Below, piece after piece: positions 1 through 64,000 of a DNA stretch of 64,000 bases. The notes under the pieces were generated by a model, which saw only the letters and a list, made by a program, of their open reading frames with translations, had not been told where the DNA came from and did not search any database. Position numbers and translations under genes: made by a program. The stretch lies in the NCBI RefSeq assembly GCF_018141445.1, contig NZ_CP058649.1, positions 825,001-889,000 on the forward strand, read 5' to 3'. Position 1 is the first letter of the stretch, and each line of letters opens with the position of its first letter. This stretch comes from Vallitalea pronyensis. Its GTDB lineage: Bacteria; Bacillota; Clostridia; Lachnospirales; Vallitaleaceae.

Positions 1-133
1 CGTACTAATAGATGCAATAACCGATTGGAAAATGGAAAATTTCACATAACGGAATTCTCGATATAAAAAATAGTCATAAAATCCTTCCTAACCTTAATAT
101 AATAATATAGACAAAGGTTTAGGAGGGATTTTT

Positions 134-1711
134 TTGAGTTTGGAATTGGAACAAAGAAATATAACACTAATTAAGCCCAAAGGTAACCGCATGCTTCAGA
201 TGACTATTGATGAAGATATGAATGTGCCAGATATCAAACCAGATATCGATAAAATATTACAGAACCATTGTGTAGTGAATATCACGGGTATTGATGTCTA
301 TGATTCCAAGGTAATGGTCAAAGGAGATTTTCATTGTAAGATACTATATGTGCCTCTTAATGATTCAAAACCTGTACATAACATGATGAACCTTATTCCC
401 ATAGAGGAAGCCGTAAACATGGATGGTGTAGCAAAAGGAGATCATATCAAGGCAGAATATGCAGTTGAAGAAATGAAGATTACGCCCATCAATACGCGGA
501 AGATTAACATGAAGGCTATTATCCAAGTAAAAGTCATGGTTGATGAGAAAAAAGACATGTATGTACCCATTGATGTGTGCGGTGAAAAAGACATTCAAAG
601 CAAATGGGACGATATCACCGTTTGTAAATTACTGGCATCCAAGAAAGAAAATTATAAAATAAAAGATGAACTGGCTATACCAAGTAGTAAACCCAATATC
701 ACAGAAATACTATGGTATGACCGATCCATCAAAAACAAAGAAATTCGCTTGTTGGACGACAAAGTAAATGTAAAAGGTACCATTGCATTGGCTACCCTAT
801 ATCTTGGTGAAACCGGGGAAAATTCCCTTGAATTTGTGGAGCATGAGATACCATTTAATGGTGTTATCGAATGTCACGGTGTCAATGAAGATATGTATTC
901 GGACATCGATATCAAGATTGTAGAGGACAAAATCCAGATTAGACCAGACCTTGATGGTGAGGAACGGGTATTATCTGTTGATGTGATGACCAGTTTAGAC
1001 ATTAAAGTGTATTCAGAAGAAAAGAGTAATATCCTGACAGACGTGTATTCCTTATCTGGTGATGTACAGATTAATAAAGAACTGGTGGAATACGAAACCT
1101 TGTTATGTAAGAATCAAAGCCAGTGTAAAATAAAAGAAAGCATTGAACTTGCAAGCCATGACCCAGATATGATGCAAATCTATTATGCTACTGGTGATGT
1201 GAATGTAGATAACATTGATGTGTATGAAGACAAAGTAGAAGTTGAAGGCGTTGTATTCTGCAATATTATATATGTAGCAGCAGACGATAACAGCCCTATT
1301 AATGTCTATAGCACCATGTTGCCTTTCAACCAAGTCATTGATGCAGAAGGTATAAAAAAAGACAGTAATATGTCCATTCGACCATCCATTAACTATATGA
1401 ACTGCAGCATGCTTGGTGAAAAAGAAGTGGAAGTGAAATGTGGCGTATCTTTAGACACCATTATTTTTGATAAACAAGAAGTGAATGTCATTAATGGTTT
1501 AGCTGAGGAACCCCTTGATCTTAAAAAGATTCAAGGTATCCCTAGTGTTGTAGGGTATATCGTAAAAGATAATGAATCACTATGGGACATTGCAAAAAAT
1601 TATTACACCAAGGTAGATGACATCAGACAAATTAATAACTTGGATGCAGGCGATGTAAAAAGAGGCGATAAACTCATTATCGTTAAAAATATAGATGGAC
1701 TAGAGATATAG
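134..1711 (+). CDS. sipL: SipL-like SPOCS (DUF3794) and LysM spore coat protein
   Basis: Predicted spore morphogenesis protein of 525 residues. The body carries repeated beta-rich SPOCS/DUF3794-type segments (for example around residues 30-150, 190-300 and 340-450, with recurrent 'VxGxxxxxxxY' strands), and the last ~50 residues form a LysM domain (YIVKDNESLWDIAKNYY...GDKLIIV). In Clostridia this architecture is SipL, which binds SpoIVA and anchors the coat to the forespore surface. No signal peptide or membrane segment is visible, as expected for a mother-cell protein. The start is TTG at 134, chosen because AGGAGGG lies at 121-127 with good spacing. It is followed by a strong terminator and then ispE; I recall sipL lying near ispE and a GntR gene in other clostridia. 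The family call is firm; the sipL symbol rests on domain order and context. Confidence 0.85.
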   Translation: MSLELEQRNITLIKPKGNRMLQMTIDEDMNVPDIKPDIDKILQNHCVVNITGIDVYDSKVMVKGDFHCKILYVPLNDSKPVHNMMNLIPIEEAVNMDGVAKGDHIKAEYAVEEMKITPINTRKINMKAIIQVKVMVDEKKDMYVPIDVCGEKDIQSKWDDITVCKLLASKKENYKIKDELAIPSSKPNITEILWYDRSIKNKEIRLLDDKVNVKGTIALATLYLGETGENSLEFVEHEIPFNGVIECHGVNEDMYSDIDIKIVEDKIQIRPDLDGEERVLSVDVMTSLDIKVYSEEKSNILTDVYSLSGDVQINKELVEYETLLCKNQSQCKIKESIELASHDPDMMQIYYATGDVNVDNIDVYEDKVEVEGVVFCNIIYVAADDNSPINVYSTMLPFNQVIDAEGIKKDSNMSIRPSINYMNCSMLGEKEVEVKCGVSLDTIIFDKQEVNVINGLAEEPLDLKKIQGIPSVVGYIVKDNESLWDIAKNYYTKVDDIRQINNLDAGDVKRGDKLIIVKNIDGLEI

Positions 1712-1719
1712 AGATAATA

Positions 1720-1742
1720 GAACGCTTAGGCGTTCTTTTTTT
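1720..1742 (+). terminator. Rho-independent terminator after sipL
   Basis: GAACGC-TTAG-GCGTTC perfect 6-bp stem (1720-1735) followed by seven T, starting nine bases after the sipL stop codon. It separates sipL from the ispE transcript. Confidence 0.9.
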
Positions 1743-1976
1743 GTCCTCTTATAGAGATTTTAATTATAAATGAGATAGGACATTCTTATGTAAAGACATG
1801 ACTTTTATTCTTTTGACTTGATTTATAAATATGCATTGTATATAATATTAAGTATACAAGGTACAAGATAAGTACAATTGTACATTATACACAAGACGTA
1901 TCTTAAGATTAAAATATAAGTTGAATGGACGTCGTTTTATCAGCAGCAAGTTCAACACACCGTTGAAAGGGCATTT

Positions 1977-2843
1977 ATGAATAGAATAAATATAAAAGCA
2001 CGAGCGAAGATTAACATATCACTTGATGTTTTGAGAAGAAGAGATGATGGCTATCATGATGTAAAAATGATCATGCAAACCGTGAATCTCTATGATAAAA
2101 TCAATTTAAAGAAGATAAAGAGTGACCAAATAAAATTACAAACGAACCTGCCTTTTTTACCAGTGGATAAAAGAAATCTTGTCTATAAGGTGGTTCAATA
2201 TATCAAAGAAGAATATGCCATAGAAACAGGTGTTTTTATTGATCTTTTTAAAGTCATACCTGTTGCAGCAGGGCTTGCTGGTGGCAGCAGTGATGCAGCA
2301 GCTACTATCATTGCTATGAATAAATTATTTGATTTAGATATGACCATGGATAAAATGATGGAAATAGGTACAAAATTTGGGGCTGATATTCCCTATTGTT
2401 TGATGCGGGGAACGGCTTTGTCAGAGGGAATTGGTGAAAAACTAACACCCCTAAAATCATTTCCAAAAGCGTATGTGGTTATAGCAAAGCCTAATATAAG
2501 TGTATCTACTGCATTTGTATATAATAACCTTGATGTAACAAACATTAAGGAAAGACCCGATACAGAAGCTATTATACAGGGTATTGAAGCTGGTGATTTG
2601 CATGGTATATGCCGTGCGTTAGGTAATGTACTTGAAACTGTAACCATGAAGGAATACCCGGTCATTGAACGTATTAAGACGTTTATGATAAATAATGGAG
2701 CCATAGGTGCTCTCATGAGTGGTAGTGGTCCATCGGTCTATGGTTTATGTGATGATAAGCAAAAAGCATATCATCTAGCACATCAATTAAAAGTGAAAAA
2801 CATGGCTAAATTCATCTATACAACAACCATATTTAACCGATAG
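1977..2843 (+). CDS. ispE: 4-diphosphocytidyl-2-C-methyl-D-erythritol kinase
   Basis: GHMP-family kinase of the non-mevalonate (MEP) isoprenoid pathway, phosphorylating the 2-hydroxyl of CDP-methylerythritol with ATP in the cytosol. The 288 residues match the usual length. The N-terminus (KARAKINISLDVLRRRDDGYHDV) holds the conserved Lys and the GYH substrate-binding motif; the ATP-binding glycine/serine loop PVAAGLAGGSSDAAA is near residues 91-105; the C-terminal GHMP motif ALMSGSGPSVYG is near residue 243. The start is ATG 1977, with a weak GAAAGGG about 9 bases upstream. It has its own leader of ~230 bases after the sipL terminator and is followed by a GntR regulator, a gene order I associate with clostridial genomes. 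Confidence 0.95.
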   Translation: MNRINIKARAKINISLDVLRRRDDGYHDVKMIMQTVNLYDKINLKKIKSDQIKLQTNLPFLPVDKRNLVYKVVQYIKEEYAIETGVFIDLFKVIPVAAGLAGGSSDAAATIIAMNKLFDLDMTMDKMMEIGTKFGADIPYCLMRGTALSEGIGEKLTPLKSFPKAYVVIAKPNISVSTAFVYNNLDVTNIKERPDTEAIIQGIEAGDLHGICRALGNVLETVTMKEYPVIERIKTFMINNGAIGALMSGSGPSVYGLCDDKQKAYHLAHQLKVKNMAKFIYTTTIFNR

Positions 2844-2980
2844 ATGATGCACATGAATATTTTGTCAGTCCTTCAATTTATCGTCATACTTGAATACGAT
2901 ATGAAAACCTAGGATATATGATAGATGTACTGACAGTTGAGTGAATAGAGAAGAAAAGTAATCATGAAAGGAAGTAGCAA

Positions 2981-3661
2981 GTGATGGATGATAAACTAAA
3001 AGTAAATTTAAATGAATATCTGCCATTGAGAGATGTTGTATTTAACACGCTTAGAGAAGCAATTCTAAAAGGGGAGTTAGTAGCTGGTGAACGATTGATG
3101 GAGAAGCAACTTGCTGAGAGAATGGGTGTAAGCCGAACGCCAATACGTGAAGCCATACGTAAGTTAGAGTTAGAAGGCTTGGTTGTCATGATCCCCCGAA
3201 AAGGTGCAGAAGTAGCAAGGGTTACTCATAAAGATATCAAAGATGTTCTGGAAGTTCGTGGCGCATTAGAAGAATTAGCTGTGAAGATTGCTTGTGAGAA
3301 GATGTCTGAAAGAGATTTGGAAGATTTGAAACGCACAAGTGATGCCTTCCAAACAGCCTGTAGCGAAAAAGATATCAGCAGCATTATCTCAAAAGATGTG
3401 GAATTTCATGATACGATTTTTAATGCCACAGAAAATGAGAAACTCATTCATATCGTTAACAATCTAAGGGAACAAATATATCGGTATCGTGTAGAGTATA
3501 TCCGTAAACTTGGTAATTACGATAATCTCGTTCGTGAACATAATCAAATTCTAGAGTTCATAGAAAACCGAAATGTGGAGCAAGCAAGAGAAATAGCATT
3601 ACAGCATATTGAAAATCAAGAAAAAGCCGTTATTGAAATATTTGATAAAAAGAATCGATAG
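2981..3661 (+). CDS. GntR-family (FCD/FadR-type) transcriptional regulator
   Basis: DNA-binding regulator of 226 residues. Residues ~15-80 form a GntR winged helix (LREAILKGELVAGERLMEKQ ... MGVSRTPIREAIRKLE), and residues ~90-215 form an all-helical FCD effector domain. FCD metal/ligand residues are plausible at EFHDTIF, in the EHNQILEFI segment and at LQHIE. Such proteins usually bind small carboxylates or sugar acids; the ligand here cannot be inferred. GTG 2981 and ATG 2984 are adjacent start options served by the same AAAGGAAG at 2967-2974, so the true start could be one codon later. It is probably cotranscribed with ispE or driven from the 137-base gap. A strong terminator follows. Confidence 0.88.
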   Translation: MMDDKLKVNLNEYLPLRDVVFNTLREAILKGELVAGERLMEKQLAERMGVSRTPIREAIRKLELEGLVVMIPRKGAEVARVTHKDIKDVLEVRGALEELAVKIACEKMSERDLEDLKRTSDAFQTACSEKDISSIISKDVEFHDTIFNATENEKLIHIVNNLREQIYRYRVEYIRKLGNYDNLVREHNQILEFIENRNVEQAREIALQHIENQEKAVIEIFDKKNR

Positions 3662-3667
3662 GAATAA

Positions 3668-3701
3668 GGCTATCATGCATGGTGCATGATGGTCTTTTTT
3701 T
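3668..3701 (+). terminator. Terminator after the GntR gene
   Basis: A stem of about 12 bp with a TGG loop: the core ATCATGCA (3672-3679) pairs with TGCATGAT (3683-3690), extended outwards by GGCT with GGTC including wobble pairs, then a T7 tract. Confidence 0.85.
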
Positions 3702-3739
3702 AAAATTGTTAGAAAGTAAAGTTTATTCGTGAAAATCTA

Positions 3740-3789
3740 TTGCCAAATCTTGTCGAAAATTGTATAATGTAATTGAGCGAATATTCGCT
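3740..3789 (+). promoter_or_regulatory. Strong sigma-A promoter with a palindrome at the start site
   Basis: TTGCCA (3740-3745), a 17-base spacer and consensus TATAAT (3763-3768). The predicted start site, about 3775, is immediately followed by the perfect 14-base palindrome AGCGAATATTCGCT (3776-3789), well placed to be a repressor operator or a 5' RNA end structure. It drives the leader ORF and micropeptide below. Confidence 0.7.
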
Positions 3790-3831
3790 TATAGGACACC
3801 TAAGATTGTCTTATCACCTGCTAATGAGGTG

Positions 3832-3858
3832 ATGCCTATGGTTAGAATGGTAGGTTAG
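3832..3858 (+). CDS. Eight-residue leader ORF (MPMVRMVG)
   Basis: ATG 3832 to TAG 3858 encodes MPMVRMVG. It has a good GAGGTG ribosome binding site at 3826-3831 directly next to the ATG, typical of GGTGATG starts. It ends five bases before the 5' arm of a hairpin that covers the next gene's ribosome binding site. This geometry suggests translational coupling or attenuation: ribosomes on the leader could disturb the hairpin. Whether it is translated is inference. No homolog is recognised. Confidence 0.45.
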   Translation: MPMVRMVG

Positions 3859-3862
3859 CAAC

Positions 3863-3890
3863 CCCTAGACGTATTTTATACGTAAGGGGG
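3863..3890 (+). promoter_or_regulatory. Hairpin masking the micropeptide ribosome binding site
   Basis: CCCCT pairs with AGGGG and the inner ACGTA pairs with TACGT. The 3' arm contains the AAGGGGG that is the only Shine-Dalgarno sequence for ATG 3900, so folding would block initiation. Confidence 0.55.
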
Positions 3891-3899
3891 TGAGTACAT

Positions 3900-4025
3900 A
3901 TGACTAAAGATAAAAAGAACAATAAGAAAAAAATAAAAAAAGCTTCAACATTAATCGGCAAATTCTTGCTTGATATCGTTAAAGCCCTTTTTATTTATCT
4001 TATCAAAAACTTTTTAAATCTTTAG
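3900..4025 (+). CDS. 41-residue cationic/hydrophobic micropeptide
   Basis: A very small gene: ATG 3900, stop TAG 4023-4025. Residues 1-14 are almost all Lys/Asn/Asp, followed by a hydrophobic amphipathic segment (ASTLIGKFLLDIVKALFIYL) and a short tail IKNFLNL, giving a strongly positive N-terminus and one membrane-active helix. GGGGGTGA lies 8 bases upstream, inside a hairpin. It has a strong promoter, a leader ORF and a terminator of its own. The composition resembles type I toxin peptides, small membrane-active peptides and phenol-soluble-modulin-like peptides, but I recognise no family. Coding status is supported by the RBS, promoter and terminator architecture rather than by homology. Confidence 0.6.
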   Translation: MTKDKKNNKKKIKKASTLIGKFLLDIVKALFIYLIKNFLNL

Positions 4026-4058
4026 GAATAGCCGTTCCTAGAGACAAGATTTGGTGAT

Positions 4059-4085
4059 GGACACTCTTTCGGGTGTCCTTTTCTA
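4059..4085 (+). terminator. Terminator after the micropeptide
   Basis: GGACACTC-TTTC-GGGTGTCC stem with one G-T pair (4059-4078), followed by TTTTCTAT. It closes a ~310-base transcript starting near 3775. Confidence 0.8.
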
Positions 4086-4194
4086 TATATCCATCATACC
4101 AGTTTAGAGGGTATATTGTCAACTGATAAAGTGTATTTTTCGTTGATTGTATCACTATTTTGTCATTTTAAAATCAAGAGGATAGGATATACAA

Positions 4195-4410
4195 TTATTC
4201 ATATGGCGTTTTATTTTTTGTTCGATCAGCCAAGTAATCCAAACTAGTTCCATAAAAATCGGCAAGCTTACATAATGTCTCCACGGTTATAGGTGTTTCA
4301 CCTCGTTCATAACGTGAGTAGCTTCCTTGGTCAATATGTAATAGATTTGCAATATATATTTGTTTAAAATCATGATCTTCTCTTAGATGTTTTATATTTT
4401 TCCATATCAT
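4195..4410 (-). CDS. Small XRE-family helix-turn-helix regulator
   Basis: 71-residue Cro/CI-type DNA-binding protein consisting of essentially one HTH_3 domain: helices 2-3 are KQIYIANLLHIDQGSYSRYE, followed by the typical RGETPITVETLCKLADFYGTSLDYLADRT. The reverse-strand ATG at 4410 is preceded by GAGGTG with 2-base spacing, and a TATAAT-like -10 lies at 4433-4428. It converges on the micropeptide gene and lies next to the palindrome-bearing promoter, so it is a candidate regulator of that locus; this is inference. Proteins of this size often repress their own small operon, stress or toxin-antitoxin genes. Confidence 0.85.
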   Translation of the reverse strand: MIWKNIKHLREDHDFKQIYIANLLHIDQGSYSRYERGETPITVETLCKLADFYGTSLDYLADRTKNKTPYE

Positions 4411-4570
4411 AACATCACCTCATTGATATTATACCTTATAAGTTTAGGTGATATGAGATTTTAGGCTTAATGCGCCTATTTTTTTTGCTAGTTTGGAGGT
4501 GTTAGAGGTTTGGGTTGGTTTGTATTGGCTTCATAAGAGAAAGGGTGAACCGGCAACGGGAGTTGAGTAG

Positions 4571-4675
4571 ATACCATATAGGGTGTTCATCAACTCTCGT
4601 TGCATTTGTCGCTTTTATTTATAGAAGCGGAGGTGACAAGCTGCAAAAGTCGTTGATGAACACCCTATATAGTAT
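4571..4675 (+). repeat. Family A hairpin unit A1
   Basis: Arms 4571-4594 and 4652-4675 are complementary at 23 of 24 positions. The loop contains an inner GCTTTTA/TAGAAGC stem. The right-hand end of this unit near 4808-4826 is a decayed copy of the end motif. Confidence 0.85.
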
Positions 4676-4892
4676 AGGAAAGTCATATCACGATGAAGCC
4701 AGTTAAGAATCGCTTATTGAGCCAGAGGAGTTTTATCTAACTGTAGGATTGGTATTATACTGAATAAATTATGTATTGTAGAAGTATATGAAGTCTTGTT
4801 TATGTAAGCCCTCGTTGTTGGTTCAAGCCCTTACTATCGTAGTTTTAGTAATGATAATGAAAGAGATAAAACAGACAACGGGAGTTGAGTAT

Positions 4893-4997
4893 ATACCATA
4901 TAGGGTGATCATCAACTCTCGTTGCATTTGTCGCTTTTAATTATAAGAGCGGAGGCGACAAGCTGCAAAAGTCGTTGATGAACACCCTATATAGTAT
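4893..4997 (+). repeat. Family A hairpin unit A2
   Basis: Arms 4893-4916 and 4974-4997, with mismatches at GATC versus GAAC. The preceding end motif is CAACGGGAGTTGAG at 4876-4889. The outer module GCCAGTTAAG ... GAGCCAGAGG follows to about 5050. Confidence 0.85.
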
Positions 4998-5172
4998 AGG
5001 AAAGTCATATCACGATAAAGCCAGTTAAGAATCGCTTATTGAGCCAGAGGAATTTTATCTAATCCTAGGGTTCCGCATTATGGTGGATATGAATCCGACA
5101 TACTCTACAATTTAATCATGCCCCTTGCTACATAAACGGTTTACATCTGGCTCATACGTGGCACAATCTAAA

Positions 5173-5278
5173 GAACGATATAGTGTGTTAATAAACGACT
5201 TTTGCGGCTTGTTGCCATTCCTTTAAAACAGCTCAGGCAACAAACGCAATGAGAGTGCATTAACACACTATATCGTTC
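5173..5278 (-). repeat. Family A hairpin unit A3 (reverse)
   Basis: Perfect 20-bp arms 5173-5192 and 5259-5278 (GAACGATATAGTGTGTTAAT and complement), a different stem sequence from A1/A2 but the same loop logic (GACTTTTGCGGCTTGTTGCC ... GGCAACAAACGCAATGAGAG). End motif AACTCCCGTTGCTGG at 5284-5298. Confidence 0.85.
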
Positions 5279-5361
5279 CATATAACTCCCGTTGCTGGTT
5301 TTAAACTCTTTTTCGTAGTTGTAAAATAATAATAACAAAAATTAACAGTAGTAAGGTATAT

Positions 5362-5463
5362 ACCATGTAGTGTTAATAAACGACTTTTGTGCTTGTTGCC
5401 ATTCCTTTAAAATAGCTCAGGCAACAAACGCAACGAGAGTGCATTAACATACTATATCGTTCC
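5362..5463 (-). repeat. Family A hairpin unit A4 (reverse, decayed arm)
   Basis: The left arm is shortened and altered (ACCATGTAGTGTTAAT); the right arm is ATTAACATACTATATCGTTC. The loop is well conserved. End motif AACTCCCATTGCCTG at 5468-5482. Confidence 0.75.
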
Positions 5464-5567
5464 ACGTAACTCCCATTGCCTGTTCTAATCGGCAACAGAA
5501 GTTCAACTAAATCATACCCCTTGTACATAAGCGGTTTACATCTGTCTCATACGTGGCACAATTCAAA

Positions 5568-5673
5568 GAACGATATAGTGTGTTAATAAACGACTTTTGC
5601 GGCTTGTTGCCATTCCTTTAAAACAGCTCAAGCAACAAACGCAACGAGAGTGAATTAACACACTATATCGTTC
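5568..5673 (-). repeat. Family A hairpin unit A5 (reverse)
   Basis: Perfect 20-bp arms 5568-5587 and 5654-5673, same stem as A3. The end motif AACTCCCGTTGCCGGTT (5679-5695) is the exact complement of the A1 and A7 left ends. Confidence 0.85.
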
Positions 5674-5851
5674 CACATAACTCCCGTTGCCGGTTCTAAA
5701 ATCTTTTATCGTAGTTATAAGCTTGTCATAATCCACTACATACAAATTCACCATAACATAGCTACCAAAAATTTAGAAAACAGAATCCAAGCTTTTTGAA
5801 TAAAATACCCAACATCTACAAAAAATGTAAAAAAGAAAGGTAGATTACGAA

Positions 5852-6064
5852 ATGAATATTTTGAATAAATTCGGAAGTATTTTTTCCCTTAATTTTGTGG
5901 TGATTATGCTGATTGTTGGATTGGTACTTCTTTTGTGGGATAGAAAAGTATTATATCGTAAAAAAATCAAGAAGGAGCATAAGATAGCCCTTATACTGGG
6001 CATTATCTATGTATCCCTTGGCGTTGTGCTATACATTGCAGGTAATGTTCTCGGACTAGTTTAA
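5852..6064 (+). CDS. Small two-TM membrane protein of the germinant-receptor operon
   Basis: 70-residue protein with two hydrophobic spans (about residues 13-29, LNFVVIMLIVGLVLLLW, and 46-68, IALILGIIYVSLGVVLYIAG) joined by a basic loop (DRKVLYRKKIKKEHK), suggesting a hairpin in the inner spore membrane with a cytoplasmic loop. Start ATG 5852 with AAAGAAAGG 11 bases upstream. It ends 19 bases before the GerA-type subunit gene, so it is almost certainly the first gene of that operon. Some ger operons carry a small D-type membrane subunit; this could be an analogous accessory, but I do not recognise a named family. Confidence 0.75.
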   Translation: MNILNKFGSIFSLNFVVIMLIVGLVLLLWDRKVLYRKKIKKEHKIALILGIIYVSLGVVLYIAGNVLGLV

Positions 6065-6083
6065 ATAAGTGAGGTGGGATCAT

Positions 6084-7667
6084 ATGAGACTAAAAAGAGC
6101 AACACCAAAACATGATTCAAAAACCAATAAAGTCATTGTACCGTTATCGGATTCATTGGATACAAATATTCAAAATTTTGAAGAGCTATTTAAAGACTGT
6201 GGCGATATTGTTAAGCGTAAATTTCCCATAGGAAAAAAGAAACAAATATGGGCCTACATTGCTTATATTGATGTCATGATTGATAGACGCGTGATTGAAG
6301 AATCCGTGTTAGAACAGTTGATTATTCAAGTAAGAGGGGTGCCAGAGGATCTTGAGAATACGGACGATGATCCTTTTGCTTTTGTTAAAGATGGTGGCCT
6401 TGCTACGGCTGATTTAAAAGAAGTCAATACCATGGACGATATAACACTAGCTGTCTTGTCAGGGGATACCGTTGTCATGATAGATGGTTATGAAAAAGCC
6501 ATTGTGGTAGCGACCAAGGGATTTCCCAATCGAGGGGTTCAACCACCAGATACGGAAAGTGTTATTCGTGGTTCTAAAGAAGGTTTCTCAGAAGCTTTAC
6601 GTATTAACACTGTTTTGATACGACGGCGTATTAGAGATACTAAGTTGAAAGTCAACCAAATTCAATTGGGTACAAGAACCCGAACAGATATAGCTGTTAT
6701 GTATATTGATGATTTGGTACGGCCTCAGATATTGAAAGAGATTGAGCAGCGATTAAGTTATTTTAATATTGATAGTGTGTTAGAGAGCGGCACCTTGGAG
6801 CAGATGATTGAAACAGAGTGGTATTCACCCTTTCCTCAGACCCAAGTCACCCAACGGCCCGATAAAGTAGCTTCAGCATTATTGGAAGGGCGGGTTGCTA
6901 TTGTCGTGGATAATACGCCTTTTGTACTCATATTGCCCACAACCATGAATTGTTTTTTTCAGTCAGCAGAAGATTATTATCAGCGTTGGTATGTAATGAG
7001 TTTTGTGCGTATTCTGAGATACTGTGCGGCCTTTTTATCTTTTGCTATACCTGGGTTTTATATTGCTTTAACCACTTTTCATCCTGCCATGATTCCGACA
7101 CCGCTGACGTTTTCCATTGCGGCGGCTAGGGAAGGGGTACCCTTTCCCGCATTGATTGAAGTGTTGATTATGGAGCTGGCCTTTGAACTACTAAGAGAGG
7201 CAGGTGTTCGATTACCAGCACCGATTGGAAATACCATTGGTATAGTCGGTGGTATTATCGTAGGGCAGGCGGTGGTACAAGCAAATCTTGTGAGCCCGAT
7301 TATCGTTATTATTGTGGCGTTAACAGCTATTTCATCCTTTGCCATTCCAAGTTATTCCCTTACTTCGGCTTTTAGGATGATTAAATATTTGATTATTCTT
7401 TTATCGTCCCTATTAGGTTTCTATGGTTTTTGGGTTGGTATTCTTATCGTATTAACACATCTTGTTTCCCTTAAGAGTGTCAATGTCCCTTATTTATCAC
7501 CATTTGTAGCCAGGGATATCCATCGCAGTGATCTGAATGATGCGCTGATACGTATGCCTACATTTATGAATCGACTAAGACCCATATTTGTTAAACCGAA
7601 TAGTCAGGTTAAGGTAAGGATGGATATAAAAGAAAAAGGAGAAAATAATGTTTTCACAAAACAATAA
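6084..7667 (+). CDS. gerKA: Spore germination protein, GerA/GerKA subunit
   Basis: A-subunit of a nutrient germinant receptor in the inner spore membrane. 527 residues: a soluble N-terminal half (about 1-285, including the family motif ETESVIRGSKEGFSEAL at 'PPDTESVIRGSKEGFSEALR ') followed by membrane segments (YCAAFLSFAIPGFYIALTTF, IVGGIIVGQAVVQANLVSP, ILLSSLLGFYGFWVGI) and the typical tail around YLSPFVARD. The start is ATG 6084, with GAGGTGGG at 6071-6078; an upstream GTG at 6069 would overlap that RBS and is not used. The 3' end overlaps gerKB by 20 bases, so the subunits are translationally coupled. The gerK symbol is by general similarity; the exact receptor subtype is not determinable. 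Confidence 0.93.
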   Translation: MRLKRATPKHDSKTNKVIVPLSDSLDTNIQNFEELFKDCGDIVKRKFPIGKKKQIWAYIAYIDVMIDRRVIEESVLEQLIIQVRGVPEDLENTDDDPFAFVKDGGLATADLKEVNTMDDITLAVLSGDTVVMIDGYEKAIVVATKGFPNRGVQPPDTESVIRGSKEGFSEALRINTVLIRRRIRDTKLKVNQIQLGTRTRTDIAVMYIDDLVRPQILKEIEQRLSYFNIDSVLESGTLEQMIETEWYSPFPQTQVTQRPDKVASALLEGRVAIVVDNTPFVLILPTTMNCFFQSAEDYYQRWYVMSFVRILRYCAAFLSFAIPGFYIALTTFHPAMIPTPLTFSIAAAREGVPFPALIEVLIMELAFELLREAGVRLPAPIGNTIGIVGGIIVGQAVVQANLVSPIIVIIVALTAISSFAIPSYSLTSAFRMIKYLIILLSSLLGFYGFWVGILIVLTHLVSLKSVNVPYLSPFVARDIHRSDLNDALIRMPTFMNRLRPIFVKPNSQVKVRMDIKEKGENNVFTKQ

Positions 7668-8763
7668 AGTATCCATAAGGCAGATTAAGATACTTATTAT
7701 TCTAAATTTGTTTAGTAATACCAGTTTAATATTGCCACGATTAGCATCGGAGATAGCAGCTGAAGATGGATGGATTATCGTCATTGGTGGTGCCATTGTT
7801 TCATTGGTGTATGTGTGGGTGATAACGTCCCTTATAAAGCTGTTTCCCAGACAAGATATCCTATCCTACACAGAACTTATATTCTCAAGACCTGTAGCGG
7901 TTATTATAGGCATTCTATTTGCTATAAAACTTGTTATATTAGCTGGACTTGAGATCAGGGTTTTTGGTGAATTGGTTAAACAAACACTGCTTCGTGATAC
8001 CCCCATTGAAATCATTGTGATTACCATGCTTTTTGTGGTAGCTTACTTAACGAGAAAAGGCTTTGAAGCACGTGCTAGAATGGCTGAATTACTTATATTC
8101 GTGGTCATTATTCCACTGGTGCTGATTTTCTTATTCACCATACCCGATATTGAGATTTATCATATTTCCCCTATTTTTATGATGGATATGAAGACTTTTG
8201 CTTATGGCAGTTTAATCATGTCCATGATCTATTCGGGACTTGAATTATTATTGTTATCGGCACCTTTTGTGAATAAGCCTAAACGTATTCCAAAAGCGGC
8301 ATTGACCAGTGTCATATTTGTGGCTGTACTTAATGGCACCATCTGTCTATTAACCATCGGTACATTTGGACCCATAGAAACATCCAGACAGCTATGGCCG
8401 GTGATGTCCATCATGCAGACCATACATTTACCAGGGTCCCTTATTCAAAGACAGGATGCATTGATGGTCAGTTTTTGGATAATGACTGTTTTTCTACTGA
8501 TTAATGCCTATTTGTTCTTCTCCACCCATCTGTTGAAAAAAGTAACCCGATTAAAAGAGCAAAATTTTCTTGTGCTGCCATTGCTGCCAATTGTGTATTT
8601 AATATCCCTTATGCCGGATAATATTGTGGAAACTTATGATTGGCTAAGGATTATGACACGGTATGTAAGTATCCTATTCTTACTGCCAATTCCTCTTATT
8701 CTTTTAATTGGCGCTAAGTTAAAGGGATTAGGTGAGCAAGCAAATAAAAAAGAAGTCAGTTAA
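7648..8763 (+). CDS. gerKB: Spore germination protein, GerB/GerKB (spore permease)
   Basis: B-subunit of the germinant receptor, a 371-residue APC-superfamily-like membrane protein with about ten transmembrane helices (first span ILIILNLFSNTSLILPRLAS, later spans such as LLIFVVIIPLVLIFLFTIP and VSILFLLPIPLILLIGA). It probably contains the germinant binding pocket, as known for GerBB/GerKB proteins. Start ATG 7648 with AAAAAGGAG 8 bases upstream, lying inside the end of gerKA. It is followed after 59 bases by the lipoprotein subunit gerKC. Confidence 0.93.
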   Translation: MFSQNNKVSIRQIKILIILNLFSNTSLILPRLASEIAAEDGWIIVIGGAIVSLVYVWVITSLIKLFPRQDILSYTELIFSRPVAVIIGILFAIKLVILAGLEIRVFGELVKQTLLRDTPIEIIVITMLFVVAYLTRKGFEARARMAELLIFVVIIPLVLIFLFTIPDIEIYHISPIFMMDMKTFAYGSLIMSMIYSGLELLLLSAPFVNKPKRIPKAALTSVIFVAVLNGTICLLTIGTFGPIETSRQLWPVMSIMQTIHLPGSLIQRQDALMVSFWIMTVFLLINAYLFFSTHLLKKVTRLKEQNFLVLPLLPIVYLISLMPDNIVETYDWLRIMTRYVSILFLLPIPLILLIGAKLKGLGEQANKKEVS

Positions 8764-8822
8764 ATGGTGATGAGCATGTTTTCCTGCTATGTCAGATAGA
8801 TAACAGGAGAGGAGGTAGAAGA

Positions 8823-9938
8823 TTGAAGGTAAAAGTCAGTATAATAATACTTTTATGTGGTCTGTTATTAACCGGCTGCTGGGATAAGGTTGAGATGAAT
8901 GATCGGGCTTATGTGATTAGTCTTGCTTTAGACGATCTAGGTGATTTATTGGAAGTAACTTATACCATTCCTAACTTACCCGTTATCACCTCTCAGGGTG
9001 GTGGAGAGGCCACTAAATTTGTCAAAACAACCAAGTCAAGAACATTGGTTGAAGCCAACCGTAATTTCGGAAAAAAGTCAAATTTACGTTTAAACTTTGA
9101 TCATGCGAAAGTGGTTATTTTTGGGAAGGATTTTCTTGAAGACGATCAAAATCTGAGAAAAGTATTGGATCATTTTGATCGGAATCCAGAGTATTCCAAA
9201 GCCTTGTTACTGCTTGCTACAAAAGCCAGTGGAAAATCTCTTTTAGAATCCGTTCCTAACGGTGAGGAGACGACAGGTATCTATTTATCACAGGTTTTTG
9301 TGAACAATAGTCAGGAAACAATAACAGCCAAAACCATTGAACTAAGTGATTTTATTACAGAGATGCATAGCAATGACGGCAACGGTGTTATGCCTAATAT
9401 TGTATTTCAGGATAATGAAGTGATTGTAAAAGGCTTAGCAGTCATTAAAGATTATGGCCTTACGGGATGGATGGAAGAGGAACATGTGACGCCATACGGC
9501 TGGGTATTGGGCAAAGGCAGACATTCTGTGGTGGTTGCTGACATGGAAGGTGTCCTTGTGCCCTATAAAATAAGCGAACTGCATACGAATATGCGTTTTA
9601 GTCTTGAGGATGGTCTTTTAACGATTCGTATTCACATTAAGAGTGAAGGGGATGTGGCGGAATTTATCTTTGAAGATCATGATAAATTATTTCGCAATAC
9701 CTATATCGATGAATTAGAACAAGCCATAGCTGAGCAGATGGTCAGTCAGGTTGATGACTTGATGGATGTTCTTCAAGATGATTATGGTATTGACATTATT
9801 GGTGCTTCTAATCAGTTAAAAATGGAAAATAGAGAAATATGGCGTGACACCAAATCCGATTGGCAAAATTTTTTTAGCGGCGCCTCCATCATTGTGGAAT
9901 CGGATGTGAACATACGTCGAATCGGTTTGTCCAAGTAG
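8823..9938 (+). CDS. gerKC: Spore germination lipoprotein, Ger(x)C/GerKC
   Basis: C-subunit lipoprotein of the germinant receptor, 371 residues. The signal peptide ends in the lipobox LLTGC with acylated Cys19, followed by WDKVEMNDRAYVISLALD, the typical start of mature GerC proteins. The C-terminal half contains the three-layer GerC domain (EFIFEDHDKLFRNTYIDELEQ ' region to residue ~355). The start codon is TTG 8823, supported by GGAGAGGAGG at 8807-8816. It completes the order small protein-A-B-C. An essentially complete receptor is encoded here. Confidence 0.93.
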   Translation: MKVKVSIIILLCGLLLTGCWDKVEMNDRAYVISLALDDLGDLLEVTYTIPNLPVITSQGGGEATKFVKTTKSRTLVEANRNFGKKSNLRLNFDHAKVVIFGKDFLEDDQNLRKVLDHFDRNPEYSKALLLLATKASGKSLLESVPNGEETTGIYLSQVFVNNSQETITAKTIELSDFITEMHSNDGNGVMPNIVFQDNEVIVKGLAVIKDYGLTGWMEEEHVTPYGWVLGKGRHSVVVADMEGVLVPYKISELHTNMRFSLEDGLLTIRIHIKSEGDVAEFIFEDHDKLFRNTYIDELEQAIAEQMVSQVDDLMDVLQDDYGIDIIGASNQLKMENREIWRDTKSDWQNFFSGASIIVESDVNIRRIGLSK

Positions 9939-10105
9939 ATGGTATAATTCTATTGTATAAAGGATGTTTAAGTCGCGTTGAAACCTAATCGTCTATGAAT
10001 AAATTCATCAAGAACTGGCAACAATAGAAATACAAGGTTATGGTATAAAAACAGTTATTATATTTTTTATACTAGGAATCAAAAATCATGTTGGGGGATG
10101 GAATA

Positions 10106-10843
10106 ATGAAGGTGAATAGGATGAGGGTATTAAGTCGAAGAGGTTTATATAGAACGTATATATTATCCATATTATTAGTGGTTCTTATGGTGAGTGCTGT
10201 GGTCTATGACTATGAGAAGAATGCTTCAAAAGCAGCTGTTCTTGAAGGTATATCTGATAGCTTAATCCGGTTTCATGTGATTGCCAATAGCGATACAGAT
10301 GAGGACCAGAGATTGAAACTGCAGGTTAGAGATGCGGTGCTTGATAAAATGACAGGCATTCTTAGTGAATCAAAAAATATTGAAGAGACGAGACAATTGA
10401 TTTATGATCACATGGATAGCATGAAAGACATTGCCAGTGGTATCATCACAGATTATGGCTATGCTTATTCAGTAAATATATCCTTGAAATTAGAACAATT
10501 TCCACTAAAAGCTTACGGTGACATCATATTGCCACCAGGTAAGTATGAAGCTTTGCTAATTGAGATTGGTGAAGCAAAAGGAAAAAATTGGTGGTGTGTC
10601 ATGTTTCCACCACTATGTTTCGTGGATGTTACCCGTGGCGTTGTACCAGAAGCCACGAAAGAAACTCTTAAAAATGTTCTAACGGATGAGGAATATAAAA
10701 CCGTTGTTATAGCCGATGCAAAAGAAGATGTACCCGTTAAAGTGAAGTTCAAATTTTTAGAATGGTTGAACTTTAATAAAAAGAAGCAGCAAGAACCCGA
10801 TTCAAACAAAGTGTTTGTACAACTAGACGAAAGTAAAAAATGA
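10106..10843 (+). CDS. spoIIR: Stage II sporulation protein R
   Basis: Forespore-secreted signalling protein that activates the SpoIIGA protease to process pro-sigma-E in the mother cell. 245 residues with an N-terminal membrane anchor/signal (TYILSILLVVLMVSAVVYDY) and the family hallmark SLIRFHVIANSDTDEDQRLK near residues 53-75, LKLQVRDAVL, and NWWCVMFPPLCFVD near residue 160. Start ATG 10106 is preferred over ATG 10088 because GGGGGATGG (10093-10101) sits just upstream of it. I looked for a sigma-F promoter and found no correctly spaced match. The hydrophilic tail after residue ~210 is longer than the conserved core. Confidence 0.93.
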   Translation: MKVNRMRVLSRRGLYRTYILSILLVVLMVSAVVYDYEKNASKAAVLEGISDSLIRFHVIANSDTDEDQRLKLQVRDAVLDKMTGILSESKNIEETRQLIYDHMDSMKDIASGIITDYGYAYSVNISLKLEQFPLKAYGDIILPPGKYEALLIEIGEAKGKNWWCVMFPPLCFVDVTRGVVPEATKETLKNVLTDEEYKTVVIADAKEDVPVKVKFKFLEWLNFNKKKQQEPDSNKVFVQLDESKK

Positions 10844-10861
10844 CCATAAAGGTATATCATT

Positions 10862-10900
10862 AGGTATTTTGTAAGTGTTAGCTTATGAGATACCTTTTTT
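10862..10900 (+). terminator. Terminator after spoIIR
   Basis: AGGTAT (10862-10867) pairs with ATACCT (10890-10895), with an inner TAAG/CTTA stem, followed by a T run. Confidence 0.65.
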
Positions 10901-10903
10901 ATT

Positions 10904-11030
10904 CTTATCAGAAAGTCCTCTGAATTTAGCATATGAAATAGAAGCGTTTTCATATGCGTCAATGAAACTTTCCTAACAGACAAATCCGCTCTGCGGAACG
11001 AGGCGTAGCCTCTTTTGTTCTGTTATTAGA
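10904..11030. repeat. Family B intergenic repeat, copy B1 (most complete)
   Basis: Cruciform-like non-coding repeat. Outer arms are GAAAGTCCTC/GAAACTTTC; the inner hairpin is AGCATATGAAA-(TAGAAGCG)-TTTTCATATGC; then come ATCCGCTCTGCGGAAC and GAGGCGTAGCCTC hairpins enclosed by ACAAA/TTTTGT. Similar sequence recurs at about 14566, 33425, 46243, 50165 and 59238, always between genes. Confidence 0.75.
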
Positions 11031-11069
11031 AAACACATATTCTATGTTCGTACAAGATAAATAAGGGGG

Positions 11070-11108
11070 TTGACGTGTATCTTTCTAAAAGGTATACTAT
11101 AAGTATAC
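11070..11108 (+). promoter_or_regulatory. Sigma-A promoter with TetR-like operator
   Basis: TTGACG (11070-11075), a 17-base spacer and TATACT (11093-11098). The perfect inverted repeat GTATACT-ATA-AGTATAC (11092-11108) covers the -10 box and start site. This is the position expected for repression by the TetR regulator encoded second in the same operon. Confidence 0.75.
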
Positions 11109-11140
11109 TAAATAAACTAACAGTTACCTAAGGAGGATAT

Positions 11141-11875
11141 ATGAAAAAATTGCTGCAAAAAAAGAGTGTAAAAATAACCCTAATCATCATACTGGTATTA
11201 GGGGCCATCTATACATTTTTATATGTAAGAGCCATTAATGAAAGGACGGCACTTATACATTCAGATGATGTTCAGATTATGTGTACCGATGAGCATCAAT
11301 CACCTTACACTACAATCCATGTAACAAAGGGAAAGCGATATGCAGGTCTTTCTACAGGCATATTCAAGTTCGTTGTCACACCACAAATGGCTATATGGAC
11401 AGAAGACATGGATGGCAATTATCTGGAGACCTTGTATGTGACAAAAAAAGTAGCTACCATTAATCGACAATCAGCTTTACCCATCTATATGGATACCCTT
11501 TCAAAAGAAGGATTATCTGTGGATAGCGTATCCAGTGCAAGTGCTTCCATCAATACCACCACCATTCGTCAAGAAGTGGATAACAGGCAAACACAACAAT
11601 TCAAGGTTTATATGGAAATTAATAACTCATTCGATTATAATGCTACTTATAAGCAAAACTTACCCAAAGAAGACCCTGGTTACAACACAGGTTATTGTGG
11701 ACAGCCTGCCGTTGTGTATTTAGCTCATGTGGACTTAGAAGACAAAACACATTATACATTAGAGCCAATAGGACATAGTGATCCAACAGGCGAAAGCCCA
11801 GAGCTCTTTCAAGAACTTGAATCCATACAAGAAGCTTTGCAAATAGTGGATAAAGTTGAGATTGTGTTTGAGTAA
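11141..11875 (+). CDS. Membrane-anchored DUF2271-like protein
   Basis: 244-residue protein with one N-terminal transmembrane anchor (VKITLIIILVLGAIYTFLYV, about residues 10-29) and an extracytoplasmic domain. The segment VTPQMAIWTEDMDGNYLETLYVTKK (about residues 78-102) resembles the core of DUF2271 proteins, predicted extracytoplasmic beta domains often found near FMN/redox proteins; this is a by-eye match. A later part (DPGYNTGYCGQPAVVYLAHVD) has a single Cys. Start ATG 11141 with AAGGAGG 6 bases upstream. It shares a promoter/operator with the TetR gene 21 bases downstream, suggesting ligand-induced expression. Function unknown. Confidence 0.75.
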   Translation: MKKLLQKKSVKITLIIILVLGAIYTFLYVRAINERTALIHSDDVQIMCTDEHQSPYTTIHVTKGKRYAGLSTGIFKFVVTPQMAIWTEDMDGNYLETLYVTKKVATINRQSALPIYMDTLSKEGLSVDSVSSASASINTTTIRQEVDNRQTQQFKVYMEINNSFDYNATYKQNLPKEDPGYNTGYCGQPAVVYLAHVDLEDKTHYTLEPIGHSDPTGESPELFQELESIQEALQIVDKVEIVFE

Positions 11876-11896
11876 AAGATTGAGAGGTATACAACC

Positions 11897-12526
11897 ATGG
11901 GAACACGAGTGGAAAGAGAAAAATTAGCAAGACGCAAGGGTATCATTGATAGTGCTGAGCGGTTGTTTGAGCGCAAAGGCTATGAACAAACCACAATGGA
12001 TGAAATAGCAAAAGAAGCGGAATTTACTAAAAAAACCATCTATAAATATTTTGTGAGTAAACAGGAAATATATTATGAGATTGCTTACCGAGCGTTTAAA
12101 GCCCTAAAAGAATATACAGATGATATTGTTCTTTTTTTGGATATGAATGGGTACGACAAGATGGCTGTCTTCGCTGAGCGTTATTTGGAGTTCTTAAATA
12201 AGCATACACTCTATTCAAACATCATGTTGGAAATGAATCCTAAGCCTGTCCAATTAAATCCAGAAGAAAAAAAGATATTTCAACAAACAGAGGATATAGC
12301 AGATAAAATTATTTTTGTTAACATTGTAGAAGAAGGTATAAAAGACGGCAGTATAAGAACCACTAAGACCGCCTATGAAATGAATTTTATGATATGGGGT
12401 GCCATTAATGGTATCATGACAATTGCTAGAAATAAAGAAAAAATAATAGAAGAAGCAGTGGGTAAAAATCGGGATGCTTTTGTGAGAGAAGCCATTCAAG
12501 AGATCTTAAACACCTTGAAGGCTTAA
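11897..12526 (+). CDS. TetR/AcrR-family transcriptional regulator
   Basis: 209-residue repressor. The N-terminal HTH (residues ~10-55) is canonical: RRKGIIDSAERLFERKGYEQ, then TTMDEIAKEAEFTKKTIYKY, then FVSKQEIYYEI. The ligand domain (about 60-205) is helical with no diagnostic motif. Start ATG 11897 with GAGAGGT 7 bases upstream. As the second gene of an operon whose promoter carries a 7-3-7 inverted repeat, it probably autoregulates; this is inference from position. A long-stem terminator follows. Confidence 0.92.
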   Translation: MGTRVEREKLARRKGIIDSAERLFERKGYEQTTMDEIAKEAEFTKKTIYKYFVSKQEIYYEIAYRAFKALKEYTDDIVLFLDMNGYDKMAVFAERYLEFLNKHTLYSNIMLEMNPKPVQLNPEEKKIFQQTEDIADKIIFVNIVEEGIKDGSIRTTKTAYEMNFMIWGAINGIMTIARNKEKIIEEAVGKNRDAFVREAIQEILNTLKA

Positions 12527-12556
12527 CAAGCGATTCTTAACCCCTTATACGTTTGA

Positions 12557-12594
12557 AAGAACAGGAATGAAGACAAGGCATGCTGTTCTTTTTT
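12557..12594 (+). terminator. Terminator after the TetR gene
   Basis: AAGAACAG (12557-12564) pairs with CTGTTCTT (12583-12590) across an 18-base loop, followed by TTTT. The rest of the 12527-12924 gap is AT-rich leader for ddl in which I see no other feature. Confidence 0.7.
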
Positions 12595-12924
12595 CTTATG
12601 GTCTTACGTGTAAGCATGAGCAATAGAAATATATCCTATTTTATCGCACATGTGAAGTGATGATATAATCCTTATACAAATAACTATTGAATAAACATAT
12701 GATAAGTTATACAATATAGAAGATAAAAGTAATGGACACGATATTCTCTTAAGGTTTTATCATAATTTAGTCAGGGTAATAATATATTTAATTTTATAGG
12801 ACAATGGATTACCTATAGAAGTAAGTGTTAAATGAATAAAACATCCGTGTTACACCATGAGGCATACATATTGGGGAATATAGAACGAAGCAGGCATTGG
12901 AGTGGAAATGAGGAGGAAATATAG

Positions 12925-13980
12925 ATGAGTAAGAAGAATATAGTTGTTCTTTTTGGCGGGCAGTCTTCTGAGCATGAGATTTCATGTATTTCGGCAGCTA
13001 CCATCATTAAGAACATGGATCATGATAAATATACCGTATACCCTGTAGGAATAACCAAAGAAGGCAATTGGCGTTTACATGAAGGAACCGTTGATGATTT
13101 ACCTGAAGACAAATGGGTGAAGGGGAGTGTAAAAGCTTTTCTTAGTCCAGATGCTACAGAAAAAGCACTCTATGTCTTTCGAGAAGATGGTATGTCCAAG
13201 GTTACGGTAGATGTTGTTTTTCCAGCACTACATGGGTTATATGGAGAAGATGGCAGCGTCCAAGGATTATTGGAATTAGCTCAGATTCCCTATGTAGGAT
13301 GCGGTATACTGGCTTCCAGTGTTTCCATGGATAAACTATACACCAAGATTATTGTGGAAAAATTAGGCATTAGGCAAGCGAAGCATGTACCTGTAAATCA
13401 AAAGGAAATGGAAAATATTAAAGATGTGGTGGCTAAGATTGAAAAGGAGCTTCCATATCCTGTTTTTGTAAAACCGTCCAACACAGGTTCATCAAAAGGT
13501 GTGACGAAAGCGCATAGTCGTGGTGAATTATTTGACGGTCTTGAGTTCGCCATTAAATTTGATACAAAAATAGTAGTAGAGGAAGCCATTGTAGGACGGG
13601 AGATTGAATGTGCCGTCTTAGGCAACTATCACCCAAGAGCTTCCAATGTTGGCGAGATCATTGCAGCAGCAGAATTCTACGATTATGATTCAAAGTATAA
13701 CGATAAAGGATCTGAAACGCTGATAAATCCGGATCTGCCTAAAGAAACAGTGAAGAAGCTTCGTGAATATTCGACGGACATATTTAGAGCAGTTGATGGT
13801 AGAGGATTAGCTCGGGTAGACTTTTTTGTAGAAGAAGCTACAGGAGAGGTTGTTTTTAATGAGATTAACACCTTACCAGGTTTTACAAGCATTAGTATGT
13901 ACCCTATATTATGGGAAGACAAAGGTATTTCCATAAAAGAATTAGTAGAGCGTCTTATTCAATTTGCTTATACCAAATAA
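12925..13980 (+). CDS. ddl: D-alanine--D-alanine ligase
   Basis: ATP-grasp ligase making D-Ala-D-Ala for peptidoglycan precursors in the cytosol. 351 residues, usual length. Motifs: N-terminal FGGQSSEHEISCISA (residues ~9-23), ATP-grasp lysine and glycine loop FVKPSNTGSSKGV (about 185), omega-loop FYDYDSKYND (about 250) with the Tyr expected of D-Ala rather than D-Lac ligases, and the metal/substrate site FNEINTLPGFTSISMYP near the C-terminus. Start ATG 12925 with GAGGAGG 8 bases upstream. I see no resistance-type (D-Lac/D-Ser) features. Confidence 0.95.
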   Translation: MSKKNIVVLFGGQSSEHEISCISAATIIKNMDHDKYTVYPVGITKEGNWRLHEGTVDDLPEDKWVKGSVKAFLSPDATEKALYVFREDGMSKVTVDVVFPALHGLYGEDGSVQGLLELAQIPYVGCGILASSVSMDKLYTKIIVEKLGIRQAKHVPVNQKEMENIKDVVAKIEKELPYPVFVKPSNTGSSKGVTKAHSRGELFDGLEFAIKFDTKIVVEEAIVGREIECAVLGNYHPRASNVGEIIAAAEFYDYDSKYNDKGSETLINPDLPKETVKKLREYSTDIFRAVDGRGLARVDFFVEEATGEVVFNEINTLPGFTSISMYPILWEDKGISIKELVERLIQFAYTK

Positions 13981-14062
13981 ACAGGTAACCAATAATAAAA
14001 TGCATTGAAAATACAGAAGCTATAACCGATAAGGTGTAGACAATCATGTAACAGAGGTGAAG

Positions 14063-14551
14063 ATGTTGACAAAAGATGTCATAGTAGCGATAAAAGGTAT
14101 TCAAACAGATATGTTTGAAGCAGATGAAATTGAGTTAGTTACCACAGGACAATTTATAGAGAAGAAGAATAAAATATTTATTACGTATATTGATGCCACC
14201 CTTGATAAAGATAAAGAGACAAAAACCATTGTAAAATTAAGTGAAGGTCAGGTTTCTATCCAACGTTATGGTGGCGTGAATACCAACATGGTTTTTGAAA
14301 AGGATAAAGCCCATATTACCCACTATGAAACACCCTTTGGTGTTTTTGAGATTAATACATTAACCAAAGAGATCAAAGTGGACAGGCAAGATGATTACAT
14401 GGAAATTAATGTGGCTTATAACCTAAGCATTAATCATATGTCCATGGGCATTAATACATTTACCATTACCGTAAAGAATGCTAAATCTGAAAATTTCTTT
14501 CTGATGGATGATCAAGTCATGCATGTGGAAAGTGAAGATTTTAATCATTAG
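14063..14551 (+). CDS. DUF1934 (YwiB-like) beta-barrel protein
   Basis: Small cytosolic protein of 163 residues matching the DUF1934/YwiB pattern: DVIVAIKGIQTDM at the N-terminus, a central KNKIFITYIDATLD ... KTIVKLSEGQVSIQRYGGVNTNMVFEK region and YETPFGVFEINTLTKEI, ending with a strand-rich YMEINVAYNLSIN segment. These form calycin-like barrels of unknown biochemical role. Start ATG 14063 follows GAGGTGA (14054-14060); an in-frame GTG at 14057 lies inside that RBS and is rejected. It sits downstream of ddl with an 82-base gap, probably in the same transcription unit. Confidence 0.85.
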   Translation: MLTKDVIVAIKGIQTDMFEADEIELVTTGQFIEKKNKIFITYIDATLDKDKETKTIVKLSEGQVSIQRYGGVNTNMVFEKDKAHITHYETPFGVFEINTLTKEIKVDRQDDYMEINVAYNLSINHMSMGINTFTITVKNAKSENFFLMDDQVMHVESEDFNH

Positions 14552-14565
14552 GCATGTTATCTCTT

Positions 14566-14645
14566 ATAAGGAAGTTCTCCGTATTTTAGCATATAGAAAA
14601 GTGTTTTCATATGCGTCAGGGATACTTTCTTAACGAAACAACTTG
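14566..14645. repeat. Family B repeat, copy B2 (5' half only)
   Basis: AAGGAAGTTCTCC ... TAGCATATAGAAAAGTGTTTTCATATGCG ' pattern ' ... GATACTTTCTTAACG, followed by AAACAACTTG. The second half seen in B1 (GCGGAACGAGGCG) is absent. It lies between the DUF1934 gene and the stalk-domain gene. Confidence 0.65.
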
Positions 14646-14662
14646 ATAAAGGGAGGATATGG

Positions 14663-15625
14663 ATGAAAAAGTACAAAGGATTAGTCATTGGCTTGGTATT
14701 GGGCGTTCTATTGAGTGCAACATCCACGGCGTTTGCTGGTAATATAATGGAAACCATCCATGTATTGTTGAATAAAGTCAACATTGCCATTAATGATGAA
14801 CTTGTGGGAAGACAAGGTGAGCATTATACACTTGATAACGGTGAAGAAGTGCCCATGAGTATCTCCTATAAGAATACCACTTATCTACCTATTAGGAAGG
14901 TTGCAGAGATTCTTGGCAGCCAAGTTAAGTGGGAACAAGCAACAAAAACAATTCATATTATAGGAAAAGAAATAACTCAGATAGAGGATAAGGTTAAGCC
15001 AGAAGTTACGGCTGTCAGCAACATGGGAAACCATAGGATCGAGATTACCTTTAGTGAAGAAGTTGATCAAGAGACGGCTGAAGACATAGCTAATTATAAA
15101 CTGGCAAAAAAAGAAATTGAACATCTCATGGTGAAGTATAAGGATGACACGAAACTTGTTATTACAAAAGCAATTCTAGATGCAAGCAAAAAGAAAGTGG
15201 TCCTCATGACAGAGGAAGAAAGACAATGGTTCTTTGCAATAGAAGTGAACGGTATCAAGGATGTATCAGGTAATGTGATGGACACCTATTCAGATGGCTT
15301 CGTCACATCAGCAGCTGTGGATTCAGATATGTTAGATATTGAGATGGTGTCGAATACCATTATCACCTTCACATTTCATGTACCTGTTAATGAGGAAACT
15401 GTCACCAATAAGGCAAATTATGTGATAACCAGCAATTTTTCCAAAGACAATAAGCTTGCCATTAAGGACATTGTCTATGATGCTGAATTAAAAAAAGTAA
15501 CCATAACAACAGATGAAATAAAACTATTTGTTATCTATCAATTAGAGTTATTTAATATAAAGGACATTCATGGAGAACCTGTGTATCCCACCCAAGGCAG
15601 GTTTGGAGAATTACCCCAGCTTTAA
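14663..15625 (+). CDS. Secreted stalk-domain (copper amine oxidase N-like) protein
   Basis: 320-residue exported protein. The signal peptide (YKGLVIGLVLGVLLSATSTA, cleavage after AFA) is followed by a stalk domain of the 'copper amine oxidase N-terminal' type (residues ~40-105: VNIAINDELVG ... YLPIRKVAEILGSQVKWEQA). Two Ig-like beta repeats follow (about 112-210 and 220-318), each beginning like VTAVSNMGNHRIEITFSEEV or IEMVSNTIITFTFHVPV, similar to bacterial Ig/SbsA-like domains. Stalk domains are common on clostridial cell-surface proteins. No enzyme domain is present. Start ATG 14663 with GGGAGG 8 bases upstream. Confidence 0.82.
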   Translation: MKKYKGLVIGLVLGVLLSATSTAFAGNIMETIHVLLNKVNIAINDELVGRQGEHYTLDNGEEVPMSISYKNTTYLPIRKVAEILGSQVKWEQATKTIHIIGKEITQIEDKVKPEVTAVSNMGNHRIEITFSEEVDQETAEDIANYKLAKKEIEHLMVKYKDDTKLVITKAILDASKKKVVLMTEEERQWFFAIEVNGIKDVSGNVMDTYSDGFVTSAAVDSDMLDIEMVSNTIITFTFHVPVNEETVTNKANYVITSNFSKDNKLAIKDIVYDAELKKVTITTDEIKLFVIYQLELFNIKDIHGEPVYPTQGRFGELPQL

Positions 15626-15717
15626 TAGAAAGAATAGAATACCATATACATATTGTTTAAAATTATTGTAAAAGGTACAAGACAATGTGGTATATGCATA
15701 AATCATGGAGGAGCTTT

Positions 15718-16608
15718 ATGAAGATTAGAAAAGCCATTATACCAGCAGCAGGGTTGGGAACAAGATTCTTGCCTGCTACCAAAGCACAGCCAAAGGAAAT
15801 GTTGCCTATTGTTGATAAACCAACAATTCAATACATTGTTGAAGAAGCTGTTAATGCTGGTATCGAAGAAATCATCATTGTGACAGGACGTAATAAGCGG
15901 TCCATTGAAGACCATTTTGATAAGTCCATTGAATTGGAGTTGGAGCTAGAAAAGAAAGGGAAAGAAGATCTATTAGACATTGCCAAAAGTGTATCTGAAA
16001 TTGCTAATATCCATTATATTAGACAAAAAGAACCTCGAGGATTAGGGCATGCTATTTTAATGGCGAAACATTTTATTGGAAACGAGCCTTTTGCGGTGTT
16101 ATTAGGGGATGATGTGATTGTTTCACAGAAGCCTTGTTTGCAACAAATGATTGATGTATACAGTGAGTACAGAACATCCATTCTTGGTGTTCAACAAGTA
16201 CCAGAATCTGATGTGAATAAATACGGAATTGTCAATGGCAAAATCATTGAGGAACGGGTGTATAAGGTGAAGGACCTGGTTGAAAAGCCAGCATGTGAAG
16301 ATGCCCCATCCAATATAGCCATTCTTGGCCGCTATATTATTACACCCAGTATATTTGAATACCTTGAGACACAAGGTGAAGGCGCTGGCGGTGAGATACA
16401 ACTAACAGATTCACTTAGACGATTAGCAGTAGAAGAAGCTATCTATGCTTATGACTTTATCGGCAAACGCTATGATGTTGGTAATAAAATGGGATTCTTA
16501 CAAGCTACTGTAGAATTTGCCCTCAGAAGGGATGAGCTTAGAGATGAATTCCTTCAATATTTGCAGCAAACAGTGAACCAAGTAGACCAAGTACTTCAAA
16601 TTGATTAA
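15718..16608 (+). CDS. galU: UTP--glucose-1-phosphate uridylyltransferase
   Basis: Forms UDP-glucose from UTP and glucose-1-phosphate for surface glycans and glycolipids. 296 residues. The nucleotidyltransferase signature [20 protein letters not shown] lies at residues ~9-28; other conserved parts are [33 protein letters not shown] (metal-binding Asp) and the sugar-binding [17 protein letters not shown] and [14 protein letters not shown] segments. Start ATG 15718 has GGAGGAG 5-10 bases upstream; an in-frame ATG at 15685 lacks an RBS. A strong terminator follows. Confidence 0.95.
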
Positions 16609-16640
16609 ATAAAAATTATATAGAGAACATATGAATAACT

Positions 16641-16684
16641 AGACAATCTCATGAGCTGTATGATGAATGAGATTGTCTTTTTTT
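16641..16684 (+). terminator. Terminator after galU
   Basis: Perfect 12-bp stem AGACAATCTCAT (16641-16652) with ATGAGATTGTCT (16667-16678), then T7. A second, loose inverted repeat (CAAATGAAAACCC 16689-16701 with GGGTTTCATTTG 16739-16750) follows. Confidence 0.92.
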
Positions 16685-16792
16685 GTGCCAAATGAAAACC
16701 CATATAGGCATATCTTTGTAAATGTCGTCTAATTCATAGGGTTTCATTTGAAAAACTTGCAATTAAGAAAGTTACAAAATCACCAAGTAGGA

Positions 16793-16822
16793 TTGACAAG
16801 AATTTGAAATATTGGTTATAAT
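16793..16822 (+). promoter_or_regulatory. Sigma-A promoter of the agr regulatory genes
   Basis: TTGACA (16793-16798), an 18-base spacer and TATAAT (16817-16822), ~90 bases upstream of the response regulator start: full consensus hexamers, so probably strong. Confidence 0.75.
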
Positions 16823-16915
16823 TCATGTATAATATGTATGTGGGTGTGTAAAAGTTAAGGGTTATATGACAAGTTGGGCTACAATAAATCTAAAAATTGC
16901 TGGGGGATTTCTATT

Positions 16916-17650
16916 ATGGACTATAATATTACAATTTGTGATGATGAAGCCATTCAAGGTGACATTGTAGAAAGAATGGTGTTAGAGGGTGCTGCAAGGT
17001 TAAATATCCGTGCCAACATTTATAAGTTTTTATCGGGGAAGGAACTGATGCTTTATTTGAATGCCCACAATACCCAGATGCATATCGCATTCTTGGATAT
17101 GGAGATGGAAGGTATGGATGGCATACAGCTGGCCAGAGCCATTAAAACATGTTGTGAGGATGTGCTCATTATCTTTGTCACAGGTTATAAGGATTATGTA
17201 TTTGATGTTTTTGAACTCGGTACCTTTAGATATCTGTTAAAACCTGTTCAACCTAAGGTATTTACGAAGGCTTTTGAGGATGCTATTCATGCTTGGAACA
17301 AACATCATCTCCCAATGGAGGATGAGTTCTTAATTATTAACAAGAACAAAGAGAAGATTATGATTAAGTATAGCAGTATACGTTATCTTGAAAAGTATAA
17401 AAATAAGATTTTGGTTAAAACGGATAATGAGGATATTGAGTTCTATGGGACGTTTAGTGAATTGAATTATCTCCTGGAAGGCACGTGTTTTATTAAAGTG
17501 CATCAAGGTTATATTGCAAATATGGACAAGATTGAGTTGATTACATCAAAAGAAGTCCTTTTGAAAGATGGTAGCCGCATACCCGTTAGCAGAAGAAATG
17601 CTAAAGAAATTCGAGATAATTTCTTAAGTCGAATGAGGGTGTCCATATGA
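16916..17650 (+). CDS. agrA: AgrA-like LytTR response regulator
   Basis: 244-residue response regulator. The receiver domain (1-120) has acidic residues D9/D10, phospho-acceptor D61 in HIAFLDMEMEGMDG and the switch Lys in RYLLKPV. The DNA-binding LytTR domain (about 140-240) shows IRYLEKYKNKILVKT, FIKVHQGYIANMDKIELI and DGSRIPVSRRNAKEI. Start ATG 16916 follows GGGGGA (16902-16907) by 8 bases; an in-frame upstream TTG at 16874 has no RBS. The gene overlaps the histidine kinase start by 4 bases (ATGA). With the kinase and AgrB downstream it forms an Agr peptide-sensing circuit. The agr symbol is by function and context. Confidence 0.88.
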   Translation: MDYNITICDDEAIQGDIVERMVLEGAARLNIRANIYKFLSGKELMLYLNAHNTQMHIAFLDMEMEGMDGIQLARAIKTCCEDVLIIFVTGYKDYVFDVFELGTFRYLLKPVQPKVFTKAFEDAIHAWNKHHLPMEDEFLIINKNKEKIMIKYSSIRYLEKYKNKILVKTDNEDIEFYGTFSELNYLLEGTCFIKVHQGYIANMDKIELITSKEVLLKDGSRIPVSRRNAKEIRDNFLSRMRVSI

Positions 17651-18978
17651 TTTGGTATTTTATAGAGTATTTTATTGATATAGTAGAAGCCATTACCATT
17701 ATTATTTTTTTGAATGGTATTTACAAAAAACGGTACAAATCAGCTAGTACATATTTTATAGGAGGATTTATGCTGACAAATATTATTTTTGGATTTAACT
17801 ATCTGGCTAAACATTCCAGACATCCTGTCCAGTGTACGTCTATAACAATGATTATTCTACTGTTTGTCGTTGTTTATTGGCTGTATAAAGAACCTTTACA
17901 TCGTTTGCTGATTAGTTATATTGGCTTATTGATTTTTATTATTGCAATTGAGGGCATTGTATTATCCTTACTGAGTATTGCATTTAAACAATCACCTGGT
18001 TTTTTCGCAGAGCAAAATATTTTTCGAGTAGTGGGTATGTTTACATCCAAACTATTAATTTTCTTAATCGTTATCATGTTCATTAGCTTTGGATTAAAGA
18101 ATGGGAGGCTGATTGTTAAGAAAAGAATTATACTTGAAATTGTCGTTTTATTTTCAATCAATCTTAGTATTATGATCAGTATTTTACCTGTGTATAAAAA
18201 TATATTGTATGTGCATGATGAGAATGGTTTTATTGCGGGAATAGTTATATTGGGTTTAGGCTTTATTAATATACTATCCCTACTCATCTACCTTAGAATT
18301 ATTCGGCAAGCCCATCATGATATTGATTTGCAATTGCGATTGCAGCAATATGACATGCAATCCAAGTATTTAGATGAGATTAATTATGCTACCATGAAAT
18401 TAAGAAGTCTGAGACATGACATGTCCAATCACTTGGGTAATGTACAGGGTCTGGTAAGATATAAAGAATATGACAAACTAGAAGAATACTTGAGTAAGCT
18501 GTTGACGGATATTGAAGATGTTGATCAAATGATTATAACGCGAAATCCTGCCATATCTGCTTTGCTTAACCGGAAGAAAACTTTAGCAGATAAGCATGAT
18601 ATACATTGTTCCATGAACATACAATACATGGATGAGATTCTTATGGATGACCTGGATCTCTGTATCGTTTTAGGGAATATATTGGATAATGCTATAGAAG
18701 CAAGTCTTAAACTGGAGCAAAAGGATCGCTATATAAAGATTGATATTCGGAATATAGAAAAATACATTATCATTGATTGCGTCAATAGAATCGCTGTGAA
18801 TTCTAAATCTACACTTCAAACCACCAAAGATAATAAGATATTGCATGGCATTGGTTTATCCAATGTGAAGCAGATTGTTAAAAAATATCATGGCAGTATT
18901 GATATATCCTCCATAAAAGATTACTTTACAATAACCATCACCATGTATAATGATACACTAGATAATAGCAGTTCATAA
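17647..18978 (+). CDS. agrC: AgrC-like GHKL sensor histidine kinase
   Basis: 443-residue membrane kinase. The N-terminal ~220 residues contain about six hydrophobic spans (for example FIEYFIDIVEAITIIIFLNG, SYIGLLIFIIAIEGIVLSLL, IAGIVILGLGFINILSLLIY), the receptor module for a cyclic peptide in AgrC proteins. Then come a coiled linker, the phospho-acceptor box SLRHDMSNHLGNVQGLVRYKE ' (His in RHD) ' and a GHKL ATPase with N-box NILDNAIEAS and G-box HGIGLSNVKQIVKKYHG. Its ATG overlaps the agrA stop. A terminator hairpin overlaps the stop codon. The order agrA-agrC then agrBD differs from the staphylococcal BDCA order. Confidence 0.88.
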   Translation: MIWYFIEYFIDIVEAITIIIFLNGIYKKRYKSASTYFIGGFMLTNIIFGFNYLAKHSRHPVQCTSITMIILLFVVVYWLYKEPLHRLLISYIGLLIFIIAIEGIVLSLLSIAFKQSPGFFAEQNIFRVVGMFTSKLLIFLIVIMFISFGLKNGRLIVKKRIILEIVVLFSINLSIMISILPVYKNILYVHDENGFIAGIVILGLGFINILSLLIYLRIIRQAHHDIDLQLRLQQYDMQSKYLDEINYATMKLRSLRHDMSNHLGNVQGLVRYKEYDKLEEYLSKLLTDIEDVDQMIITRNPAISALLNRKKTLADKHDIHCSMNIQYMDEILMDDLDLCIVLGNILDNAIEASLKLEQKDRYIKIDIRNIEKYIIIDCVNRIAVNSKSTLQTTKDNKILHGIGLSNVKQIVKKYHGSIDISSIKDYFTITITMYNDTLDNSSS

Positions 18979-18995
18979 GTAACTGCTGTTTTTTT
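18967..18995 (+). terminator. Terminator overlapping the agrC stop codon
   Basis: AGCAGTT (18967-18973) pairs with AACTGCT (18981-18987), followed by a T-rich tract. The agrC TAA lies in the loop. Confidence 0.8.
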
Positions 18996-19038
18996 GTTCA
19001 TAAAATTTCTCTTAAATTAGTGGTTTGCTTGCTGCTCA

Positions 19039-19073
19039 TCATGAAGATTTTGTACCGAGACAATACTTCATGA
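19039..19073. promoter_or_regulatory. Imperfect inverted repeat upstream of agrB
   Basis: TCATGAAGATTTTGT - ACCGAG - ACAATACTTCATGA. It is the only notable symmetric site in the agrC-agrB gap and a candidate regulator site, but it does not look like the direct repeats usually bound by AgrA/LytTR proteins. Confidence 0.3.
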
Positions 19074-19200
19074 AATTATAAATATACAATAAAATCATAG
19101 AATATGCTACCAAATATCATGAGATAACAACCAAAAGTCATATGCATATTGAATTGTTGGTTTATTTGTGTAAAATAATAATTAGAAGAGGGGGATATAT

Positions 19201-19947
19201 GTGATATACAAACTTTCAACCAAGATATCAGACAAGCTTGTGAAGAAAGGTATAATACAAGAAGATGATATAGAAGTGTATAATTACGGATTTGAAATTA
19301 TAATATCATCTCTCTTAATATTTTTGGGTATGATGACTTTGGGGATTGTCTTTAAATGTATAATAGAAGTAATTATATTTATGGCGTTTTTCTGTTTGTT
19401 GCGGATACAGGCAGGAGGATACCATGCAAAAACCCATCTACAATGCTTTAGTTTCTTTGCATTATCTTGTTTCTTTGCAATTGTCATAAGCCGTTTATTA
19501 TTGGGATATGATAAAAATTATGTGATTATGATGCTTGTACTGATTGAATCTTGTATTATTATTATGTCCTATGCACCGGTTGATACCGAGAACAAGCCAT
19601 TAAATGATTCCGAAAAAATTAACTATAAGAGTAAAAGTATTGTTACAGTTGTAGTTCAGACGAGTATTATACTTATTATGAGAAGCTTATATAGTGGATT
19701 TCAAGTGTATTATATGGTTGCTGCTATTGCTATTCTCATTGAATCAGTAACGGTGCTGCCAATAATAAATAAAAGAAGGAAGCGGGGTCAAAACATGTTA
19801 ACAAGTATCAACAAGAAGATTGGGTCACAGGTATTAGGTTTAATTGGTTTACTTGGCGTTGCTGTAGCTTCACTATCTATTCAAACAGCGTGTATTTGGT
19901 TTTTTAATCAGCCAAAGGTTCCTGATAAACTAAGGAAAAATGACTAA
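19201..19947 (+). CDS. agrB: AgrB peptide-processing protease with in-frame AgrD propeptide
   Basis: 248-codon ORF. Residues 1-198 are a normal-length AgrB: several membrane spans and the processing site RIQAGGYHAKTHLQC, with catalytic His75 and Cys82 at almost the same positions as in staphylococcal AgrB. Instead of stopping, the frame continues through RRKRGQN into a 50-residue AgrD-like sequence (199-248): MLTSINKKIGSQV, a hydrophobic amphipathic helix GLIGLLGVAVASLSIQ, a TACIWFF signal region with Cys231, and the conserved charged tail NQPKVPDKL. Start GTG 19201 with AGAGGGGGA just upstream. An internal ATG at 19795 with GGGG 7 bases before it could also give free AgrD. No stop or frameshift separates the two parts. 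Confidence 0.88.
   Translation: MIYKLSTKISDKLVKKGIIQEDDIEVYNYGFEIIISSLLIFLGMMTLGIVFKCIIEVIIFMAFFCLLRIQAGGYHAKTHLQCFSFFALSCFFAIVISRLLLGYDKNYVIMMLVLIESCIIIMSYAPVDTENKPLNDSEKINYKSKSIVTVVVQTSIILIMRSLYSGFQVYYMVAAIAILIESVTVLPIINKRRKRGQNMLTSINKKIGSQVLGLIGLLGVAVASLSIQTACIWFFNQPKVPDKLRKND
19795..19947 (+). CDS. agrD: Possible separately translated AgrD-type autoinducer propeptide
   Basis: The same frame as the end of agrB. If initiated at ATG 19795 it gives a 50-residue propeptide with all AgrD parts: N-terminal amphipathic leader (1-29), predicted macrocycle C33-I-W-F-F37 and recognition tail NQPKVPDKL. CIGGGG-like leaders are absent; the best Shine-Dalgarno is GCGGGGT, seven bases upstream. The ring boundary is inferred from the usual four residues after Cys. 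Clostridial AgrD peptides with Cys-x-Trp-Phe rings are known as I recall. Whether the peptide is made free, by processing of the fusion, or both cannot be told from sequence. Confidence 0.55.
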   Translation: MLTSINKKIGSQVLGLIGLLGVAVASLSIQTACIWFFNQPKVPDKLRKND

Positions 19948-20084
19948 TAACGTGCGTAAAGCAATTTAAGTTGGACAAGTGGTATACTCATATATGTATG
20001 TTATCTAACCCTTAGCGGATAATGTATGTGTAACAGGCCTTGTGCCGCTTGGCAGGCTTAAGAGCTACAAGTTTTTTCCTTTTA

Positions 20085-20113
20085 AATATGGATGTCTCAT
20101 CCATATTTTTTTT
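20085..20113 (+). terminator. Terminator downstream of agrBD
   Basis: Perfect 10-bp stem AATATGGATG-TCT-CATCCATATT (20085-20107) running into eight T. The 137 bases between the agrBD stop and this hairpin hold compact inverted repeats (GCC-GCTT-GGC, CTTGT/ACAAG) with no ORF. From 20118 to 20183 a further nested CAATAACC/GGTTATTG stem occurs; nothing else is seen up to 20421. Confidence 0.88.
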
Positions 20114-20436
20114 GTGTCCAATAACCCATAGCAATGTATCTGTAGATGAACCTATATGGGAGAATTTGTGGCTAGGTTATTGTACTCAATGAACTAAGTA
20201 TAAATGAAGGGATCATCTAAATGTAGGTCAGTCATTGGTCCTAATTAAGGCGTAAAAATGTCGGATTTTTAATTATACACTTCCAAGACACTATAATTTT
20301 AATCCCATTTTTCCGATATATTATGATATAATATTGGATAGACTTGTGCAATTTACATGATTTTTCCTTATATGAGAAAATAGGGTGAAAATTAGTGGAG
20401 TTATGGCACAAAATACGCAAACGGAGGATTGGGTAA

Positions 20437-23406
20437 ATGAAAAAGCTTGTTACGTACATATGTGTGTTGACGCTTATGCTATCGTCCATAGCTGTTAACG
20501 CTGCAACAGATCCTGGGATACTAAAAGAACAGGTTCAAAATGTTTATGTGGCTAAGTCAGGAGCAAAAGCCATTATTGAAAATCTTAAGTTTTCAGATGT
20601 GACACCAAATAGTTGGGCTGTTGAACCCATTATGCGGTTTGGAGCCCTTGAAGTTATAAAAGGGTACAATGAAAGAGGTAGAAAAGCCTATCGGCCAAAA
20701 GCAAACATTACCAATGAGGAATCCTTAGCTGTTCTATTAAGAGTACTTGGTATGGAAGCAGAAGCACAACAAGCAGGTTATCAATTGCTGACAGATAATC
20801 CGGATTTACCAGACCATGTGTTAACTTTGTGGACAAAAGGCTACTTACAATTGGCCACAAACATGGGGCTCATCACCCAAGATGATTTAGATGATGCCCT
20901 TATGGAAGAACAAGATGAATTACTGCCAGAAGAGAATTTTATTCGCCGTGGTCCTATCACAAGGGAACAATTGGCTGTATGGCTTGTTAAGGCCATGAAT
21001 AACAAGGACCCTAATACCATTGCACCTCTATATGAACAGCAAGAGGTCTTTAACTACGGTGATTGGGAAAGGATAGACTCGGAGAATATACCCTATGTAG
21101 AAGCAGCTATCCAGAAAAAAATCTTAGTAGGCAGCCACGGACAATTCAACCCAAAAGGTTATGTGACCAGGGAACAAATGGCACAGGTGCTAAAGAACAT
21201 GGATACCATGGTATACGATACCCTTAATGTGCGATTAGAAGGTGGTATGGTGGCTTATGTAGAAGACAGCAATGTTATGGGAGCAACCAGCAGTAAAGCC
21301 AAAAGACGTATTTTTATGCGAGATGAGAGTGGAAACGTTAATGAGGTGGCTTTTGAATATGAAAAAAACGCTAATGATCAGGTATTTACAAAAGACGTTC
21401 CTGTACTGATTGATGGTACGGTAGGTGGACTTTTATCCCTTAGAGAAGGGGAATACATAGAATACCTTGTTGAGAAAACCACAAACGAAATGGTGTATGC
21501 TTATGGTAAAGGATTAAGTACACCTTATCTCTTAGAAGGGGCGCTTCAACCATTAACGGATATAGAAAACAGCCGTATAACCATTAAGAATGCATCCAAT
21601 GTGGCCTTTACTTATCCCATAAAAGCAAGCCTTTATAATAAAACAACCCAAAAGCTATGGATGAATGATATGGAAGTAGCCATAGAACATGCACCTATCA
21701 GTAAACAGGTAGCACTTACTATTGAGAATAACCTTGTAACCAAGATCAGCACAGTTAAAGGTGAAACATTATTTACAGAAATCAGTGGTATTGTCAAAGA
21801 AAATGAACCCCTATTTGGTTATATCACCATCATCACTTGGGATGGCAGGGAACTAACAAAGCATTACAAGAGCAGTATATCTGTTGAAAAACAGCAGTAC
21901 TATGATACAGAAGATGAAATTGGATATATGGACGAAATGTTTCCAGATTTCAGATTCGACCCTAGAGACAGCGATGTTAACGATATTGAAGCAGGGGACA
22001 TGGTTTTCATGCGTTTAACGCCAGATGGTAGTGGTATTGTATCCATTAGTGCGAAAACCAACTATATTGTTAAATATGGCACCATCAAATACATGGTACA
22101 CAATGGGACAGAAGGCATTCGATTGAATGTGGCATTTGATGATCTGAGCACAAGTGTTTTTGACGTACCCGCTAACATTCCTGTTAAAAAAGCTGGTAAG
22201 AATCTAACCCAAGGAGACTTAAGAGAAGGACAAGTTATTAAGATGCTGATTAATCAAGCTGTATTTGAGCCTGGTACCATGACAGAGCTGGTAAAAGAAA
22301 TCCAGATTGATGAATATGGCAATACAATTACCAATGTCTATAAAGGTAAGCTAGGGAACCTGAATGAGGCAGGGCGTAGTCTTACGTTACAAAATACCTA
22401 TACACTGACAAAAGCAGGTTGGCGGAATTATGAAAAGGCTAAAGTATTGGATATCTCCAATAAGTACATCACTTATTTTCTAGATGGTAAGCAGATTTCA
22501 CTGGATTATGCCATGAATTATCTGAAGCTGCAAGATATTGATGTGTATGTAGCCATGGAACAATATTATGACGATGAGAAAATCATTAAAGTCAACTTTG
22601 GAACAGGTAGAGATCAGATACTTAGTGAAGATAATGTAACCTACTCTAATGGTTTTAATGCTTTCAGAATGTTGAGCAGTACGCAAAATATTCGTACCAA
22701 TCCTGGTACCATTGTTGTAAAAAACGGCAAGTTGCTGGAAAGCAATAACATTGTAGCACCAGACTATGCACAGGTTGTTCTTAACGGTGCTTATTCAGCA
22801 GCTGTGGTGAATATTACACCTGAGCCAAGTCATGCAGGTCTATCTATATTCAGAGGACGTGTGAAAGACATTAATCAACATGTGAACATGACGGTACAGA
22901 GCTTCGCCTTGTTAGGGGGCATGAACTGGATCTATTCACCTATCCCACGTGTGTTTAATACGGATTATGACACGGTTATTATGGATAGTAACGGTCTTGT
23001 TCCACATGAAGATTTTATTGATTATACGGATAAGACAAAAGTAAATAAGGTATATACCATCATTGCTGATGGAACCAAAGCCAAATACATTGTGGAAAAT
23101 CCCTACTCCAAAGAAGGCGTAAAGGGAGAAATCTATGAAATAGGGACTGACCATATCAACATAAAAGATACCATTGTCTATCATGTAGCTAACAATCAAT
23201 GGCAAGATCTAAGTTATACCAATAGTTACGCTAAGATTAACTTAAAAAACAACAGTATCATTGTTAAAAATAACCAAGTCATTACCCCGGATCAGTTAGA
23301 AACTGGAGATGTTATCAGGGTATTAACAACAGAATACCTGATCAGTAAGTTAGCCAGTACAGGTGCTAGAGATGTGGACGGTTACATCATATTGGTTGAA
23401 AGGTAG
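20437..23406 (+). CDS. Large S-layer-homology (SLH) domain surface protein
   Basis: 989-residue exported protein. Signal peptide MKKLVTYICVLTLMLSSIAV ending in NAA. Residues ~45-270 hold three SLH units (FSDVTPNSWAVEPIMRFGAL ... YRPKANITNEESLAVLLRVL; then the segment around RRGPITREQLAVWLVKAM; then PYVEAAIQKKILVGSHGQFN ... VTREQMAQVLKNM), which tether proteins to pyruvylated cell-wall polymer. The remaining ~700 residues are beta-rich repeats with recurrent turns such as GDMVFMRLTPDGSG, LREGQVIKML and LETGDVIRVLTTEY, resembling small barrel or SH3-like modules; no enzymatic motif is seen. Start ATG 20437 after GGAGG. It is the first of three closely spaced export-related genes. Confidence 0.85.
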   Translation: MKKLVTYICVLTLMLSSIAVNAATDPGILKEQVQNVYVAKSGAKAIIENLKFSDVTPNSWAVEPIMRFGALEVIKGYNERGRKAYRPKANITNEESLAVLLRVLGMEAEAQQAGYQLLTDNPDLPDHVLTLWTKGYLQLATNMGLITQDDLDDALMEEQDELLPEENFIRRGPITREQLAVWLVKAMNNKDPNTIAPLYEQQEVFNYGDWERIDSENIPYVEAAIQKKILVGSHGQFNPKGYVTREQMAQVLKNMDTMVYDTLNVRLEGGMVAYVEDSNVMGATSSKAKRRIFMRDESGNVNEVAFEYEKNANDQVFTKDVPVLIDGTVGGLLSLREGEYIEYLVEKTTNEMVYAYGKGLSTPYLLEGALQPLTDIENSRITIKNASNVAFTYPIKASLYNKTTQKLWMNDMEVAIEHAPISKQVALTIENNLVTKISTVKGETLFTEISGIVKENEPLFGYITIITWDGRELTKHYKSSISVEKQQYYDTEDEIGYMDEMFPDFRFDPRDSDVNDIEAGDMVFMRLTPDGSGIVSISAKTNYIVKYGTIKYMVHNGTEGIRLNVAFDDLSTSVFDVPANIPVKKAGKNLTQGDLREGQVIKMLINQAVFEPGTMTELVKEIQIDEYGNTITNVYKGKLGNLNEAGRSLTLQNTYTLTKAGWRNYEKAKVLDISNKYITYFLDGKQISLDYAMNYLKLQDIDVYVAMEQYYDDEKIIKVNFGTGRDQILSEDNVTYSNGFNAFRMLSSTQNIRTNPGTIVVKNGKLLESNNIVAPDYAQVVLNGAYSAAVVNITPEPSHAGLSIFRGRVKDINQHVNMTVQSFALLGGMNWIYSPIPRVFNTDYDTVIMDSNGLVPHEDFIDYTDKTKVNKVYTIIADGTKAKYIVENPYSKEGVKGEIYEIGTDHINIKDTIVYHVANNQWQDLSYTNSYAKINLKNNSIIVKNNQVITPDQLETGDVIRVLTTEYLISKLASTGARDVDGYIILVER

Positions 23407-23424
23407 CCAAGAGGAGGAAGATGA

Positions 23425-24933
23425 ATGAAAAAGACATTATGGATAACATGCATGTTGCTAGCAGGCATTTTCATAACGGGTATAACAGTAAAGGCAGATG
23501 CAGGTGATATCGGGTATTTTGGCGGTATATCAGAAGGAACCAATCTACCTAAAACCATTGAAAAACATGTACCGGTAAAACCCAGTACCAGTAAAACATT
23601 ACGCTATAAAGAAATGGTCTATATATCAGGGGAACCTCTTATTTTCACTGGCACCATTAAAGTCACAAAAGACGATAGTGACGTACAGACCAAAACAAGT
23701 GGAAGCTATACAGAGAAATATGAGATTGATGCAACCAACGCTGAAACCAGTGGCAAACTGGACCGAACCATACAGTTTACTACATCCTTTCGAGTGGTGG
23801 AGGGTCACTTTAAAAAGCAGATTGTGACCGATTCTAAAGTAACCAATTGGAATGAAAAAATAACCATTGGCAGTGAAACATACACCCTTAATGATGACTT
23901 TTCAACCTTTTCACTAACCACTGTTGAAGATGTCACTCCTGGTGTAAGCTACTATAATACATCCGTCTATTATACAGCTCAGTTTACAACCAATAACAAT
24001 AAAGAAATAAGCATTAAGAATTATGGGGGCATATACGGTTATAGCCAGCCTTGGTCTAAGGTTGAATCAGGAGAACTTACCATGGAAATTATACGGGATG
24101 ATTGGCAGATGACTGTCCTGCTTAATCCTTCATTAGAAGCGAAGAAGACCATGTATTATGATAAAACCATACCTTATCCCATAAGTTTTGATGGGACTTA
24201 TAACCAAAGGCTGGAAAGAGATGCATCACTGAAATACCGTATTAACACATATCATCCAGAACTGACAGAAGCGCAACTAGAAAACAGTACACGCATTGAA
24301 TCAGCGATACAGATAGAAAAGTTAGTGATTCCTGCTGGACTTGATTTTATAGAAGGTCATTGGGGTGAGGAGGCTATAAAAGAGTTATACAGCTTGGAAG
24401 TATTTACAGAAACACCCTATCGCGGCATGGAGGTAGAAGCCATGTATCGAGGTGATTTTGTAAAAGCCATATGTATAGCTATGAACATTGATACGTCCAA
24501 GTACACCGATATGAAAAGTGGGGACGAAAAGCCCATTGTTTTTGTGGATGTACCACCAGAGCATCCCCTCTATCCTTATATCATGGCTGCTTATGACGCT
24601 AAGCTTATTAATGGTTCAGGTGCTCGGTTTAATGTGGCTGTACCCATACAGAGGCAAGAGGCTTTTGCCATTTATATCCGTGTAATAGGTTTAGAGCGGC
24701 TGAGTATTGCGGATCAGCCTGTGACACCTTTCAAAGATGACCATAAGATTTCAGACTGGTCCAGGAAGGCTATTCAGGCAGGTTATAGGCTGGGTATAAT
24801 TCAAGGGGATTCTGCTGGAAATGTGAATCCTGATAAATGGTTGTCAAAGGTTGAGGCAGGAAAGATTATTAATAATTTAATCGATTTTTTAAGAGAAGAT
24901 ATTACAGAAAGTTTTAGGAAACTCCAGTCATAA
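23425..24933 (+). CDS. SLH-domain surface protein, C-terminal anchor
   Basis: 502 residues with a signal peptide (TLWITCMLLAGIFITGITVKA) and a unique N-terminal beta-rich region (about 25-300). The C-terminal ~190 residues have SLH-like units: DFIEGHWGEEAIKELYSLEV, FVDVPPEHPLYPYIMAAYDA ... VPIQRQEAFAIYIRVIGL, and FKDDHKISDWSRKAIQAGYR ... WLSKVEAGKIINNLI. Start ATG 23425 is 18 bases after the preceding stop with GAGGAGG upstream, so it is cotranscribed with the large SLH protein and probably works with it at the surface. The N-terminal domain is not recognised. Confidence 0.82.
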   Translation: MKKTLWITCMLLAGIFITGITVKADAGDIGYFGGISEGTNLPKTIEKHVPVKPSTSKTLRYKEMVYISGEPLIFTGTIKVTKDDSDVQTKTSGSYTEKYEIDATNAETSGKLDRTIQFTTSFRVVEGHFKKQIVTDSKVTNWNEKITIGSETYTLNDDFSTFSLTTVEDVTPGVSYYNTSVYYTAQFTTNNNKEISIKNYGGIYGYSQPWSKVESGELTMEIIRDDWQMTVLLNPSLEAKKTMYYDKTIPYPISFDGTYNQRLERDASLKYRINTYHPELTEAQLENSTRIESAIQIEKLVIPAGLDFIEGHWGEEAIKELYSLEVFTETPYRGMEVEAMYRGDFVKAICIAMNIDTSKYTDMKSGDEKPIVFVDVPPEHPLYPYIMAAYDAKLINGSGARFNVAVPIQRQEAFAIYIRVIGLERLSIADQPVTPFKDDHKISDWSRKAIQAGYRLGIIQGDSAGNVNPDKWLSKVEAGKIINNLIDFLREDITESFRKLQS

Positions 24934-24985
24934 TAGAACATATTATTTTAGGACGTTTTTATCGTGTAATGGGAGGAAAGTGGCT

Positions 24986-26386
24986 ATGAGAAAATGGCAT
25001 AAGTACATGCTGACGGTATGCGTAATAACCCTTATGTTGACACCACTACGTGTGTTGGCAACGGATAGTCATGATGCGTATATTGAGGAAAAGGGAGAGG
25101 AATTCAAGCGCATGCTTCACTTGCTTACAGAACAGTATGCAGGTGATGAAGTCCATAGAGAAGTTTTATTTAAAGCAGCAATGGATGGTATGTTTGAGGA
25201 ACTAGATACCTATTCTACATTTTATACAAAAAATCAAAAGGAAGCTTTTATTGAGGCAGTATCAGGTGAGTTTGTTGGCATCGGCGTATACATGGAACTG
25301 GATGGTGATTATCCTAAAATTCAGCAGCCCCTTCCCAAATCACCAGCTCTTAAAGCAGGCGTAAAGCCAGAAGATCTGATCATAGCTATTAATGGTGAGA
25401 GTACAAAAGGTTTATCCCTTAATGAAGTAGCAAGCAAAGTGAAAGGGAAAGAAGGAACACAAGTAAACATTACCTTTAGAAGAGGTGATGATGAATTTAC
25501 CTTGGAGCTTACGCGACAGTTGATTAAAATATCTGCCGTAGAGTCAGAAGATATCCAAACACTTTTTCCATCATTAAGTGACAGCAAAGCCCGTCAGATT
25601 AATTATATTAAAGTGAACAGCATTAACGAGAATGTAGCAACGGATATGGTGCCCTATGTAGAGAAGGCTAAGAAAAAAGGTGTAAAATACTTAATACTTG
25701 ATCTAAGGGATAATCTTGGTGGATATGTGGATACAGGTGTTGATCTATGTAATCTTTTGATTCCAAAAGGTCCAGTGCTTCATTTTATCAATAAAGAGGG
25801 AAGAAAACACACCTATCGAAGTGAGCTTGAGAAAGCGCCTTTTGAACTTGTCGTTTTAACCAATGAAAACACAGCATCCGCTTCTGAGTTTATTGCTGCT
25901 GCTGTGAAAGAATCCGGTATAGGTGTTACCGTGGGCGAAACAACTTATGGAAAAGGTGTGGCTCAGTACATATGGAACTTCTCCAGTGACTATGCATTTA
26001 AACTAACCATGGAAGAATTTTTGTCTAGAGATGGCAATAAAATTAATAAGATTGGTGTAACACCGGATTATGAAGTTATCGTTCCTAACCTGATTGTTAG
26101 TCCCGAGCGTCTATTTTTAGATGATGAAATGGAAGAAGTGAAGGATGTTGAATTAATTCTTGATTATTTAGGGTATGATATTAATAAGCCAGACTTTGTC
26201 TACGATCAGAAAACAGAAAGTGCCATTACCAAGTTTCAAGAGAAGCATCAACTAAGAGCTTATGGCGTAACGGATTATCCAACGCTTGAAATGCTCAATG
26301 AGAAATTAGTAGAGCGTATTAATGAAAAAGATATACAATTAGAGAAAGCTTTAGATGTTATTTTGAGCAAAATGAATAAAAATTAA
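24986..26386 (+). CDS. ctpA: CtpA-type carboxyl-terminal processing protease (S41) with PG-binding domain
   Basis: 466-residue secreted serine protease. Signal peptide (KYMLTVCVITLMLTPLRVLA), an N-terminal helical region, a PDZ domain (about 90-175: GEFVGIGVYMEL ... PALKAGVKPEDLIIAINGES), and an S41 catalytic domain with Ser298 in NENTASASEF and Lys323 in TYGKGVAQ, the expected Ser-Lys dyad. The C-terminus has a peptidoglycan-binding (PG_binding_1) domain (DYLGYDINKPDFVYDQKTES ' to ' YPTLEMLNEKL). Start ATG 24986 has GGGAGG 9 bases away; GTG 24980 is too close to it. It lies 52 bases downstream of two SLH proteins and may mature or trim surface or spore envelope proteins. Confidence 0.92.
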   Translation: MRKWHKYMLTVCVITLMLTPLRVLATDSHDAYIEEKGEEFKRMLHLLTEQYAGDEVHREVLFKAAMDGMFEELDTYSTFYTKNQKEAFIEAVSGEFVGIGVYMELDGDYPKIQQPLPKSPALKAGVKPEDLIIAINGESTKGLSLNEVASKVKGKEGTQVNITFRRGDDEFTLELTRQLIKISAVESEDIQTLFPSLSDSKARQINYIKVNSINENVATDMVPYVEKAKKKGVKYLILDLRDNLGGYVDTGVDLCNLLIPKGPVLHFINKEGRKHTYRSELEKAPFELVVLTNENTASASEFIAAAVKESGIGVTVGETTYGKGVAQYIWNFSSDYAFKLTMEEFLSRDGNKINKIGVTPDYEVIVPNLIVSPERLFLDDEMEEVKDVELILDYLGYDINKPDFVYDQKTESAITKFQEKHQLRAYGVTDYPTLEMLNEKLVERINEKDIQLEKALDVILSKMNKN

Positions 26387-26508
26387 ATTGAGTATTGACT
26401 ATTGCAGCAACTAATAATAAAATAAAGAAGTTGTATAAGTATGACCGAGAGGATATGTGTTAGCATCTATTGATGTGATATCCATAAAAGTACATAATGA
26501 TTATTAAT

Positions 26509-26546
26509 AAAAAGTAGTAAGAACAAACCTGTTTAGACTACTTTTT
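26509..26546 (+). terminator. Terminator between ctpA and pyrG
   Basis: AAAAAGTAGT (26509-26518) pairs with ACTACTTTTT (26537-26546) across an 18-base loop. A tract of eight or nine A lies at 26619-26627, just before the pyrG RBS, in a purine/T-rich leader; such runs can take part in reiterative-transcription control in other bacteria, but the known pyrG mechanism needs a run at the transcript 5' end and I cannot place that here. Confidence 0.6.
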
Positions 26547-26641
26547 ATAGTGAGGAATAATCATTCATATATGTTGCAGAGTTAACCCATTAAAGAGGAT
26601 GTGTTTACATTCTCCTTAAAAAAAAACACGAGGTGAATTGA

Positions 26642-28258
<1,617 letters not shown>

Positions 28259-28266
28259 TTTTGAAT

Positions 28267-28322
28267 AAACCATATGGAGTGTTGCATCTAGGGGGGATGT
28301 GGGGCTGTGTATGGTTTTTTTG
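28267..28322 (+). terminator. Terminator after pyrG
   Basis: AAACCATA (28267-28274) pairs with TATGGTTT (28310-28317), followed by a T run; the loop is long and G-rich. Confidence 0.65.
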
Positions 28323-28444
28323 TGGTTTAGATATTTTTTCTTATTATTGGTGTGAGGGTATATTGATTTATTTTTTTGTTAGGTATGGTGGGGATTAGTT
28401 GATGGGGGGTGGTTTAGATGTATTGGCTTAGTAAGAGAGGGTAA

Positions 28445-28620
28445 AACCGGCAACAGGAGTTGAGTGTATACCATATAGGGTGTTCATGCACTCTCGTTGC
28501 GTTTGTTGCCTGAGCTGTTTTAAAGGAATGGCAACAAGCCGCAAAAGTCGTGCATGAACACCCTATATGGTATAGGATAGTGGTACCACGATGAAGCCAG
28601 TTAAGAGCTGCTTATTGAGT
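28445..28620 (+). repeat. Family A unit A6 (isolated, with perfect 25-bp arms)
   Basis: End motif AACCGGCAACAGGAGTTGAG (28445-28464), then perfect 25-bp arms 28467-28491 and 28550-28574, then the outer module (ACCACGATGAAGCCAGTTAA). Its stem resembles A1/A8 but ends GCAC/GTGC instead of CAAC/GTTG, and its loop is the A3/A5 type. The rest of the 28259-28841 gap is G/T-rich with nothing else seen. Confidence 0.85.
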
Positions 28621-28841
28621 TATAGGGATTTTATTGGTATTTGCTAATGTTTTTTGTAAGGGTTTTTGTAGAGTATATAGTGGGTGGAGGTTGGAAAGTT
28701 TTTAAGGGCTTATTGATGCTGTTGTTGTCAATATGTTATACTTTAGATATATAGGATGGGTTTATAATGATAAGGTGTTTTCGTATTTATTAATTTACTG
28801 GAAGAATTTTTTTGAAAGATTAAGGATTAAGAGGTGGTAAT

Positions 28842-29336
28842 TTGAATGAATTATTTCATGCTATTTGGATTTTTCCATTAGCAATCACGTTACATAATAT
28901 GGAAGAAGGGTTATGGATGCCAAAATGGTCAGAAAAGCATCCAAGATTTTCTAAGATTAAAGGGAAGAATGAATTCCATTTTGCCTTAATATGTGTGACG
29001 ATTTTAGCTTATATGGCAACATTTCTATTTGCATTATTTCAGAGCGAAGTGATTTTTAGATATCTATTTTATGGATTTGTAGGTGCAATGTTACTTAATG
29101 CAATCATGCCACATTTATTAGTGACCATCATAACGAAGAAGTATTGTCCAGGTGTGTTAACAGGTGTTTTTCTTAACATACCATGTTTTAGCTTATTGAT
29201 TATTCATTCGGTTAATGAGAAGTTAATCAATGGTATAGAAGTTATGATATCTACGGGAATCATGAGTATTGTGTTGCTAGGGTTGTTACCAATATTGTTT
29301 AAGATAGGTAGGGGAGTGGTTGATGTTGAAGTGTGA
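28842..29336 (+). CDS. HXXEE-domain integral membrane protein
   Basis: 164-residue multi-pass membrane protein with the family motif HNMEE at residues ~18-22 (AITLHNMEEGLWMPKW), the invariant His-x-x-Glu-Glu that names the HXXEE family. Further spans are ALICVTILAYMATFLFALFQ, AMLLNAIMPHLLVTIITKKY and IMSIVLLGLLPILFKIG; a second conserved-looking His is in MPHLLV. The motif suggests metal binding or membrane enzymatic activity, but the family is uncharacterised. The start is TTG 28842, supported by AGAGGTGG 6-10 bases upstream. The gene lies inside the second family A repeat cluster, flanked by A6 and A7. Confidence 0.8.
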   Translation: MNELFHAIWIFPLAITLHNMEEGLWMPKWSEKHPRFSKIKGKNEFHFALICVTILAYMATFLFALFQSEVIFRYLFYGFVGAMLLNAIMPHLLVTIITKKYCPGVLTGVFLNIPCFSLLIIHSVNEKLINGIEVMISTGIMSIVLLGLLPILFKIGRGVVDVEV

Positions 29337-29376
29337 CAACTTGTGGGAGTTACTCGCAAGAATGATATAGAGATAA

Positions 29377-29480
29377 AACCGGCAACGGGAGTTGAGTATA
29401 TACCATATAGGTAAGTCGTGCCACGACGAAGCCAGTTAAGAACGGCTTATTGAGCTAGAGGAATTCTATCTAACTATAGG
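29377..29480 (+). repeat. Family A unit A7, hairpin missing
   Basis: The end motif and the outer module (GTGCCACGACGAAGCCAGTT ' onward) are intact, but the ~100-base stem-loop is absent: ACCATATAGG (29402-29411) joins straight to TAAGTCGTGCC. Confidence 0.85.
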
Positions 29481-29626
29481 GTTCGGCATTATACTGAATA
29501 AAATTTATATTTTAGAATAACATGAGTTATTGTACTCGCAATCCTTCGTTGTCGGTTCTATGCTTTTACTGTCGTAGTTGTAGTAATAATAATGAAAGAG
29601 ATAAAACAGACAACGGGAGTTGAGTA

Positions 29627-29733
29627 TATACCATATAGGGTGTTCATCAACTCTCGTTGCGTTTGTCGCTTTTAATGATAGAAACGGAGGCGACAAGCCG
29701 CAAAAGTCGTTGATGAACACCCTATATGGTATA
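29627..29733 (+). repeat. Family A hairpin unit A8
   Basis: Perfect 25-bp arms 29627-29651 and 29709-29733, with CAAC/GTTG at the loop end. Same loop type as A1/A2. The outer module follows to about 29790. Confidence 0.88.
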
Positions 29734-29930
29734 AGAAAGTCATGCCACGATAAAGCCAATTAAGAACCGCTTATTCAGCCAGAGGAATTTTATCTAACCC
29801 TAGGGTTCGACTTTATACTAGATAGATACTTGTTATAGAAGAACATATGAATCCCACATAATCTACAATTAAATCATGCGCCTTGCTACATAAACGGTTT
29901 ACATCAGGCTCATTCGTGGCACAATTCAAA

Positions 29931-30036
29931 GAACGATATAGTGTGTTAATAAACGACTTTTGCGGCTTGTTGCCATTCCTTTAAATCAAATCAAGCAACA
30001 AACGCAACGAGAGTGCATTAACACACTATATCGTTC
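29931..30036 (-). repeat. Family A hairpin unit A9 (reverse)
   Basis: Perfect 20-bp arms 29931-29950 and 30017-30036, the same stem as A3/A5. End motif AACTCCCGTTG at 30042-30052. Confidence 0.88.
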
Positions 30037-30115
30037 TATATAACTCCCGTTGTCTGTTCTAATCTCTTTTACCCCACTGGAAAAAAATAATCACACAAAC
30101 CAAACAGTAGTAATA

Positions 30116-30240
30116 TATACCGTGTTGTATTAATAAACGACTTTGCACTTGTTGCTATTCCCTTAAATTCAAATCAAGCAACAAGACCAACGAAAGTGCA
30201 TTAACACACTATATCATTCCACGTAACTCCCGTTGCCTGT
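30116..30240 (-). repeat. Family A hairpin unit A10 (reverse, decayed)
   Basis: Altered left arm (ACCGTGTTGTATTAAT) as in A4, a loop with small deletions, a right arm with TATATCATTCC, and end motif AACTCCCGTTGCCTG. Confidence 0.75.
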
Positions 30241-30265
30241 TCTAATCTTTTACTCTTAAAACAAC

Positions 30266-30290
30266 TAAAAAACCAAGACAATCGTCTTGG
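30266..30290 (-). terminator. Terminator of the reverse-strand gene at 30299
   Basis: Perfect stem CCAAGAC-AATC-GTCTTGG (30273-30290); the reverse-strand transcript then runs into a U tract (A run at 30266-30272). Confidence 0.92.
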
Positions 30291-30298
30291 CTTTCCCT

Positions 30299-30682
30299 CT
30301 ATTTTTTATATCCTTTCATACCAACAATATACATACCTGCTAAATCAACTTTAACCATCTTCTTAACAGGAAGAACTTTGAATACCTTATCATCACACAT
30401 AAGTGTCGTAATCTTAGGACCAATTTTTGCTTTTACTAAAGGTAATTTTCTAAAACGCAAATACTTGGGTATTTGATCTTGTACCATTTTTGGCAAATTC
30501 GAATCTTTTACCTTCTGTTTCTTCTTATCAATAACGAGAATCGATGTGGTCATCTTATTTTCATTAATAATCGATTGTTGATTATTTGCTTTATTCTGGA
30601 GTTTGCGTCCTACAAAATAAAGGATTACAAGAATGACAGCGATGATTCCTAATACCAGTAATAGAATTTCCCACCACGCCAT
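30299..30682 (-). CDS. Membrane-anchored protein of unknown function
   Basis: 127-residue protein with one N-terminal transmembrane helix (WWEILLLVLGIIAVILVILYFVG, split here as WWEILLLVLGIIAVILVILY plus FVG) and a cytosolic basic domain (SILVIDKKKQKVKDSNLPKM ... KVFKVLPVKKMVKVDLAGMY). The start is the ATG at 30682, preceded by AAAGGAGGTG on the reverse strand; a longer frame upstream (MKKHVKGG) would read through that RBS and is rejected. The tail reads like a small beta domain, possibly nucleic-acid or lipid associated. No family recognised. Monocistronic, with a strong terminator. Confidence 0.75.
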   Translation of the reverse strand: MAWWEILLLVLGIIAVILVILYFVGRKLQNKANNQQSIINENKMTTSILVIDKKKQKVKDSNLPKMVQDQIPKYLRFRKLPLVKAKIGPKITTLMCDDKVFKVLPVKKMVKVDLAGMYIVGMKGYKK

Positions 30683-30823
30683 GGGTGCACCTCCTTTAAC
30701 ATGTTTCTTCATCGTGCGTTCTATCTATTTTACCATTAAATAGATAAAAAACAAAGAGTAAATTTGTAAAAATTTTATTCCTAAATGTAAACTATCTATC
30801 ATGAAACACTACAAAAGAACGAG

Positions 30824-31540
30824 CTATTTATGAAGTAATTGGATAACCAAATCCCTTACATAAGAACCACTTTTCTTACGGTCTTCACTTGCTAGTGTAC
30901 TTAATAAAACGGGTTTTCCAAAATTAACCTTAATATTGCTCCTTTTTATATTTAAGAAGCTATTATTCTCAAAAACATCATCTGTGCCTCTTATGCTAAA
31001 GGGTACAATAGGTACATTCGCTTTATCTGCCAGTTTCAGACTGCCTTGTTTAAAAGGTAAAGGTTCCGTTGATTTCTTGTTACGGGTACCTTCTGGAAAA
31101 ATCAACAAGGAATGACCGGATTTTAATAAGGCTATACCTTCCAGTATGGTTTTTAAGGCTTTGCGATTATCACTGCGATCTATAAACAAACCGCCTAACA
31201 TGGAAAGGACCATATTCACATAAGGCCATTTTGTTACTTCTGCTTTACCAACAAACCCAAAAGGCCGGTTTATGATAAAGAGTAATGTGACAATATCAAA
31301 AATACTTCGATGATTACCAACGAATAGAACTGTTTCGTCTGGAATATTTTCATATCCTGTTATGTCTATGGTACTGCCTGTTAAGAACATGATACCTCGA
31401 CACAGACAAGCTGTAAATCCTTTACACCATGCATATTGTTTTTTCTTGGAAAAGAAACCGATGATGTATATAGCAAGTAACAAGGGGAGTGTTACAATAC
31501 CATATAAACCAAGAAATATAATAATTAAAATTGTACGCAT
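30824..31540 (-). CDS. plsC: 1-acyl-sn-glycerol-3-phosphate acyltransferase
   Basis: Adds the second acyl chain in phosphatidic acid synthesis at the membrane. 238 residues with an N-terminal hydrophobic segment (TILIIIFLGLYGIVTLPLLL). Catalytic motif NHRSIFD (HX4D) is near residue 76; block II GLFIDRSDNRKA and block III FPEGTRNKKST are present, as is the proline motif VPIVPFSIRG. Start ATG at 31540 with AGGTGG upstream on the reverse strand. No partner gene adjoins it. Length and motifs are standard. Confidence 0.93.
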   Translation of the reverse strand: MRTILIIIFLGLYGIVTLPLLLAIYIIGFFSKKKQYAWCKGFTACLCRGIMFLTGSTIDITGYENIPDETVLFVGNHRSIFDIVTLLFIINRPFGFVGKAEVTKWPYVNMVLSMLGGLFIDRSDNRKALKTILEGIALLKSGHSLLIFPEGTRNKKSTEPLPFKQGSLKLADKANVPIVPFSIRGTDDVFENNSFLNIKRSNIKVNFGKPVLLSTLASEDRKKSGSYVRDLVIQLLHK

Positions 31541-31593
31541 AAAACCACCTATCTAAGGAACATCGTCCTGTTTTTTATGTAATAGAAAACGAA

Positions 31594-31692
31594 AAAGGGC
31601 TGTTTCATGAACATGTGATGATGTTCCATTTACATACAATCAAATAATTTTCTAGGATAGTCATGTAAATGTTTTATGAGACAGTCCTTGCT
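31594..31692. repeat. Long imperfect hairpin with GGGCTGT/ACAGTCC ends
   Basis: AAGGGCTGTTTCAT ... ATGAGACAGTCCTT with inner TTTACAT/ATGTAAA pairing. It resembles the 34864-34936 and 55434-55640 hairpins and is probably a terminator (downstream of malQ on the reverse strand). Confidence 0.5.
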
Positions 31693-31778
31693 TTCTATCC
31701 TACTTTTTGTCTTTAAATTATATCATGAAGCGAAGGAATACGCTATTAATTTTTGTAGATGATGCATACATAGTCATG

Positions 31779-33296
31779 TTAAGTGCTTGAGCGGCCATAG
31801 AGGTCCGTGATATAGGCTAATCGCTGACTAATAGAATCCGTTAACATTTCTTTGGTATAACGCCATTGCCAGTTACCCATTGCTGTGCCTGGTATGTTCA
31901 TACGTGCCTGACTGCCTAAGGAAAGAACGTCTTGCATGGGGACGATGGCCATCTTAGAAATAGAACTGTAGCATGTTCGGATAAAAGCCCAGCTTATATC
32001 CATGGCATCACTTTGCATGTATTGTCTGACTTTTATTTTTTTGGCTTCATCTGCTTTGGCATACCAACCTATGGTGGTATCGTTATCGTGGGTGCCGCTA
32101 TAGCAGATGGTGTTTTTTATATAATGATGAGGTAAAAAATCATTGTCTTTTAAGTTTTCAAAAGCAAATTGAAGTATTTTCATACCTGGAAGGTGGTAGG
32201 CATCTCTTAGCTGACAGACTTCATCGGTAATGACACCAAGATCTTCAGCAATAATGGGTAGATGCTCCCCTAATTTATGGGTAAAGGTGTTCATTAAGTC
32301 GGCGCCTGGGCCTTTTTTCCAAGTACCATAAATGGCAGTCTCTTCACCATAAGGTATGGCCCAGAAACTTTCAAACCCTCTAAAATGATCGATACGAACA
32401 ATGTCCACTAGCTTTAATGTATGGGCTAATCGGGAAACCCACCATGCATAATCTTGTTTTTTATGGCTGGGCCAGTCATACAGTGGATTACCCCATAATT
32501 GACCGGTTTTACTAAAATAATCCGGTGGTACACCAGCCACTTCTGTAGGATAACCATGATCATCTAACAAGAAAAGCTCTTTCTTGGCCCAGACATCACT
32601 GCTGTCATAGGATGTGAAAATAGGAAGATCACCAATAATAAGAATACCTTGTTGATGGGCATATTCCCTTAGATGATGCCACTGTTTAAAGAATAAAAAT
32701 TGTATAAAGGTATAGAAAGCAGTGCGAGAAGATAATTTAATGCGCCAATGTTCTTTTTGTGCTTTGGATGGTTTAGCAATATCTTCTGTCCACTTTAACC
32801 ATTCCTTGCCATCAAAATAATCCTTACATGCCATAAAGAGTGCATAGTCATCCAACCAAGATGCTTCCTTATGACAGAAATTCTGCCACGCTTCATAATA
32901 AGGATGTGTAATGTTCTGTTTAAGTTGGTCGAAAGCTTTTTGAAGAAGAGAAAATTTATGTTGAATCACGAAACCATAATCAATTTTATGAGGGTTGTGC
33001 TCGGGAATATGCCATTCACTTTTTATTAATAAACCATCTTCCATGAGTATATCAGGGCTAATCAGTAAGGGTTGACCTGCAAAAGATGAAAAAGATTGAT
33101 ATGGGGAATCGCCATAGCCAGTTGGACCAAGAGGTAGTACCTGCCATAAGGTTTGCTTACTCTTGGCCAAAAAGTCGATGAATGCATAGGCTTCCTTTCC
33201 TAAATCACCAATGCCATAAGGACTGGGAAAAGATGTTGGGTGCAATAAAATACCTGACATGCGTTTGTCAGTTGAAAAAGATGTATAATCTATCAA
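31779..33296 (-). CDS. malQ: 4-alpha-glucanotransferase (amylomaltase)
   Basis: GH77 enzyme that transfers maltosyl/glucan chains, disproportionating maltodextrins. 505 residues. Conserved N-terminus SGILLHPTSFPSPYGIGDLG, then GDLPIFTSYDSSDVWA, GVPPDYFSKTGQLWGNPLYD, the nucleophile Asp in VDIVRIDHFRGFESFWAIP, the acid Glu in IIAEDLG and the stabiliser Asp in TICYSGTHDNDTTIGW. The frame extends further upstream, but the best start is TTG 33296 on the reverse strand, with TAGGAGGG 6 bases away, giving the usual length. Together with glgP at 53 kb it suggests glycogen/maltodextrin metabolism. Confidence 0.93.
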   Translation of the reverse strand: MIDYTSFSTDKRMSGILLHPTSFPSPYGIGDLGKEAYAFIDFLAKSKQTLWQVLPLGPTGYGDSPYQSFSSFAGQPLLISPDILMEDGLLIKSEWHIPEHNPHKIDYGFVIQHKFSLLQKAFDQLKQNITHPYYEAWQNFCHKEASWLDDYALFMACKDYFDGKEWLKWTEDIAKPSKAQKEHWRIKLSSRTAFYTFIQFLFFKQWHHLREYAHQQGILIIGDLPIFTSYDSSDVWAKKELFLLDDHGYPTEVAGVPPDYFSKTGQLWGNPLYDWPSHKKQDYAWWVSRLAHTLKLVDIVRIDHFRGFESFWAIPYGEETAIYGTWKKGPGADLMNTFTHKLGEHLPIIAEDLGVITDEVCQLRDAYHLPGMKILQFAFENLKDNDFLPHHYIKNTICYSGTHDNDTTIGWYAKADEAKKIKVRQYMQSDAMDISWAFIRTCYSSISKMAIVPMQDVLSLGSQARMNIPGTAMGNWQWRYTKEMLTDSISQRLAYITDLYGRSST

Positions 33297-33424
33297 TGAA
33301 TACCCTCCTAACTGAATGAACATATTAAGTAGTATATGCGAATTCATTTCTTTTAAACACCTCTGGTATGAATTACATGTACACCATCCCTTAAGCATAT
33401 AGGGTGTTTTTTTGTGTTATAAAT

Positions 33425-33520
33425 AAGTTATCTTTAATATAACATATGAAATAGAAATGTTTCCATATGCGTCAAGGATACTTGCTTAACGAAACAACTT
33501 GCTTCATAAGACGAATGTGG
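33425..33520. repeat. Family B repeat, copy B3
   Basis: ATAACATATGAAATAGAAAT then GTTTCCATATGCGTCAAGGA, then CTTGCTTAACGAAACAACTT. It lies in the 33297-33627 gap between malQ and the ECF sigma gene, upstream of both, so it is not a simple terminator. Confidence 0.65.
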
Positions 33521-33555
33521 TCCCTTTAGTTTTTACATAATAATTATTGCAAAAA

Positions 33556-33598
33556 GCTAACACTTAGCATTGACGGACTTAGCTAATGTTCCTATAAT
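33556..33598 (+). promoter_or_regulatory. Sigma-A promoter with symmetric sites for the ECF sigma operon
   Basis: TTGACG (33570-33575), 17 bases, TATAAT (33593-33598). GCTAA-CAC-TTAGC (33556-33568) ends just before the -35 box and the palindrome TTAGCTAA (33580-33587) lies in the spacer, suggesting regulator binding. Confidence 0.65.
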
Positions 33599-33627
33599 AA
33601 TGTTAGTTGGAAAGGGATTGATCCATT

Positions 33628-34317
33628 ATGTTAAAAGAACAAATTCAAATGGACACGCTAGTAACAGAATATGGGCACATGGTTTCAGCCATCTGTCGAA
33701 GAATGATTCAAGATCAAACATTGGCTGAGGATGTTGCCCAAGAAGTATGGATCCAGATAATGAAAAGTAAGGATTCATTTAAAGGGCGATCAAAACTATC
33801 CACATGGATCTATACCATATGCTACAGAGTCATTCAACAACATTGGACGAAAGAGAAAGTTTATACGACAAACTACCTTTCAGATTATTTTCGTAATGGA
33901 GAAGTGGCTATACCTGAACATACAGAGGATGCACATACCATGTGGGTTAAAGAGATGTGTGATCGGTGTTTAACAGGTATTTTACATTGCTTGGATAATG
34001 AGAGCAGGTTGATTTACTTGCTGCGGGATGTGGCTCAATTAGACTATATGACAATTGCAGATATATGTCACAAGAAAGAGCCTGCTATAAGAAAAATTGT
34101 TTCCAGGTCAAGAACGAAGCTTAAAAATTTTCTCCAAAATGAATGCACGTTATATAATCCCAATGGTCAATGTCATTGCCGAATGAAAGAGCAAGTAAAC
34201 AACATTAAGCTTGATGAAGAGTACCATAAGATAAGGAATGTCATGAACCATATTGATTTCTTTTTAGTATCTGAAAAAATACTGCCAACCAAAAATTATT
34301 GGAAAAAATATATCTAA
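33628..34317 (+). CDS. ECF-type sigma-70 family sigma factor with Cys tail
   Basis: 229-residue alternative sigma factor. Region 2 (about 10-75): TLAEDVAQEVWIQIMKSKDS, FKGRSKLSTWIYTICYRV. Region 4 (about 110-170): LDNESRLIYLLRDVAQLDYM, TIADICHKKEPAIRKIVSRS. A ~60-residue extension follows region 4 and begins with a Cys cluster (NECTLYNPNGQCHCRMKEQ), which could bind metal or sense redox state. Start ATG 33628 with GAAAGGG upstream. No anti-sigma gene with a membrane helix follows; instead a Cys-rich soluble protein lies 67 bases downstream and may be its partner. The vegetative promoter suggests it is not solely autoregulated. Confidence 0.88.
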   Translation: MLKEQIQMDTLVTEYGHMVSAICRRMIQDQTLAEDVAQEVWIQIMKSKDSFKGRSKLSTWIYTICYRVIQQHWTKEKVYTTNYLSDYFRNGEVAIPEHTEDAHTMWVKEMCDRCLTGILHCLDNESRLIYLLRDVAQLDYMTIADICHKKEPAIRKIVSRSRTKLKNFLQNECTLYNPNGQCHCRMKEQVNNIKLDEEYHKIRNVMNHIDFFLVSEKILPTKNYWKKYI

Positions 34318-34384
34318 AGATGTCACAAATGCATCCACAGTCCCCACTTATGTAATGTAAAAATATATTAGTGGAGGTAAGCAT

Positions 34385-34819
34385 ATGCATGTAGAAACAA
34401 GATTAAAAGTGATGGAGCGTATGTATGTTCATACATTAGTGGATTCTATCCGTCATTATGGACAACTAGGGGTATTAGACAGTATTATAGAAGAGAAGAA
34501 GAAAGTGCAACTGTCAATGGGAAAAAAACAGGCTGAGCAATTTGGCATCACCCAGCCAGAGAATGTGTTTACAGTTTTAAGTGATATTTTTAATTGTACA
34601 TCATGGGAAATTAAGAGGATTCATCATGGATTTCAAGCTAAGGCTAAAAAGTGTACCTTGTGTGCTTATGCCAAAAAAGCAGGTGTGGAAAGTCCTTGCT
34701 ACATGTATTGCCTCAATCCTATGGAGGGTATGGTAAAAGGTATTGATCCACAACTTGATTTTAAGGTGGAAAAAACATTATGGAGTGATGATGCTTGTGT
34801 TGTTTCTGTGACCAAATAA
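34385..34819 (+). CDS. Cys-rich soluble protein paired with the ECF sigma factor
   Basis: 144-residue protein with no signal peptide or membrane segment. Six cysteines are at 71, 90, 93, 105, 109 and 138, including KKCTLC and SPCYMYC in the conserved-looking stretch CTLCAYAKKAGVESPCYMYC, then LNPMEGMVKGIDP. The spacing (CxxC, then CxxxC) could hold a metal or iron-sulfur site. The pattern loosely recalls soluble proteins annotated as L-2-amino-thiazoline-4-carboxylate hydrolase-like, but I cannot confirm that family. Start ATG 34385 with GGAGG upstream. Its position suggests either the sigma factor's regulator or its first target. Confidence 0.7.
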   Translation: MHVETRLKVMERMYVHTLVDSIRHYGQLGVLDSIIEEKKKVQLSMGKKQAEQFGITQPENVFTVLSDIFNCTSWEIKRIHHGFQAKAKKCTLCAYAKKAGVESPCYMYCLNPMEGMVKGIDPQLDFKVEKTLWSDDACVVSVTK

Positions 34820-34863
34820 AGACACCGGCTATAGCTATAAAAGGGTCTGTTTGATTCAATTAC

Positions 34864-34936
34864 ATGCATAAAAGGGCTGTCTCTATAAGCAACTAGCCAA
34901 CAAAGTTGCTTTTAAGACAGCCCTTTTAGTATGCAT
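34864..34936. terminator. Bidirectional terminator, very long hairpin
   Basis: ATGCAT-AAAAGGGCTGTCT-AAGCAACT pairs with AGTTGCT-AAGACAGCCCTTTT-ATGCAT across 34864-34936, with small internal gaps. It separates the convergent Cys-rich gene and pncB and would stop both transcripts. Confidence 0.85.
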
Positions 34937-34937
34937 A

Positions 34938-36392
34938 TTATTGCATGCTTTTATATTGCTTCATAAGGGTATGTTTTAGATCGTATAGCTCTTCAGATAA
35001 ATCCACATAGACCGTCTGAGGGTTGGTAAGTCGTCGGGATTCATCCCACAATGTGGTTAATTCTTTGTTGCAGTATTGCTTAATGTCAAAGGTACTTGGA
35101 CAATCGTAGATGCATGTACCATTTTTGAATATGGGTACCAGTAATTCTCTAGCTATAAAAGAACCTGGTTGTAGTCGCATATGTTTCCATGTGGCATTAG
35201 GGTCAAAGAGAAGCAAGGACTGATTTTCGTGGATGACTTCATGTTGAAGGGCAATTAAGTCTGCTTTTATTTTACCCGTTTCTTTATCATAGATTCTCAC
35301 AATTTTTTTGTTACCTGGGTTGGTTATTTTATCTGGATTTTCAGAAATTTTCAATTTAGGCTCAAATGCCCCATCCACATATTTTGCTGATAACTTGTAA
35401 ACGCCGCCAAATGATGGATTGCCTTTTGAGGTAATCAAGTTAGTACCAACACCCCATAAGGTAATTTTAGAGCCTTGTAATTTTAAGTCCCGTATCAGGT
35501 ATTCATCCAGGTCACTGGAAGCACTGATGATCGCATCGGTGAATCCAGCTTCATCCAGCATTTTTCGCGCTTTTTTGGATAGGTAAGATAAGTCACCGCT
35601 ATCAAGCCGGATACCATAAAATTTAGGTTTTATGCCTTTTTCTTTCAACTCCTGGAAGACTTTTATAGCATTAGGTACGCCTTTTCGAAGGGTATCGTAT
35701 GTATCAACTAAAAGCAGGCAATTCATGGGATAAAGTTTGGCATACTCTCGAAAAGCGGTTAATTCATCGGGAAAACTCATGACCCAGCTATGAGCATGGG
35801 TGCCTTTTACAGGTATATCAAATAACTGACCTGCTAGGACATTGGATGTTGCACTACAACCACCGATAACAGCTGCTCTGGCACCATATATTCCAGCATC
35901 AGGTCCTTGAGCTCGGCGAAGACCAAATTCAAGAACAATATCGTCCTCTGCTGCCCATTTTACACGAGCTGCTTTGGTAGCTATGAGACTCTGATGATTA
36001 ATAATGTTAAGCAAAGCTGTCTCAATTAATTGTGCCTCACGAAGGGGAGCAATCACTTTCACTAAAGGTTCGTTAGGAAAGACCACAGTACCTTCTGGAA
36101 CAGCATAAATATCACCTGTGAAAGTAAAGGATTTTAGGTATTCTAAAAAATCTTCCTTAAATATATGCTGACTTCTTAGGTAGTCTATATCATCATCTGT
36201 AAAGTTGATGTCTTTTATATATTGAATGGCTTGTTCTAGGCCAGCAGCAATAGAAAAACTGCTCCCATGGGGATTTGAACGGTAGAAAAGGTCGAAAACA
36301 ACCACTTGATCTTTTTGATTCAGTTTATAATACCCTTGTATCATGGTCAATTGGTAAAAATCGGTTAGTAGTGTTAAATCAATCGTTGGCAT
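34938..36392 (-). CDS. pncB: Nicotinate phosphoribosyltransferase
   Basis: Preiss-Handler pathway enzyme making nicotinate mononucleotide from nicotinate and PRPP (ATP-stimulated). 484 residues. Typical N-terminus LTDFYQLTMIQGYYK (phosphoribosyltransferase type II fold), RRAQGPDAGIYGARAAVIGG (the catalytic-region 'R.AQG.D' motif near residue 165), GTHAHSWVMSF with the phosphorylatable/active His, and FYGIRLDSGDLSYLSKKAR. Start ATG at 36392 with AGAAGGAAT upstream on the reverse strand. It stands alone between strong hairpins. Confidence 0.95.
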   Translation of the reverse strand: MPTIDLTLLTDFYQLTMIQGYYKLNQKDQVVVFDLFYRSNPHGSSFSIAAGLEQAIQYIKDINFTDDDIDYLRSQHIFKEDFLEYLKSFTFTGDIYAVPEGTVVFPNEPLVKVIAPLREAQLIETALLNIINHQSLIATKAARVKWAAEDDIVLEFGLRRAQGPDAGIYGARAAVIGGCSATSNVLAGQLFDIPVKGTHAHSWVMSFPDELTAFREYAKLYPMNCLLLVDTYDTLRKGVPNAIKVFQELKEKGIKPKFYGIRLDSGDLSYLSKKARKMLDEAGFTDAIISASSDLDEYLIRDLKLQGSKITLWGVGTNLITSKGNPSFGGVYKLSAKYVDGAFEPKLKISENPDKITNPGNKKIVRIYDKETGKIKADLIALQHEVIHENQSLLLFDPNATWKHMRLQPGSFIARELLVPIFKNGTCIYDCPSTFDIKQYCNKELTTLWDESRRLTNPQTVYVDLSEELYDLKHTLMKQYKSMQ

Positions 36393-36563
36393 TGTTATTC
36401 CTTCTTTCTGTGAAAATTACGTGACATGATATCTAACAAACCTATATGCCAATACTTAGATAGAATGAATGATATCATATTTTTCTATAGTTTATACTAT
36501 AATAACATAACAATCAAGGTATTCCGTCAATGTTGTAAAAAAATAAGGACGGACTACCTGCAT

Positions 36564-36654
36564 CCATAGGAGCATGTTAAAGGACAGCATAATAGGCTGA
36601 TTTTCCTCGCGTCATACATGAAAATCAGCCCACTAAGTTTTCATAGTCCTATGG
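36564..36654 (-). terminator. Nested hairpin terminator after the transglutaminase-like gene
   Basis: Outer CCATAGGA (36564-36571) with TCCTATGG (36647-36654), inner perfect 11-bp GGCTGATTTTC (36595-36605) with GAAAATCAGCC (36620-36630). Downstream of the reverse-strand gene at 36686. Confidence 0.7.
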
Positions 36655-36685
36655 GTTCATCCATACAAGTGTCATGAAGCTATTC

Positions 36686-38761
36686 CTATGGTAATTCTGT
36701 CTTTGTTACCGTATAAAAACCTGTCTTATGGTCACCAGTAATACTGAAAGTATAATTCTTATAGAGGTATTTCATAAATGAAGTATCCAAATCAACGTTA
36801 GGATTCGTAATTCTGAAGTTAACTTGATCATATTGATACTCATATTTCATAACCAGACTGCGAATAAAGATTTGGAATTCTTCTGTGGACTGAATTGCCA
36901 TTGGATTAATACCTAAAATGGCTTTGTCGCTTATGGAACCAAATCCTGAAAAATGATGGGTAGGCACCATTTCCGTAGACGTTTTCATGAAATATCTATC
37001 CCTTAGTTTATCTTGTGTGTCGTCTAGGGTCACATCAATATGGTACCATTGATTATTCACATAGACCACATTCCATGCGTGTCGTCCTACAAATGCATTA
37101 TCCATAATTACCCGATTAGGAATACCAAGCTCTTGACAGAAATATTGGAAAAGAGCGGTGTAATGTACACAAACACCTTCACCTTTGGTTATAGCAGCCA
37201 ATGCATTTTCCGCTGTTAAGTAATCAGGAGGACCATGATAGTGAATGGTTTTGGCCACATAATCGTGAATGGCTTTTAATTGGTCCCTTTGAGACATATC
37301 TGGTGTGATGATTTGCTTGATTACTTCTTGTATTTTCTGCCTTAATAGGGTCACGGTTTTATCGTCTTTAGCCTGCATATCCAGTGGAGTTCCTTTTGCT
37401 AGAGGTACTGGGTTATAGTGGTTCTTACCGGATTCTAGGGTATGATAATAATTGTATTGGCTCCAATCAAAATTCATGGCAATGGCTGTGATATCTTTTT
37501 TTATAGTTAAGGTCATTTTACTATGCGTCATGTCCATATCCACATAGAAAGCACCTGTATCGACTAATTGTGTAGCCGGGTCAAAAGGGATATTATTTAA
37601 TACCATTTCCTTAAAGTCCTTGAAGAAATAATCAGGACGATAGATGTCTTCTAATATAACAGTCGATCCATCAAGGATAATGGTACCAGCATACCCTAAA
37701 GGCGTATAGGGGAGAATACCCCTAATGGTAAGTTGAGGTGTATAATAATAGCGTGTAAAAGAAGTATCCACTATGGCATCTTCTAATCGATAATAAGCCT
37801 TTGGATGAAAGTAGCCATGGGTATAATGCAGCAGATCATTTGTAGCAAAATCCATAACATCAGGGCTCACATCCATGTAATCAACAGATGTACAGATGCC
37901 GCCACGTCGATTAAGATAACTCATGTACTTAGCCATTTGCTCTCTTGTAAGTGTTTGTTTAAGGTCACCCATACGATTAACGATACCAGCCACATAGCCA
38001 AGCTTTGCATAATCAGGATAGGTATTTGGCATGTTTTTATCCTTGATCGTAATACGATCTAAGAATGACAAGGAGTTGGTGGAAGCCATACCAGCATAGG
38101 CAATTTCTAAAAATTCACCAAGGGTAATGGCCCGTTGAAAGTCTTTTTGGAATTTCTCAGGTACACGGCCATCTGTTATGGCCTTAGCAATATCCACCAG
38201 ATGTTCTTTGGATGGTTGATCATGTTGAAAGACATGGACGGCTTCTCGTTCGCTATGGATGACACGTTGTATACTATTGAAAGCATCGTCTAAATCCTGT
38301 AACGTTTGCTCAAGGGTTCGGTTATTCATCATTAAAGTCATATCTTTTCTTACCTTATAACATGTTGTCATTGGGGAGAATGTATCGATAAGAGCTTTGG
38401 AGATTCTTCCATGTTCTTCACTACTCTTGCTATAGGTATCCCGTTCCTTGCATAATGCCGTAACCTTTTCTAGAATTGCTTTTTGGTAAGCCTGAATACT
38501 GGCTGTTGTTGGGGAGACAATGGAACCTTCTTTAACAATTTTTTCTGAAAAGATGCCCCCTGGCAGTATCTCTAATTTACGTATAGTTGTATCTGTTTCA
38601 ACCGTACGATAGTTTTCTATACGGGAGTGTACTTCTTGGCGGACATTGATTTGACTAAGCTCAATTGCTTTTATGCTAGACGTGCTAGTTGTAGCACCTT
38701 GAACATTGATAGACGTTAAGCATAAGCATAAGGCTATACATGCTCGTATTTTTTGTCTCAT
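36686..38761 (-). CDS. Secreted transglutaminase-like protein with SLH-like region
   Basis: 691-residue exported protein. Signal peptide (RACIALCLCLTSINVQG). Residues ~200-320 contain SLH-like motifs (RAITLGEFLEIAYAGM ... YAKLGYVAGIVNRMGD ... LTREQMAKYMSYLNRRG), suggesting cell-wall anchoring. Residues ~490-610 are a transglutaminase-like core with the catalytic triad apparent: Cys in GEGVCVHYTALFQYFCQELG, His in FVGRHAWNVVYV and Asp in WYHIDVTLDD. Such domains act as proteases or cross-linkers of cell-wall peptides. The reverse-strand ATG at 38761 has GAAAGGAG upstream. The central region is unrecognised. Confidence 0.85.
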   Translation of the reverse strand: MRQKIRACIALCLCLTSINVQGATTSTSSIKAIELSQINVRQEVHSRIENYRTVETDTTIRKLEILPGGIFSEKIVKEGSIVSPTTASIQAYQKAILEKVTALCKERDTYSKSSEEHGRISKALIDTFSPMTTCYKVRKDMTLMMNNRTLEQTLQDLDDAFNSIQRVIHSEREAVHVFQHDQPSKEHLVDIAKAITDGRVPEKFQKDFQRAITLGEFLEIAYAGMASTNSLSFLDRITIKDKNMPNTYPDYAKLGYVAGIVNRMGDLKQTLTREQMAKYMSYLNRRGGICTSVDYMDVSPDVMDFATNDLLHYTHGYFHPKAYYRLEDAIVDTSFTRYYYTPQLTIRGILPYTPLGYAGTIILDGSTVILEDIYRPDYFFKDFKEMVLNNIPFDPATQLVDTGAFYVDMDMTHSKMTLTIKKDITAIAMNFDWSQYNYYHTLESGKNHYNPVPLAKGTPLDMQAKDDKTVTLLRQKIQEVIKQIITPDMSQRDQLKAIHDYVAKTIHYHGPPDYLTAENALAAITKGEGVCVHYTALFQYFCQELGIPNRVIMDNAFVGRHAWNVVYVNNQWYHIDVTLDDTQDKLRDRYFMKTSTEMVPTHHFSGFGSISDKAILGINPMAIQSTEEFQIFIRSLVMKYEYQYDQVNFRITNPNVDLDTSFMKYLYKNYTFSITGDHKTGFYTVTKTELP

Positions 38762-39086
38762 ATCTGTACTCCTTTCAGTTTCATGTCAACACTTATCCTA
38801 TATTGTACTATTTAAGGGATTTATCGTCAATAAATATTACATTAAATCCCAATTAAAGATTTGTATGGAACAGTATAAAGGGTTTGGAAGTGCTGGGTGT
38901 GTTTTGGGACTTTGGACTTGTATTTTTTTATAAAAATTGTGACTATGTAACTATATATTCTTGGAAAATTATTGTCGATAAACATAATGTAACAAAAAGT
39001 AATGCTTAAAATTGAAAATTGAATATAAAACGAAGGTCAAGGATGAGCTGATAGTCATTTACGTTTGCTTTACATGTATTATGTAT

Positions 39087-39118
39087 AGCCCGTAAGTGAA
39101 AGAAGGGCTCATTTTTTT
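39087..39118 (+). terminator. Weak terminator-like hairpin in the 38762-39531 gap
   Basis: AGCCC (39087-39091) with GGGCT (39105-39109), then seven T. The remaining ~770 bases between the divergent transglutaminase gene and csrA hold no ORF or recognised riboswitch. I looked for a sigma-D flagellar promoter and found only a -10-like GTCGATAA (38974-38981) without a matching -35. Confidence 0.35.
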
Positions 39119-39531
39119 ATTCAAGAAAGTTTTGTTATTGTAAGATTAAAAATGAAATAATAGGATTAGGACTATAGGTTTACACTTGTTTACAATGTCC
39201 CTAGTAGGTAACCAATTATCACTCTTTCCTTCTAGCTACTTCATTTTTTCATCTTGGTACTTTTGTCCCTTGATTATTTTAGCAATAAATCACTATGAAT
39301 CTATTCGTAAAAAAAAACGATATATTGTTTGAAAGAAGGACAATTCAATAAAAGGGGTAAAATTTAAAAATTGCATAAAGAGTTTGAATCATATCATGGA
39401 TGAGTTGATTTACCAATTTTTTGTCTTGTAGGATACAAGGAGGATTTGGTATACCAGCTTATCTTTTTTTAAATTTACAATTACTCTAGCAATTCATAAA
39501 GTGAAGAATGAAGAATATAGGAGGAGATATT

Positions 39532-39702
39532 ATGTTAGTACTTGGTAGGAGAATTGGAGAATACATCATGATAGGGGACAACATCAAAGTTCAGGTGGTA
39601 AAGAGTAAAGATGGCGATTTACGATTAGCCATTGATGCACCTAAGGATATTGAGATTGTAAGAGGCGAACTATTAGAAGATGAATATGCCCAAATGCAAT
39701 AA
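39532..39702 (+). CDS. csrA: Carbon storage regulator CsrA
   Basis: 56-residue RNA-binding dimer that represses translation by covering GGA motifs. Conserved MLVLGRRIGEYIMIGD, VQVVKSKDGDLRLAIDAPKD and IEIVRGELLEDE, retaining the RNA-contacting Arg before the C-terminal helix; the tail is short. Start ATG 39532 with GGAGGAG upstream. Flagellin follows 262 bases downstream, the classic FliW-CsrA-flagellin control neighbourhood, but no fliW is present next to it in this window. Confidence 0.93.
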   Translation: MLVLGRRIGEYIMIGDNIKVQVVKSKDGDLRLAIDAPKDIEIVRGELLEDEYAQMQ

Positions 39703-39723
39703 TGTGTTTAAAAGGTTGTACTT

Positions 39724-39804
39724 GAGCAAATTACATGCAATATAAAAGTTGTATTTTAGTAATTACTTACTAACAGTATCGGCATGACATGGTGTAATTT
39801 GCTC
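39724..39804. repeat. Nested inverted repeat between csrA and flagellin
   Basis: Perfect 12-bp GAGCAAATTACA (39724-39735) with TGTAATTTGCTC (39793-39804), enclosing TTAGTAA-TTAC-TTACTAA (39756-39773). No T tract follows, so it is not an ordinary terminator; it may be a structured leader or small RNA. Confidence 0.6.
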
Positions 39805-39904
39805 GTAGAAAGTTCTAAGTTTATTCAATATTATATTACGTTAATAAGTTCAATGGCCATTAGACTTGTTATATATATTTGTAACTATCATTTAGTAACC
39901 CATT

Positions 39905-39957
39905 AAATGATCCAGATGAAAATGGAAGTTCATTTAAAATGTTAAAAACACGGAGGT
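39905..39957 (+). promoter_or_regulatory. Flagellin leader hairpin and GGA sites (candidate CsrA targets)
   Basis: AAATGATCCA (39905-39914) pairs with TGGA and TTCATTT (39923-39935) with a 2-base bulge, placing one GGA in or near the apical stem; a second GGA is inside the Shine-Dalgarno CGGAGGT (39951-39957). Two GGA sites, one at the RBS, are the known pattern for CsrA repression of flagellin mRNA. Confidence 0.5.
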
Positions 39958-39964
39958 AGAATTT

Positions 39965-40792
39965 ATGATTATTAATCACAATCTTATGGCAATGAATGCA
40001 CATAGACAATTAAAAGTTAACAACCGTTTCCAAGCAAAAAGTGTAGAAAAATTATCTTCAGGCTACAGAATTAATCGAGCTGGTGATGATGCTGCTGGGT
40101 TATCCATTTCTGAAAAAATGAGAAACCAAATTAAAGGTATTAATCAAGCATCTAGAAATGCACAGGATGGTATCTCTTTAATTCAAACAGCAGAAGGCGC
40201 ATTAAATGAATCACATAACATTATGAAGAGAATGCGAGAACTCACATTACAAGCTGCCAATGGTACAAATGAAGCAGAAGATATTGATGCAATTAAGTCT
40301 GAACTTAGTTCATTAGTAGCAGAGTTAGACAGAATTGCAAACGGAACAGAATTTAATAAAAAGAAATTATTGAATGGCGATTTAGCAGGTGGACTGACAT
40401 TACAAATCGGTGCAAACAGTGTAGTTGCTGAGAATACCTTACAGGTTGATATCGCTGCAATGGATAGTGGTACATTAGGTGTTGCTGCTGCGGCAGGTAT
40501 TACGGATCATACTTCTTGTATGACGCAATTAAATGCTATTGATGCAGGTATCGGCATTCTATCAACTGAAAGATCCAAGCTTGGTGCATTCCAAAACCGA
40601 CTTGAGCATACCATTTCTAATCTTGATAATGCAGCTGAGAACCTTCAAGCGGCTGAATCAAGGATTAGAGACGTGGATATGGCAAACGAGATGTCAACGT
40701 TCACTAAAAATAATATATTATTACAAGCTTCAACAGCGATGCTTGCCCAATCTAACCAAATGCCACAGGGTGTGCTTCAGCTATTAAGCTAA
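39965..40792 (+). CDS. hag: Flagellin
   Basis: Flagellar filament subunit, 275 residues. N-terminal D0/D1 (MIINHNLMAMNAHRQLKVNN, EKLSSGYRINRAGDDAAGLS, IRNQIKG-type segment and DGISLIQTAEGALNE) and C-terminal D1/D0 (RLEHTISNLDNAAENLQAAE, SRIRDVDMANEMSTFTKNNI, LLQASTAMLAQSNQ) are intact; the variable middle (about 150-195) is very short, giving a compact flagellin. Start ATG 39965 with CGGAGGT. The leader carries candidate CsrA sites. A long hairpin follows at 40980. Confidence 0.96.
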   Translation: MIINHNLMAMNAHRQLKVNNRFQAKSVEKLSSGYRINRAGDDAAGLSISEKMRNQIKGINQASRNAQDGISLIQTAEGALNESHNIMKRMRELTLQAANGTNEAEDIDAIKSELSSLVAELDRIANGTEFNKKKLLNGDLAGGLTLQIGANSVVAENTLQVDIAAMDSGTLGVAAAAGITDHTSCMTQLNAIDAGIGILSTERSKLGAFQNRLEHTISNLDNAAENLQAAESRIRDVDMANEMSTFTKNNILLQASTAMLAQSNQMPQGVLQLLS

Positions 40793-40979
40793 AGGTAAGG
40801 GACACAAACAAGAGATAGTGAGGCTGTTGAGACCATTCAACATGTTAATAAATACCACCCAAACATACAACCATACATAAATATTACTTGGAAATAACAA
40901 TGAAAAAATAGATGCAGTCGTATGCGTTTCCGCACTCTTCTCTTAATAGATTTTAATCAATTGTAAAAACAATGCTTAT

Positions 40980-41061
40980 ATAACAGGCGTTTATGGTGTG
41001 CTATAGATGATATTAAATGGCTATAAGATACCATAAACGCTGGTTATTAAGTTTTGTTTTT
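40980..41061 (+). terminator. Long hairpin between flagellin and the VWA-TIG gene
   Basis: 18-base arms 40980-40997 and 41030-41047 pair with one mismatch, followed by a T-rich tract, only ~40 bases before ATG 41090. It could act as terminator for hag or as leader structure for the next gene. Confidence 0.7.
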
Positions 41062-41089
41062 ATGTATTATAAAAGAAAGGGTTGATTAC

Positions 41090-44000
41090 ATGTATAAAAA
41101 GAACAAGCTACACGTACTGTTGTTATCCTTGGTTCTTATAGCTTCTACATTAAGCCCGTTTTCTATGAGTTATGGGGCAAGTAACAATGTTACTGTAGAA
41201 AAAACTGTCAATCCCGATTCTATTTATGTAGATGAAGAGGCAGAAATAACGCTATCAGTCAAGGGTACGCCAGAAGTAAATTTTATCTTACCAAATGATG
41301 TCATACTCATCATTGATAAATCAGGAAGCATGAGTCCTAACTATCAGCCAAACAACGGTGAGGATAAAATGACCAATGCAAAAGACGCTGCAAAAGGATT
41401 TATCGATTTAATGGATATGACGAAACATCGGGTGGGGATTGTTGATTTTAGCTCACCGGACATCACACATTCTTTTCCATTAACAACGGATGCTGAAAGT
41501 GCAAAGACATACATTGATGGTGTTAATGCAAAAGGTTCAACGGCAACAGGTGATGCCATCTATACGACTATGCAGCTGTTAGAGGCCAAACGAGATGAGG
41601 CTCAACCGGTTATTGTGTTGTTAACAGATGGTGAAGCGACTATACCACAAACCTCCCCAACAAGTGCTTATGAGTACGCCAAAGAAGCAGCAGGTGCAGC
41701 TAAAACCGATAGCATCGTGTTTTACACCATTGCTCTTTTGAATGTAGGGGAAGACCCTGATGCAAGCGCTCCAAACCTCCTTTTAAAGGAAATGGCAACA
41801 ACGGCACAACACCATCATTTTGTGTTGGGTTCAATTGGTTTAGCTGACATATATAATAAAATTGTACAGGAAATCGGTATAGCTAGTGCTTATAACGTCA
41901 CACTAACGGACAGTGTTGCTTACGAATTTGAAATTGTTCCTGATTCCTATCAAGATAATATCCCACAACCTCGTGTAGAAGGCAACAAGTTAATTTGGGA
42001 ATTCCAAGAACTTAAAGATGAAGAACTTATCTTTACATATAAAATACGCCATAGAAATGGGGAAAGAGTTGGTGAACTGCCCATTTCAACAGGTTCAACC
42101 ATTACCTATTTTGATCATGAAGATAAAGCCGTTCAAGGGGAAGTGCCTTCTCGGTCCATTACGGTAAAACACTATGCACCAGCCATCACTAGTCTGAGCC
42201 AAGATGCTTGTGACATTCAGGGAAATGAGGTCATCACAATCTTTGGTGAGTACTTTAGAGAGGGATTAACGGTTACATTTGGTGATGGGGATGCAATCGT
42301 TGAAGAATACATCGATTCCACAAAAGTTAAGGTGAGAGTGCCAGCAGGAAAGCAGGGTAATACAACGCTTACTTTAACCAATGACGATGGACAAACAGCT
42401 ACGGCTTCATTTAAGTATACCGCTCAACCAGTGGTAAATAAAATAGAACCATCCAGTGGTTTACTAACAGGGAATACCCATGTCCAGATAGATGGCCAAT
42501 ATTTTATGGATAATATTCAGGTGAAATTTGGAGAGAGTTTAGCGTCAGATGTTGTTGTATCTCATGATGGTACCTCTGTATCTGCCAAGACGCCTCCAGC
42601 TTCTCAAGTAGGTCCTGTTCATGTAGAACTGATGAATCAAGATGGGACAAGTATCGTTGTAGAAAATGGCTTTACTTATACGACGCCACCAGCTCCAGCA
42701 ATCAGTTTAATCAACCCAAATGAAGGTAAAGTGGCTGGCAATGAAATAGTGTATATTGAAGGAGCTAACTTTACGTCTACTTCTGAAGTTTACTTTGGTG
42801 ATCTTAGAGCCAGTGGCTTCTATTTTCACGACTCAGGAAAAATACGTATCATAACACCTGCAGTAACCCAAGCAGGGGTAGTAGATGTGAAGGTCCTTAA
42901 TCCTGATGGACAATACGTCATCCTAGAAGAAGGATTTACCTATAAAGATGATGAGCCACCTAATACAGAGGAACCAGAGATTACATTAGTATCGCCAGAT
43001 AAAGGGGTAGTGGCTGGAAACGAGATTGTACATATTGAAGGTAATCATTTTGAACTAGGCAGTGAAGTCTATTTTGGTGACAAAAAGGCAGCAGGTTACT
43101 ACCGTTACAGCGATAAAAAGTTACGTATAACAACACCAGCGGCAGATGCAGCAGGTCCAGTGGATGTGAAGGTAGTCAACCCATGTGGCAAGTATGCCAT
43201 CCTATCTGGCGGCTTTACCTATACAGAAGATGAGCCACCCCATACAGAGGAACCAGAAATTACATCTGTAACACCTAATGAAGGTGTAGTGAGTGGAAAT
43301 GACATTGTATTTATAGAAGGAAATAAGTTTGAACTAGGCAGTGAAGTCTTTTTTGGCGACAAGAAGGCTGGAGGATACTATCGTTATAACGATACTAAAA
43401 TACGTGTAACGACACCAGCAGTGGATGCAGTAGGTGCTGTGGATGTGAAAGTAGTTAATCCAGGTGGCAAGTATGCCGTCCTATCAGCAGGTTTCACCTA
43501 CAAAGAATCTGAACCACCGAATACACTAGAGCCGGTTGTGGATTCCATAACGCCAAATGAAGGTGAATTAAAGGGGAATGATGCGGTTTTTATAGAAGGC
43601 AGTAACTTTGAAGCTGGTGGGGAGGTATACTTTGGTGATAAGAAGGCAGCAGGTTTTTACCGCTATAGTGATCTCAAGATACGTGTTTTAAGTCCAGCAG
43701 CAGATACAGCAGGTCCTGTAAATATTAGAGTAGTGAACCCAGGTGACAAATCGGTTACAGTAGAAAACGGCTTTACTTACCTTGAACCACCTGCTCTTCC
43801 AGAACCAAAAGTGACATTAATCAGTCCAAATGAAGGTAAAATAACAGGTAATGAAATTGTCTTTATAGAAGGTGCCAACTTTACACAAAGCGGCGAGGTA
43901 TACTTTGGTGATAAAAAATGTGGAGGCTTTTACCGTTACAGCGATAGTCGATTACGTATTATAACACCAACAGTTGATACTGCTGGTAAGGTAGCTGTAA

Positions 44001-44869
44001 AAGTGGTTAATTCTGATGGGCAGTCTGTTACCATAACAGACGGATTTACCTATACAGAACCACCAGCACCACCAGCACCAGAAATTACATCTGTAAGCCC
44101 AGCAGAAGGAAAGTTAGCTGGTGGACAGGCCGTATACATTGAAGGAGCGAACTTTAGTATTGGCGGTGCCGTTTATTTTGGTGACAAAAAAGCCACAGGC
44201 TATTATCGCTATAGTGATACCAGAATACGTGTCATCAGCCCAGTAGCAGATGCCATTGGAACTGTAGATATAAAGGTTGTTAATCAAGATGGACAGTCTG
44301 TCACGTTAACAAATGGTTTTAACTATATCCCCATTGTACCTTCTATTACATCCATTTCCATAAGTGAAGGTCAAATGACTGGTAATGAAATCATGTTTAT
44401 CTACGGGGAAAACTTTGAAGCAGATGCCAAGGTTACTTTCGGCACACATGAAGCAACAGGTATCTATCGTTATAATGACAGTAAAATTCGTGTCATCACG
44501 CCAAAAGCAGATGCTCCGGGAACAGTGGATATTACCATTGAAAATCCCGACGGCTCATCCAATACATTGAGTCAAGCATTTACTTATAAAGAGCCCCCTG
44601 AGGCACCAGCACCAATTGTCACATCCATAACGCCTACAGAAGGGACAAAGAATGGGAACACCATTGTGTTTATCTATGGTGAAAACTTTGAAAGCAATGC
44701 AAAGGTTTATTTTGGTACAAAGCAAGCCACAGGTTTTTATCGATATAATAGCGGTAAGATTCGTGTGCTTTCCCCAGCAACAGATACAGCTGGAGCGGTA
44801 GATATCAAAGTTGAGAATACAGAGAATAAATCAGTGACTGTTACAGGCGGCTTCACGTATACCAACTAA
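41090..44869 (+). CDS. Secreted von Willebrand A protein with ten IPT/TIG repeats
   Basis: 1259-residue exported protein. Signal peptide (KLHVLLLSLVLIASTLSPFS ... YGA). A VWA domain (about 70-265) with an intact MIDAS: IIDKSGSMS, the conserved Thr region GSTATGDAIY and LLTDGEAT. A linker beta domain follows (~270-360), then ten IPT/TIG Ig-like repeats (from ~365 to the end) of ~85-95 residues, each starting like EITSVTPNEGxxxGNEIVFI and ending GFTY. Repeats 3-10 share VYFGDKKAxGxYRYSDxKIR. No sorting motif, SLH or membrane anchor is visible at the C-terminus. Start ATG 41090 with AAAGAAAGGG upstream; the earlier in-frame ATG at 41054 lacks an RBS. A likely adhesin. Confidence 0.88.
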   Translation: MYKKNKLHVLLLSLVLIASTLSPFSMSYGASNNVTVEKTVNPDSIYVDEEAEITLSVKGTPEVNFILPNDVILIIDKSGSMSPNYQPNNGEDKMTNAKDAAKGFIDLMDMTKHRVGIVDFSSPDITHSFPLTTDAESAKTYIDGVNAKGSTATGDAIYTTMQLLEAKRDEAQPVIVLLTDGEATIPQTSPTSAYEYAKEAAGAAKTDSIVFYTIALLNVGEDPDASAPNLLLKEMATTAQHHHFVLGSIGLADIYNKIVQEIGIASAYNVTLTDSVAYEFEIVPDSYQDNIPQPRVEGNKLIWEFQELKDEELIFTYKIRHRNGERVGELPISTGSTITYFDHEDKAVQGEVPSRSITVKHYAPAITSLSQDACDIQGNEVITIFGEYFREGLTVTFGDGDAIVEEYIDSTKVKVRVPAGKQGNTTLTLTNDDGQTATASFKYTAQPVVNKIEPSSGLLTGNTHVQIDGQYFMDNIQVKFGESLASDVVVSHDGTSVSAKTPPASQVGPVHVELMNQDGTSIVVENGFTYTTPPAPAISLINPNEGKVAGNEIVYIEGANFTSTSEVYFGDLRASGFYFHDSGKIRIITPAVTQAGVVDVKVLNPDGQYVILEEGFTYKDDEPPNTEEPEITLVSPDKGVVAGNEIVHIEGNHFELGSEVYFGDKKAAGYYRYSDKKLRITTPAADAAGPVDVKVVNPCGKYAILSGGFTYTEDEPPHTEEPEITSVTPNEGVVSGNDIVFIEGNKFELGSEVFFGDKKAGGYYRYNDTKIRVTTPAVDAVGAVDVKVVNPGGKYAVLSAGFTYKESEPPNTLEPVVDSITPNEGELKGNDAVFIEGSNFEAGGEVYFGDKKAAGFYRYSDLKIRVLSPAADTAGPVNIRVVNPGDKSVTVENGFTYLEPPALPEPKVTLISPNEGKITGNEIVFIEGANFTQSGEVYFGDKKCGGFYRYSDSRLRIITPTVDTAGKVAVKVVNSDGQSVTITDGFTYTEPPAPPAPEITSVSPAEGKLAGGQAVYIEGANFSIGGAVYFGDKKATGYYRYSDTRIRVISPVADAIGTVDIKVVNQDGQSVTLTNGFNYIPIVPSITSISISEGQMTGNEIMFIYGENFEADAKVTFGTHEATGIYRYNDSKIRVITPKADAPGTVDITIENPDGSSNTLSQAFTYKEPPEAPAPIVTSITPTEGTKNGNTIVFIYGENFESNAKVYFGTKQATGFYRYNSGKIRVLSPATDTAGAVDIKVENTENKSVTVTGGFTYTN

Positions 44870-45015
44870 CGCCAATCAAGGAAATTCCCAAGCTGTCCTA
44901 AGACGCATAAGCTTGGGAGTTTTCATTCATAACATGTAGCACATGGCATAAAGGAGGCAGGAATACAATGGATTCAGTCACAACACTTGTTGTTTAACGG
45001 TTAAAGGAGGTTCAA

Positions 45016-46101
45016 ATGGATAATTTTGCTGAAAGAATAAGGATGCATGTTGATCGTACGATCTTGGGAAAGGTCATTGCAGAAAATATACATAATGCTT
45101 TAGGAGCATTGGTTATTGGTGTTGACAGCACATTGGATAAACGTATTATAAACAAGCTTCAACAACTTGGATATGAAGAAATATGGGTATATAAAGATAA
45201 CGAAGATGAAAATAGAGATGATGATTCAACGGCATTAGAAGATGAGTTGTCACAAGATATAGAGATGAATAATGATGAACCCCATAAGATATATGCCATC
45301 ATCAAAAATAGTATTGAAAGTATGATGGAAAGTATTGAAGATGATAAACAAATAAGCTATAAAAAAATATATAGTATTTCGGATATGTTAATCCACAAAT
45401 TTAATGATCATGGTGACCTCTTACAGATGATTAAATACTTTAAGAGTATGGATAAAACAACGTATAGTCACTCGATTGTTGTGGGCCTTCTCTGCCTTAT
45501 GATGGGAAGATGGATGGATTTTAAAGAAACAAAGATTAGAGATTTGGTTTGTGCTGGATTATTGCACCATATTAAGGAAAGTAAGATGACCGAGAAATAT
45601 TTGAGTACCATGGATGACGGCACTTCTGAAAAGCTAAGAGACCCTAATGAATATGCTGAATTTGTGTATGAGAGCATGCAAAAGAATTTTGGTATGAATT
45701 TAGATATTACATTAGGGGTTTTGCAGCATCAAGAGAGGGAAGACGGTTCAGGGTATCCCATGGGATTAAAAGGCGAGCAAACCCATGAATTTGCCAAGAT
45801 TATTGCCATTGTCGATACCTATGATAACCTCATGTCCCAATATGTCTATGAGAATGAACAATCGGCTTTTAAGGTCTTAGAGATATTTTTTAATAACAGT
45901 TTTGGACTTTTTAGTCCGAAGTATTTACATGTGTTTCTTAATAATATTTCATATTTTCATTTAGGTGATATTGTCACCTTAAACACTGGAAAACAAGCAG
46001 AAGTTATCTTTATCAATACGAACTATATATCAAGACCCATTGTGAAAATGGATGATGTCTATATTGATTTGTTTGAGAACAAAGAGCTTGAAATTATGTA
46101 G
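45016..46101 (+). CDS. HD-GYP-type protein with degenerate metal site
   Basis: 361 residues, soluble. Residues ~145-290 align with HD-GYP cyclic-di-GMP phosphodiesterases: YSHSIVVGLLCLMMG, the cytosolic DLVCAGLLHHIKESKM, VLQHQEREDGSGYPMGLKGE and KIIAIVDTYDNLMS. Canonical HDxGK is replaced by H184-H185-IKES, and the canonical HHE by H238-Q239-E240, so at least two metal ligands are changed, although the GSGYP part is kept. The N-terminal ~140 residues include an acidic linker; the C-terminal ~70 residues resemble a small beta domain (GDIVTLNTGKQAEVIFINT). Start ATG 45016 with AAAGGAGG. It may bind c-di-GMP without cleaving it; this is inference. Confidence 0.85.
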   Translation: MDNFAERIRMHVDRTILGKVIAENIHNALGALVIGVDSTLDKRIINKLQQLGYEEIWVYKDNEDENRDDDSTALEDELSQDIEMNNDEPHKIYAIIKNSIESMMESIEDDKQISYKKIYSISDMLIHKFNDHGDLLQMIKYFKSMDKTTYSHSIVVGLLCLMMGRWMDFKETKIRDLVCAGLLHHIKESKMTEKYLSTMDDGTSEKLRDPNEYAEFVYESMQKNFGMNLDITLGVLQHQEREDGSGYPMGLKGEQTHEFAKIIAIVDTYDNLMSQYVYENEQSAFKVLEIFFNNSFGLFSPKYLHVFLNNISYFHLGDIVTLNTGKQAEVIFINTNYISRPIVKMDDVYIDLFENKELEIM

Positions 46102-46175
46102 TTAAGTTTTAACAATAGCTGTAGCTTTTAATGATTGAAAGGTCATATCAAGTATAATAAAAAAGGACAGGCATG

Positions 46176-46230
46176 AAGCATAAGTGGTTATGATAAGCCC
46201 GTACATAGGCTATCATAACCTTTTGCTTCT
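46176..46230 (+). terminator. Hairpin after the HD-GYP gene
   Basis: GGTTATGATA-AGCC ... GGC-TATCATAACC long stem extended by AAGCA/TGCTT. The T tract is poor. Confidence 0.5.
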
Positions 46231-46242
46231 GTTGATTTTCAA

Positions 46243-46300
46243 TTTAGGAAATAAGATAGGGGCGTTCTCATCTGTGTTGAGGCACTTCCCACAAGAATGA
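46243..46300. repeat. Family B repeat, partial copy B5
   Basis: GAAATAAGATAGGGGCGTTC then TCATCTGTGTTGAGGCACTT; related second-half sequence (TTTCCTAATAGGCAAATCTG) reappears at 46467-46486 beyond the family C element, as if C lies within B. Confidence 0.5.
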
Positions 46301-46311
46301 ACGTTATAACA

Positions 46312-46428
46312 GTCGTTCCAATAGTAAAGGGGAATATTACGTCAGCAGATTAAACGTCCGTGTTTAAACTGCTGAGCTCGCCGTCCGTGGCTCGCAGCTC
46401 CATATTCCCCTTTACTATTTCCACTCGG
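46312..46428. repeat. Family C GC-richer cloverleaf element, copy C1
   Basis: Perfect 18-bp outer stem (AATAGTAAAGGGGAATAT / complement) encloses GCAGATTAAAC ... GTTTAAACTGC and GAGCTCGCCGTCCGTGGCTC hairpins. The ~85-base core is nearly identical to the inverted copy at 59372-59490. Noticeably more GC-rich than the surroundings; no ORF. Confidence 0.85.
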
Positions 46429-46680
46429 TATTGTCAGCATGCCTTGTGTATGCATTTTTATGAGTGTTTCCTAATAGGCAAATCTGTTTTGCTAAAGGAG
46501 GCTTAGCAACATTGGCATATTTTGCATATAATTAGCCAATAATGTAGATACAGAAAAAGGTATATCATGCTTACAATGCCGCCAAACATCAAATGGATGG
46601 TTACTGCTTTACAAAGTAGTGGATAAGCGTTATAATAATAAAATGCGTAGGCGTCGTATATAAGCCCTTCATCAATGAAC

Positions 46681-46789
46681 TTCTTCAATTTATAATGTAG
46701 TCTTTTGGTAAAATAATGGGAGTCTATTAGCACGCTATTTTTTTGTCAAAAAAGATATGGAAACAAGGTCTACATTATAAGTTGAAGAA
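46681..46789. repeat. 22-bp inverted repeat upstream of ileS
   Basis: 46681-46702 and 46768-46789 are complementary at 21 of 22 positions, 65 bases apart. A reverse-strand frame here lacks an RBS. The remaining leader to ileS (46790-46980) contains no T-box sequence that I can recognise. Confidence 0.6.
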
Positions 46790-46993
46790 ACAGGATGTAA
46801 GGGCTTGACTGCCATTCTCATTTATACCCTCGATCATGAGAGATTGGTAGCTTGTCAGTTATGAGCTGCATTGAATAAAGACAATCTATACCCACGAACC
46901 TATAGGAACATTCATGATAGCATGATGTGTGTCAGGTGAAAGCTGTGGATGTAGTTAGAAAGAGGAATCTTATAAAAATTAGGAGGTATAGCG

Positions 46994-49900
46994 GTGTACA
47001 AGAAAGTATCGACGGATCTTAATTTTCAAGACCGTGAAAAAGAAATCCTAGCATTTTGGAATGATCATGATATTTTTAAGAAAAGTATAGCATTAAGAAA
47101 GGATGGACCAACGTATACATTCTATGATGGGCCACCAACGGCTAATGGTAAGCCCCATATTGGACATGTTCTTACCCGTGTTATTAAAGATTTAATTCCA
47201 AGATACCGTACCATGAAAGGGTACAAAGTCCTTCGTAAAGCTGGATGGGATACCCATGGTCTTCCAGTAGAGCTTGAAGTTGAAAAGGCTTTAGGTCTTG
47301 ATGGAAAAGAGCAGATTGAAGAATATGGGCTAGAACCATTTATTGAAAAGTGTAAAGAAAGTGTTTGGAAATACAAAGGCATGTGGGAAGATTTCAGTGG
47401 CACCGTTGGATTTTGGGCGGATATGGATGATCCTTATGTGACGTATCATAACGAGTATATTGAATCAATCTGGTGGATTTTGAAGCAGATTTGGGAAAAA
47501 GATTTACTCTACAAAGGACATAAAATTGTGCCTTATTGTCCTCGTTGTGGGACGCCTCTGTCCAGTCATGAGGTAGCACAAGGTTATAAAGATGTGAAGG
47601 AAAAGTCCGTTGTGGCTAAGTTCAAGGTAAAAGATGAAGAGAATGTATACATTCTAGCTTGGACAACAACACCTTGGACATTGCCATCTAACGTGGCTCT
47701 ATCCGTTAATCCTGTTGAGACGTACATTAAAGCAAAAGTGAATGATGAATACTTTATTCTTGCTGAAGCACTAGCGGAAAAAGTTCTAGGAGAAACCTAT
47801 GAGGTTATCCAGACGTATACAGGTAAAGACTTAGAATATACAGCCTATGAACCGTTATTTGATTTTGCAAAACCAGACCAAAAGGCTCATTATGTAGCCT
47901 GTGCTGATTTTGTTACCTTATCCGATGGTACAGGCGTGGTGCATACGGCACCTGCATTTGGTGAAGATGATGCGCAAGTGGGACGTAAGTACGGTTTACC
48001 TTTCGTTCAACTGGTGAATGAGCAGGGTGAATTTGTGGAAGCTGTAACACCTTGGAAAGGTATCTTTGTGAAGAAAGCTGATCCAATGATCATTGATTAC
48101 CTTGAGGAAAAGGGTTTATTATTCCATGCCCTTGATTATGAGCATTCCTATCCCTATTGTTGGCGATGTGATACAGCTCTTCTCTATTATGCAAGAGATA
48201 CTTGGTTTATTAAAATGACAGAGATTCGTGATCAATTAATTAAAAACAATGATCAGATCAATTGGTTACCAGAAGCCATTGGTACAAAGCGTTTTGGTAA
48301 CTGGTTAGAAAATGTAATGGATTGGGGCTTAAGCCGTGACCGCTATTGGGGTACACCTCTTAATATCTGGGAATGTGATTGTGGTCATCGTCATGCCATT
48401 GGCAGTATAGAAGAGTTAAAGAGCATGAGTGATAATTGTCCAGATGATATTGAACTGCATCGTCCCTACATTGATGACGTTCTTATTAACTGTCCAGAAT
48501 GTAATGGAAAAATGAAGCGTGCATCACCTGTTATTGACTGTTGGTTTGATTCTGGGGCGATGCCTTATGCCCAATGGCATTATCCATTTGAAAATAAAGA
48601 GATTTTTGAAGACAATTTCCCTGCAGATTTTATCAGTGAAGCGGTAGACCAGACCAGAGGTTGGTTCTATTCCTTACTGGCCATCTCCACATTATTGTTT
48701 GATAAACCTGCATTTAAAAATGTCATCGTTCTAGGTCTTGTACAGGATGAGAATGGGCAAAAGATGTCCAAGTCAAAAGGCAATGCAGTAGACCCTTTTG
48801 AAGCCCTTAGCCGACATGGAGCAGATGCAGTCAGATGGTATTTCTATAATAATAGTGCCCCATGGCTGCCGAATAAGTTCTACGATAATGCTGTTATCGA
48901 GGGACAACGTAAATTCATGGGTACGTTTTGGAATACCTATGCTTTCTATGTGTTATATGCCAATATTGATGGCTTTAATCCGTCGCAATACACATTAGAA
49001 TACGATAAGCTGCCACTTATGGATAAATGGTTATTATCCAAATTAAATACATTGATTAAAACAGTAGATACGAATCTTGGCAACTATCTGATTACAGAAT
49101 CATCTAGAGCCATCCAAGAATTTGTGGATGACCTAAGTAACTGGTATGTAAGAAGAAGCCGTGAGCGTTTCTGGCAAAAGGATATGCCTCAGGATAAAGT
49201 GAATGCTTATATGACACTATATACAGCTTTATCAACTTTGGCTAAAGTTTCTGCACCTTTTGTACCATTTATGGCAGATGAAATCTACCTTAATCTGGAG
49301 AGCCCATTCTATGACCATGCTCCTGAAAGTGTTCATTTATGTGACTTCCCAGAAGTGAATGAAGACCTGATTGATTTAGACCTAGAGAAAAACATGGACC
49401 TTGTCCTTCGTATTGTTGTGAATGGACGTGCTTGCCGTAATAGTGCCAACATCAAGAACAGACAACCTATTGGTAAGATGTATGTGAAGTCATCAGAAGG
49501 CTTAAGCGAGATGTACAAAGCCATTATTTCGGAAGAGCTGAATATAAAAGAAGTGTTATTTACAGAAGATGTAAGAGCCTTCACCACCTATTCTTTCAAG
49601 CCCCAGCTTAAGACCGTTGGTCCTAAGTATGGTAAGCTAATTCCTCAGATTAAAAAAGGATTAATGGATAGTGACGGTAATGGGTTGATGGATGAATTAA
49701 AAGCAAACGGTTTGGTAAAATTGACAATTGGTGATACCCTTGTGTCATTAGCTGAAGAAGATTTACTCATTGAATCAGCTCAGAAACCGGGCTATGAATC
49801 CTTAACAGATCGACATGTAACAGTGGTTCTAGATACGAACCTCTCCGATGCATTAATTGAAGAAGGTTATGTAAGAGAGGTCATCAGTAAGATTCAGACC

Positions 49901-50113
49901 ATGAGAAAAGAAGCGGATTTTGAGGTAACGGATCATATTCGCATCTACGCTGGGGATAACGATAAACTGATGAAAATCATTGAAGAGAATAAACAAGTTA
50001 TCTTATCTGAGACATTAGCAGATTCCTTTGTTGAAAAGGTTTCACAAGAAGCTTATGAAAAAACATGGAATATTAATGGCGAGAAGTTAAATCTGGCAGT
50101 AGAAAGAGTATAA
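46994..50113 (+). CDS. ileS: Isoleucyl-tRNA synthetase, long (type 2-like)
   Basis: Charges tRNA-Ile. 1039 residues. Class I signatures: PTANGKPHIGHVLTR with HIGH at 55-58, and KMSKS in DENGQKMSKSKGN (about 590). Editing-domain segments VLAWTTTPWTLPSNVALS-like (AWTTTPWTLPSNVALSVNP) and DGTGVVHTAPAFGEDD are present. The N-terminus (FQDREKEILAFWNDHDIFKK) and the ~100 extra residues relative to the ~930-residue bacterial form fit the eukaryote-like IleS type 2, known for reduced mupirocin sensitivity; this subtype call is by length and sequence flavour. The start is GTG 46994 with AGGAGG 7 bases upstream. Confidence 0.95.
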   Translation: MYKKVSTDLNFQDREKEILAFWNDHDIFKKSIALRKDGPTYTFYDGPPTANGKPHIGHVLTRVIKDLIPRYRTMKGYKVLRKAGWDTHGLPVELEVEKALGLDGKEQIEEYGLEPFIEKCKESVWKYKGMWEDFSGTVGFWADMDDPYVTYHNEYIESIWWILKQIWEKDLLYKGHKIVPYCPRCGTPLSSHEVAQGYKDVKEKSVVAKFKVKDEENVYILAWTTTPWTLPSNVALSVNPVETYIKAKVNDEYFILAEALAEKVLGETYEVIQTYTGKDLEYTAYEPLFDFAKPDQKAHYVACADFVTLSDGTGVVHTAPAFGEDDAQVGRKYGLPFVQLVNEQGEFVEAVTPWKGIFVKKADPMIIDYLEEKGLLFHALDYEHSYPYCWRCDTALLYYARDTWFIKMTEIRDQLIKNNDQINWLPEAIGTKRFGNWLENVMDWGLSRDRYWGTPLNIWECDCGHRHAIGSIEELKSMSDNCPDDIELHRPYIDDVLINCPECNGKMKRASPVIDCWFDSGAMPYAQWHYPFENKEIFEDNFPADFISEAVDQTRGWFYSLLAISTLLFDKPAFKNVIVLGLVQDENGQKMSKSKGNAVDPFEALSRHGADAVRWYFYNNSAPWLPNKFYDNAVIEGQRKFMGTFWNTYAFYVLYANIDGFNPSQYTLEYDKLPLMDKWLLSKLNTLIKTVDTNLGNYLITESSRAIQEFVDDLSNWYVRRSRERFWQKDMPQDKVNAYMTLYTALSTLAKVSAPFVPFMADEIYLNLESPFYDHAPESVHLCDFPEVNEDLIDLDLEKNMDLVLRIVVNGRACRNSANIKNRQPIGKMYVKSSEGLSEMYKAIISEELNIKEVLFTEDVRAFTTYSFKPQLKTVGPKYGKLIPQIKKGLMDSDGNGLMDELKANGLVKLTIGDTLVSLAEEDLLIESAQKPGYESLTDRHVTVVLDTNLSDALIEEGYVREVISKIQTMRKEADFEVTDHIRIYAGDNDKLMKIIEENKQVILSETLADSFVEKVSQEAYEKTWNINGEKLNLAVERV

Positions 50114-50136
50114 GATACACAATACCTAAAGATAAT

Positions 50137-50163
50137 GGGGATGTCATGAGACATCCCCAATTC
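50137..50163 (+). terminator. Terminator after ileS
   Basis: Perfect 9-bp GGGGATGTC-ATGA-GACATCCCC (50137-50158), then AATTCTTATCTT. Confidence 0.8.
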
Positions 50164-50164
50164 T

Positions 50165-50372
50165 TATCTTATTAGGAAAGTTCTCAATGTAACAGTTGAG
50201 ATAGAAGCGTTCTCATCTGAACTAAGGAAATTTTCCTAACGCAACAACTTGCTTGGCAAGACGCCACATAGTCACTTTGTTCTCTTATAGGAAAGTTATC
50301 ATTTGTGTTAATGAAATTTTCCTAACGGACAAATCCCCTTTGCGGAACGAGGCGTAGCCTCTTTTGTTCTGA
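50165..50372. repeat. Family B repeat, copy B4 (tandem, two units)
   Basis: The first unit has inner stem AGTTGAGAT/ATCTGAACT with the same AGAAGCGTT loop as B1, but a completely different, still complementary, stem. The second unit ends with GGACAAATCCCCTTTGCGGA and ACGAGGCGTAGCCTC, as in B1. Between convergent ileS and the metallopeptidase gene. Confidence 0.75.
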
Positions 50373-50375
50373 CCT

Positions 50376-52451
50376 TTAACGATCAAATAAGTCGTTAATA
50401 TAATCTTCCCAGGTGATGATTTCATAGGTAAAATCAACGGTACCTTTTTTGCCGATAGGTGCAGGGTACCAGACGATCATGTAGTTCGTGCCTGTTATGA
50501 AGAAAGATTTTAATTTAATAGAATCTTTTTCTGTAATGTTAAAGGGATTCACACTATGTACATTATAGAATTTTAATGAACCTAATTTTTTCTCGTTGAT
50601 GAATGTCACAGCGTATTCTACTTTGGTATCTTGAATCTGATCAATACTTAGGAATCCTTCTAATGAATCACAATTATGGCTATAGCCGATTTCATCTATG
50701 GCAATGTTGTCAATGAACCAGCCCGTATCGTTGTAACCAGCGTCCGTCATGTATCTAAAACCTACCAATACTTCCTGACCAGCATAGGTGGATAAATCAA
50801 AGGATTCGCTGCCCCAAGCTTGATCATTTCTGGATAAGCCAGGTAAATTGTTATAGATTTGAGGTGCTTGGTCATTCAATGGGAAGGTATCTTGACCAAC
50901 GGTGTTTTCATTAGCAAGACTTGTCCATGTGTTGCCGTTATCTGTGGATACTTGAACCATGCCTGCATCCCACATAGGTTCTATATCAACAAAGGTATCA
51001 AAGGTAAGCACAGGACTTGATGCACCTGTTAAATCTGCTTTAAAGATTAATTGGTTATCCATGAGATGACCGTTATTACCCCAAAGAACCGTACCTTTTA
51101 CAGGGTCTTCTTTGACTTGCCAAGGGATTGGCATGAATTCGATACCGTTGATTTTTATGTTGTGGATTGGACCATCAGCTTGGAGTACCTTGTAATCTGC
51201 TCCCCATGCAGGAACACCATCTTTATCAAAAGCAAGAGCGGATTCAAAATTAACATTCACATCGATACTGTCAAAATAGTAATCGCCCCAACCTGGAAGG
51301 AAAGTATCAATAGCAACAGCTATGCTAAAACGTCTAAATAACTCTTCAAAATCATAATCTTCACCTGCTTGGGCCAGCACTTCATTAACACTTTCAATCC
51401 CTTGCTTTTCGTTTCTGGCTAAAGTTTTAATAAAATCTTCACCAAGGGCGTCTTTGATATAGAGTTGAAGGAGATAGGCTTGACCATAGTCCGATAATGT
51501 TTCAGGACCGGTTGCTGCATCACCATGTTCATCCCAAGTCACTAAGGAATTCTCAGGCTTGTCTATGAATGCATTCACATGTGATTGTGGATGCGTACCG
51601 AAGCACAAGTATTCAGCGAAATCAGACATACCTTCATTCAGCCAAGTTTCTTCAGAAGAATCGTTATCGTCATGAATGAGATGCTGGAACTCATGGGCAA
51701 CGGTACCAAACCATTCATCTAATCTTTCAGCCCAACTTCTTGCTGTTAGATTAATCACGTTACGATCAAAATAATCTTGATATCCTGGTGCATAGAAACC
51801 AGCTATAATAAGTGGATAACTTGGATTATGATAATATGTATCTCGGATGTTATCGACCAATAGGATAACGCGCTCTACGCCATCTTCTGCCACATAATAA
51901 TCAGGTTCTAAGCCGATCATACCTGGAAGGGTTGCATGGTTACCAGTATGTGAATCCGTATCTCCAAAAAAGTCTGTATCCTTGGGATAGATGGTTTTAT
52001 CAAAAACATCTACCACACGGTCCACTTGTTCTTGGGTGATTTCAGGTGTTGGACGATCATCAGGATATGTCAGGTCATCCGCTATCCATACTTCAATATG
52101 TTGACCTATGCCACGAAGGGTGTATGTTTTTAGGTAAGGAGAGCCAAGTTCATCATGACCGAGGAATATTTTATTTCCCCCATTAAAAGTGAAATTACCA
52201 TTTTCCACAACTTTGGAGCGCATAAGGTTTATGTCATTTCTTTCAGCGAAGGATCGGATTTGCTTGTTTAATTCTTCCATAAAATCAGGATCTTTTTGGT
52301 TTGCTCTTAGTCTAGGACCAATATCGATAACATCGCCATAACGATTTGTGTCCCACTCATCTTCGACAGCTGCACTTACATAGGTTACATTAATGGCAAA
52401 CAGCATACTTAATGTAAGTACCAAACTTAATACAATTTTAGTTCTTTTCAT
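50376..52451 (-). CDS. Secreted HExxH zinc metallopeptidase (M30/M6-like)
   Basis: 691-residue exported protease. Signal peptide (TKIVLSLVLTLSMLFAINVT, cleavage near YVSAA). The zinc site HEFQH in WFGTVAHEFQHLIHDD (about residue 255) with the downstream Glu in ETWLNEGMSDFAEYL fits a gluzincin-type peptidase resembling hyicolysin-like M30 enzymes. The C-terminal half has a beta-sandwich like that of immune-inhibitor-A/M6 proteins (TDNGNTWTSLANENTVGQD ... GFRYMTDAGYNDTGWFIDNI). It probably degrades extracellular protein. The reverse-strand start ATG 52451 has AAGGAGG upstream. The precise MEROPS family is uncertain. Confidence 0.88.
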   Translation of the reverse strand: MKRTKIVLSLVLTLSMLFAINVTYVSAAVEDEWDTNRYGDVIDIGPRLRANQKDPDFMEELNKQIRSFAERNDINLMRSKVVENGNFTFNGGNKIFLGHDELGSPYLKTYTLRGIGQHIEVWIADDLTYPDDRPTPEITQEQVDRVVDVFDKTIYPKDTDFFGDTDSHTGNHATLPGMIGLEPDYYVAEDGVERVILLVDNIRDTYYHNPSYPLIIAGFYAPGYQDYFDRNVINLTARSWAERLDEWFGTVAHEFQHLIHDDNDSSEETWLNEGMSDFAEYLCFGTHPQSHVNAFIDKPENSLVTWDEHGDAATGPETLSDYGQAYLLQLYIKDALGEDFIKTLARNEKQGIESVNEVLAQAGEDYDFEELFRRFSIAVAIDTFLPGWGDYYFDSIDVNVNFESALAFDKDGVPAWGADYKVLQADGPIHNIKINGIEFMPIPWQVKEDPVKGTVLWGNNGHLMDNQLIFKADLTGASSPVLTFDTFVDIEPMWDAGMVQVSTDNGNTWTSLANENTVGQDTFPLNDQAPQIYNNLPGLSRNDQAWGSESFDLSTYAGQEVLVGFRYMTDAGYNDTGWFIDNIAIDEIGYSHNCDSLEGFLSIDQIQDTKVEYAVTFINEKKLGSLKFYNVHSVNPFNITEKDSIKLKSFFITGTNYMIVWYPAPIGKKGTVDFTYEIITWEDYINDLFDR

Positions 52452-52965
52452 TACAAAATCCTCCTTAGTATATTTTCTAGGGTATTATCCAAGACAGCGT
52501 CTATAAGATAGACATATGTTTTTGCACAGGACAAGCCCCTAATATAATATATATGACAGAAGTGCTTAAAATAGTACATATTAACTCGAATTTTATGATA
52601 AATTAACGATTAATTAGAAAACGCTTTATATTCAAAAGATAAACCTTTATATATGCATTACAAATTAAATACATAAATTAATATATGTAATTATATAGGT
52701 GGTTTTATTATATTAAAGCATTAAATAAATAGAAAATTTACAAATTTTTACAATTACATTCTCTCCGTTTACCTTGGATATACAGTATGCTTTTTTTAGA
52801 GAATCCATAAATGACCATGTTGCCTTCTGATTATTTTATATAACATTAGAAATATTTATAGATTATAAGTAAAAAATCCATATGTTAGGCATAATATGTA
52901 AAGAGTAATGGTGAATGAGAAGGATATAAACGTCATATAGAGATAAAAAGAGAGGGATGATGTTA
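52452..52965. other. 514-base AT-rich divergent intergenic region
   Basis: Between the divergent metallopeptidase and glgP starts. Extremely AT-rich around 52560-52760; presumably carries both promoters, but I can name no convincing box, repeat or ORF in it. Confidence 0.6.
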
Positions 52966-55428
52966 ATGACCAGATGGGATTTGACGGCAGAAGAATTCAA
53001 AGAGGCTGTTTTGGAAAATATTAAAAATCAATTTAGAAGAACAATTGATCAGGCAACCAAAGAGCAGATATTTCAAGCCGTAGCTCTAGCAGTAAAAGAT
53101 ATTATTGTTGATGAATGGATAGAAACCCATAAAACCTACGAAACCAAAGACCCTAAGACCGTCTATTATTTATCCATGGAATTTCTAATGGGAAGAGCCC
53201 TGGGCAATAGTATATTAAACTTAAGAGTGTATGATGTGGTGAAGGAAGTCATGGACGCTTTAGACATTGACCTCAATATCATTGAAGACCAAGAACCAGA
53301 CCCAGGTTTAGGTAATGGTGGGCTTGGACGATTAGCTGCATGTTTTTTGGATTCATTAGCAACACTTGACTATCCCGCTTATGGTTGTGGTATAAGGTAC
53401 CGGTATGGTATTTTTGAACAACAGATTGTGGATGGTTATCAGGTAGAACGTCCTGATGAATGGTTAAAGAATGGTAATCCTTTTGAAATAAAAAGAGAAG
53501 AATATGGGGTTGAAGTTAAATTCTTAGGTAGCGTACGTGTTGTCAAGGAACCTAATGGACGGGATAAATTCATTCATGAAAATTACCAATCTGTTAGAGC
53601 GGTACCTTACGACATCCCCATTGTAGGCTATAATAATTATACGGTGAACACCCTGCGTTTATGGGATGCTGAAGCCATTAGAAAATTTGATTTAGAATCC
53701 TTTGATCGAGGTGAATACCACAAAGCTGTTGAGCAGGAAAATCTAGCAAAAACCATCGTCGAAGTACTCTATCCCAATGATAATCATTACCAAGGGAAAG
53801 AACTAAGGCTAAAACAGCAATATTTCTTTGTATCAGCAACGGTACAGCAGGTATTACGGAAATTTAAGCAGAAGCATACCCATATAGGATTATTACCAGA
53901 AAAAGTTGTTTTTCATATTAATGATACCCATCCTTCTCTAGCTATACCTGAACTGATGCGGCTATTGCTGGATGAAGAAGGTCTTGAATGGGATGAAGCA
54001 TGGGCGTTGACGACGAAGACCTGTGCTTATACGAATCATACCATTATGAGTGAAGCTTTAGAGAAATGGCCCGTTGAGCTTTTTAGTCGTCTATTACCAA
54101 GAATCTATATGATTGTTGAAGAAATCAACCGTCGCTTTAATCATTTTTTGATTAAAGATTATATGGTGAAGAAAGAGCATCTCCACCGGATGGCCATTAT
54201 AGCAGATGGTGACATTCGAATGGCCTATATGAGTATCGTTGGTAGTTACTCTGTCAATGGTGTAGCACGCTTACACACGGAGATTATTAAACAGGAAGTA
54301 TTAAAAGATTTTTATCAAGTGTATCCCAATAAATTCAACAGTAAAACCAATGGTATCACCCAAAGGCGTTTTCTACTGCTTGCAAATCCAGCATTGGCAA
54401 CCTTCATTACAGAGCGTATCGGTAGCGGATGGGTTACGGATTTACCTCAGTTAAAGGGGTTAGAAACCTATGTGGATAGGGAAGAAGACCAGAAGTTGTT
54501 CATGGCCATCAAACAGCATAATAAAGAACGGTTGGCTGACTATATAAAAGAACATGAAGGTATAAACGTAGACCCTCATTCTATTTTTGATATTCAAGTG
54601 AAACGACTCCATGAATATAAACGTCAGCTTATGAATATTCTACATGTGATGTACCTCTATAATCAACTAAAAGAACACTCAGACTATGATATGGTACCGC
54701 GAACATTTATTTTTGGTGCCAAGGCTGCACCTGGATACAGACGAGCGAAATTGATTATTAAACTCATTAACAGCGTAGCAGATGTGATTAACAATGACCC
54801 CAACATCCATCATAAGATTAAAGTGGTCTTTATTGAGAATTATTGTGTATCCAATGCCCAGATTATTTTCTCAGCAGCAGATGTAAGCGAACAGATATCC
54901 ACAGCCAGTAAAGAGGCATCTGGAACGGGTAATATGAAGTTTATGCTCAATGGAGCAGTAACACTTGGTACCATGGATGGCGCTAATATAGAGATTGTTG
55001 AAGAAGTAGGTGAAGAAAACAGTTTTATTTTTGGCATGTCATCCCAAGAGGTCATTCGATTCCAGCACACAGGGGCTTATAACCCATGGGATATCTATAA
55101 TAAAAACAAAGATATCAGGAAAGTGTTAATTCAGCTTATTAATGGGTATTATATGCCTGATGACCCAGATTTGTTCCGCGAAATCTATGACGCATTGTTA
55201 GATGGTGAAGGACAGCCGCCTGACCCCTATTATATTTTAAAAGATTTTGAAAGCTATAAAGAAGCTCAAAAAAAAGTAGATGAAGCTTATCGAGACAAAA
55301 AAAGATGGGCAAAAATGGCCATGTTAAACACAGCCAACAGCGGCAAGTTCTCGTCGGATAGAACCATTGAGCAGTATGCCACGGAAATATGGGGTTTGCA
55401 GAAAACACCTGTTGACATTAGAAAGTAA
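52966..55428 (+). CDS. glgP: Glycogen/alpha-glucan phosphorylase
   Basis: GT35 enzyme releasing glucose-1-phosphate from alpha-1,4-glucan with PLP. 820 residues from ATG 52966 (ATG 52957 and 52960 are too close to the AGAGGG RBS). Diagnostic segments: VYYLSMEFLMGRALGNSILN, DPGLGNGGLGRLAACFLDSL, FDIQVKRLHEYKRQLMNILH, and the PLP-lysine region EASGTGNMKFMLNGAVTLGT then MDGANIEI. It lies alone with its own terminator. With malQ at 32 kb it indicates glycogen or maltodextrin breakdown. Confidence 0.96.
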   Translation: MTRWDLTAEEFKEAVLENIKNQFRRTIDQATKEQIFQAVALAVKDIIVDEWIETHKTYETKDPKTVYYLSMEFLMGRALGNSILNLRVYDVVKEVMDALDIDLNIIEDQEPDPGLGNGGLGRLAACFLDSLATLDYPAYGCGIRYRYGIFEQQIVDGYQVERPDEWLKNGNPFEIKREEYGVEVKFLGSVRVVKEPNGRDKFIHENYQSVRAVPYDIPIVGYNNYTVNTLRLWDAEAIRKFDLESFDRGEYHKAVEQENLAKTIVEVLYPNDNHYQGKELRLKQQYFFVSATVQQVLRKFKQKHTHIGLLPEKVVFHINDTHPSLAIPELMRLLLDEEGLEWDEAWALTTKTCAYTNHTIMSEALEKWPVELFSRLLPRIYMIVEEINRRFNHFLIKDYMVKKEHLHRMAIIADGDIRMAYMSIVGSYSVNGVARLHTEIIKQEVLKDFYQVYPNKFNSKTNGITQRRFLLLANPALATFITERIGSGWVTDLPQLKGLETYVDREEDQKLFMAIKQHNKERLADYIKEHEGINVDPHSIFDIQVKRLHEYKRQLMNILHVMYLYNQLKEHSDYDMVPRTFIFGAKAAPGYRRAKLIIKLINSVADVINNDPNIHHKIKVVFIENYCVSNAQIIFSAADVSEQISTASKEASGTGNMKFMLNGAVTLGTMDGANIEIVEEVGEENSFIFGMSSQEVIRFQHTGAYNPWDIYNKNKDIRKVLIQLINGYYMPDDPDLFREIYDALLDGEGQPPDPYYILKDFESYKEAQKKVDEAYRDKKRWAKMAMLNTANSGKFSSDRTIEQYATEIWGLQKTPVDIRK

Positions 55429-55496
55429 TGGTAAAAAGGCCTGTCCTGATAAAGTCATACTGCTGACTTGAGATTAATATGAGAGAATAAGTATTT

Positions 55497-55562
55497 CAGA
55501 CCCCTAAAGTCTGTATTTGATGATGTAACATGTTCATTTACTTGAAAAGGGGTCTGTTTTTT
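55497..55562 (+). terminator. Terminator after glgP
   Basis: CAGACCCCT (55497-55505) pairs with AGGGGTCTG (55548-55556), followed by six T. An outer AAGGCCTGTCC ... AGACAGCCCTTTT pairing spans 55437-55637, like the hairpins at 31.6 and 34.9 kb. Confidence 0.85.
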
Positions 55563-55766
55563 GTGTATGGGTTTTACGTTTAATCCCTTATGTTTTGAAT
55601 GATATGAACAGCATGTTGCTTTTATAAGACAGCCCTTTTATGAAAAACTTGGTTTTTTATGCTCTTTTATGGTAGAATGACCCTAGAAATACATAGAGAA
55701 GATGTACCCTGGTACGGCATGTATATATGTGGAGCAATTAATCAGAAGCTTAATGGGGTGGCGTTT

Positions 55767-57623
55767 ATGAAAAAAGTAGAATTTAACAGCATATGGGCTA
55801 AAATAAGTATTGGCTTCATGATTATTCTTGTTCCCATATTTATATTAGGTTACATGTCCCAAAAGTTAGCAGCCGATGAGTTAAAGCAGCAAACCATACA
55901 ATCCACCATGAGTACCATCCATCAAACATCTAAAAATGTAGATAATATTATGACATCCATACAAGAGCTCTATAAGCAAATAAGTGTGGATCCTCGATTT
56001 CAGATGTACCTCGCATCGAACTTTCAAGCATTATCGGACTATGACCAGCATAAAAAAAATAGTGACATGGAAGATATTTTTATTGAATACGCCAATACGA
56101 ACTTGTACATATCTAAAATCATCCTATTGGTAGATGAAAAAAAGTATGTGTTCCCTCATACGAACGGCAGCTCTATGTCCCGTGACCATATGATTCATTA
56201 CATTCAACAAGCAGCATGGTATAAGGATGCCGTTGATAAAAAAGGTAAACTTGGCTGGGTAGGCAGACATACAGAAATAGATGAGCTGTTTCATAGTGAT
56301 GACCTTATTCGAGACTATGCCATGTCAGCAGTGGGTATGGTAAAGAATTACCCTGTAAAAAAAGAAATGGGTATACTGGTTTTTAACATTAACCCAATCA
56401 ATATCCGCCGAGTATTAGAAGGTGTTCATCTAGGGTCGAATAGTGAGGTCCATCTCATAAGCCCAGATGGAAGAGATATTTACTTAAGAAGCCGTGATAA
56501 TAAGATGATCATGACCATGGAGAATACCTTTAACAATGAAGAATTGTTGAACGCCACTGATAAAAAAGGATTTTCTTATGAAGACTATCATGGTAAAAAG
56601 CACTTAATGATCTATGAGAGTATTGGCGATACAGGATACATGGTAGTGGGTCTTATTCCCGAATCCCATTTAATGCAATCCTCAAAAAAAATAAAAAACC
56701 TTACATACGGTCTTATTTTTTTCATAGGCCTATTGGTCATAATTATCGGTTTCTATATCGTACCAAGAAGTATTTCAAATAGGATAAACGTGCTTATTCA
56801 AAAAATGATTAAAGTTGAACAAGGGGATTTGGTCATTACGCAAACCATTGATAGCAATGACGAGATCGGTATAATTGATAGGCACTTTAATAAAATGGTC
56901 AAAAAACTGGAGGCTCTTATACAAGATAATTATGTAAAGCAGTTAAAAAAGAGAGAGGCAGAGTTAAATGCTCTGCAATTTCAGATTAACCCGCATTTTT
57001 TGTATAATACCCTGGAAATTATGAATGCCATTGCTTCTGTTCATAAATGTTATGCTATATGTGACATCAGTGAAAACCTTGGTGAGATGTTTAGGTATAG
57101 CATTAGCTCGGATACCAGTGACTTTGTAAATCTTAGTGACGAACTCAGTCATATTAAAAACTATATTAATATTCAAAAGGTTAGATTTGGAGACCGGTTT
57201 GAAGTATATTATGATATTGAAGAAGGTATCGAAGAAACGAAGGTACTAAAATTCATCCTTCAGCCTATCGTGGAAAATGCCATGACCCATGGGTTTTCAA
57301 AGGACATGGAAAAAGGTTTTCTTGAAATTGCAGCCTTTAGAGATAAGCATAAACTGATTATACAGGTATTAGATGATGGCTGCGGTATGGATAAAGATGA
57401 AGTCATAAGGCTAAACAAAGCCATAAATGAAGGAACAGAATCCCTATTCAGTGGTGATAAAAGCATTGGCCTAAAAAATGTCAACATGCGTATTAAGCTG
57501 GCATACGGACAGCAATATGGGATATATCTATTCAGTGGGGAAAATGAGGGCACCCGGGTGATCTATACGTTACCCATCTGTGAAGAATACTTGTTAGACG
57601 ACAATAAACGGATCAAGGAGTGA
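55767..57623 (+). CDS. YesM-type sensor histidine kinase
   Basis: 618-residue membrane sensor kinase. TM1 (KISIGFMIILVPIFILGYMS, about residues 12-32), an extracytoplasmic sensor of ~260 residues, TM2 (LTYGLIFFIGLLVIIIGFYI), a HAMP linker (PRSISNRINVLIQKMIKVEQ), the His_kinase domain with phospho-His in NALQFQINPHFLYNTLEIMN, and HATPase with N-box IVENAMTHGFS and G-boxes DDGCGMD and IGLKNVNMRIK. Start ATG 55767 with GGGGTGG just upstream; a frame open from 55659 lacks an RBS. It ends three bases before the cognate regulator and is likely to control the nearby sugar ABC transporter. Confidence 0.93.
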   Translation: MKKVEFNSIWAKISIGFMIILVPIFILGYMSQKLAADELKQQTIQSTMSTIHQTSKNVDNIMTSIQELYKQISVDPRFQMYLASNFQALSDYDQHKKNSDMEDIFIEYANTNLYISKIILLVDEKKYVFPHTNGSSMSRDHMIHYIQQAAWYKDAVDKKGKLGWVGRHTEIDELFHSDDLIRDYAMSAVGMVKNYPVKKEMGILVFNINPINIRRVLEGVHLGSNSEVHLISPDGRDIYLRSRDNKMIMTMENTFNNEELLNATDKKGFSYEDYHGKKHLMIYESIGDTGYMVVGLIPESHLMQSSKKIKNLTYGLIFFIGLLVIIIGFYIVPRSISNRINVLIQKMIKVEQGDLVITQTIDSNDEIGIIDRHFNKMVKKLEALIQDNYVKQLKKREAELNALQFQINPHFLYNTLEIMNAIASVHKCYAICDISENLGEMFRYSISSDTSDFVNLSDELSHIKNYINIQKVRFGDRFEVYYDIEEGIEETKVLKFILQPIVENAMTHGFSKDMEKGFLEIAAFRDKHKLIIQVLDDGCGMDKDEVIRLNKAINEGTESLFSGDKSIGLKNVNMRIKLAYGQQYGIYLFSGENEGTRVIYTLPICEEYLLDDNKRIKE

Positions 57624-57625
57624 GC

Positions 57626-59176
57626 ATGGTGTATAAGATTTTAATTGTGGATGATGAAAAATGGATACGGAAAGGTATTATGTCAAAATTGCAGCATCAC
57701 CAATACACATTTTCTCATGTTTATGAAGCTGAAAATGGCGTAGTTGCCCTTGAAATAATTGAAAAAGAACAACCGAATATTGTCATTACAGATATAAAAA
57801 TGCCCTTAATGGACGGCATTGAACTCATGAAAGCAGCAAAAGCCTATACGGATATTAAATTTATTATCGTCAGCGGGTACGCAGACTTTGAATATGCAAG
57901 ACAAGCCATTGAGATGAGTAGCTATGGTTATATCTTAAAACCTATTTCCGATCAAAATTTTACACGGGTCTTAAAAAAAGCCATGGATGATCTGGAGAAG
58001 AAAAGAGATATTCACCTATTGATGCAAGAGAAAAAGGTACTTGAGGAAAATAATCAAGCCTACATGCTCAATCAGCAACTTAATCAGGCTTTTCACAACA
58101 ATGTAACCATGTCCATGGATCCCTACCGTTATTTTGTTTTAGGCATACTGCATGTCCATACAACTGGACCCCATGGGACAAAAAAAACGAAACCGGTGAT
58201 ACATACCATTAAAAAGCATCTAAAAGATGATGTGAGTAAAATGGACTCACCCATCATCCTAGCGGATAATTATAATAACCGGCATCAAATCATGGTGTTA
58301 CTGATGGGTGATGATGCGGTGACATTATACAAACAAAGCCAGAAAACCTTTATCCACCTCTTCAATGGACTAAAGAAATGGTTTGATGAACCCATTGCCA
58401 TTGGTCACAGTCACCCTAGACAAGACATAACGAACACGTTATACAAGCAAGCCATGAATGCATTAGGATACCGTCTGAATAAAGGGTACAATAGAATATA
58501 TACCTATTCAGAGGAACAACATGATGTTGATCTTCCAAAAGAAAAAATAAACCTTCTTAAGCATTACATTGAGGGAGGTCATACAGGGGGTATTCAAGAT
58601 ATATTACAAGATATCTTTTCACTAAAGTCCCTTAAAAATGCCACTAGCAGACATGTAAAACAATGTTTTATGACCATATGGAACCAATTTTATCAGGCGT
58701 GTAAAGATAAGCAGATAAAACACAATCATGTGATAGACAGCACATTTAATAGTGAAAAGCTTTTCAATCAGTTTGATGATTTGCCTGCTTTAACATCATA
58801 CTTATACACCACCATCGTTGATGTATTAGCACTAAGCAATGATAGCAATAACCTGGACATGGATAACATCAACAAAGCTAAGGCATACATTGAAAAACAT
58901 TATAGAGAAGAAATTACCGTAAAAGACTTAGCCCATCAGTTAGCCATGAACCCCAACTACTTATCCTCTGCATTTAAAAAAGAAGTAGGTAAATCCTTTA
59001 AATCCTATCTAACAGATAAACGCATAGGAGAAGCCTGTCAGCTACTACTAGAAACAAAAGCTAGTGTAGCCCAGATATCCCAAAGCGTCGGTTACGTAGA
59101 CCCTCAATATTTTTATCGTGTGTTTAAGAAACATATGGACGTAACCCCCCTAGCCTATAGAAATAAAAATCGATGA
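57626..59176 (+). CDS. YesN-type response regulator with AraC DNA-binding domain
   Basis: 516-residue regulator. Receiver domain (1-120) with ILIVDDEKWIRKGI, phospho-Asp in NIVITDIKMPLMDG and Lys in GYILKPISD. A middle domain of ~270 residues is unassigned. The C-terminal AraC/XylS double HTH (about 415-516): EEITVKDLAHQLAMNPNYLS, SAFKKEVGKSFKSYLTDKRI, ASVAQISQSVGYVDPQYFYR, VFKKHMDVTPLAYR. Start ATG 57626 is two bases after the kinase stop; GTG 57620 lies inside the AAGGAG RBS. Typical partner of a CUT1 sugar transporter, which starts 460 bases downstream. Confidence 0.93.
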   Translation: MVYKILIVDDEKWIRKGIMSKLQHHQYTFSHVYEAENGVVALEIIEKEQPNIVITDIKMPLMDGIELMKAAKAYTDIKFIIVSGYADFEYARQAIEMSSYGYILKPISDQNFTRVLKKAMDDLEKKRDIHLLMQEKKVLEENNQAYMLNQQLNQAFHNNVTMSMDPYRYFVLGILHVHTTGPHGTKKTKPVIHTIKKHLKDDVSKMDSPIILADNYNNRHQIMVLLMGDDAVTLYKQSQKTFIHLFNGLKKWFDEPIAIGHSHPRQDITNTLYKQAMNALGYRLNKGYNRIYTYSEEQHDVDLPKEKINLLKHYIEGGHTGGIQDILQDIFSLKSLKNATSRHVKQCFMTIWNQFYQACKDKQIKHNHVIDSTFNSEKLFNQFDDLPALTSYLYTTIVDVLALSNDSNNLDMDNINKAKAYIEKHYREEITVKDLAHQLAMNPNYLSSAFKKEVGKSFKSYLTDKRIGEACQLLLETKASVAQISQSVGYVDPQYFYRVFKKHMDVTPLAYRNKNR

Positions 59177-59237
59177 CCGCCATCATATCATGATCTATCT
59201 TAAGGGTGCTATTAGTTAACATATAATAGCTCTTTTT

Positions 59238-59345
59238 TATCTTATAAAAGTTCTTGAATTTAGCATATGAGAAGTATTTTCTTATGCTATTAAGATACTT
59301 TTCTAACCACAATTCCGCTTAGCGGAAGAAGGTGCAGTCTCTTAT
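59238..59345. repeat. Family B repeat, copy B6
   Basis: TTAGCATATGAGAAG ... TTTTCTTATGCTATTAAGAT, then ATTCCGCTTAGCGGAAGAAG and a GGTGCAGTCTC tail, a diverged but full-length version of B1. Immediately followed by a family C element. Confidence 0.65.
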
Positions 59346-59371
59346 GTCTTTACAAAATCAAAATTCAAATA

Positions 59372-59490
59372 TCGAGTGGAGATTGTATAGGGGAATATGG
59401 AGCTGCGAGCCACGGACGGCGAGCTCAGCAGTTTAAACACGGACGTTTAACCTGCTGACGTAATATTCCCCTATACAATTGGAGCGACCG
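59372..59490. repeat. Family C element, copy C2 (inverted relative to C1)
   Basis: Outer stem ATTGTATAGGGGAATAT with its complement (17 bp) and a core that is the near-perfect reverse complement of C1. Flanks also match C1 (CGAGTGGA on one side, TTGGAGCGACCGTT on the other). It lies in the 59177-59639 gap between the response regulator and the ABC transporter. Confidence 0.85.
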
Positions 59491-59639
59491 TTTGTATATA
59501 TAATGTAAAGCAAACGTTAAATATAACCATTATGAGAATTATCCATAGGCAAAATAAGATTTATCCATTATCTTAAAGCCCATTACTCCTTATAATAAAA
59601 TTAGTTAACACATCAAGTGGCTAAGAAAGGAGGAGCTAA

Positions 59640-60503
59640 GTGAAAAAAAAGTCGACATTTATATGGTATCTATTTTTAACGCCCACACTCATTGGTATAG
59701 CCGTTTTTATGATCTATCCTATTTTTGAAGCCTTCCGTATCAGTTTTTTTATGTCAAATGGGACAGTTGAAAAATGGGTGGGATTAAAAAACTATAGTCA
59801 AGTTCTACAATCAAAAACATTTTGGAAAGCAGTATACAATACCTTTTTTATCGGTTTTTTTCAACTGGCAATATCCATCCCCTTGGGTTTTACACTAGCT
59901 AGTCTGATTAATGGCTTAAAATGGGGAAAAGACTTTTTTAAATCTTTATTTTTTATTCCTTATATCACGTCTATTGTTGCAGCAGCTATGGTATTTATGT
60001 ATGTACTTCATCCAGAGATGGGTATATTAAACTTTATATTGGCGAAGGTTGGATTACCTACATCAACTTGGTTGGCACAACCACAAACAGCTCGGTGGGG
60101 AGCTGTGGTACTTGCAGTATGGCATGAACTAGGATTTGTTGTGGTCATCAGTCTGGCTAATTTACAGACCATTCCCCGTCAACTCTATGAAGCCGCCGAA
60201 ATAGATGGCGCTAATCGTTTTCAGAAGTGGTTATACATCACCATACCTAAAATGAAATCAACATTTGCCTTTTTTATTGTCATGGGGTGGATTGCAAGTT
60301 TACAAAGATTTTCAGAGACTTACATTTTAGGAGGGCTTCAAGGCAGTCCTATGCGTTCTCTCTATACAATTGTCGGTTTTATTTATGAAAGAGGCTTTGG
60401 AGGCAACGAATACGGTATTGCATCTGCTGCAGCCTATATTCTGTTCATGATGATTTTAGTGTTCACATTATTTAACATTAAACTATCCAAACTAAAGGTA
60501 TAA
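59640..60503 (+). CDS. Carbohydrate ABC transporter permease (MalF/UgpA type)
   Basis: Inner-membrane subunit of a CUT1 sugar importer, 287 residues, six transmembrane helices (TM1 STFIWYLFLTPTLIGIAVFM). The cytoplasmic EAA loop that contacts the ATPase is clear: YEAAEIDGANRFQKWLYITI. The start is GTG 59640 with AAAGGAGG upstream. It precedes a second permease and a lipoprotein receptor; no ATPase is encoded here, as is common when a shared MsmX-like ATPase serves several transporters. Substrate not determinable; likely induced through the adjacent YesM/YesN system. Confidence 0.93.
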   Translation: MKKKSTFIWYLFLTPTLIGIAVFMIYPIFEAFRISFFMSNGTVEKWVGLKNYSQVLQSKTFWKAVYNTFFIGFFQLAISIPLGFTLASLINGLKWGKDFFKSLFFIPYITSIVAAAMVFMYVLHPEMGILNFILAKVGLPTSTWLAQPQTARWGAVVLAVWHELGFVVVISLANLQTIPRQLYEAAEIDGANRFQKWLYITIPKMKSTFAFFIVMGWIASLQRFSETYILGGLQGSPMRSLYTIVGFIYERGFGGNEYGIASAAAYILFMMILVFTLFNIKLSKLKV

Positions 60504-60553
60504 CCAAACAATGGACAATCACTATCGTAAAAATCATGAAAAAGGAGGATATC

Positions 60554-61393
60554 ATGAAGAGTAAAAGATTTAAAGTAAGTAACATGCTCATCTATCTCAT
60601 GCTTTTCATACTGGGATTACTCGTTATATTACCATTCCTTTGGATGATTTCTGTCAGCTTTGAAAGAATGGCTAACGTGCAACCACCTTTTCCACCAAAG
60701 CTCATTCCAGAAAAAATATCCTTGTTTAATTACAAGAGCGTATTTGAAAATGGTTATTTGCTGAAAGCCTACTTCAATTCCTTTATAACGACCATCTCGT
60801 CGGTAGGTCTTAGCATCGGTTCGGCTATTTTAGCTGGTTATGCATTTTCCAAAGGTAAATTCAGAGGGAAGAGATTAATTTTTATTTTTGTGTTATCAAC
60901 CATGATGATACCCCTTCAAACCCGATTGATCCCCATGCATAAAATGTTCTTTAACTTTGGATTACTCAATACATTTTGGCCCATTATCTTACCTAATATT
61001 TTATATGGGTTTGGCATCTTACTCAGTAAGCAGTTTTTTGACCAGCTGCCCAATAGCCTAAGAGAAGCTGCCAAAATTGATGGAGCAGGTGAGTTTGCAA
61101 CATTTTTCCAAATTTTTATGCCCCTTACGGGACCCATCACAGCAACCATGATTATACTAAGCTTTATGGCGAACTGGAATTCATTTTTATGGCCTTTAAT
61201 CGTCTTAACCAATCAGAAAATGCGAACGGTACCCCTCTTTTTGGCTACATTTTCAACAGAAAGCGGGGAAAGAATGGCAGGTTTAACTATGAGCTTAGCG
61301 AGTGCAAGCATTATCCCCATTTTACTTGTGTTCTTATTACTCCAAAAGTATATCATAGAAAGCGTAGCCCTTAGTGGCACCAAAGGCGAGTAA
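60554..61393 (+). CDS. Carbohydrate ABC transporter permease (MalG type)
   Basis: Second membrane subunit, 279 residues. TM1 (MLIYLMLFILGLLVILPFLW) and a typical MalG-like EAA motif REAAKIDGAGEFATFFQIFM near residue 185. Start ATG 60554 with AAAAGGAGG 5 bases upstream; an in-frame ATG at 60536 lies upstream of that RBS and is rejected. 50 bases after the first permease, same operon. Confidence 0.93.
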   Translation: MKSKRFKVSNMLIYLMLFILGLLVILPFLWMISVSFERMANVQPPFPPKLIPEKISLFNYKSVFENGYLLKAYFNSFITTISSVGLSIGSAILAGYAFSKGKFRGKRLIFIFVLSTMMIPLQTRLIPMHKMFFNFGLLNTFWPIILPNILYGFGILLSKQFFDQLPNSLREAAKIDGAGEFATFFQIFMPLTGPITATMIILSFMANWNSFLWPLIVLTNQKMRTVPLFLATFSTESGERMAGLTMSLASASIIPILLVFLLLQKYIIESVALSGTKGE

Positions 61394-61519
61394 CTTGTTT
61401 TATATGAATAACTTAGTCTTTCATACCAAGTGAAGTAAGAGCATGTCATAATTAAAAAATCTAATAGGTTGGATTTAAATTATGAAATCTCTCAAATATA
61501 AGAAAAGGAGACATATGAA

Positions 61520-62914
61520 ATGAAAAAAAGAATCGTTGAGAAAAAGTTTGTTTTAATCATGTCACTTATATGTGTTTGCTTAACTCTCCTAGCAGGTTGT
61601 GGAAAAAAAGAAGAAGATACTGGAGGAGAACAAAAGCAGACCAGTAATGGCCAGACAAACGATGATAGCAATAAGTGGTCAGGCACCGTTAAGGTTCAGT
61701 TAATTGGAAATTGGGCAATGGACGCAACTACAGATCCAATAACAGGACAAAAACGTAAGGGTGTAGATGTTCTAAAGGATGAGTTTGAAAAAAGATACCC
61801 TGGGGCAACCCTGGAATTTATTCTTATGGGATGGGACAGTTACACACAGAAGACTCAAGCTATGCTGACTGTTGGCGAATGTGATGTTTATCAAGCACCA
61901 GGTATTGCATCATTTGCCGTACAAGGCTTGTTAGAGCCCTTGCAACCCTATATTGAAAAAGACAACTTTGACTTAAACACGTACATCAAAGGCCAAGTAG
62001 AAGGATGGAAAGCCATGGGACCAGATGATAAGGACTTGCAAATCTACGGCCTGCCTGTACTGGGTGATACAAGGGTCATCATGTATGATACCAAAATATT
62101 CGATGATTGGGGTGTGGTGTACTTATCCGACAACCCAACACTTCAAGAGCTAGAAGAAAAAGCAGCTAAAATGACAGGCAAAAATCCCAAGACAGGAGAT
62201 ATGAATTATGGATTGTCTTGGAAAGGTAAAGACTCTGCGGATACCATGGTAAATATCGCTGAATTAAAAGGCGGTTCATGGGGAGAAGGCTTTAAACCAA
62301 ATGAACTAACCTTTAATTTCAATTCAAAAGCCTTTGTTGAAGCTTCAAACTGGTTATTGGATATGAAAAAATATGCCCCAGAAGGTATTGTAACGGGTCA
62401 AGGTCTTGAAAAATGGGGAACAGAAAATAACAATATTGCCATACATCTTAGAGAATTTCCTGGTAATGTGATAAACTTTGATAAAATAGAAGGCTTAGAA
62501 GGCCGCTATAAAATAACGAAATTATTCATTAATGAAAAAGAGGGCATGGGTGGTATGTTTGCTGGAAGTCCCTTTGTTATTGGAGAAAACAGTAAAAACA
62601 AAGATTTAGCATGGGAATTCTTAAAATTCTCAAGCAGCGACTTCTATCAACAATTTATCCTAGAGGAATATCAACAAGTACCTTGTGTGAACTCCGCATT
62701 CGAATGGGAAAGTATCAAGTCATCTGACAACATGACGGTCATGTTGGATTCCATGCAATACCTATGGACACCAAGATATCCCTATCGTGCAGGGCAGCCA
62801 CGTTATATTCTTACGGATGCTGTAGAAAGATTCATGTTAAATGATGCCACAGTGGAAGAAGCATTAGCTGATGCTCAAAAAGAAGCTGATGATTGGGTAA
62901 AATCTTTAAATTAA
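61520..62914 (+). CDS. Sugar ABC transporter substrate-binding lipoprotein
   Basis: 464-residue extracellular solute-binding protein (SBP family 1 type). Signal peptide with lipobox LLAGC and acylated Cys27, a Gly/Gln/Asn-rich linker (TGGEEQKQTSNGQTNDDSNK split at residues ~32-51), then the binding domain starting WSGTVKVQLIGNW ... VLKDEFEKRYPGATLEF. Trp/Tyr-rich later parts (WDSYTQKTQA, YLWTPRYPYRAGQPRY) would stack on sugar rings. Start ATG 61520 with AAAAGGAG. Last gene of the transporter operon, closed by a double-stem terminator. Confidence 0.92.
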   Translation: MKKRIVEKKFVLIMSLICVCLTLLAGCGKKEEDTGGEQKQTSNGQTNDDSNKWSGTVKVQLIGNWAMDATTDPITGQKRKGVDVLKDEFEKRYPGATLEFILMGWDSYTQKTQAMLTVGECDVYQAPGIASFAVQGLLEPLQPYIEKDNFDLNTYIKGQVEGWKAMGPDDKDLQIYGLPVLGDTRVIMYDTKIFDDWGVVYLSDNPTLQELEEKAAKMTGKNPKTGDMNYGLSWKGKDSADTMVNIAELKGGSWGEGFKPNELTFNFNSKAFVEASNWLLDMKKYAPEGIVTGQGLEKWGTENNNIAIHLREFPGNVINFDKIEGLEGRYKITKLFINEKEGMGGMFAGSPFVIGENSKNKDLAWEFLKFSSSDFYQQFILEEYQQVPCVNSAFEWESIKSSDNMTVMLDSMQYLWTPRYPYRAGQPRYILTDAVERFMLNDATVEEALADAQKEADDWVKSLN

Positions 62915-62941
62915 TAGAAGGATGAAGTTGTAATCAATAAG

Positions 62942-63024
62942 AGCTGTCATAATGGTGGTCGTGTTATAAGCTGGAAGTGTCATATGATGCTTATAACATC
63001 CATCCATAAGGTGACAGCTTTTTT
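62942..63024 (+). terminator. Double-stem terminator after the sugar transporter operon
   Basis: Outer AGCTGTCA (62942-62949) with TGACAGCT (63012-63019) and inner perfect 9-bp GTTATAAGC (62963-62971) with GCTTATAAC (62989-62997), then TTTTT. Confidence 0.88.
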
Positions 63025-63059
63025 GATAATGCTGTTGATAGTCTTGTGGCGAGTAGTAC

Positions 63060-63125
63060 TTGACAATTAATGTATAAGGGTATATGGTTATATTAGCTAA
63101 AACTGATTTTAGCTAATATAACCAT
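63060..63125 (+). promoter_or_regulatory. Promoter and 19-bp perfect inverted repeat for the Phd-Uma2 gene
   Basis: TTGACA (63060-63065), 17 bases, TATGGT (63083-63088). A perfect 19-bp inverted repeat with a CTGA loop, 63084-63102 with 63107-63125, overlaps the -10 box and reaches to 14 bases before the start codon. It is a candidate operator for the encoded Phd-type domain or an RBS-proximal RNA hairpin. Confidence 0.7.
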
Positions 63126-63139
63126 AATGAGGTGAGGTC

Positions 63140-63850
63140 ATGTTACTGAATGCAACAGATGTAAAGAATAGTTTTGGTAAAGTCTTAAAAATGTTAGATT
63201 ATGAGGATGTTATTGTCACAAAGAAGGGAAAGGCAGTCGCTAAGATAGTGAAGTTCACAGAGTCCGTAAAAGATCATGGTTATATTAAGGAATACCCAGC
63301 TGAGTATACAGGGCAAGATAGAAAGGTAACCTATGAGGAATTTCTTAAGTTTACAGCTAATAGTGAGAATAGATATGAGCTCATTAACGGCGAAATATAC
63401 ATGTTGGCGTCTCCTAAAACAACCCATCAACAGGTTGTAGGGCAGTTTTATGTAGCATTTTACAAGTATTTTGAAGGCAAGTCCTGTACACCTTTTATTT
63501 CACCCTACGATATTACCTTAAACATTAAGGATGAAACCAATGTGTTCCAACCAGACTTAGGTGTCATCTGTGATTTAGAAGAATTTAATAATGAACATGA
63601 TCAATACATGGGTGTACCAGCATTGGTTGTTGAAGTCACATCCAAGTCCTCCCGGAGCAAAGATTATGTCAAGAAATTAAATAACTACATGTTAGCAGGG
63701 GTTAAAGAATACTGGATTATTGACCCCATGTACCAAAATGCCAAAGTGTATGGCTTTGATGATGATGAGTTGATCGATTATAGAGAGTATGAAAAGGGTA
63801 GTACCATCGCATCTTCTTTTTTTGAGGGATTGAAGGTAAAATGGGTATAG
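63140..63850 (+). CDS. Phd/YefM-type antitoxin domain fused to Uma2-family (DUF820) nuclease-like domain
   Basis: 236 residues in two parts. Residues 1-~45 (NATDVKNSFGKVLKMLDYED, VIVTKKGKAVAKIVKF) match the N-terminal DNA-binding/dimerisation domain of Phd/YefM antitoxins. Residues ~60-236 are a Uma2/DUF820 PD-(D/E)XK-fold domain: TYEEFLKFTANSENRYELIN, GEIYMLASPKTTHQQVVGQF, the acidic Asp in VFQPDLGVICD, and ALVVEVTSKSSRSKDYVKKL with the E-x-T/K core, then YMLAGVKEYWIID. Start ATG 63140 with GGTGAGGT. Whether the PD-(D/E)XK site cuts DNA is unknown for most of this family. A promoter-overlapping inverted repeat suggests autoregulation. Confidence 0.85.
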   Translation: MLLNATDVKNSFGKVLKMLDYEDVIVTKKGKAVAKIVKFTESVKDHGYIKEYPAEYTGQDRKVTYEEFLKFTANSENRYELINGEIYMLASPKTTHQQVVGQFYVAFYKYFEGKSCTPFISPYDITLNIKDETNVFQPDLGVICDLEEFNNEHDQYMGVPALVVEVTSKSSRSKDYVKKLNNYMLAGVKEYWIIDPMYQNAKVYGFDDDELIDYREYEKGSTIASSFFEGLKVKWV

Positions 63851-63971
63851 GGTGACCAATTACAATCATATTGAGAATCCACCAAGCATATACTGAATAT
63901 AAGAAGTTGGACAAGGGAATCATGTGCGAGAAATAGACATTCTTGTACATCATGCTGGGGAGGATGATTGT

Positions 63972-64000
63972 ATGCGGGAAAAAGTCATGACCATATTACT
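63972..64000 (+). CDS. Start of a further gene, cut by the window end
   Basis: ATG 63972 with GGGGAGG 8 bases upstream opens a frame (MREKVMTIL...) that runs off the window. Too little for any identification. The nearby ATG at 63964 stops after eight codons. Confidence 0.4.

Follow-up and report, generated by a model that had tools for sequence, protein, structure and literature searches.

An in-phase agrB–agrD fusion in Vallitalea pronyensis with a likely internal start for AgrD

The processing enzyme AgrB and its propeptide AgrD are encoded in Vallitalea pronyensis as one uninterrupted reading frame, and this fusion is real, the product of neither chance nor sequencing error. The frame lies at 19201–19947 of the window, by which we mean the whole stretch of 64,000 nucleotides analysed here (NZ_CP058649.1, positions 825,001 to 889,000; the genome comprises 6.33 Mb in two contigs). 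With agrB and agrD in phase and no stop between them, we think it likely, judging from the sequence and by analogy, that free AgrD arises from an internal ATG at 19795 and that the AgrB part then cuts and cyclises it, in much the way supposed for FsrB and FsrD. The features of the locus, in window coordinates, are:

16874–17650, plus strand: AgrA-like response regulator with receiver and LytTR domains (Pfam Response_reg 50.4 bits, LytTR 67.8 bits), TTG start as listed
17647–18978, plus strand: AgrC-like membrane histidine kinase with GHKL ATPase (HATPase_c_5, 80.9 bits)
18964–18990, plus strand: terminator-like hairpin where the kinase gene ends (by consensus match only)
19201–19947, plus strand: uninterrupted AgrB–AgrD reading frame, 248 codons, GTG start
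19201–19788, plus strand: AgrB part, codons 1–196, with His75, Cys82 and the basic end NKRRKRG (PF04647 over residues 6–182; alignment)
19776–19788, plus strand: Shine-Dalgarno-like stretch for agrD inside the end of agrB, AAGGA at 19776–19780 and GGGGT at 19784–19788 (16S-tail pairing energy)
19789–19791, plus strand: codon 197, CAA (Gln), in the linker; the relative P0006 ends right before it
19795–19947, plus strand: AgrD part, 50 codons from the internal ATG, with leader, core and tail (TIGR04223, 40.3 bits for this part alone, cut-off 19)
19891–19905, plus strand: predicted thiolactone ring of the signal, Cys-Ile-Trp-Phe-Phe (read from the sequence)
19906–19944, plus strand: AgrD C-terminal tail, NQPKVPDKLRKND, predicted to be removed by AgrB cleavage (sequence reading and family model)
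20084–20108, plus strand: terminator-like hairpin after agrD (by consensus match only)

The frame is open for 248 codons from its GTG start to a TAA stop (253 codons from stop to stop). In profile searches, residues 6–182 of the encoded protein match AgrB (PF04647; 137.1 bits, E 5.5e-40, cut-off 23), residues 211–246 of the same 248-codon protein match AgrD (TIGR04223; 37.6 bits, cut-off 19), and there are no stop codons between the two domains. A first-pass annotation, made from the letters alone, had claimed this run of AgrB into AgrD, together with a catalytic His75 and Cys82, a ring C-I-W-F-F and a tail NQPKVPDKL, and each of these descriptions held. The two residues, which we take to be the catalytic pair, are the same in every one of 12 aligned rows, that of the window among them, and occur at a frequency of at least 90% in a 32-row alignment, two rows of which are AgrD-only. 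Ring and tail read as described, and the ring residues CIWFF are identical in three of the five unfused orthologues from the genus (G003, G004 and G005). The best-scoring named protein matches of the window AgrB are AgrB proteins of Vallitalea.

A search of 5.8 billion proteins returned 36, four of which span both parts: the window's own and three others. These three run from AgrB into AgrD without interruption at 74–88% identity (P0003, 88%, 248 aa; P0004, 87%, 235 aa; P0005, 74%, 249 aa). Querying with the AgrD part recovered the same four fused proteins among 19 candidates of about 136–434 aa and, among short proteins, two stand-alone AgrD, from V. longa (78%) and V. maricola (74%); both of these (P0038 and P0039) are 50 aa long, with an annotated start at the position equivalent to ATG 19795. 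The same annotation had named a lost stop as the error to exclude, and a single base change would indeed be enough to remove one. However, the frame is open in three proteins from other contigs, each of which carries Gln at codon 197, and loss of the stop through sequencing or assembly error is thus already refuted unless one error is common to all of them, which we regard as scarcely conceivable. In a tree built on the AgrB part (13 rows), the four fused proteins group together as a single clade (support 98/99). Because the fused state is common to the window and P0003–P0005 and these form one clade, a single origin with some upkeep would follow.

The annotation had also considered that all close relatives might keep agrB and agrD separate. 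That is so in all five other Vallitalea genomes examined (G001–G005), in which the orthologous genes lie in different frames and AgrB shares 52–63% identity with that of the window, but it is not so for P0003–P0005. In G003, G004 and G005, agrB terminates 7 bases inside agrD. Between a shared AATAATAAA and the ATG, the window carries 34 bases and these three genomes 33, as counted by eye and aligned. Since the genes overlap out of phase in these sisters and the window is one base longer before the ATG, a one-base phase change would suffice as a route to the merge. A second route may have led through an ancestor with an in-frame stop at codon 197, because P0006 (65% identity) terminates exactly before that codon, where the fused proteins carry Gln; P0006 is known as a protein from a 1728-base contig, so that its end could equal the contig end, and its placement in the 13-row AgrB tree is without resolution. 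Separate proteins, either an AgrB of 199 aa or an AgrD of 50 aa, are found in V. guaymasensis, V. maricola and V. longa. The genes would have merged in an ancestor shared by all four fused sequences, by one or other route, phase change or loss of the in-frame stop, and the merge would have been retained because AgrD keeps its own start.

To place the fusion among other agr loci, pairs were collected by script from 177 loci (one of them a 10-base stub), giving 74 distinct pairs in which AgrD comes directly after AgrB. Thirty-seven overlap out of frame, 23 lie apart in another frame, 11 share a frame with a stop between, and three are fused; a further 81 AgrD-like frames, repeats included, lack an upstream AgrB by the survey criteria. 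The set is non-random, as L071 and L078–L096 were fetched for their long frames and L001–L040 are relatives of the window. A subset of 80 regions, taken from the head of the AgrD lists for class and phylum after skipping a few rows that had been retrieved before, lay close to a contig end or were interrupted by a stop, contains 37 pairs, 11 of them overlapping and none fused. If phase were free, one third of overlapping pairs would be expected in phase, whereas the counts are 3 of 40 overall (P = 1.3e-4) and 0 of 11 in the subset (P = 0.012), values that serve as a guide only, the pairs being related. For this reason, in-phase agrB–agrD merges seem to be disfavoured, yet they exist.

The wider scans covered 392 (order), 391 (class) and 398 (phylum) genomes for AgrD, and 383 (order) and 348 (phylum) genomes for AgrB, in overlapping samples. 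Among the AgrD matches listed, as read by eye, only those of the window (253 codons) and of G498 (277 codons) sit in a frame of more than 165 codons. Neither the 19 loci taken from the listed AgrB matches of the order scan, with frames of 213–254 codons, nor the 20 taken from those of the phylum scan, mostly for their long frames, showed a fusion. A second merge, outside the listed scan matches and found by protein similarity, lies in G005 at an agr locus separate from the orthologue of the window's (L076 1652–2512, minus strand, the same locus as L037), where AgrB continues without a change of frame into an AgrD of the Ser type (PSWFLFGEIPCPKNLKK); it is a single case. The third, in G498 from another family of the class, a distant clostridial genome, is a 277-codon AgrB–AgrD frame (L071 1148–1981, plus strand). 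Its nearest relatives are G471 (50% identity), with agrB and agrD in different frames, and G445 (51%), in which a stop closes the agrB frame and AgrD is matched on a different contig; the G498 assembly is a draft in about 520 contigs, and a local sequence error could be behind this fusion. By its translation, read by eye, the gene downstream of L071 resembles a GGDEF and HD-GYP protein.

The first-pass annotation had left two options for the window, a peptidase tethered to its substrate or an internal start at ATG 19795, and we lean towards the second; a tether as the only form is not favoured. Free AgrD from 19795 is suggested by a retained methionine, a Shine-Dalgarno-like site, weak RNA folding and purifying selection on AgrD, and the layout of Fsr points the same way. 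The ATG (Met199) is retained in each of the four fused proteins. Its pairing energy with the 16S tail is −11.3 kcal/mol when AAGGA and GGGGT pair together, with a bulge, and −7.1 kcal/mol for GGGGT alone. Of 20 in-frame ATG, GTG and TTG codons, only GTG 19201 (−11.1) and ATG 19795 (−11.3) fall below −7.6 kcal/mol, and 0.87% of 3560 random positions reach −11.3 kcal/mol. With GGGGT alone the site does not surpass the strongest of the remaining in-frame starts in a broad scan (−7.6 kcal/mol at 19522). At the same ATG the unfused sisters G003–G005 have −7.2 kcal/mol, versus −7.1 in the window, and among 74 agrD starts in the broad scan the window ranks 57th and the sisters 68th. By this reckoning the site appears equal to that of the sisters, yet among the weaker of the set, and modest. 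Residues overlapping it (RKRG) do not differ among the four fused proteins, and spacer residue 198 varies (N, K, N, H); its conservation across P0003–P0005 and the window is judged here from residues in four sequences. A Shine-Dalgarno sequence and ATG are likewise present at AgrD in the other two fusions, as AGGAGG in L037 and GGAGGAGGTGA in L071.

The RNA at 19740–19835 is weakly folded, with 196 of 200 shuffles folding at least as well. Compared with G003–G005, AgrD has dN 0.14, dS 0.79–1.1 and dN/dS of about 0.13–0.18, a comparison that also spans time before the merge; AgrD is under purifying selection. In G003–G005 the agrB stop overlaps the agrD start, an arrangement that could aid re-initiation; the window has no such stop near its agrD start. 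With an internal start, ribosomes initiating at 19795 would make free AgrD, the AgrB part would trim its tail and cyclise it, and the neighbouring kinase and regulator would sense the predicted product, a peptide whose thiolactone ring has the five residues Cys-Ile-Trp-Phe-Phe. A ribosome that starts at 19201 and finishes would make a long AgrB–AgrD chain beside free AgrD; this long form is to be expected if the frame is translated to its end, because no stop intervenes, and its tethered AgrD, which might itself be cleaved, would amount to a by-product or a substrate of minor importance.

We consider it unlikely that the signal comes mainly or solely from the fused chain, with AgrB cutting and cyclising its own C-terminal AgrD (or that of its dimer partner) once per molecule and another protease freeing the peptide from the AgrB-bound leader. 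The lack of a stop in four of four sequences of the clade would suit such a scheme, as would a modest Shine-Dalgarno-like site with no agrB stop near the agrD start, but an internal ATG and a Shine-Dalgarno-like site stand at AgrD in all three fusions read as DNA, Met199 is kept without exception, and in-phase overlap is rare (3/40), as if usually avoided. Basic residues next to the membrane fit the cytoplasmic side under the positive-inside rule, and the linker NKRRKRGQN, short and basic, is consistent with a cytoplasmic C-terminus beside a membrane-bound AgrD leader, which again speaks for action in cis. So do the enzyme–substrate fusions that exist in borosins, according to a passage of PMC7878506, and the six matches in this genome to the CAAX-protease family PF02517, given in an excerpt of PMC12312760 as the broad family of MroQ. 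Still more doubtful, to our minds, is that a clade within Vallitalea has fixed a self-processing generator, in which AgrB carries AgrD at a cytoplasmic C-terminus, cleaves and cyclises it in cis or within the dimer, and is left as a spent enzyme bearing the leader; if true, signal output would be one peptide per enzyme. The phrase 'single-chain, cis-acting quorum-signal generator', used in the first-pass annotation, goes beyond the evidence, and on sequence and analogy we favour the internal start. In a fused locus each enzyme chain also carries one substrate.

As in agr loci, a sensor kinase and a LytTR response regulator adjoin the AgrB–AgrD frame; the kinase at 17647–18978 matches the Staphylococcus AgrC model weakly (39.8 bits, cut-off 500). 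Two terminator-like hairpins were found in the region, versus a mean of 0.2 in shuffles, and their positions at the kinase end and after agrD suggest that agrBD is a separate transcription unit. An 18-base string, TCTAACCCTTAGCGGATA, follows agrD at window 20004–20021 and in G002, once in each genome, and is absent from the other four genomes of the genus examined; by eye it could form a small bulged hairpin, and it has no Rfam match. Rfam models gave no match at the gathering score over the window as a whole. The downstream gene at 20437–23406 encodes a 989-aa protein with S-layer homology domains. Elsewhere in the same genome, a second agr locus (G000:C1:5676816-5677497; L002, L075) has AgrB overlapped, out of frame, by a separate AgrD whose core is of the Ser type (SSWFLFGETSCPKSLRK), and adjoins a frame whose translation reads like a GHKL kinase. 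In G003, the DNA read by eye at about 2020–2400 of L039 seemingly holds two AgrD-like stretches behind a second agrB, the first interrupted by a stop and the second intact.

The presence of that second locus with separate agrB and agrD, and the rarity of in-phase merges, would also fit a fusion that is a neutral or slightly harmful accident on the way to decay of the window's agr locus. We judge this improbable, as both parts are intact, including His75, Cys82 and the AgrD core and tail, the dN/dS of AgrD against G003–G005 is low at about 0.13–0.18 (though it spans pre-merge time too), and the fused state is common to sequences down to 74% identity.

AlphaFold2, run on 32 rows (4 fused, 2 AgrD-only and 26 AgrB-only), gave a confident model of AgrB in which, besides an N-terminal helix, there are six other long ones (21–50, 54–70, 79–100, 106–124, 136–163 and 165–183). 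The AgrD part is unplaced, with block-mean pLDDT of 42–51 from residue 201 on, and the model says nothing either way on docking. Foldseek returned no match to the model in the PDB at E ≤ 0.001, and sequence and profile searches of the PDB gave zero matches. Published AgrB models, as set out in a section of PMC10196373, differ on whether the two termini lie together on the cis or on the trans side of the membrane, and according to the same section the tail that AgrB removes from AgrD is degraded in the cytoplasm. With the fate of the tail so described there, an AgrD naturally attached to the AgrB C-terminus would offer a direct handle on the disputed topology of AgrB. Fused loci can also be recorded as one long AgrB, as are P0003–P0005, and the signal peptide can then be missed.

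The window is most likely a clostridial case of a known layout, a rare variant rather than the first of its kind, since fsrD of Enterococcus faecalis has been reported in frame with fsrB. Nakayama et al. (2006) reportedly found that fsrD is translated independently of fsrB. Taken together, the fusions described here indicate, at the level of sequence, that an in-frame layout like that of fsrB/fsrD is not confined to enterococci and arose more than once where agrB and agrD overlap. The statement of the first-pass annotation that agrB and agrD are separate in described loci overlooks this precedent: in a passage of PMC7028047, fsrD is in frame with fsrB, although a review (PMC3673130, in excerpt) contradicts this and puts fsrD in a different frame. 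Among the titles and abstract openings covered, most subscription papers being outside reach, no report of an AgrB–AgrD fusion was found for clostridia.

As in FsrB/FsrD by the former account (PMC7028047, against PMC3673130, both in the parts available), the window's propeptide is in frame with its processing enzyme with no stop between, and a truncated FsrB without the in-frame FsrD part is described as acting on FsrD (PMC7028047, same part). The likeness is one of layout, in the sense of working like Fsr, and carries no claim of orthology to FsrB. Gene order differs, with A, C and then BD in the window and fsrABDC in E. faecalis (PMC7028047, as excerpted), as does the signal, since GBAP is given in a passage of PMC12312760 as QN[SPNIFGQWM] with a 9-residue Ser ring, whereas the window has a predicted 5-residue Cys ring. 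Borosins of the OphMA type carry, by the portion of PMC7878506 available, a methyltransferase and its core peptide at the C-terminus of one chain, and the window likewise joins enzyme and substrate; however, enzyme and chemistry are unrelated, and action in cis is hypothetical in the window. The agr loci of the other Vallitalea genomes (G001–G005) have orthologous AgrB and AgrD, as in the window, but in different frames. The C. perfringens agrBD AIP, [CLWFT] in the same passage of PMC12312760, also has a five-residue Cys ring, with residues similar to those of the predicted CIWFF.
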